Origin: a virus
Length of the DNA: 20,331 nt
Reading direction: 5' to 3' (one strand)
IMG/VR virus record: IMGVR_UViG_3300006916_000527
Location: 1 to 20,331 of that record
Under the pieces are notes generated by a model. It was not told the origin of the DNA and made no database searches. It worked only from the letters and a program-made list of their open reading frames with translations. The translations under genes and the position numbers were made by a program. Below, piece by piece: positions 1-20,331 of the stretch. The first letter of the stretch is position 1. Each line of letters opens with the position of its first letter.

Positions 1-191
1 ATTTATCAAGTTCAACTGCTCCGACTTATACTGGTTTGGCGTTATTCGGTAATCCAAATCCAAGAGCGGCATGGACATTTATGGTTAAGCATTTGGATAA
101 TCCAAGCGAAGATGATGACGGTGACAGCGCACCAGTTAAGAAAAATTCCAGAACAAATTGGAATATATTCTGGCGTGAGAAGTTACAGTAA
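1..191 (+). CDS. 3' end of an unidentified phage protein (5' truncated)
   Basis: An open frame enters from the left edge (first full codon at base 3) and ends with TAA at 189-191, giving about 62 visible C-terminal residues. The tail has an acidic patch (EDDDGD) followed by a basic and aromatic end (NWNIFWREKLQ). I do not recognise the family. The stop overlaps the next start as TAATG, so the two genes are probably translationally coupled and belong to the same structural operon. It does not look like the C-terminus of the portal protein gp20, which precedes gene 67 in T4, but too little is present to exclude any structural role. Confidence 0.6.
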   Translation, partial: LSSSTAPTYTGLALFGNPNPRAAWTFMVKHLDNPSEDDDGDSAPVKKNSRTNWNIFWREKLQ

Positions 192-814
192 TGCCTTCGA
201 TTCATCAGTTTTATGGAACTCGATGGAATTGGCTTCCTGCTAATGAGGGTGGGTATCCGAATCAAAAGGTTGCATTCGATGGACCAACAAGAACAATATT
301 TGTTAATGAAGGTGTTACAGTACTTGACGTAAAAGAAGATCTATACAGTGCGTGGAAGGAATGGAATATTGCTGCACAAGAGAGACCTCAACCTAGAGTT
401 TGGGCTAAAGCATTTACTGCTGTTGGTGGTGACCCTATTACCGATACTCAAGATTTGGGTACTACATACTTCTTGGAAAACGATTGGAGAATTCAGCCTT
501 TTGCGTCAAAGAACTCCTATACATTAACAATTGTAGGAAATTTATATACACGAGAAGCGGGAGAAACTCCGTTTTATTTTGCAGAAGGTGTGTCGGTGTC
601 ATTGGTTAGATCTAACATTGTCGATCTAATTACGGTAGAAGCAGTTGCGGTTTCTATAACCGAACAAGATATTGCCAATATTGCTTCGGCTACAGCGCCT
701 CTTACCGCTGATGCAGTATGGGATGAAACGTTGGATGACCACCAAACTGCAGGATCTACTGGTAGGAAGTTGAAAGACAACATTAAGAAAAATCAGTACA
801 TTGCTTTGAGTTAA
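191..814 (+). CDS. Probable phage virion-associated (structural) protein
   Basis: A 207-residue protein with no T4 counterpart that I recognise. Residues about 20-145 form a beta-rich domain with a pattern I know from assorted tailed-phage structural regions: an LYSAWKEW segment near residue 52, then AVGGDPI, an aromatic YFLENDWRI stretch, and SYTLTIVGNLY. The C-terminal part contains AVWDETLDDHQTAGSTG (about residues 175-192), a motif often seen near the ends of phage tail or fibre-associated proteins. The start overlaps the preceding stop (TAATG) and has a GAGAAG ribosome site at 177-182. Its position just before the prohead core genes suggests a virion role. That role is inferred from context and motif resemblance, not shown. 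Confidence 0.6.
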   Translation: MPSIHQFYGTRWNWLPANEGGYPNQKVAFDGPTRTIFVNEGVTVLDVKEDLYSAWKEWNIAAQERPQPRVWAKAFTAVGGDPITDTQDLGTTYFLENDWRIQPFASKNSYTLTIVGNLYTREAGETPFYFAEGVSVSLVRSNIVDLITVEAVAVSITEQDIANIASATAPLTADAVWDETLDDHQTAGSTGRKLKDNIKKNQYIALS

Positions 815-826
815 ATGATTGATATT

Positions 827-834
827 TATAAATA
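827..834 (+). promoter_or_regulatory. T4-type late promoter (TATAAATA) before gene 67
   Basis: An exact TATAAATA octamer, the T4 late promoter -10 element recognised by polymerase carrying gp55. It is the right half of a 12-base palindrome, TATTTATAAATA, at 823-834. It directly abuts the Shine-Dalgarno sequence AAGGAG (835-840) of the gene starting at 848. This is much closer than the other late promoters here, which lie 26-41 bases from their start codons. Confidence 0.75.
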
Positions 835-847
835 AAGGAGACACGAT

Positions 848-1114
848 ATGAGTGATTTTGATATAAAAGATGCAATAAATGCAGCAAAAGATAATGACGT
901 TTTATCTTTCAAAGACGTTATTCAGTCTGCAATTGAAGATAAAGTGTCGGCAGAATTAGAGTTTAAAAAAATGGAGTTCGCTGGAAACATTTTTAATGAG
1001 CCGGAAGAAACTCTTGAAGTAGATTTAGAAATAGAAACTGAAATTGAATCGGACGAAGAAGCGCCTGAAGAAATTTCTAACGAAGAAGAACTAGAGGTCC
1101 CAGAGGAACAATAA
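848..1114 (+). CDS. 67: Prohead core protein gp67
   Basis: An 88-residue, strongly acidic protein. The N-terminal half follows the T4 gp67 (PIP) pattern: an I-x-x-A-I/A-x-x-N/D-D-x-x-x-F/A-K helix, then a helix ending in a KKxEFAxN-type segment (residues about 39-47). The C-terminal half, from about residue 50, is almost entirely Glu/Asp with few other residues, as in T4 gp67 (80 residues). In T4 this protein is part of the prohead scaffold core and is degraded by gp21 to small acidic internal peptides. The ribosome site AAGGAG lies at 835-840. The gene ends directly against the next start (stop at 1112-1114, ATG at 1115). Function comes from family resemblance plus synteny with genes 21, 22 and 23. 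Confidence 0.8.
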   Translation: MSDFDIKDAINAAKDNDVLSFKDVIQSAIEDKVSAELEFKKMEFAGNIFNEPEETLEVDLEIETEIESDEEAPEEISNEEELEVPEEQ

Positions 1115-1321
1115 ATGAAAACTTTTATGGAATTCATTAGTCTACAAGAACATTCTGTTGAAGAACAGATTGATAATGTAGTGGAGAATGATGATGAACG
1201 TCAAGCTTTACATTCTTTATATGATAGTTTAAGTGAAGACAACAGAGAGAGATTTGTAGAGCGCTTGGCTTCGGATACCGAGAAGCTTGTTGCGTTTGCG
1301 CTTTCCAAATTCGAGCAATAA
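1115..1321 (+). CDS. Prohead core or internal protein in the gp68 position, with capsid-targeting-like N-terminus
   Basis: A 68-residue protein directly after gp67 and before the prohead protease, where T4 has gene 68. Its sequence does not obviously match T4 gp68. The N-terminus MKTFMEFISLQE closely resembles the capsid-targeting sequence of T4 internal proteins (MKTYQEFIAE in IPIII). It ends with L-Q-E, which fits the gp21 cleavage rule of Leu/Ile-x-Glu, so cleavage after residue 12 is plausible. The rest is a helical, mixed-charge segment ending in AFALSKFEQ. Cotranscription with 67 and 21 supports a role in prohead assembly or as a packaged protein. Which of the two is an inference. Confidence 0.65.
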   Translation: MKTFMEFISLQEHSVEEQIDNVVENDDERQALHSLYDSLSEDNRERFVERLASDTEKLVAFALSKFEQ

Positions 1322-1332
1322 GTCTAACTAAA

Positions 1333-1479
1333 ATGAAATCTTTTAAGCAGTTTCTAGAACAGAAAACTCCTAATTTGGTTGCTAAGCACGCCCACAAATT
1401 CAATAAAGCTGCTGTGCACAAGGATAAGAAGAAAGAATCTAAAAAAGGTTATACAAAACATAAGGGAACGCACCAATGA
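1333..1479 (+). CDS. Small, very basic protein with capsid-targeting-like N-terminus
   Basis: A 48-residue ORF that fills the gap between the preceding gene and gene 21. It overlaps the gene 21 start in the ATGA arrangement (ATG 1476, TGA 1477-1479). It begins MKSFKQFLEQ, again like the T4 internal-protein targeting peptide MKTYQEFIAE. The rest is rich in lysine (14) and histidine (5) with only three acidic residues in total, so the mature part would be strongly positive. The overlap, the lack of any other explanation for this interval and the N-terminal motif argue that it is a real gene. A packaged DNA-binding or core peptide is plausible. The family is not recognised beyond that. Confidence 0.6.
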   Translation: MKSFKQFLEQKTPNLVAKHAHKFNKAAVHKDKKKESKKGYTKHKGTHQ

Positions 1480-2126
1480 AACTCATCACAGAATTGAATG
1501 AAACAGTTAGTTTCATCACCGAAGAAAACGAAGATGGCAAAAAATCTATGTTCATCGAAGGTGTTTTTATGCAAGCAGATCTTCCAAATAGGAATGGTCG
1601 CCTTTATCCGTTTGAGGTTCTGAACAAAGAAGCCGAAAGATATAACGAAGAGTATGTTTCTAAAGGAAGAGCGTTTGGTGAGCTGGGTCATCCTGAAGGA
1701 CCAACAATTAATTTAGAGCGTGTTAGTCATTTAATCAAGGATCTTCGAGCAGAAGGTACAGATTTTATCGGTAAAGCAAAAATCCTCGACACACCTTACG
1801 GCAATATCGTAAGGAACTTGATTGGTGAAGGTGCTCAATTCGGTGTATCTACAAGAGGTATGGGATCTCTTGAAGAACACAAAGACGGATACAAAGTAGT
1901 AAAAGACGATTTTCATTTAGCCACGGCAGCAGACATTGTAGCAGATCCATCTGCACCTGATGCATTTGTTCGAGGTATCATGGAAAACAGAGAGTGGGTT
2001 TGTGTAGATGGCCACTGGATGGAAAAACAAATCGAAGAGTCAAAAAAGATTATTAAGAAAGCATCTACTAAACAATTACAAGAAGCGAAGTTAAAAGTTT
2101 TCACTTCCTTCTTAAAAAGTCTATAG
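1476..2126 (+). CDS. 21: Prohead core protease gp21
   Basis: A 216-residue protein with clear similarity to T4 gp21 (212 residues), the serine protease that matures the prohead after scaffold assembly. Matching segments are FIEGVFMQAD-x-x-NRNGRLYP (about residues 26-45), FGELGHP with the likely catalytic His72, GVSTRGMGSL with the likely catalytic Ser125, and ADPSAPDA near residue 156. The C-terminal tail (about 183-216) is basic and helical. It contains LQE at 201-203, a Leu-x-Glu motif of the type gp21 cuts, so it may be an autocleavage site. Substrates expected nearby are gp22, gp23 and the small core proteins. The start overlaps the upstream small ORF by four bases. No separate late octamer is visible directly upstream. 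Confidence 0.95.
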   Translation: MKLITELNETVSFITEENEDGKKSMFIEGVFMQADLPNRNGRLYPFEVLNKEAERYNEEYVSKGRAFGELGHPEGPTINLERVSHLIKDLRAEGTDFIGKAKILDTPYGNIVRNLIGEGAQFGVSTRGMGSLEEHKDGYKVVKDDFHLATAADIVADPSAPDAFVRGIMENREWVCVDGHWMEKQIEESKKIIKKASTKQLQEAKLKVFTSFLKSL

Positions 2127-2142
2127 TTGAAACTATTGTTTT

Positions 2143-2150
2143 TATAAATA
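2143..2150 (+). promoter_or_regulatory. T4-type late promoter before gene 22
   Basis: An exact TATAAATA octamer in the 64-base gap between genes 21 and 22, 41 bases before the gene 22 ATG. An AAGGAG ribosome site follows at 2179-2184. Scaffold protein is needed in high copy number, so a dedicated late promoter makes sense. Confidence 0.85.
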
Positions 2151-2190
2151 ACTTAATAATTGACTCAAATTATTTAACAAGGAGAATCGT

Positions 2191-3009
2191 ATGACAGCAG
2201 AAATCCAGCATGATTTAGAGGAAAACACTGTTGATACAGCGGTAGAAGAAGTGGTTGAGACAACTGAAGAAGTTGTTGAAGAGCAATCTTCTATTGATGT
2301 TGATGCGTTGTTTTCTGGCGAAGATTTGTCAGAAGAGTACAAATCACAAGCTAAGGCTATCTTTGAAGCCGTTGTTGCTGAGCGTGTTAAAGAAAACACT
2401 GCAAAGTTGCAAGAAGAATTTGATGCCAAATTCGAAGAAGAAACCAACACCTTCGCTGAAGGTTTGGTATCCAAAGTGGATGAATACCTTGAGTATGTTG
2501 TTTCCGAATGGATGGAAGAGAACAAACTTGCGGTAGAGCGTGGTATTCGTGCTGAAATGGTAGAAGACTTCATGGTAGGTCTAAAGAACCTTTTCGTTGA
2601 GCATTACGTAGAAATCCCTGAAGACAAAGTTGATGTAGTTGAAAATTTCGCTAATGAAGTGGAGTCTCTGAAGGGTGAGCTTGACAAAGCCGTCAGTGAA
2701 AACAGCGAGCTTGCTGAGCAGTTGAAGACGCTGAAGAAAGAAAAGGTAATTGAACAAGTTTCAGAAGGGTTGACTGAAGTGCAAATTGAGAAGTTCAGAT
2801 CTTTGTCAGAAAATGTCGAATTCGAATCAGAAAAAGACTACTCTGAAAAAACTGAAATGATTAAGAAAAAGTATTTCACAGAAGCTTCTGAAAAAACATC
2901 AGAAAAAGAAAGTCTTGTAGAAGACGTAACTGAAGAGTTATCCGAGGCCACAGTCTCTCCTCTGATGCAAAAATACGTTCAAAATCTTTCACGCATTGTT
3001 AAAAGTTAA
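2191..3009 (+). CDS. 22: Prohead scaffold protein gp22
   Basis: A 272-residue, highly charged helical protein matching T4 gp22 (269 residues), the major internal scaffold of the prohead. The strongest match is the segment with EWMEENKLAVERGI followed by GLKNLFVEHYVEIPEDKVDVV (about residues 106-152). An acidic N-terminal extension rich in Glu and Val (residues 8-32) precedes a DALFSGEDLSEEYK segment like the N-terminus of T4 gp22. The central and C-terminal regions are predicted coiled coil. Several Leu/Ile-x-Glu triplets are present, fitting its known destruction by gp21. It has its own late octamer and a strong ribosome site, and it lies between the protease and the capsid protein as in T4. 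Confidence 0.93.
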   Translation: MTAEIQHDLEENTVDTAVEEVVETTEEVVEEQSSIDVDALFSGEDLSEEYKSQAKAIFEAVVAERVKENTAKLQEEFDAKFEEETNTFAEGLVSKVDEYLEYVVSEWMEENKLAVERGIRAEMVEDFMVGLKNLFVEHYVEIPEDKVDVVENFANEVESLKGELDKAVSENSELAEQLKTLKKEKVIEQVSEGLTEVQIEKFRSLSENVEFESEKDYSEKTEMIKKKYFTEASEKTSEKESLVEDVTEELSEATVSPLMQKYVQNLSRIVKS

Positions 3010-3014
3010 TTTTT

Positions 3015-3022
3015 TATAAATA
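3015..3022 (+). promoter_or_regulatory. T4-type late promoter before gene 23
   Basis: An exact TATAAATA octamer between genes 22 and 23, 37 bases before the major capsid gene start. An AAAGGAG ribosome site lies at 3046-3052. Promoter and ribosome site both match what is expected for the most abundant late protein. Confidence 0.87.
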
Positions 3023-3058
3023 ATAACAGAGTTCAGAATTTACTCAAAGGAGAAAACT

Positions 3059-4423
3059 ATGTCAACAGATATTTTACAGAAAAAGTGGGCTCCCATTCTT
3101 GAGCATGCATCTATGCCCAAGATCGAAGACGCTCACAAACGTGCTGTAATGGCTCAACTTCTTGAAAACCAAGAAGTCGCTATTCGTGAAAGCCACTCGG
3201 GTGGTTATGTTCAGCAAACTTCATTGTTGAACGAAGCCTCTCCCACCAACAGCTTTGGTGGTAACGTAGGCGCTGGCGGCCAAGGCCCTGCGGCGACTGA
3301 CAGCGGCTCAATCGATTATACTGATCCCGTACTGATTTCTTTAGTACGTCGTGCTATGCCTAATCTCATTGCTTATGATATCGCTGGTGTACAGCCTATG
3401 TCAGGTCCTACTGGTCTAATCTTTGCTATGCGTTCACGTTATGGCAATCAAGGTGCTGAAGCCCTCTTTAACGAAGCTGATACCGATTTTTCTGCTCAGA
3501 ATGCCGCTGGCGATTTGACTGGTGGATCACCTGCATCTCATCTCGGTACATCTCCAATTGAAGGCACCTACACAACTGGTACTGGTATGACCACAAGCGC
3601 TGCTGAAACTCTCGGTTCTGGCGCAGCTAACGAAGGTCAATTCGCTGAAATGTCTTTCTCAATTGAGAAGGTCAGTGTTGCTGCTAAGAGCCGTGCTCTG
3701 AAAGCAGAATACACGATGGAATTGGCGCAAGACTTGAAAGCAGTTCATGGTTTGGACGCTGAGCAAGAACTTGCTAACATTCTTTCTGCTGAAGTTTTAG
3801 CTGAAATCAACCGTGAAGTTGTTCGTACTATTAATCAAACTGCTACAATCGGTGCTCAGCAAACAGCTTCTGCTGGTACTTTCGATCTTGACGTTGACGC
3901 TAATGGTCGTTGGTCAGTTGAAAAGTTCAAGGGCTTGATGTTCGAACTTGAGCGTGAAGCAAATGAAATTGCTCGTGCTACTCGTCGTGGCAAAGGTAAC
4001 GTCCTCATCTGTTCTTCTGACGTAGCTTCTGCTCTTCAGATGGCTGGTGTTCTGGATTATACTCCTGCTCTTTCTAACAGCCTTCAAGTAGATGACACTG
4101 GCAACACTTTCGCTGGTGTATTGAATGGTCGTGTTAAAGTATACATCGATCCTTACTTCTCAGCTGGTGCTTCTGGCAATCACTATGCAACTCTTGGTTA
4201 CAAGGGTACTTCTGCATATGATGCTGGCTTGTTCTACTGCCCTTACGTTCCTCTCCAGATGGTACGTGCGGTTGGACAAGATACGTTCCAGCCTAAGATC
4301 GGTTTCAAGACTCGTTATGGCATGGTAGCTAACCCATTTGCTACTTCTGCTGCAGACGGTGCTATCGATGTTGCTAAGAAGAACATCTACTATCGTCGCA
4401 TGGCGATTGCTAACTTGATGTAA
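3059..4423 (+). CDS. 23: Major capsid protein gp23 (precursor)
   Basis: A 454-residue major head protein of the T4 type (T4 gp23: 521 residues; marine relatives are shorter). The N-terminal region has the pattern WAPILEHASMPKIEDAHKRAVMAQLLENQE that is typical of the family. The gp21 processing site is probably after LLNE at residues 56-59 (Leu-x-Glu, then Ala60), leaving a mature protein of about 395 residues; T4 cuts after residue 65. Further family segments are DPVLISLVRRAMPNLIAYD, FAMRSRYG, EYTMELAQDLKAVHGLDAE and the C-terminal GFKTRYGMVANPFA. The base composition of this gene is more GC-rich and codon-biased than its neighbours, as expected for very high expression. No gene 24 vertex protein follows. 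Confidence 0.97.
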   Translation: MSTDILQKKWAPILEHASMPKIEDAHKRAVMAQLLENQEVAIRESHSGGYVQQTSLLNEASPTNSFGGNVGAGGQGPAATDSGSIDYTDPVLISLVRRAMPNLIAYDIAGVQPMSGPTGLIFAMRSRYGNQGAEALFNEADTDFSAQNAAGDLTGGSPASHLGTSPIEGTYTTGTGMTTSAAETLGSGAANEGQFAEMSFSIEKVSVAAKSRALKAEYTMELAQDLKAVHGLDAEQELANILSAEVLAEINREVVRTINQTATIGAQQTASAGTFDLDVDANGRWSVEKFKGLMFELEREANEIARATRRGKGNVLICSSDVASALQMAGVLDYTPALSNSLQVDDTGNTFAGVLNGRVKVYIDPYFSAGASGNHYATLGYKGTSAYDAGLFYCPYVPLQMVRAVGQDTFQPKIGFKTRYGMVANPFATSAADGAIDVAKKNIYYRRMAIANLM

Positions 4424-4451
4424 GATCAAATCAGCAATAAGACTGATGTTT

Positions 4452-4479
4452 AAGGGGCTCTTCGGAGCCCCTTTTTTTT
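4452..4479 (+). terminator. Rho-independent terminator after gene 23
   Basis: A perfect nine-pair stem (AAGGGGCTC at 4452-4460 with GAGCCCCTT at 4465-4473) closed by a stable UUCG tetraloop (4461-4464), followed by a run of eight T (4472-4479). It lies 28 bases after the gene 23 stop and just before a new late promoter, so it separates capsid transcription from the tail-tube gene. Confidence 0.95.
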
Positions 4480-4482
4480 GAT

Positions 4483-4490
4483 TATAAATA
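4483..4490 (+). promoter_or_regulatory. T4-type late promoter before the tail-tube-like gene
   Basis: An exact TATAAATA octamer four bases after the T-run of the gene 23 terminator and 26 bases before the next start codon. The terminator-promoter pairing suggests that this gene has its own late transcript. Confidence 0.85.
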
Positions 4491-4515
4491 CTAAACAACA
4501 ATAGAGATTAATTAG

Positions 4516-5025
4516 ATGGCAACTCCTTCAAATACAAGTTTTTTAGCCAATAACAAATATGACTTTGTTATCGAAAGGCTACCTAACTTTACATTTTTTG
4601 TGCAGGGTATCAACATGCCATCTATCACAATGAATCCAACACAGACTACATCACCATACACAAACATATTCAATCCGGGCAATATTTTAACATATGAACA
4701 ATTGCAGGTAACATACATTGTGGATGAAGATATGAAATCGTGGTTTGAAATCTACAACTGGATGACAAATCTGGGGAACCCTACATCATTAGATAAACTG
4801 GGAACTTTGACAAAAACTTCAGGCAAAATCAATAGCGTTACATCAGACGCCACACTATTGATAAAGACGAATTCTAATAATAATAACATCCGAATAAAAT
4901 TCTACGATTTGTTTCCTATAGAACTGACCGGATTTACATTGAGCAGCGCAGAAGGACAAGACTTTCAAACAACGTCCGCCACTTTCTCATACAATTATTT
5001 GGAAGCAACAACATTGACAAATTAG
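4516..5025 (+). CDS. Tail tube or tail-tube-initiator-like structural protein
   Basis: A 169-residue protein resembling the tail tube (gp19-like) proteins of marine T4-like phages. Shared features are an N-terminal NKYDFVIERLPNFTFFVQGINMP segment (about residues 13-35), then LTYEQLQVTYIVDEDMKSW-x-EIYNWM-x-x-LGNP (about 56-91), SDATLLI, and a C-terminal beta-strand pair ending in TTSATFSYNYLE. This is the common fold of tail tube, baseplate tube-initiator and Hcp proteins. From the sequence alone I cannot separate gp19 from a baseplate tube paralogue such as gp54. In T4, gene 19 lies before gene 20, so a location after gene 23 is a rearrangement. It is driven by its own late promoter. Confidence 0.7.
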   Translation: MATPSNTSFLANNKYDFVIERLPNFTFFVQGINMPSITMNPTQTTSPYTNIFNPGNILTYEQLQVTYIVDEDMKSWFEIYNWMTNLGNPTSLDKLGTLTKTSGKINSVTSDATLLIKTNSNNNNIRIKFYDLFPIELTGFTLSSAEGQDFQTTSATFSYNYLEATTLTN

Positions 5026-5042
5026 TAGTAATGTAGTATAAT
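5014..5042 (+). promoter_or_regulatory. Consensus sigma-70 promoter for the uvsY-uvsW operon
   Basis: A perfect TTGACA (5014-5019), a 17-base spacer and a perfect TATAAT (5037-5042). The -35 box and the following bases still encode the last codons of the preceding gene (Leu-Thr-Asn-stop). Predicted transcription starts near 5049, leaving a leader of about 24 bases before uvsY. A host-type promoter of this quality suggests early expression. Confidence 0.88.
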
Positions 5043-5072
5043 TAATATATTTCGGTTTATTATGGATTTATT

Positions 5073-5510
5073 ATGACTTTAGATGAACTTATGACAGAGT
5101 GGCAAGAAGACGCTCAGATCGATCACACGAGCTTAGGAATGGAATCTTTGAAGATTCCCAAGTTACACAGCAAATACCTAAAATTTTATTATGAGGAGCG
5201 AAGACGTTTGAAAGCGTTGGAGTTCCAGAGTAAGGATTTGTACCTCGCAAAGCATGAATATTACAACGGCAAGATGTCAGAAGAGGAACTTAATGAACGT
5301 GGTTGGGAACCATTTCAAAAGATCTTACTAAAAGCTGAATCTGAAATGTATATCCAGTCGGACGAAGATATTATATCAGTAAATATCAAAATTGTAAATC
5401 AAAAAGAAAAAATGTCGTTGCTAGAAGAAGTAATCAAAAACTTGAATCAAAGAAATTTCCAAATAAAAAATGCAATAGATTACCTCAAGTTTACTGGTGG
5501 TGAAATCTAG
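5073..5510 (+). CDS. uvsY: UvsY recombination mediator
   Basis: A 145-residue protein matching T4 UvsY (137 residues). UvsY loads the UvsX recombinase onto single-stranded DNA coated with gp32. The pattern begins with an L-x-E/D-L-x-x-E-x-x-x-D-x-x-IDxTxL start and a YSKYL/W-like segment (here LHSKYLKFYYEE, about residues 31-42). It continues with a helix that includes KHEYYNGKM and a C-terminal helix NLNQRNFQIKNAIDYLKF. No strong Shine-Dalgarno is visible. A four-codon mini-ORF (ATG 5062 to TGA 5074-5076) overlaps the uvsY start. The gene is directly followed by uvsW, supporting a recombination operon. UvsX is not in this window. Confidence 0.85.
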   Translation: MTLDELMTEWQEDAQIDHTSLGMESLKIPKLHSKYLKFYYEERRRLKALEFQSKDLYLAKHEYYNGKMSEEELNERGWEPFQKILLKAESEMYIQSDEDIISVNIKIVNQKEKMSLLEEVIKNLNQRNFQIKNAIDYLKFTGGEI

Positions 5511-6964
5511 TGTCTAACATTGTCGCAGCAAAACTAAACGAAGTCTACGCTTATATACTGTGTGAGAGCGGAGAAGCTATGGAACTCAGCGAGTACTTTA
5601 CTTTTTATGTTCCCGGCTATAAGTTTATGCCTGCGTACAAAAATAAGATATGGGACGGTAAGATTCGACTCTTTCATTCTCATAACAGAACATTATACTA
5701 TGGATTGATACCACATCTAAAACAGTTTTGTGATGAACGAGGATACAACTTTTCTCTGGATAAGTCAATAGATGCTGACGAAGAATTTTCTGTAGAGGAG
5801 GCAAACCAATTTATAAAAACACTGAATCTTCCTTTAGAGCCTCGTGATTATCAGATAAAGGCATTTGTACATGCTATACGTAAAAGACGAGGAATGTTAC
5901 TGTCTCCCACAGCGTCAGGTAAATCTCTCATCATTTATTTGATTATGAGATATCTTGCAGGAAAGACTTTGATTATTGTACCAACAACATCTTTAGTGTC
6001 TCAATTATACAAAGATTTTATTTCTTATGGCTACGACTCCGAAACAAACGTACATCAAATTATGGCGGGCGCAGATAAAGACACGGATAAGCCTGTTGTC
6101 ATTTCTACGTGGCAGTCCATTTACAAGCAAAAAAAGGCTTGGTTCAGCCAGTTTGATGTTGTTGTGGGAGATGAGGCACATCAATTCAAAGCAAAGTCTC
6201 TAACATCTATCATGACAAATCTTGAAGATTGTGCATTTCGATATGGGCTAACAGGAACACTCGATGGAACACAAACTCACAAGTTAGTTCTTGAAGGATT
6301 GTTTGGTGCAGTAAAAAAAGTAACGTCAACAAAAACTTTAATGGATGCTGGAAATCTAGCCGAGTTCAAAATTAAAGCACTTATCCTAGAACACACAAAA
6401 GAAAACAGAAAGCTTGTTAACAAGTATACGTACCAAGAAGAAATAGACTACCTGGTTGCGTCGGCTAGCCGGAATAACTTTATAACAAATCTTTCAATAT
6501 CTCTTGAAGGTAATACTCTTTTATTGTTTCAATATGTAGACAAACACGGAAAAATATTGTATAATACCATTTGCGATAAAGTAGAAGAAAATAGAAAAGT
6601 ATTCTACGTGTCGGGTGAAACTAAAACTGAGGTAAGAGAGGATATCAGATCTGTTGTCGAAAATGAAAATAATGCTATCATAGTGGCTTCATATGGGACG
6701 TTTTCTACAGGTATAAATATTAAGAACTTACATAATGTTATATTTGCTGCACCTAGTAAAAGTAAAATTCGAATATTACAATCAATAGGTCGTGGCTTAC
6801 GAATAAGTGACACAAAGACTACATCAACTTTATATGATATTGCCGATGATCTAACTCATGGTAAGAAACAAAACTATACACTAAATCATTTTGTAGAAAG
6901 AATGAAAACGTATAATGAAGAAAAATTTGATTATAAAATCTACAATATAAAACTTAAGGATTAG
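5510..6964 (+). CDS. uvsW: UvsW DNA/RNA helicase
   Basis: A 484-residue superfamily 2 helicase matching T4 UvsW (503 residues). UvsW drives branch migration and fork regression and unwinds R-loops to switch replication from origin-dependent to recombination-dependent mode. The N-terminal domain has WDGKIRL (48-54). Q-motif-like RDYQIKAF is at 112-119, Walker A SPTASGKS at 132-139, DEAH at 221-224, motif III LTGT at 247-250, and motif VI QSIGRGLR near 423-430. The start is GTG and overlaps the uvsY stop by one base (TAGTG), suggesting coupled translation at reduced level. The match extends through the C-terminus, where NEEKFDYKIYNI parallels T4. Confidence 0.95.
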   Translation: MSNIVAAKLNEVYAYILCESGEAMELSEYFTFYVPGYKFMPAYKNKIWDGKIRLFHSHNRTLYYGLIPHLKQFCDERGYNFSLDKSIDADEEFSVEEANQFIKTLNLPLEPRDYQIKAFVHAIRKRRGMLLSPTASGKSLIIYLIMRYLAGKTLIIVPTTSLVSQLYKDFISYGYDSETNVHQIMAGADKDTDKPVVISTWQSIYKQKKAWFSQFDVVVGDEAHQFKAKSLTSIMTNLEDCAFRYGLTGTLDGTQTHKLVLEGLFGAVKKVTSTKTLMDAGNLAEFKIKALILEHTKENRKLVNKYTYQEEIDYLVASASRNNFITNLSISLEGNTLLLFQYVDKHGKILYNTICDKVEENRKVFYVSGETKTEVREDIRSVVENENNAIIVASYGTFSTGINIKNLHNVIFAAPSKSKIRILQSIGRGLRISDTKTTSTLYDIADDLTHGKKQNYTLNHFVERMKTYNEEKFDYKIYNIKLKD

Positions 6965-6965
6965 T

Positions 6966-7337
6966 ATGGACGTTACCAAAATAATTAGAACATCATCAGG
7001 TGATACTCTCGTGACACGAGTCATTAATGAAACTATTTCTTATATTGAAATTATGTATCCGTTTCAAATTTTGAATCAAATTGAAGGTGGAGAAAAACTC
7101 AACATTCGAGTATTGAAGTGGGATTATGCTTCTGACTTTAAACAACCTTTTAGGATGTACAAGACAAGCATCATTTCAATTTCTGATCCGACTGAAGATA
7201 TGAAGAAGTCGTATGAAAACGTCATCAATTCTGATCAGATAGATGATTACATTCGTGACACTAAGATAAGTGACCCAGATACCAAAGAATATTTAATGGA
7301 AGTACTGGAAAATCTCAAGAAGAAAGAAGTACATTAG
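6966..7337 (+). CDS. Conserved phage protein, possible Sm-like fold
   Basis: A 123-residue protein starting two bases after the uvsW stop. The first 75 residues alternate strands in a way that resembles small Sm-like beta barrels: IIRTSSGDTLVTRV, then a strand with YIEIMYPFQIL, then IRVLKWDYASD and YKTSIISISDP. An IVSxSxP-like end often follows in phage proteins of this type. The C-terminal 45 residues are charged and helical. Similar short genes sit near the late sigma factor in marine T4-like phages, but I cannot name a function. RNA binding or a structural adaptor would be guesses. It belongs to the uvsY-uvsW transcript. Confidence 0.6.
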   Translation: MDVTKIIRTSSGDTLVTRVINETISYIEIMYPFQILNQIEGGEKLNIRVLKWDYASDFKQPFRMYKTSIISISDPTEDMKKSYENVINSDQIDDYIRDTKISDPDTKEYLMEVLENLKKKEVH

Positions 7338-7414
7338 AAATATCCATATGTATAGGCTACACAGTGATTGTACCTCATTGTCAAGCAATTGTCAAGTTTT
7401 TTAAGGATTTTATT

Positions 7415-7957
7415 ATGACTAAAAAAGATAAACCTCTGAAGCACTACGTTAATAATCAAGAGTTTCTTGAGCATATAACTATATACCGTGATAATGTTAT
7501 TAAAGCGAAGAATACGGACAAACCTAGACCACGAGTTCCCGAGTACATAGGTTCGTGTCTTTTCAAGATTGCTACACATTTGTCTCGTAAGCCCAACTTT
7601 GCCAATTATACTTTTAGGGAAGACATGATCTCTGATGGTGTTGAGAATTGTCTGTTGTATATCGACAATTTCGATCCCGCAAAATCTAAGAATCCCTTTG
7701 CATATTTTACTCAAATCATTTATTATGCGTTTTTACGCAGAATTCAAAAAGAGAAAAAACACCTGTACGTAAAATATAAGAGTATGGAGAATGAAGTGAT
7801 CAACACACTGATTCAGAATCTAGGTGAGGATCATGTTTCTGAGCAACTTAATGGTATGGTACATGATGCATACAGTGAAGAGTTCATTGCCGATTTCATC
7901 GAAAGTTTTGAAGCAACTAAGAAAAAGAAGAAAGAACAGGCAAAGAAAAAAGCTTGA
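7415..7957 (+). CDS. 55: Late-transcription sigma factor gp55
   Basis: A 180-residue protein matching T4 gp55 (185 residues), the small sigma factor that directs host RNA polymerase to TATAAATA late promoters. Shared segments include the NNQEFLEHI start region, the FANYTFREDMISDGVENCL segment, the NFDPAKSKNPFAYFTQI-x-x-AFLRRIQKEKK segment (sigma region 2-like, polymerase and -10 binding) and the acidic or basic tail. The ATG at 7415 was chosen because AAGGA lies at 7403-7407 with ideal spacing and the N-terminus then matches T4 in length. An upstream in-frame GTG at 7364 has no ribosome site. Its expected targets are the four octamers upstream. The stop codon lies inside the next promoter. 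Confidence 0.93.
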   Translation: MTKKDKPLKHYVNNQEFLEHITIYRDNVIKAKNTDKPRPRVPEYIGSCLFKIATHLSRKPNFANYTFREDMISDGVENCLLYIDNFDPAKSKNPFAYFTQIIYYAFLRRIQKEKKHLYVKYKSMENEVINTLIQNLGEDHVSEQLNGMVHDAYSEEFIADFIESFEATKKKKKEQAKKKA

Positions 7958-7982
7958 CATTTCGTTAAACTTGCTTTATAAT
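7954..7982 (+). promoter_or_regulatory. Consensus sigma-70 promoter for genes 47-46
   Basis: A perfect TTGACA (7954-7959), a 17-base spacer and a perfect TATAAT (7977-7982). The gp55 stop TGA (7955-7957) lies inside the -35 hexamer. Transcription should start near 7989, about 23 bases before the gene 47 ATG. Confidence 0.88.
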
Positions 7983-8011
7983 GTGCAACAATAACTATTA
8001 GTGGATATTTT

Positions 8012-9067
8012 ATGAAGGTTTGCCTTTTAGGTGACACCCACTTTGGGGTACGTAATGATTCCTTAGCGTTTCACCGATATTATGATGAGTTCTATACGAA
8101 TCATTTCTTTCCGTATTTGGAAAAGAATGATATCAAAACGATTATCCAGTTAGGCGATTTGTTTGACCGTAGGAAGTATATCAACTTTGTTTCCTTGTCA
8201 GAGAGTCGCAGATATTTCTTTGACCGATTGGCTGAGTTTGATATTGACTTTCACGCACTGATCGGTAATCACGATATCTTTTGGAAGAATAGTGTAGAAG
8301 TAAACTCTCCGGATTTGTTGTTGAAAGACTACGACAACATTACTCTATGGCAGAAGCCTGGGGCACTGACAATCGGTGGCGCTGTGTTTGATATGATCCC
8401 GTGGATATGTAAAGAGAATCAAGAAGAAATCTTTTCGTTTATTGACAAGAGTACCTCTCCGTTTTGTATCGGTCACTTTGAGTTGGCTGGATTTCAAATG
8501 ATGAAAGGCGTAAATTCACACGATGGTATAAAATCAGATTTCCTTGACAAGTATGACGACGTATTCAGCGGTCATTTTCATACGCAATCAAAGTCCGGTA
8601 ACGTAAGATACACGGGCGCACCATACGAGTTGTTCTGGAATGATTATGCAGACCCGAAAGGTTTTTGGATATTCGACACCGACACAAAAGAAGTGGAGTT
8701 TGTACAGAACGAATTGCATATGTTCCACAAGATTTTCTATGACGATTCTAAAGAGATAGAAGACATTGACTTTGAGAAATACTCTGACGCTTATGTCAAG
8801 ATTGTGGTACTCAACAAACAAAGCCCATATTTATTTGACAAATTGCTTGATGAGTTGTATAATGTTAATCCGGCAAATATATCTGTCATTGAAGATTTCA
8901 CAGATGATGTTATAGAGAATATTGATTCGGAACTGATAGACCAAGCAGAAGACACGCTGACGATTCTATCTAATTACGTAGACCAACAAAACATAAATGA
9001 GGCAGAACCAGTCAAGACACTGATGCGTGAACTTTATGTCGAGGCTCTGTCGCAGGAGACTGTTTAG
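8012..9067 (+). CDS. 47: gp47, Mre11-like nuclease subunit (SbcD family)
   Basis: A 351-residue calcineurin-like phosphoesterase matching T4 gp47 (339 residues). It forms a complex with gp46 that processes double-strand DNA ends for recombination and degrades host DNA. The five metal-binding motifs are all visible: GDTHFG (Asp8, His10), GDLFDRR (Asp49), GNHD (Asn86, His87), GHFE (His155) and GHFH (His188, His190). The C-terminal part from about residue 230 is the capping and gp46-binding region. The ribosome site is weak (GTGGA at 8001-8005). Gene 46 follows with a one-base overlap. Confidence 0.96.
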   Translation: MKVCLLGDTHFGVRNDSLAFHRYYDEFYTNHFFPYLEKNDIKTIIQLGDLFDRRKYINFVSLSESRRYFFDRLAEFDIDFHALIGNHDIFWKNSVEVNSPDLLLKDYDNITLWQKPGALTIGGAVFDMIPWICKENQEEIFSFIDKSTSPFCIGHFELAGFQMMKGVNSHDGIKSDFLDKYDDVFSGHFHTQSKSGNVRYTGAPYELFWNDYADPKGFWIFDTDTKEVEFVQNELHMFHKIFYDDSKEIEDIDFEKYSDAYVKIVVLNKQSPYLFDKLLDELYNVNPANISVIEDFTDDVIENIDSELIDQAEDTLTILSNYVDQQNINEAEPVKTLMRELYVEALSQETV

Positions 9068-10782
9068 TGATTATATTCAGAACTTTGAAGTATAAAAACT
9101 TTTTATCGTCTGGAAACTATTTTACTAAGATTGATTTGGATAAAGAAATATCCACTTTGATTCTTGGTGCAAACGGTTCTGGTAAATCTACAATGCTTGA
9201 TGCGTTGTGTTTCGGGTTGTTTGGCAAGCCTTTTCGTAACATTAACAAACCACAATTACTTAACAGTATCAATCAAAAGAATGCGACAGTTGAGATTGAG
9301 TTTGATACGGGAAACAAATCCTACCGTGTTGTGCGTGGTATGAAACCAAACATCTTTGAGATTTATTGTAACGGTAAGATGCTCAATCAAGATGCTGCGG
9401 TTAGGGATTATCAAGATACTTTTGAGAAAGTAATTCTAAAACTTAATTATAAATCATTTACGCAGATTGTAATTCTGGGTAGCGCATCGTTCACTCCGTT
9501 TATGCAACTGTCTGCGTCTGACCGTCGTTCTATCATTGAAGACTTACTGGATATTCGTATCTTCTCTACGATGAACTCACTACTCAAAGAACGATATCAG
9601 AAACTAAAGAATGAACTTACAAATGTCAAGTACAAATCTGATTCTATAGAAGAACGAATAGAGGTACATCGCCAGTATATTGATGATATCAAAAAGGATA
9701 ACAAAGAGAAAGTCAATAACTTACGAGAACAGATTACTAACGAGCAAGAACAGATTGATTCTCGACTAGAAGAACTCAAGTGTTTACAGAAAAAGCATGA
9801 TGGTGTGGCAGATGAAGTCCGAGAAGCAGCATCTATCTCAGATAAAATCAAGAAACTAGAAGACGTACAAAAAGACCTCAAACGAACTAAGAAAAAAATT
9901 GATAGTGACATCTCTTTCTATGAAGACAATGATGAATGCCCTACTTGTAAGCAGGGTATCGAAGAACACTTCAAGAACGATATTCTTACCGAACGATCTG
10001 ATAAGAAATCTAAAGTTGATGATGGATTGCGTGAACTCAAACTCAAACACGCCGCAATGAAAAGTAAGATGGAAGTTATTCACGAGGCTATGGAACGAAT
10101 GAACAAACTGAAGATTCGTATATCATCGCTAGAGAATGAAAACAACGCATCTACAAAATACATTGGCTCATTGGAGGAAGAAGTTTCTAGATCATCGTTG
10201 TCGAAGACTAATATCAATGAACAGCAAGATAAACTCAAAGAGTTGGAACAAGAACTTGCTGAGAACGAAGAGCGTGTGAAAGTAATGCTCGAAGAGAAAC
10301 ACAACCAAGAGATTGCTGCACACTTACTCAAAGATACTGGTATCAAGACTAGGATTATCAAGCAGTATATTCCTATTATTAACAAGTTGGTGAATAAGTA
10401 TCTTGCGTCTATGGATTTCTTCGTGAATTTCAACCTAGACGAGTCGTTCAAGGAAACAATTAAGTCCAGACATCGTGATGACTTTTCGTATGCTTCATTC
10501 TCCGAAGGTGAGAAACAACGAATCGATATGGCGTTGATGCTAACTTGGAGAACGATTGCAAAACTAAAGAATTCAACTAGCACTAACATTCTGATTCTAG
10601 ATGAAGTCTTTGATTCGTCACTAGACAATAACGGTACAGAAGACTTAATGAAACTCTTGAATATGTTGGAAGCAACTAATTTGTTTGTTATCAGCCATAA
10701 AGGCGATATCTTACAAGACAAGTTTGCTGATGTTATCAAGTTTGAGAAACACAATAACTTTTCTAAGATGGTAGAACAATGA
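9067..10782 (+). CDS. 46: gp46, Rad50-like ATPase subunit (SbcC family)
   Basis: A 571-residue SMC-type ATPase matching T4 gp46 (560 residues). The Walker A motif GANGSGKST is at 34-42. A long coiled coil spans about residues 165-420. It is interrupted by a zinc hook CPTC (Cys291, Cys294), through which two molecules dimerise. The ABC signature SEGEKQR is at 479-485 and Walker B ILILDE at 508-513, with a His switch in FVISHKGD near 541-548. The start is GTG and overlaps the gene 47 stop (TAGTG), so it is probably coupled to gp47 translation. Its own stop overlaps the next ATG (ATGA). All ATPase elements are intact. Confidence 0.97.
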   Translation: MIIFRTLKYKNFLSSGNYFTKIDLDKEISTLILGANGSGKSTMLDALCFGLFGKPFRNINKPQLLNSINQKNATVEIEFDTGNKSYRVVRGMKPNIFEIYCNGKMLNQDAAVRDYQDTFEKVILKLNYKSFTQIVILGSASFTPFMQLSASDRRSIIEDLLDIRIFSTMNSLLKERYQKLKNELTNVKYKSDSIEERIEVHRQYIDDIKKDNKEKVNNLREQITNEQEQIDSRLEELKCLQKKHDGVADEVREAASISDKIKKLEDVQKDLKRTKKKIDSDISFYEDNDECPTCKQGIEEHFKNDILTERSDKKSKVDDGLRELKLKHAAMKSKMEVIHEAMERMNKLKIRISSLENENNASTKYIGSLEEEVSRSSLSKTNINEQQDKLKELEQELAENEERVKVMLEEKHNQEIAAHLLKDTGIKTRIIKQYIPIINKLVNKYLASMDFFVNFNLDESFKETIKSRHRDDFSYASFSEGEKQRIDMALMLTWRTIAKLKNSTSTNILILDEVFDSSLDNNGTEDLMKLLNMLEATNLFVISHKGDILQDKFADVIKFEKHNNFSKMVEQ

Positions 10783-11873
10783 AAGACTGGCAACACGGAT
10801 ATGATTTAGAATATTTAAAAGATCTTGAGAAGAAATTTTCAGATTATAATCAATATACTTTGTCACCATTCGCTAAGTATAAGAAAAATAATATTGCCGA
10901 ATCATTACACAAAAACACCTTGATACTTTTGGATGATGCTCGATTAGAAATCACTACATCGAAAGCAAGTTCAAAGATCAAATTATATGGCGATATTGTA
11001 ATCGGAAAAAAGGAAGTTGGAGATGTCACAATATCGAAACTGTCTGGAAATCTGCAAACGTTAGCGCATGCTATAGATGACTATAGTGACAACAATTGTT
11101 GGCTTTATGTGTGGGCAGAAAATAGCAAACATACATCATTAGCCAAAACTTGCGGATTTTGTGAGGTTGGACCTAAGATTACTTCTTATGGAGAAATTTA
11201 TAAAATCTTTTATAGAGGAGAAGATCGGGAATTTCCTATAGTAGATCCGGTAGAGTTTGTGGCAATTAAAAAGGTAGATGATGTCAGATTAGATTTGATT
11301 GAATCCATTCGTAGCAAGATTGAGGATTTGCCTGAATTTACTAATCACTATAGCAATTACAATAAAGGAAAGTCTTGGTCTGCTTTGTCTCTCAGAGGCT
11401 ACACAGCAGACCCTTCATTTATTACTAAGCCTAGCGAAATGAATGCTGCGTGGAAAAAAGATCACGAAACACTTGACTTTTACCTACAAGATAGTGTATT
11501 ATATGACTTGTTTCCGGAGGTTAGAGAGTTGATTGCTCCTTACGGGGATGATGTACATCGTGTTAGATTAATGCTATTAAAGCCTAAGACGGGGGAGTTG
11601 AGTAGACATACTGATCAAGTAGATCCCGATTCTGGAGGTTCTATTGGTAAATTATCAAGATTGCATTTTCCTATTGTGACAAACGATAAAGTTTTATTCA
11701 CGTCGTGGGATACTGACGGAGTAGAACATAATGTCAAAATGGATGTCGGTGAGTGTTGGTTTCTTGACACGAGGAAGCCACACAAAGCAGTAAACTTTGG
11801 TGATGAAGATAGAATTCATTTAGTTGTTGATATTGTTACTGAGAAATTTTTATATGACAAACTTATTGGCTGA
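10779..11873 (+). CDS. Two-domain protein: GNAT-like domain fused to Asp/Asn beta-hydroxylase-type 2-oxoglutarate oxygenase
   Basis: A 364-residue protein. The C-terminal domain (about 195-355) is a 2-oxoglutarate/Fe(II) dioxygenase resembling the aspartyl/asparaginyl beta-hydroxylase family. It has the His-x-Asp iron pair at His277/Asp279 (in LSRHTDQVD), a distal iron His at 335 (in RKPHKAVN) and the 2-oxoglutarate-binding Arg345 (in DRIHLVVDI). The N-terminal domain (about 1-147) looks like a GNAT acyltransferase fold. It has the late-strand pattern WLYVWAENSKHTSLAKTCGF followed by GEIYKIFYRG, but I do not see the acetyl-CoA loop Q/R-x-x-G-x-G/A, so acyl transfer is uncertain. The gene overlaps 46 by four bases and the next gene by 20. 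Substrate unknown: a protein side chain, free amino acid or DNA base are all possible. Confidence 0.78.
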   Translation: MKDWQHGYDLEYLKDLEKKFSDYNQYTLSPFAKYKKNNIAESLHKNTLILLDDARLEITTSKASSKIKLYGDIVIGKKEVGDVTISKLSGNLQTLAHAIDDYSDNNCWLYVWAENSKHTSLAKTCGFCEVGPKITSYGEIYKIFYRGEDREFPIVDPVEFVAIKKVDDVRLDLIESIRSKIEDLPEFTNHYSNYNKGKSWSALSLRGYTADPSFITKPSEMNAAWKKDHETLDFYLQDSVLYDLFPEVRELIAPYGDDVHRVRLMLLKPKTGELSRHTDQVDPDSGGSIGKLSRLHFPIVTNDKVLFTSWDTDGVEHNVKMDVGECWFLDTRKPHKAVNFGDEDRIHLVVDIVTEKFLYDKLIG

Positions 11874-12654
11874 AGATTATTTACAGTTGATTGCTGGTTG
11901 GCAAGACCCAAACCCCACACCCGTTATTGAAGAATACGATGGGGTATCTGTAGTGCGTGACGATTTGCTAAGTTATGGTAGCAAGATTCGTTTTATTGAT
12001 TACTTTATAGGTCACGCAGAAGAAAACAGAAATGTCAAAGAATGGGTGTTTGGGTCTTGCCCCGCAACAGGTTACGCACAGATTAGTCTGCCGGTCGTGT
12101 GCGAAAGGTACGGAAAGAAAGCCGTGCTGTTTATGGCAGAGCGTAGTATGGATAAACTCCATGACTACCAAAAGAGGGGGTTAGAACTCGGCGCAGAATA
12201 TCACTGGGTCAAAATGGGTATGCTCAATGTGACGCAATCGAAAGCACGTAAGTATGTAGAAGAGGACTCATCCACTCGCCGAGTTCTTCCCCTTGGATTA
12301 GAGCACGAAACTGTATTAGCATCTATTATTAAAGTTGCTAGAGAACTTCCTATTGTACCGGATGCTATATGGTCAGTAGGTTCTTCAGGAACTCTCAATA
12401 GAGGGCTTCAGTTAGCGTTTCCCGAATCAGAAATTCATGTAGTTCAAGTTGGACACTCTATGAAAGAAAGAGAGATTGGTCGAGCAATCCATCACATTTC
12501 TCCATATAAGTTTGACCGCCCAGTCAAGAAGCACGAGATACCACCTTTTCCGTCTGCACCTACGTATGACGCAAAAGGATGGCAACCTATGCTTGATTAT
12601 TATGAAACACATGACAAACCAAAAAATATTTTATATTGGAATGTTGCTTTTTAA
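11854..12654 (+). CDS. Fold-type II PLP enzyme, ACC deaminase/D-cysteine desulfhydrase-like
   Basis: A 266-residue protein resembling the tryptophan-synthase-beta superfamily of pyridoxal-phosphate enzymes. VRDDLLSYGSKIRFIDYF (about residues 34-51) parallels the KRDDL-x-GGNK-x-RKLEYL signature of ACC deaminase and D-cysteine desulfhydrase, making Lys44 the likely PLP-binding lysine. GSSGT at 176-180 fits the phosphate-binding glycine loop. The family's usual QSNH-like substrate loop is replaced by SCPATGYAQ (68-76). ACC deaminases are about 340 residues, so this is a short version. The ATG at 11854 was preferred over one at 11824 because the family similarity begins after it. It overlaps the oxygenase gene by 20 bases and probably shares a pathway with it. 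Substrate unknown. Confidence 0.72.
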   Translation: MTNLLAEDYLQLIAGWQDPNPTPVIEEYDGVSVVRDDLLSYGSKIRFIDYFIGHAEENRNVKEWVFGSCPATGYAQISLPVVCERYGKKAVLFMAERSMDKLHDYQKRGLELGAEYHWVKMGMLNVTQSKARKYVEEDSSTRRVLPLGLEHETVLASIIKVARELPIVPDAIWSVGSSGTLNRGLQLAFPESEIHVVQVGHSMKEREIGRAIHHISPYKFDRPVKKHEIPPFPSAPTYDAKGWQPMLDYYETHDKPKNILYWNVAF

Positions 12655-12672
12655 ATACTTTTGTGTTACAAT
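12644..12672 (+). promoter_or_regulatory. Probable sigma-70 promoter before the dCMP deaminase gene
   Basis: TTGCTT (12644-12649), a 17-base spacer and TACAAT (12667-12672), with an extended -10 TG at 12664-12665. The -35 overlaps the end of the PLP gene. It is weaker than the two consensus promoters but has correct spacing, and the start codon lies 25 bases downstream. Confidence 0.6.
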
Positions 12673-12696
12673 ACGATATTCGTTGGGAGTATCTAG

Positions 12697-13161
12697 ATGA
12701 AAAGTAAATATAAGAAAGCATATATGAAAACGGCAAAAACATTTGCCGAACTTAGTTATGCCACACGAGCGCAAGTTGGTACGATTATTGTAAAAGATGA
12801 TCGCATTATTTCTATTGGTTACAATGGTATGCCATCCGGTTGGGATAACGAATGTGAGTATTACGATCCAAAAACAATTGAAGATTGGATGAATCCTTCT
12901 GACTACGACGTGTATTGTAGGAAGATCACAAAAGATGAAGTGTTACATGCAGAGACAAATGCTATAGCGAAAGTGGCACAGAGTTCTGAATCTTGTAAGG
13001 GTGGTGTGATGTTTACTACCCATATGCCTTGTATTAATTGTGCTAAATTAATACACCAGAGTGGTATTTCTGCAGTTTACTATGCAAATGATTACGATTC
13101 AAATGTAGGATCTGGTAAGCAGTTTTTACTTGATAGTAATGTAGAGTTGGAACAAGTATGA
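12697..13161 (+). CDS. dCMP deaminase
   Basis: A 154-residue zinc-dependent deoxycytidylate deaminase, which converts dCMP to dUMP and so feeds thymidylate synthesis. The zinc-site motifs are complete: HAE at 84-86 (His84 ligand, Glu86 proton shuttle) and PCINCAK at 111-117 (Cys112 and Cys115 ligands). The N-terminal VGTIIVKDDRIISIGYNG strand-loop (27-44) and the MPSG segment are typical. T4 encodes the equivalent enzyme (cd, 193 residues). It has its own probable promoter and a GGGAG ribosome site near 12684. Its stop overlaps the next start, so it is coupled to the methyltransferase gene. An intact active site argues for function. Confidence 0.93.
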   Translation: MKSKYKKAYMKTAKTFAELSYATRAQVGTIIVKDDRIISIGYNGMPSGWDNECEYYDPKTIEDWMNPSDYDVYCRKITKDEVLHAETNAIAKVAQSSESCKGGVMFTTHMPCINCAKLIHQSGISAVYYANDYDSNVGSGKQFLLDSNVELEQV

Positions 13162-14729
13162 TGAAAGTATTTTATGAAAAAAACGATTGGCTAATGGAGC
13201 ATCCAACAAACAAAACTTTTGAAGAAGTTATGTGTATGACTGACGAAGAGTTTGTTAATTGGTTTGTTGAGTTGCGCAAAGCGGTTGTATATGCTTGGGA
13301 TGAATTGGGATTTCCACCAAGAGTGGGCTACGATGAACAAGATATAAAAGATCAGTTTAAAAAAATGTATGGATATTCTGTTCATGAATTTGAAAAAATT
13401 GATGATAGCACCGGAGAATCTGATGTCATAAAAAACTCATCTAACTTAGGGAATGCGGCTAATCAATGGTTCCCCACTATGATGAAAACTCGAATCAATT
13501 ACAACGCTAATGATGATGGGCTTTCCATATACGATCATTTTAAAAATGATGAACTGTTAGAGAAAACTCTTAAATATGCTCGCCGACATTTCAAGCGTGA
13601 TTCTTTTTATTCATATTCTCTGACAGTAAAAGTTGGAGAAACGATTACTATAGGAAGTTTGAACCACACGGTAACCGATGCAAAAAGCTTCATTGAATGG
13701 TTTGAAAATAAAGCAAGGGTATATGATACGCATGATTATTGGATTGACCATAAGAAAGATACTGAGTATACAGGCTTCAAGGATGATCTAAGAAAAACTC
13801 AATTTCTTTGCTTGACAAAGGAGGAACTTTCCTGCTATAATATTCCCGAAACATGTAAAAAGAATGTTGGAGAAGATCGAGAGGGATTTATTTATCAGAT
13901 TCGAATCTATAAGAAAGGTCAAAAACTTTTCCCGATTGGATTGAAAGCATTTAGAATTTCTTGGTGTCAATATGCTGTCAACTTTCCTCCGATGACCGCT
14001 AAGTATTTGTATGAGAAATATACAAAGCATATTACTGATCAAGATACTATTAACCTCTACGATCCGTCAAGCGGATGGGGTGGAAGAATACTAGGTGCTA
14101 TGGCTGTAAGATCACCTAACAAAATCCATTACATTGGAACAGATCCGAACACCGATCATACAATATACGTTGATGGTAAAAAAACTACTAAATACGAACA
14201 CTTAGCTGATTTCTACAATCAGACTAAAAACGAGGGAACGCTATTCAAAAAGTCAAACACTTTCGATATCTATCAGTTGGGATCGGAAGTCATAGGTGAA
14301 GACGAGAACTTTCAAAAGTATCGTGGAAAATTGGACATGGTATTTACATCACCCCCATATTTTTCTAAAGAAGCATATTCGGAAGACGACGAACAATCGT
14401 ATAAAAAGTTTGATACGTATGAAGTTTGGAAAGACGGATTTCTGAGACAGACACTAAAGACTGCAGTAGAGTATCTAAGAAATGATCGATATCTTCTGTG
14501 GAACATTGCTGACATAAAACTCGGTAAAGATATGCTGCCATTAGAAGATGACAGCAAAGAAATTTTGGAAGAGCTTGGGATGGAATATAAAGGATTCTTG
14601 AAGATGGCTCTCGCAAAGATGCCTGGAGGAAACAGAGTTTCCGACGAGCAAGCAACTTTTAAAAATAGTTGCGTGATAAATGGTTCTATTCATAAGTATG
14701 AACCTATATTTGTTTACTACAAACCTTAA
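13158..14729 (+). CDS. Large SAM-dependent DNA methyltransferase-like protein (TSPPY motif)
   Basis: A 523-residue protein. The C-terminal half is a class I methyltransferase: the SAM-binding motif I DPSSGWGGR is at 302-310, an acidic YIGTDPNT strand follows near 328-335, and catalytic motif IV TSPPY is at 397-401. The (T/S)SPPY form is typical of beta-type N4-cytosine and some N6-adenine amino-methyltransferases. The N-terminal 290 residues are not recognised and could bind the target. They include a FPPRVGYDE segment and a repeated Tyr/Phe-rich region. The order motif I before motif IV is that of gamma/alpha-type enzymes. No restriction endonuclease is next to it, so it may protect phage DNA or be an orphan modifier. 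Either of two adjacent ATGs (13158, 13161) may be the start. Confidence 0.75.
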   Translation: MMKVFYEKNDWLMEHPTNKTFEEVMCMTDEEFVNWFVELRKAVVYAWDELGFPPRVGYDEQDIKDQFKKMYGYSVHEFEKIDDSTGESDVIKNSSNLGNAANQWFPTMMKTRINYNANDDGLSIYDHFKNDELLEKTLKYARRHFKRDSFYSYSLTVKVGETITIGSLNHTVTDAKSFIEWFENKARVYDTHDYWIDHKKDTEYTGFKDDLRKTQFLCLTKEELSCYNIPETCKKNVGEDREGFIYQIRIYKKGQKLFPIGLKAFRISWCQYAVNFPPMTAKYLYEKYTKHITDQDTINLYDPSSGWGGRILGAMAVRSPNKIHYIGTDPNTDHTIYVDGKKTTKYEHLADFYNQTKNEGTLFKKSNTFDIYQLGSEVIGEDENFQKYRGKLDMVFTSPPYFSKEAYSEDDEQSYKKFDTYEVWKDGFLRQTLKTAVEYLRNDRYLLWNIADIKLGKDMLPLEDDSKEILEELGMEYKGFLKMALAKMPGGNRVSDEQATFKNSCVINGSIHKYEPIFVYYKP

Positions 14730-14739
14730 GGAGTGGATT

Positions 14740-14988
14740 ATGATTACAGTAAACGGCGTTGAATATACTGAAGAGCAGTTGAACGATACTCAAAAGTATC
14801 TTGTTGCTCAAGTTCAAGATATCAACACAAAAATTCAGAAGTTTCAATTTGATTTGGATCAACTGTCTGCATCAAAAGAATTTATGACCGCTAGGCTCAT
14901 GGAAACTTTTGAAGAAGTAAATCCTGATGAAGCAATTGCAGAAAGTCCTGCGGCGGAAGAAAGTTCAGCCGAAGAGAGTGTGGCTTGA
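14740..14988 (+). CDS. Small acidic phage protein, DUF6447-like
   Basis: An 82-residue protein. The start at ATG 14740 was chosen for the AAGGAG site at 14728-14733; a longer frame open from 14680 lies inside the methyltransferase gene and has no ribosome site. It opens with ITVNGVEYTEEQLNDTQKYLV, then a helix containing IxxxxFDLDQLSASKEF. This pattern resembles a family of short phage and bacterial proteins known as DUF6447: a VNGKEY start, a helical pair and an alanine/glutamate tail. The C-terminal 20 residues are a low-complexity Glu/Ser/Ala tail. Function unknown. Its stop TGA (14986-14988) lies inside the promoter of the clamp gene. Confidence 0.65.
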   Translation: MITVNGVEYTEEQLNDTQKYLVAQVQDINTKIQKFQFDLDQLSASKEFMTARLMETFEEVNPDEAIAESPAAEESSAEESVA

Positions 14989-15013
14989 CTAATATAAAAT
15001 TTTGTGATATCAT
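14985..15013 (+). promoter_or_regulatory. Sigma-70 promoter for the clamp-clamp loader operon
   Basis: TTGACT (14985-14990), a 17-base spacer and TATCAT (15008-15013), with an extended -10 TG at 15005-15006. The upstream gene's stop codon is embedded in the -35 box, as at 7954 and 20037. The clamp start codon lies 25 bases beyond the -10 box. Confidence 0.75.
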
Positions 15014-15037
15014 TAACGTTTACTACCAAGGATAGTT

Positions 15038-15727
15038 ATGGATATGAAATTAAGTGAAAACACGTTAGCGGTACTAAAAAACTTTTCTACAATCAATCCG
15101 GGCATTTTGTTTCGCCAAGGCAATGTTCTCAAAACAATGTCGAAAGCTCAAAACATTTTAGCTGAAGCTAAGGTTGAAGATTTGTTCTCTGAAAACTTCG
15201 GTATCTACGATTTAAATAAATTTCTAGGAGTTATGTCAGCACTGGACAATCCAGATATCAATATCAATATCGAAAATCAATCTTTAGAATTGGGGTCTTC
15301 CGATAACGGGTGTAGGTACAGAATGTCTGACCCCGCATTGATAGTATCTCCGGATCAAGAAATTGAAGTAGGGTCACCTGAAGTATCTTTTACTTTGCCA
15401 GCAAAGGTGCTTGAAAAAGTCTACCGTCTTGGTGGTGTGCTGGGTCTTCCCAACATTGTCTTTCGTGGCAACCGTGATAAGATTTCCATTGCAGCACTGG
15501 ACGTTCGCAACCCAGATTCGGATGTTTATTGGATTGATGTCGGAGAAACTACTGCGGAATTTGTTAGTGTATTTTCGTATGATAGTTTTAAGATCATCCC
15601 AAACACCTATGATGTGAGTATCACAATGGGTGAGTTGACACACTTCAAAAATTCTGATAAAATGTCAACTGGATTCGACATTCAATATTGGATTGCAATG
15701 GAAACGGGTTCAACATATTCAGAATGA
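15038..15727 (+). CDS. 45: Sliding clamp gp45
   Basis: A 229-residue protein matching T4 gp45 (228 residues), the trimeric DNA polymerase processivity clamp. It is also the mobile activator of late transcription through contacts with gp55. The N-terminus MKLSENTLAVLKNFSTINPGILF parallels T4 MKLSKDTTALLKNFATINSGI closely, and IYDLNKFLGVMSALDNPDI matches the T4 segment at about residue 54. The ATG at 15038 is preferred over 15044 because AAGGAT (15028-15033) is at suitable spacing. It has its own promoter and is followed after 12 bases by the loader ATPase. Clamp and sigma factor in the same window make the late-transcription scheme internally consistent. Confidence 0.95.
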   Translation: MDMKLSENTLAVLKNFSTINPGILFRQGNVLKTMSKAQNILAEAKVEDLFSENFGIYDLNKFLGVMSALDNPDININIENQSLELGSSDNGCRYRMSDPALIVSPDQEIEVGSPEVSFTLPAKVLEKVYRLGGVLGLPNIVFRGNRDKISIAALDVRNPDSDVYWIDVGETTAEFVSVFSYDSFKIIPNTYDVSITMGELTHFKNSDKMSTGFDIQYWIAMETGSTYSE

Positions 15728-15739
15728 TTGGAGTGAGTA

Positions 15740-16675
15740 ATGTTAGAAAATGTTTTGTGGGTCGAGAAATATCGACCTAAAACTGTCAGTGACATCATTC
15801 TTCCGGAAGAATTAAAGAGTACTTTTTCTGAGTTTGTTCGCTCAGAAAAAGTGCCCAATATGATTCTTTCTGGTCGGGCTGGTGTAGGTAAAACTTCTGC
15901 TGCAAAAGCAATGTTAGAAGATCTTGGTTGTTCCTATCTAGTTATCAATGGATCTCTTGACAGAAACATTGACACTTTGAGGAACGAGATTCAATCTTTT
16001 GCTTCCACTACCTCAATCAAAGGTGGTCGTAAATACGTCATTCTAGATGAAGCTGACTATTTAAATCCACAATCAACACAGCCTGCGCTTCGAAACTTTA
16101 TCGAAGAGTTTTCGCAGAACTGTGGATTTATTTTGACTTGTAATTTTATCAATCGAATTATTGAGCCTATTCATAGTAGATGCTCAGTAATCAATTTTGA
16201 TATCAACAAATCTGATAAAGAATTGGCATCAAAGTTCTTTATCCGAGTCAAGGAAATTCTAAAGAATGAAGGCGTTGAGGCTGAAGACAAAGTTCTAGTT
16301 AAATTTATTCTCAAATATTTTCCCGATTTCAGAAGAACGCTAAACGAACTTCAGAGATATTCTGCTACAGGAAAGATCGATACCGGTATCTTATCTGTTG
16401 TAGAAAATGTATCGCTGGACACATTAGTATCTTTGATGAAAGATAAAAACTTCACTGCAATGAGAAAGTGGGTAGCAGAAAATCTAGATAAAGATCCTGC
16501 TTCTTTGTTTAGACAAATTTTTGACGCTATGAACTCTATATTAGAACCCACATCAATTCCACAAATGATTATTCATTTAGGAAGATATCAATATCAGGCA
16601 GCTTTTGTTTCCGATCAGGAGATAAATACAGTATCCTTCTTAACAGAAGTTATGCATGATTGCGAGTTTAAATAG
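15740..16675 (+). CDS. 44: Clamp loader large subunit gp44 (AAA+ ATPase)
   Basis: A 311-residue AAA+ protein matching T4 gp44 (319 residues). Four copies of it, with one gp62, open and load the gp45 clamp onto primed DNA. WVEKYRPKTVSDIILPEE at the N-terminus is the classic RFC signature. Walker A GRAGVGKT is at 45-52, Walker B ILDEAD at 101-106, sensor 1 TCNF at 133-136, and the SRC motif with its arginine finger at 146-148. The C-terminal collar domain follows from about residue 230. The gene's stop overlaps a near-perfect Shine-Dalgarno for the next gene. Its usual partner gene 62 is not adjacent but lies about 1.7 kb downstream. Confidence 0.96.
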   Translation: MLENVLWVEKYRPKTVSDIILPEELKSTFSEFVRSEKVPNMILSGRAGVGKTSAAKAMLEDLGCSYLVINGSLDRNIDTLRNEIQSFASTTSIKGGRKYVILDEADYLNPQSTQPALRNFIEEFSQNCGFILTCNFINRIIEPIHSRCSVINFDINKSDKELASKFFIRVKEILKNEGVEAEDKVLVKFILKYFPDFRRTLNELQRYSATGKIDTGILSVVENVSLDTLVSLMKDKNFTAMRKWVAENLDKDPASLFRQIFDAMNSILEPTSIPQMIIHLGRYQYQAAFVSDQEINTVSFLTEVMHDCEFK

Positions 16676-16680
16676 GAGGT
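16674..16680 (+). promoter_or_regulatory. Strong ribosome binding site AGGAGGT
   Basis: AGGAGGT is an almost full anti-Shine-Dalgarno match and overlaps the gene 44 stop (TAG 16673-16675). It lies four bases before the ATG at 16685. It is the strongest ribosome site in the window and implies high translation of a very small membrane protein gene placed before the hydrolase. Confidence 0.75.
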
Positions 16681-16684
16681 ACCA

Positions 16685-16888
16685 ATGGATCCTTTGTATC
16701 AAACTTTGTTAACTTTAGCATGTATGTATGGCTCATATTTATGGGGTAATTATAGTGGCGTTGTGTCAATTCAAGAAGAAATAACTCGTGCGCTTCGGTG
16801 TCGAGAAATTAGATATACAAAAGATGGTAAAGTAATTTTTATCGATAGATTTGGAAATGTTCGCAAGTCGGAGGATGCTTTCAAATGA
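16685..16888 (+). CDS. Small single-span membrane protein of unknown function
   Basis: A 67-residue protein with one predicted transmembrane segment at about residues 4-26 (LYQTLLTLACMYGSYLWGNYSGVV). It is followed by an amphipathic and basic stretch (EEITRALRCREIRYTKDGK) and a short FIDRFGNVRKSE end. Family not recognised. It has an unusually strong ribosome site and overlaps the hydrolase gene by four bases (ATGA), so the two are probably coupled. Because it directly precedes a cell-wall hydrolase and no other holin is visible, a lysis role (holin or antiholin) is possible. The evidence is positional only. Confidence 0.6.
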   Translation: MDPLYQTLLTLACMYGSYLWGNYSGVVSIQEEITRALRCREIRYTKDGKVIFIDRFGNVRKSEDAFK

Positions 16889-17517
16889 AAAAATATCTTG
16901 GTCCTATGATGTGGGTAATACCTTTAGGATTATGGATAGTAATTGCGGTAAGTACGCTGTGGCATCTTAATGATGATATACAAGAGCCTGTTGTTGAGCC
17001 AGAGGTTAAGGTTGAAGAACATGAGATTGAAGCGCCTAGCGTATTCGAAAGAGAAATCTTTACAGTACAAAATCAACCAGAAATTAATATTGACGATATT
17101 GAATGCCTAGCGCTCAACATATACCACGAAGCAAGATCTGATAATTTTGCGGGACAGATTGCAGTTGCAGATGTGGTATTAAATCGTATTGAGAGTGGGC
17201 GTTTTCCGAACTCAGTTTGTGATGTGGTCAAGCAGGCTAAGACCCGAGTAAATTGGAAAGGTAACACCGTACCAATTAAAAATGCTTGTCAGTTTAGTTG
17301 GTATTGCGATGGGTTAGATGATGAACCTTTTGAAGAACACGCTTGGTTAAAAGCAAAAACTTTAGCCAAAAAATCCTTGACAAATGAGGAGTTTCGTGGT
17401 ATAACAGAAGGATCAACACACTATCACGCAACATATGTAACGCCCAACTGGGTAAATGATAGAGGAATGCAATCCATCGGTCAAATCGGTCAACATAAAT
17501 TCTACAGATGGCAATAG
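16885..17517 (+). CDS. Membrane-anchored SleB-type cell wall hydrolase (endolysin candidate)
   Basis: A 210-residue protein with a transmembrane or signal-anchor segment at residues about 8-26, an acidic linker rich in Glu/Val/Pro (33-52), and a Hydrolase_2/SleB domain from about 70 to the end. Domain hallmarks are LALNIYHEARSD with the likely catalytic Glu82, GQIAVADVVLNRIESGRFPNSVCDVV (90-115), CQFSWYCDG (135-143) and a C-terminal HYHATYVTPNW. The family cleaves peptidoglycan glycan strands. The uncleaved-looking N-terminal anchor is like a signal-arrest-release endolysin: it would place the enzyme in the periplasm tethered to the inner membrane. Its location among replication genes is unusual. 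Confidence 0.85.
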   Translation: MKKYLGPMMWVIPLGLWIVIAVSTLWHLNDDIQEPVVEPEVKVEEHEIEAPSVFEREIFTVQNQPEINIDDIECLALNIYHEARSDNFAGQIAVADVVLNRIESGRFPNSVCDVVKQAKTRVNWKGNTVPIKNACQFSWYCDGLDDEPFEEHAWLKAKTLAKKSLTNEEFRGITEGSTHYHATYVTPNWVNDRGMQSIGQIGQHKFYRWQ

Positions 17518-17527
17518 GAATTATATT

Positions 17528-17959
17528 ATGAAACCATGTGATATTACGCCGAACTATAAGTTCAACGAAAACAATCTAATCGAAGAGTTTACTGATTATA
17601 TAAACTCTACCTATGATCAACATTATGCTGGAGGTAAAATTCAAGCGACCGAGGACATTATTGATGATGGTCACGGTACGGGATTTTGTATCGGCAATGC
17701 TAAGAAGTATCTGAAACGATACGGAAAGAAAGGTGAGACGCCTACCGAATGGCGAAAAGACTTAATGAAAGTTTTGCATTATACACTGATTCAATTGTAT
17801 GTACACGATGAAGAGCATCAGGTCCCCAACGCTACCGGTCAAGGGTACATTTCCCCTGCGCCTGGGCATCATAGTATAGATGATGTTACTCCGGAAGAGT
17901 GGGATGCGGTAACTAAAGGCGGAAGACAAACAATTTTAGATTTTAATCAAGGAAAATAA
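17528..17959 (+). CDS. DUF3310-like phage protein
   Basis: A 143-residue protein. The ATG at 17528 was chosen, with an AGGAA ribosome site at 17516-17520; a longer frame beginning at 17456 lies inside the hydrolase gene. Residues about 20-95 show the DUF3310 pattern: a DQHYAGGKIQATEDIIDD segment with the family's H-Y-x-x-G-K-I-E/Q motif, then FCIGNAKKYLKRYGKK and KDLMKVLHYTL. This helical family is common in tailed phages and is sometimes annotated as a nucleotide kinase-like protein without biochemical proof. The C-terminal part, with PGHHSIDDVTPEEWD, is not recognised. Only one base separates it from the following nuclease gene. Confidence 0.7.
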   Translation: MKPCDITPNYKFNENNLIEEFTDYINSTYDQHYAGGKIQATEDIIDDGHGTGFCIGNAKKYLKRYGKKGETPTEWRKDLMKVLHYTLIQLYVHDEEHQVPNATGQGYISPAPGHHSIDDVTPEEWDAVTKGGRQTILDFNQGK

Positions 17960-17960
17960 T

Positions 17961-18398
17961 ATGTATGAATATAGGTGTAAGATTAAAAAAGTGGTGGATG
18001 GCGATACAGTGGACGTTGACATTGATCTTGGTTTTGATGTTATTCTCAGTGACCAGCGCATTCGCCTGTATGGTATTGATACTCCTGAGTCCCGTACTCG
18101 TGATACAACGGAAAAGCAATTTGGACTTGCGGCTAAGGAATTTTTAAAAATAATGTTGGGTAAAGTAGGAACACTTAAAACACACAAAGATGCGAAAGGT
18201 AAGTTTGGTCGTATTCTCGGTGAGTTCGTTGTGTATGATCCTGAAACAGACCGACAGTGTTCTGTTAATCAATTAATGATAGACAAACATCTCGCAGTGG
18301 AGTATTATGGTCAGTCAAAAGATGACATCGAAGGGCAGCACCTGAAGAACCGTGAACTCCTTGAGGCAAAATATTATGAGCACATCACTGTAAAATGA
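17961..18398 (+). CDS. Thermonuclease-like (SNase family) nuclease
   Basis: A 145-residue staphylococcal-nuclease-fold protein. VVDGDTVDVDIDLG (11-24) provides the calcium-binding Asp residues, RLYGIDTPE (35-43) carries the expected catalytic Arg35, Asp40 and Glu43, and GKFGRILGEF (80-89) carries the second catalytic Arg84. These match the canonical active site almost position for position, so the enzyme should be active on DNA or RNA. No signal peptide is seen, so it acts in the cytoplasm, perhaps on host DNA. It overlaps gene 62 by four bases (ATGA). Confidence 0.9.
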   Translation: MYEYRCKIKKVVDGDTVDVDIDLGFDVILSDQRIRLYGIDTPESRTRDTTEKQFGLAAKEFLKIMLGKVGTLKTHKDAKGKFGRILGEFVVYDPETDRQCSVNQLMIDKHLAVEYYGQSKDDIEGQHLKNRELLEAKYYEHITVK

Positions 18399-18778
18399 AA
18401 CCGTTTGATTATCTGAACGCTATAAACTCGACTAAAGAGAATCTTATGCTCGACTCCGCTAATGATGAATTGGCGGAGAAAGCTTATGAGCCATTTCTGA
18501 CTAACCGTGGATTATCTTATTTCCCCGATTCGATATTCTACGCAAACGAAATGAATCAATATCATGCTCTCCCCAAGAAAGCTCAATTCTTATATTTGCT
18601 AAATAGTATAAGACCTCGTAAGAGATTTAGTAAGTGGTATAAAGAAGAAATCTCGAATGATATATTGCTGATATCTGAAATGTTTGGTTACAGCAAATCT
18701 AAAGCAAAAGAGGCGCTTAATGTTCTGAGTGAAGAACAATTAAAAGAAATAAGAAAAAGAGCAGATAAAGGCGGATGA
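18395..18778 (+). CDS. 62: Clamp loader small subunit gp62
   Basis: A 127-residue protein matching the short gp62 of marine T4-like phages (T4 gp62: 187 residues). Alignable segments are FLTNRGLSYFPDSIFYANEMN (about 35-55; T4 has FMVENALSQFPE and AMN) and RPRKRFSKWYKEEISNDILLI (about 72-92; T4 has PRGKRYGKWAK). The protein is the single non-ATPase subunit of the gp44/gp62 clamp loader. It keeps its place before regA as in T4. It is separated from gene 44 by four genes and now overlaps the nuclease gene. The small size and remote similarity leave some doubt. Confidence 0.82.
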   Translation: MKPFDYLNAINSTKENLMLDSANDELAEKAYEPFLTNRGLSYFPDSIFYANEMNQYHALPKKAQFLYLLNSIRPRKRFSKWYKEEISNDILLISEMFGYSKSKAKEALNVLSEEQLKEIRKRADKGG

Positions 18779-18802
18779 CCGTCATGGGGAGTTATTACTA
18801 TA

Positions 18803-19210
18803 ATGGATGTGAACGTAGATACATTGTTGGAGGTCCGCCTCAAAAATCCGGATGATTTTTTAAAAGTTAGAGAAACTTTACAGAGAATTGGTGTTGCTTC
18901 TAGGAAAGACAAGAAGCTTTATCAGTCTTGTCATATTCTTCATAAAAGAGGTAAATATTATATTGTACACTTCAAAGAGCTTTTCGCACTAGATGGTAAG
19001 CCTACAAACTTTGAAGACACCGATAAAGGCAGAAGAAATTCTATTGCTCGATTGTTATCAGAATGGGGTTTGATTGAAATTGTGAACCCAGTAATGTCTG
19101 AGCAACCATTATCTCCACTTTCTCAGATAAAGATTCTTCCCTACGGTGAGCGCTCTGAATGGGAGTTGATCACTAAGTATAGCATAGGATCTAAAAAACG
19201 AGTAGAATAA
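18803..19210 (+). CDS. regA: RegA translational repressor
   Basis: A 135-residue protein strongly similar to T4 RegA (122 residues), which binds mRNA around start codons of many early genes and represses their translation, including its own. Matching stretches are LKNPDDFLKVRETLQRIGVASRKDKKLYQSCHILHKRGKYYIVHFKELF (about 13-61), RRNSIARLLSEWGLIEIV (77-94) and the end EWELITKYSIG. The N-terminus is six or so residues longer than T4's. The start at 18803 is preceded at 12 bases by GGGGAG (18785-18790), and an in-frame GTG two codons later is an alternative. The conserved 62-regA order supports both assignments. Confidence 0.96.
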   Translation: MDVNVDTLLEVRLKNPDDFLKVRETLQRIGVASRKDKKLYQSCHILHKRGKYYIVHFKELFALDGKPTNFEDTDKGRRNSIARLLSEWGLIEIVNPVMSEQPLSPLSQIKILPYGERSEWELITKYSIGSKKRVE

Positions 19211-19211
19211 T

Positions 19212-19772
19212 ATGTACTTTAAATTGATAATGATTTTTGCGATAATAAGTGTTCTTGGTGGGGGTTATGCATATCACCAAGTTACTGTCTCTAATTTGAA
19301 AGCAGCAAATGCACAACTAGAAGCCAACAATAAGACTCTCAAAGAGAACCAAGTTCAATTAGAACTTGCTGTCAATACTGCGCAAGCATCGCTTAAAGCA
19401 GCAGAAGAAAACGCCAAGAAACAAGGTGAAGCAATGAACAAGCTTACCTTAGCAAATAACGAGTTGGCAAAAGAGAAATCAAATTATATGAAGGTCTTTA
19501 AGGACCACAACTTGACCCGCCTTGCTCGTGCTAAACCGGGCATGATCGAGACACGGATTAATAATGGAACTGAAAAAGTGTTTAGGATGCTAGAAGATGA
19601 TACAAAAGAACTTATGGATATTGATAATACCCCTCCTGCTGACGGGATGCAACCTGATGCCAAGGCTGTCATGGGGTCCGAAGGAACAACAGATAATCCA
19701 ACCGGAACCACAGATAGTAACGGTAACAGAGAAAGTTCCATTACGAATCTATCAACCGCCTCTACCGGCTGA
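19212..19772 (+). CDS. Inner-membrane spanin (Rz-like)
   Basis: A 186-residue protein with an N-terminal transmembrane helix (about residues 4-22, KLIMIFAIISVLGGGYAY), a long heptad-like coiled coil rich in Ala, Leu, Asn, Glu and Lys (about 28-95), and a low-complexity Gly/Ser/Thr/Asn tail from about 150. This is the architecture of i-spanins, which span the periplasm from the inner membrane and, with the lipoprotein partner, fuse inner and outer membranes in the last lysis step. The partner gene starts inside it at 19597, in another frame. The start lies one base after the regA stop with a poor ribosome site, so translation is probably coupled. It is assigned by architecture, not family similarity. 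Confidence 0.75.
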   Translation: MYFKLIMIFAIISVLGGGYAYHQVTVSNLKAANAQLEANNKTLKENQVQLELAVNTAQASLKAAEENAKKQGEAMNKLTLANNELAKEKSNYMKVFKDHNLTRLARAKPGMIETRINNGTEKVFRMLEDDTKELMDIDNTPPADGMQPDAKAVMGSEGTTDNPTGTTDSNGNRESSITNLSTASTG

Positions 19773-20040
19773 GATTGATCTTCTCAATGTAAACTTCTTC
19801 GTCATCACTGAAGAGAACTTACAAGAACAAATTAAGAAAATTGAGAAGATGCTTGACGGCAACTTTGTCGTGTTCGCACTCACCCCTGATGGATACGAGA
19901 AAATGGCAGAGAACTTCCAAGAGGTTCGACGGTATGTGCGGCAACAGAAAGAGTTAATCATCTACTATCGTGAAGCAACCACTGAGTCCGAAGGGACTAC
20001 CGCTGAAAAATGGTTAGAAAATAATTCAGAAAATAATTGA
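19597..20040 (+). CDS. Outer-membrane lipoprotein spanin (Rz1-like) with long C-terminal domain
   Basis: A 147-residue protein with a lipoprotein signal peptide (LWILIIPLLLTGC; lipobox LTGC with acylated Cys18) and a proline-bearing linker (QPEPQ, YQPPLPAE). It starts within the i-spanin gene in the +1 frame, overlapping it by 176 bases, and runs 268 bases beyond it. That is the embedded/overlapping spanin arrangement. An AGGA site (19583-19586) precedes the start. Unlike short Rz1 proteins, it carries about 90 further residues, with FFVITEENLQEQIKK, FVVFALTPDGYEKMAENFQEVRRYVRQQKELIIYYREA. I associate that segment with other phage proteins found near lysis genes, but I cannot name it. Its stop lies inside the next promoter. 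Confidence 0.78.
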   Translation: MIQKNLWILIIPLLLTGCNLMPRLSWGPKEQQIIQPEPQIVTVTEKVPLRIYQPPLPAEIDLLNVNFFVITEENLQEQIKKIEKMLDGNFVVFALTPDGYEKMAENFQEVRRYVRQQKELIIYYREATTESEGTTAEKWLENNSENN

Positions 20041-20065
20041 CATTTTTGTAAAAATGTGTTATATA
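20037..20065 (+). promoter_or_regulatory. Sigma-70 promoter for the Hsp20 gene
   Basis: A perfect TTGACA (20037-20042), a 17-base spacer and TATATA (20060-20065), with an extended -10 TG at 20057-20058. The preceding gene's TGA stop (20038-20040) lies within the -35 box. The predicted start near 20072 gives a leader of about 60 bases. Confidence 0.8.
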
Positions 20066-20073
20066 TATTATCG

Positions 20074-20096
20074 TCGATGCGGAATTGTCCGATCGA
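20074..20096 (+). promoter_or_regulatory. Hairpin at the 5' end of the Hsp20 leader
   Basis: A nine-pair hairpin with one bulged G: TCGAT (20074-20078) pairs with ATCGA (20092-20096), CGGA (20080-20083) pairs with TCCG (20088-20091), and the loop is ATTG. It would form almost at the first transcribed base. It lacks a T-run and is not a terminator. mRNA stabilisation or a regulatory role is possible. Confidence 0.4.
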
Positions 20097-20132
20097 TAGA
20101 CAACAATCTTGCTTTAAGAAAAGGAGATAGCA

Positions 20133-20331
20133 ATGGTTAATACACGAACAAAAGTGTTTTCGTTCCCCCACTCTCGTTTCATTGGTTTCGACCACGTCTG
20201 GGATGAGATAGAAAGACTAACTGCCGCAGGCGCAAACGAGAAGGGTTTTCCTCGTCACAATATTATCAAATATTCTGACACGGAATACGCCATGGAATTT
20301 GCCCTTGGTGGTTACAAAAAGAAAGATCTAG
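20133..20331 (+). CDS. hsp20: Hsp20/IbpA-type small heat shock protein (3' truncated)
   Basis: About 66 N-terminal residues are present and the frame runs off the window end. The segment FIGFDHVWDEIERLTAAG, then FPRHNIIKYSDTEYAMEFALGGYKKKDL, follows the pattern of the IbpA/Hsp20 family: F-D-x-L/V-W/F-D-E-L/I-E-R-L, then Y/F-P-x-x-N-I, then a beta-strand pair of the alpha-crystallin domain. These ATP-independent chaperones bind unfolding proteins. Hsp20 genes are a hallmark of marine T4-like phages. The ribosome site AAGGAG is at 20121-20126, and the gene has its own promoter. Truncation is only due to the window edge. Confidence 0.85.
   Translation, partial: MVNTRTKVFSFPHSRFIGFDHVWDEIERLTAAGANEKGFPRHNIIKYSDTEYAMEFALGGYKKKDL

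Follow-up and report, generated by a model that had tools for sequence, protein, structure and literature searches.

The 5-NedU cassette of Pseudomonas phage M6 comprises a dUMP hydroxymethylase, a 5hmdU kinase, an aGPT-Pplase/ADDT, a radical SAM enzyme and the PLP protein gp52 (PMC9476957). In the 5-carboxymethylcytosine system CmoA/CmoX/CmoY from Synechococcus phage S-B43, CmoX, a phage homologue of DNA methyltransferases, takes from a SAM analogue a group other than methyl and transfers it (PMC12783734). Related chemistry is also found in antibiotic pathways, where the PLP enzyme Mur24 transfers the 3-amino-3-carboxypropyl (acp) group from SAM (PMC10491745), the PLP enzyme Mur23 decarboxylates acp, and Cpz10 hydroxylates a C4 side chain of SAM origin on glycyluridine (PMC9814697).

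We analyzed a viral DNA stretch of 20,331 nucleotides (IMG/VR record IMGVR_UViG_3300006916_000527, positions 1 to 20,331; hereafter the window) that encodes, all on the plus strand, a GNAT-fold and 2OG/Fe(II) oxygenase fusion (X), a fold-type II PLP enzyme (Y) and an amino-methyltransferase-like protein (MT). Like the M6 cassette, this triad adjoins replication genes and contains a PLP enzyme of the same PHROG, and in the mechanism proposed below it too would rework the side chain of an alpha-amino acid linked to a base; unlike that cassette, it has neither hydroxymethylase nor ADDT, has an amino-methyltransferase-like enzyme where the amino acid transferase would be, and includes a 2OG oxygenase as well. 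With the Cmo system it would share a DNA methyltransferase homologue repurposed for a non-methyl SAM-derivative group that is then hypermodified, so CmoX offers a precedent for the MT step. CmoX, however, is a C5-cytosine methyltransferase using Cx-SAM, whereas MT belongs to the N4/N6 amino type, and the partners in the MT systems are instead a PLP enzyme, a 2OG oxygenase or a SAM decarboxylase. Caprazamycin and muraymycin tailoring likewise places a SAM-derived aminocarboxypropyl group on a nucleoside amine, followed by Asp/Asn-hydroxylase-like beta-hydroxylation or PLP decarboxylation, and Cpz10 is the best fold match of X; yet the product there is a small-molecule antibiotic rather than polymer DNA, and the enzyme that moves acp is PLP-dependent, no MTase-fold protein taking part. 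X has the fold and the iron and 2OG ligands of AspH and other PF05118 beta-hydroxylases, but differs from them in its GNAT-fold N-terminal half, the lack of a TPR region and its DNA-modification context. With phage Mu Mom it has the GNAT fold alone in common, at the fold level.

X and Y are intact overlapping genes with conserved catalytic residues

X (364 aa; 10779..11873) is an intact ORF with full-length homologues in viral contigs, and its second half is predicted to be a 2OG oxygenase of the Asp/Asn-beta-hydroxylase type. Residues 174-353 match Asp_Arg_Hydrox PF05118 in Pfam (E=6e-11; 42.9 bits against a curated cut-off of 22.6), and in the AlphaFold2 model (pLDDT 92.4, pTM 0.88) the double-stranded beta-helix domain (residues 155-360; 11241..11858) matches 7v4m (Cpz10, Z 16.0), 4p7w (Z 15.4) and 5jqy (AspH, Z 14.7), with Cpz10 and an L-proline hydroxylase among the nearest solved structures. 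The preliminary description had placed the oxygenase site at residues 277, 279, 335 and 345, and all four are invariant in an alignment of 43 homologues that includes one mycobacteriophage protein: H277-x-D279 (11607..11615) and H335 (11781..11783) are the predicted iron ligands, and R345 (11811..11813) is the predicted 2-oxoglutarate-binding arginine. It had also called the other half GNAT-like, which is right at the fold level, as residues 9-150 (10803..11228) superpose on the GNAT 2pc1 (Z 11.8, rmsd 3.8, 137 aligned). A Pfam search of this half gave no match, and the R/Q-x-x-G-x-G/A acetyl-CoA pyrophosphate loop of GNATs is not recognisable in the alignment, where X reads VTISKLSGNL and the family consensus is TIxKLxGxxxxL.

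The ORF of Y (266 aa; 11854..12654) is intact as well and overlaps X by 20 nt, in line with the overlapping genes described before, when it is read from ATG 11854; this start is preferred over the ORF caller's TTG 11824 because of where the relatives start. Y belongs to the M6 gp52 family: it matches phrog_7093 (E=3e-33), to which gp52 also belongs (E=2e-159), and direct BLASTP between the two gives E=1e-11. The lysine singled out earlier as the plausible PLP residue, K44 (11983..11985), is invariant in 27 homologues including gp52, which supports its presumed role as the Schiff-base lysine, and S178 and G179 of the phosphate-binding SSG loop are invariant in the alignment. Y scores below the Pfam cut-off for PALP, while the Mae-JY30 and M6 proteins score above it, and a PDB sequence search with the PLP and MT profiles found no matches. 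The M6 thymidine pathway is said to include a PLP-dependent decarboxylase. The genes are under purifying selection, with dN/dS of about 0.04-0.19.

X and Y have a constant partner in MT

MT (523 aa; 13158..14729) matches PF01555 right at the Pfam cut-off of 26.7 and phrog_12517 with E=1.8e-13, and Pfam and PHROG searches place it there rather than in the C5-cytosine methyltransferase families. It has the SAM-methyltransferase fold (Z 14.5), and its top fold matches are the RNA amino-methyltransferases Trm11, Trm14 and METTL5 (Z 13.4-14.5). In an alignment of 24 sequences, R310 of the SAM-binding motif I (DPSSGWGGR, residues 302-310; 14061..14087) is invariant, as is the catalytic motif IV (TSPPYF, residues 397-402; 14346..14363), an instance of the [DSN]PP[YFW] motif of N4/N6 amino-methyltransferases. 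The N-terminal ~260 aa showed no clear fold partner in a query with the whole model, a result that does not imply a new fold.

X, Y and MT recur together in many aquatic viruses: all three are present within the fetched stretch in 53 of 99 merged viral loci, and most of the remaining loci are cut or miss just the PLP gene. The order is OXY-PLP-MT in 48 loci and MT-OXY-PLP in five, and in G022 and G023 the three genes are all present but dispersed. Among 84,980 cellular genomes, X was found on a single MAG contig, likely phage, which bears the whole triad. Co-occurrence of X and Y, proposed earlier as a check, is thus strong, but the conserved unit is the X-Y-MT triad and not the X-Y pair. The preliminary description had overlooked MT as the constant partner. 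The idea that the pair works on one substrate gains from the co-occurrence, and of the substrates then listed DNA bases are now favoured; what did not stand is the pair itself as the unit.

The dCMP deaminase between Y and MT (12697..13161) is an optional neighbour outside the unit; many loci lack it there, and with its position variable or the gene absent we rejected it as a pathway member. The peptide deformylase (c3) and CobS/CobT-like genes, named as judged from sequence, are frequent cassette neighbours in T4-like genomes, and they were rejected as cassette parts since they are missing where the triad relocates.

Other arrangements of the genes were also found. The X homologue of phage LilMcDreamy adjoins an amino acid:DNA transferase and a TET-like oxygenase, and LilMcDreamy gp4 as query against viral contigs returned only itself. 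One clade has X and MT without the PLP gene; the prediction that such PLP-less T4-like phages carry a SAM decarboxylase (SAMDC) held in only one of the clade's three long contigs. PfAn1 has separate GNAT and hydroxylase genes among its virion genes, and DC33 has them near an apparent terminase, in both cases with no PLP or MT gene.

PLP and SAM decarboxylase genes alternate beside related methyltransferases

MT is distant kin (hhalign 96.4% over 82 columns) to phage ParB-methyltransferases (ParB-MTs), and the extended motif IV [ST][SC]PPYxxxExYS is common to both. In a second, siphovirus-like PLP subfamily, an MT-related amino-methyltransferase lies beside the PLP gene in 79 of 80 loci (median gap 27 bp), and ParB is present in 74; the 80 loci contain no X and no ADDT. 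The PLP domain is embedded within the ParB-MT polypeptide itself in ZS04 and Pam4, while in Vincenzo and L061/L068 other fold-type II PLP families take the slot. PLP-MT is the core of the module. Cultured phages with MT and PLP infect Erythrobacter (ZS04, R6L), Microcystis (Mae-JY30), Pseudanabaena (Pam4) and Mycobacterium smegmatis (Vincenzo, AlanGrant).

A SAM decarboxylase retaining the catalytic motif ESHxxIHTFPE...C adjoins other ParB-MTs in 72 of 80 contigs, mostly with overlapping genes, and does so also in the isolates P2559S, a Croceibacter phage, and ZRG1, a Stutzerimonas phage. PLP and SAMDC are mutually exclusive within the two sets (0/80 and 0/80). The SAM loop follows this division: it is of the AGGSVRG type in all PLP-linked MTs and keeps the G and R in five of five unpartnered MTs, but reads AGD[ST]VFG in the SAMDC-linked ones, a change from G..R to D..F. 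As the SAMDC-linked MTs group together in a single clade (support 0.988), the loop switch is a single evolutionary event. The unpartnered ParB-MTs, those of B054, FL3A and Funu2, may be plain methyltransferases.

A proposed mechanism and its alternatives

X, Y and MT probably form a cassette for hypermodifying nucleic-acid bases, with the phage's own DNA as the most likely substrate. DNA bases are favoured because Y is in the M6 hypermodification family, MT belongs with the N4/N6 amino-methyltransferases and the LilMcDreamy homologue of X has the neighbourhood described above. The mechanism itself has to be inferred from the partners of MT. We tentatively suggest that what MT transfers from SAM is the acp chain, which stems from methionine, rather than the methyl group, and that it attaches this chain to an exocyclic amine, at adenine N6 or cytosine N4, which would yield a base-linked alpha-amino acid. 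Y would then act on the alpha-carbon, most likely by decarboxylation to a 3-aminopropyl chain, and hydroxylation of the side chain would fall to the Asp/Asn-beta-hydroxylase-type domain of X, with the GNAT-fold half serving in product binding, product acylation or recognition. In other phages, SAM would be decarboxylated first by SAMDC, and the related MT would transfer the aminopropyl product directly. This sequence of acp transfer, trimming and hydroxylation on DNA bases is our best reading, held with less than even confidence. Counting for it are the kinship of X with Cpz10, the hydroxylase of a side chain that a nucleoside has received from SAM, the persistent linkage of the genes, the alternation of PLP and SAMDC beside related MTs, and the SAM-loop switch that goes with it. 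Against the acp step counts that the SAMDC association belongs to ParB-MTs of other phages, distant from the MT of the window; a decarboxylase role for Y faces the point that PLP decarboxylases of fold-type II are unusual. The single origin of the loop switch, the unpartnered ParB-MTs and the clade with X and MT that lacks the PLP gene, and mostly SAMDC too, also weigh against this reading.

The main competitor, though unlikely, is that MT simply methylates cytosine at N4 or adenine at N6, as an ordinary methyltransferase guarding phage DNA would, with X and Y acting on a protein or free amino acid and linked to it merely via a shared take-over region. The PF01555 match, the TSPPY motif, the existence of unpartnered ParB-MTs and the glycine-rich SAM loop with its arginine, kept in the PLP-linked and unpartnered MTs, all fit this. 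However, it sits poorly with a linkage that survives rearrangement, dispersal and fusion, with the near-constant PLP-MT adjacency in unrelated phages, and with a SAM decarboxylase partner, which would be pointless if SAM served as a methyl donor. We consider it improbable that Y itself builds the side chain as Mur24 does, eliminating methylthioadenosine from SAM and joining the resulting vinylglycine intermediate to the amine of the base, while MT flips the base or delivers SAM and X then hydroxylates. Mur24, LipJ and Cpz13 do perform this reaction on a nucleoside amine (PMC10491745), the X relative Cpz10 hydroxylates the product (PMC9814697), and the PLP insertion within MT in ZS04 and Pam4 would suit it; yet Y is a PALP-like protein of fold-type II in the M6 family, unlike the Mur24-type enzymes with their resemblance to ACC synthases, and neither the SAMDC alternation nor the phages that have X and MT without PLP would be explained.

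Two further substrates seem to us rather improbable, each to a similar degree. RNA (tRNA or rRNA), modified in the manner of acp3U or wybutosine, would agree with the fold matches of MT to Trm11, Trm14 and METTL5, and tRNA is known to be modified with acp. Yet a member of Y's family belongs to a phage cassette that modifies DNA, and the related MTs carry or neighbour ParB-like domains, which are known fused to DNA methyltransferases (PMC12783734). X might instead hydroxylate and acylate a virion or host protein, with Y a separate amino-acid enzyme: AspH works on protein domains, and the adjacent GNAT and hydroxylase genes of PfAn1 and DC33 make protein modification possible and count against DNA bases, but X and its homologues lie beside DNA-modifying enzymes in T4-like genomes and in LilMcDreamy. 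A thymidine (5hmdU) hypermodification pathway of the M6 or ViI type, to which the shared PHROG of Y and gp52 might point, is very improbable, and we rejected the M6-type route: the dUMP hydroxymethylase (PF00303) was found in 0 of 22 records, some of them fragments, and 19 T4-like relatives, some of 143-176 kb, have no thymidylate-synthase-type hydroxymethylase, TET-like oxygenase or amino acid:DNA transferase (PF18724), the last occurring only in LilMcDreamy.

Implications

The proposed reactions could, we cautiously suggest, represent a new class of DNA hypermodification, in which phage N4/N6-type 'methyltransferases' put acp from SAM, or 3-aminopropyl from dcSAM, on exocyclic amines of DNA with the help of PLP decarboxylase, SAM decarboxylase and Asp-hydroxylase-type partners. 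If so, the ParB-methyltransferase annotation of many phage genes would be wrong, phage SAM decarboxylases adjoining 'methyltransferases' would gain a role, and the 'threonine dehydratase', 'aspartyl hydroxylase' and 'DNA methylase' families of the databases would be united in one pathway. Base nitrogens bearing an amino acid or amine that comes from SAM would be a chemistry unreported for DNA in the literature we searched. The modification would perhaps disguise the virus DNA from bacterial defences and protect it from host nucleases, and its cationic or zwitterionic bases may help phages evade restriction and CRISPR.

X, Y and MT form a conserved triad

The window, which is the entire virus record of 20,331 bases, derives from a T4-like myovirus, and the capsid proteins nearest to its own are those of Pelagibacter phage Mosig (65%) and Methylophilales phage Melnitz (63.5%). 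Between the gp46 and gp45/gp44 genes, four plus-strand genes whose ends overlap or nearly meet encode the GNAT-fold/oxygenase fusion X (10779-11873), the PLP enzyme Y (11854-12654), a dCMP deaminase (12697-13161) and the amino-methyltransferase-like protein MT (13158-14729). The preliminary description of X and Y as paired enzymes with intact catalytic residues was confirmed, and X, Y and MT are all under purifying selection. A perfect sigma-70 consensus (TTGACA-18-TATAAT, with TG) lies within the MT coding region at 13812-13841.

Scans of viral contigs found X in 156 and Y in 172. When near-identical stretches were merged into 99 loci, X, Y and MT occurred together in 53, X with MT in 17 and X with Y in 13, many of these being cut by a contig end. 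The expected co-occurrence of X and Y across phages was thus borne out, together with MT, and the reading of the two as a functional pair was partly right: MT had to be added as a third member, and the conserved unit is the triad, not the pair. The nearby dCMP deaminase is variably present. One group of loci has the order MT-X-Y away from gp46, and in two contigs (G022, G023) all three genes are present yet dispersed, so that synteny alone is insufficient to account for the linkage. L061 and L068 carry, in place of Y between X and MT, a member of another PLP family, phrog_3650.

Several individual loci carry further features. The sole X match among 84,980 cellular genomes, L103 (DTRI01000197.1, a MAG labelled Flavobacteriales), carries gp46-X-PLP-MT and is therefore probably phage DNA that was placed in a bacterial bin. 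Glycosyltransferase genes near or directly after PLP (L154, 4891-5640, and L119, 5789-7138; GT_PLOD E=2e-32 and Glycos_transf_1, weak) possibly provide a further step on a hydroxylated chain. Two tandem MT paralogues immediately follow PLP in L161, L162 and L173 (contigs G033, G034 and G040), and an aspartate-carbamoyltransferase-like gene, judged from sequence only, lies immediately 3' of PLP in L088 (9614-10564).

PLP and MT partners in other phages

Y, of PLP fold-type II, falls in phrog_7093 together with phage M6 gp52, and the lysine predicted earlier, K44, is invariant in 27 homologues. The C-terminal half of MT is N4/N6 amino-methyltransferase-like (motif I DPSSGWGGR, motif IV TSPPYF; E=1.8e-13 to phrog_12517), while its ~260 N-terminal residues have no assigned family. 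Profile-profile comparison with the ParB-like/amino-methyltransferase proteins of other phages (ParB-MTs) gave a probability of 96.4% across an 82-column stretch at motif IV, and both share the extended motif [ST][SC]PPYxxxExYS; by these matches and that to phrog_12517, MT is a distant relative of the ParB-MTs.

Siphovirus-like phages carry a second subfamily of the PLP enzyme, to which the one in Microcystis phage Mae-JY30 belongs. Of its 155 matching loci, 80 were fetched; 79 of these carry a phrog_12517/498-type amino-methyltransferase, separated from PLP by a median of 27 bp and in 77 cases by no more than 500 bp, and 74 also a ParB-like domain, while X and amino acid:DNA transferase are each found in 0 of the 80. 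The ParB-MT polypeptides of Erythrobacter ZS04 and Pseudanabaena Pam4 have the PLP domain embedded in them, and in mycobacteriophage Vincenzo another PALP-family gene is overlapped by ParB-MT. By gene content, PLP and MT are the core.

In one other ParB-MT branch, a SAM decarboxylase gene overlaps or abuts ParB-MT (isolates P2559S, L302, and ZRG1, L388), as in 72 of the 80 viral contigs (L303-L382) fetched with the P2559S enzyme. This decarboxylase keeps the catalytic ESHxxIHTFPE...C pattern (PF02675 E=2e-19), and PLP and SAM decarboxylase are mutually exclusive in both sets (0/80 and 0/80). The SAM-binding loop contains a Gly and an Arg (AGG-x-x-R type) in every PLP-linked MT and in five unpartnered MTs; in the decarboxylase-linked MTs it reads AGD-[ST]-V-F (AGD[ST]VFG). 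Loss of Arg and gain of Asp are expected if the donor lacks the SAM carboxylate, although these MTs form one clade (support 0.988) and the switch is to be weighed as a single event. An ordinary methyltransferase would have no obvious need of decarboxylated SAM, which usually donates its 3-aminopropyl group in aminopropyltransferases such as spermidine synthase. This suggests that the decarboxylase-linked ParB-MT is a candidate DNA aminopropyltransferase. The MT of the window keeps an invariant arginine, R310, in an equivalent loop pattern (by motif, not by profile alignment), so SAM itself should be its donor.

Fold and possible substrates of X

The AlphaFold2 model of X (pLDDT 92.4, pTM 0.88) has two domains, a GNAT fold at residues 9-150 (Z 11.8 to 2pc1) and, by fold comparison, a double-stranded beta-helix at residues 155-360, in which the previously proposed iron ligands and 2OG arginine proved invariant in 43 sequences. 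The top fold match is Cpz10 (7v4m, Z 16.0), which in caprazamycin synthesis beta-hydroxylates a SAM-derived C4 chain on glycyluridine; alternatively, its substrate compound is decarboxylated by the PLP enzyme Mur23 (PMC9814697). The chain is placed by another PLP enzyme, Mur24/Cpz13 (PMC10491745). Since L-proline hydroxylase (Z 15.4) and AspH (Z 14.7) tie with Cpz10, the modelled fold supports an amino-acid-type substrate and singles out no particular compound.

The gene context in mycobacteriophage LilMcDreamy, where genes for a TET-like oxygenase and an amino acid:DNA transferase precede the X homologue, further links X to DNA modification. The set resembles the ParB, TET-like and aGPT-Pplase2 series of Rhodococcus phage Tonitrus, interpreted as thymidine hypermodification (PMC11955845). 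In two Bclasvirinae phages, the same terminase-side genome end holds differing modification sets: ParB, TET-like, ADDT and X homologue in LilMcDreamy (L002, 1-3759), and ParB-MT and PLP in Vincenzo (L299, 1-2275). X may also act on a protein: its two domains occur as unfused, adjacent Asp-hydroxylase and GNAT genes (L215, 4755-5819; L216, 4791-5863), which in PfAn1 lie amid virion genes and in DC33 are next to a gene that probably encodes a terminase. RNA may likewise be the substrate of MT, with whose fold matches it is compatible.

A candidate base-hypermodification pathway

We consider it probable that X, Y and MT constitute a base-hypermodification cassette. An M6-type pathway (thymidine hypermodification through 5hmdU) was looked for among 19 T4-like relatives and not found. 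In a search of open-licence PubMed Central, outside which the main M6 papers lie, neither the X, Y and MT module nor aminopropyl or aminocarboxypropyl DNA was found described. For the cassette's chemistry we propose a complete scheme tentatively, at somewhat below even chances. MT would take the 3-amino-3-carboxypropyl (acp) chain from SAM and attach it to an exocyclic amine, giving a base-linked alpha-amino acid; CmoX, likewise a DNA-methyltransferase homologue that moves a non-methyl group, is an experimental precedent (PMC12783734). Y, from its family, would act at the alpha-carbon, most likely by decarboxylation, and X, from its fold, would hydroxylate the chain. Counting against the scheme, some ParB-MTs have neither PLP nor SAM decarboxylase as partner, and there are phages with X and MT and no PLP, two of the three long ones also lacking SAM decarboxylase; in the phages with X and MT and no PLP, the proposed pathway would end with a hydroxylated acp base. 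The modification made by X, Y and MT would shield phage DNA from host nucleases.
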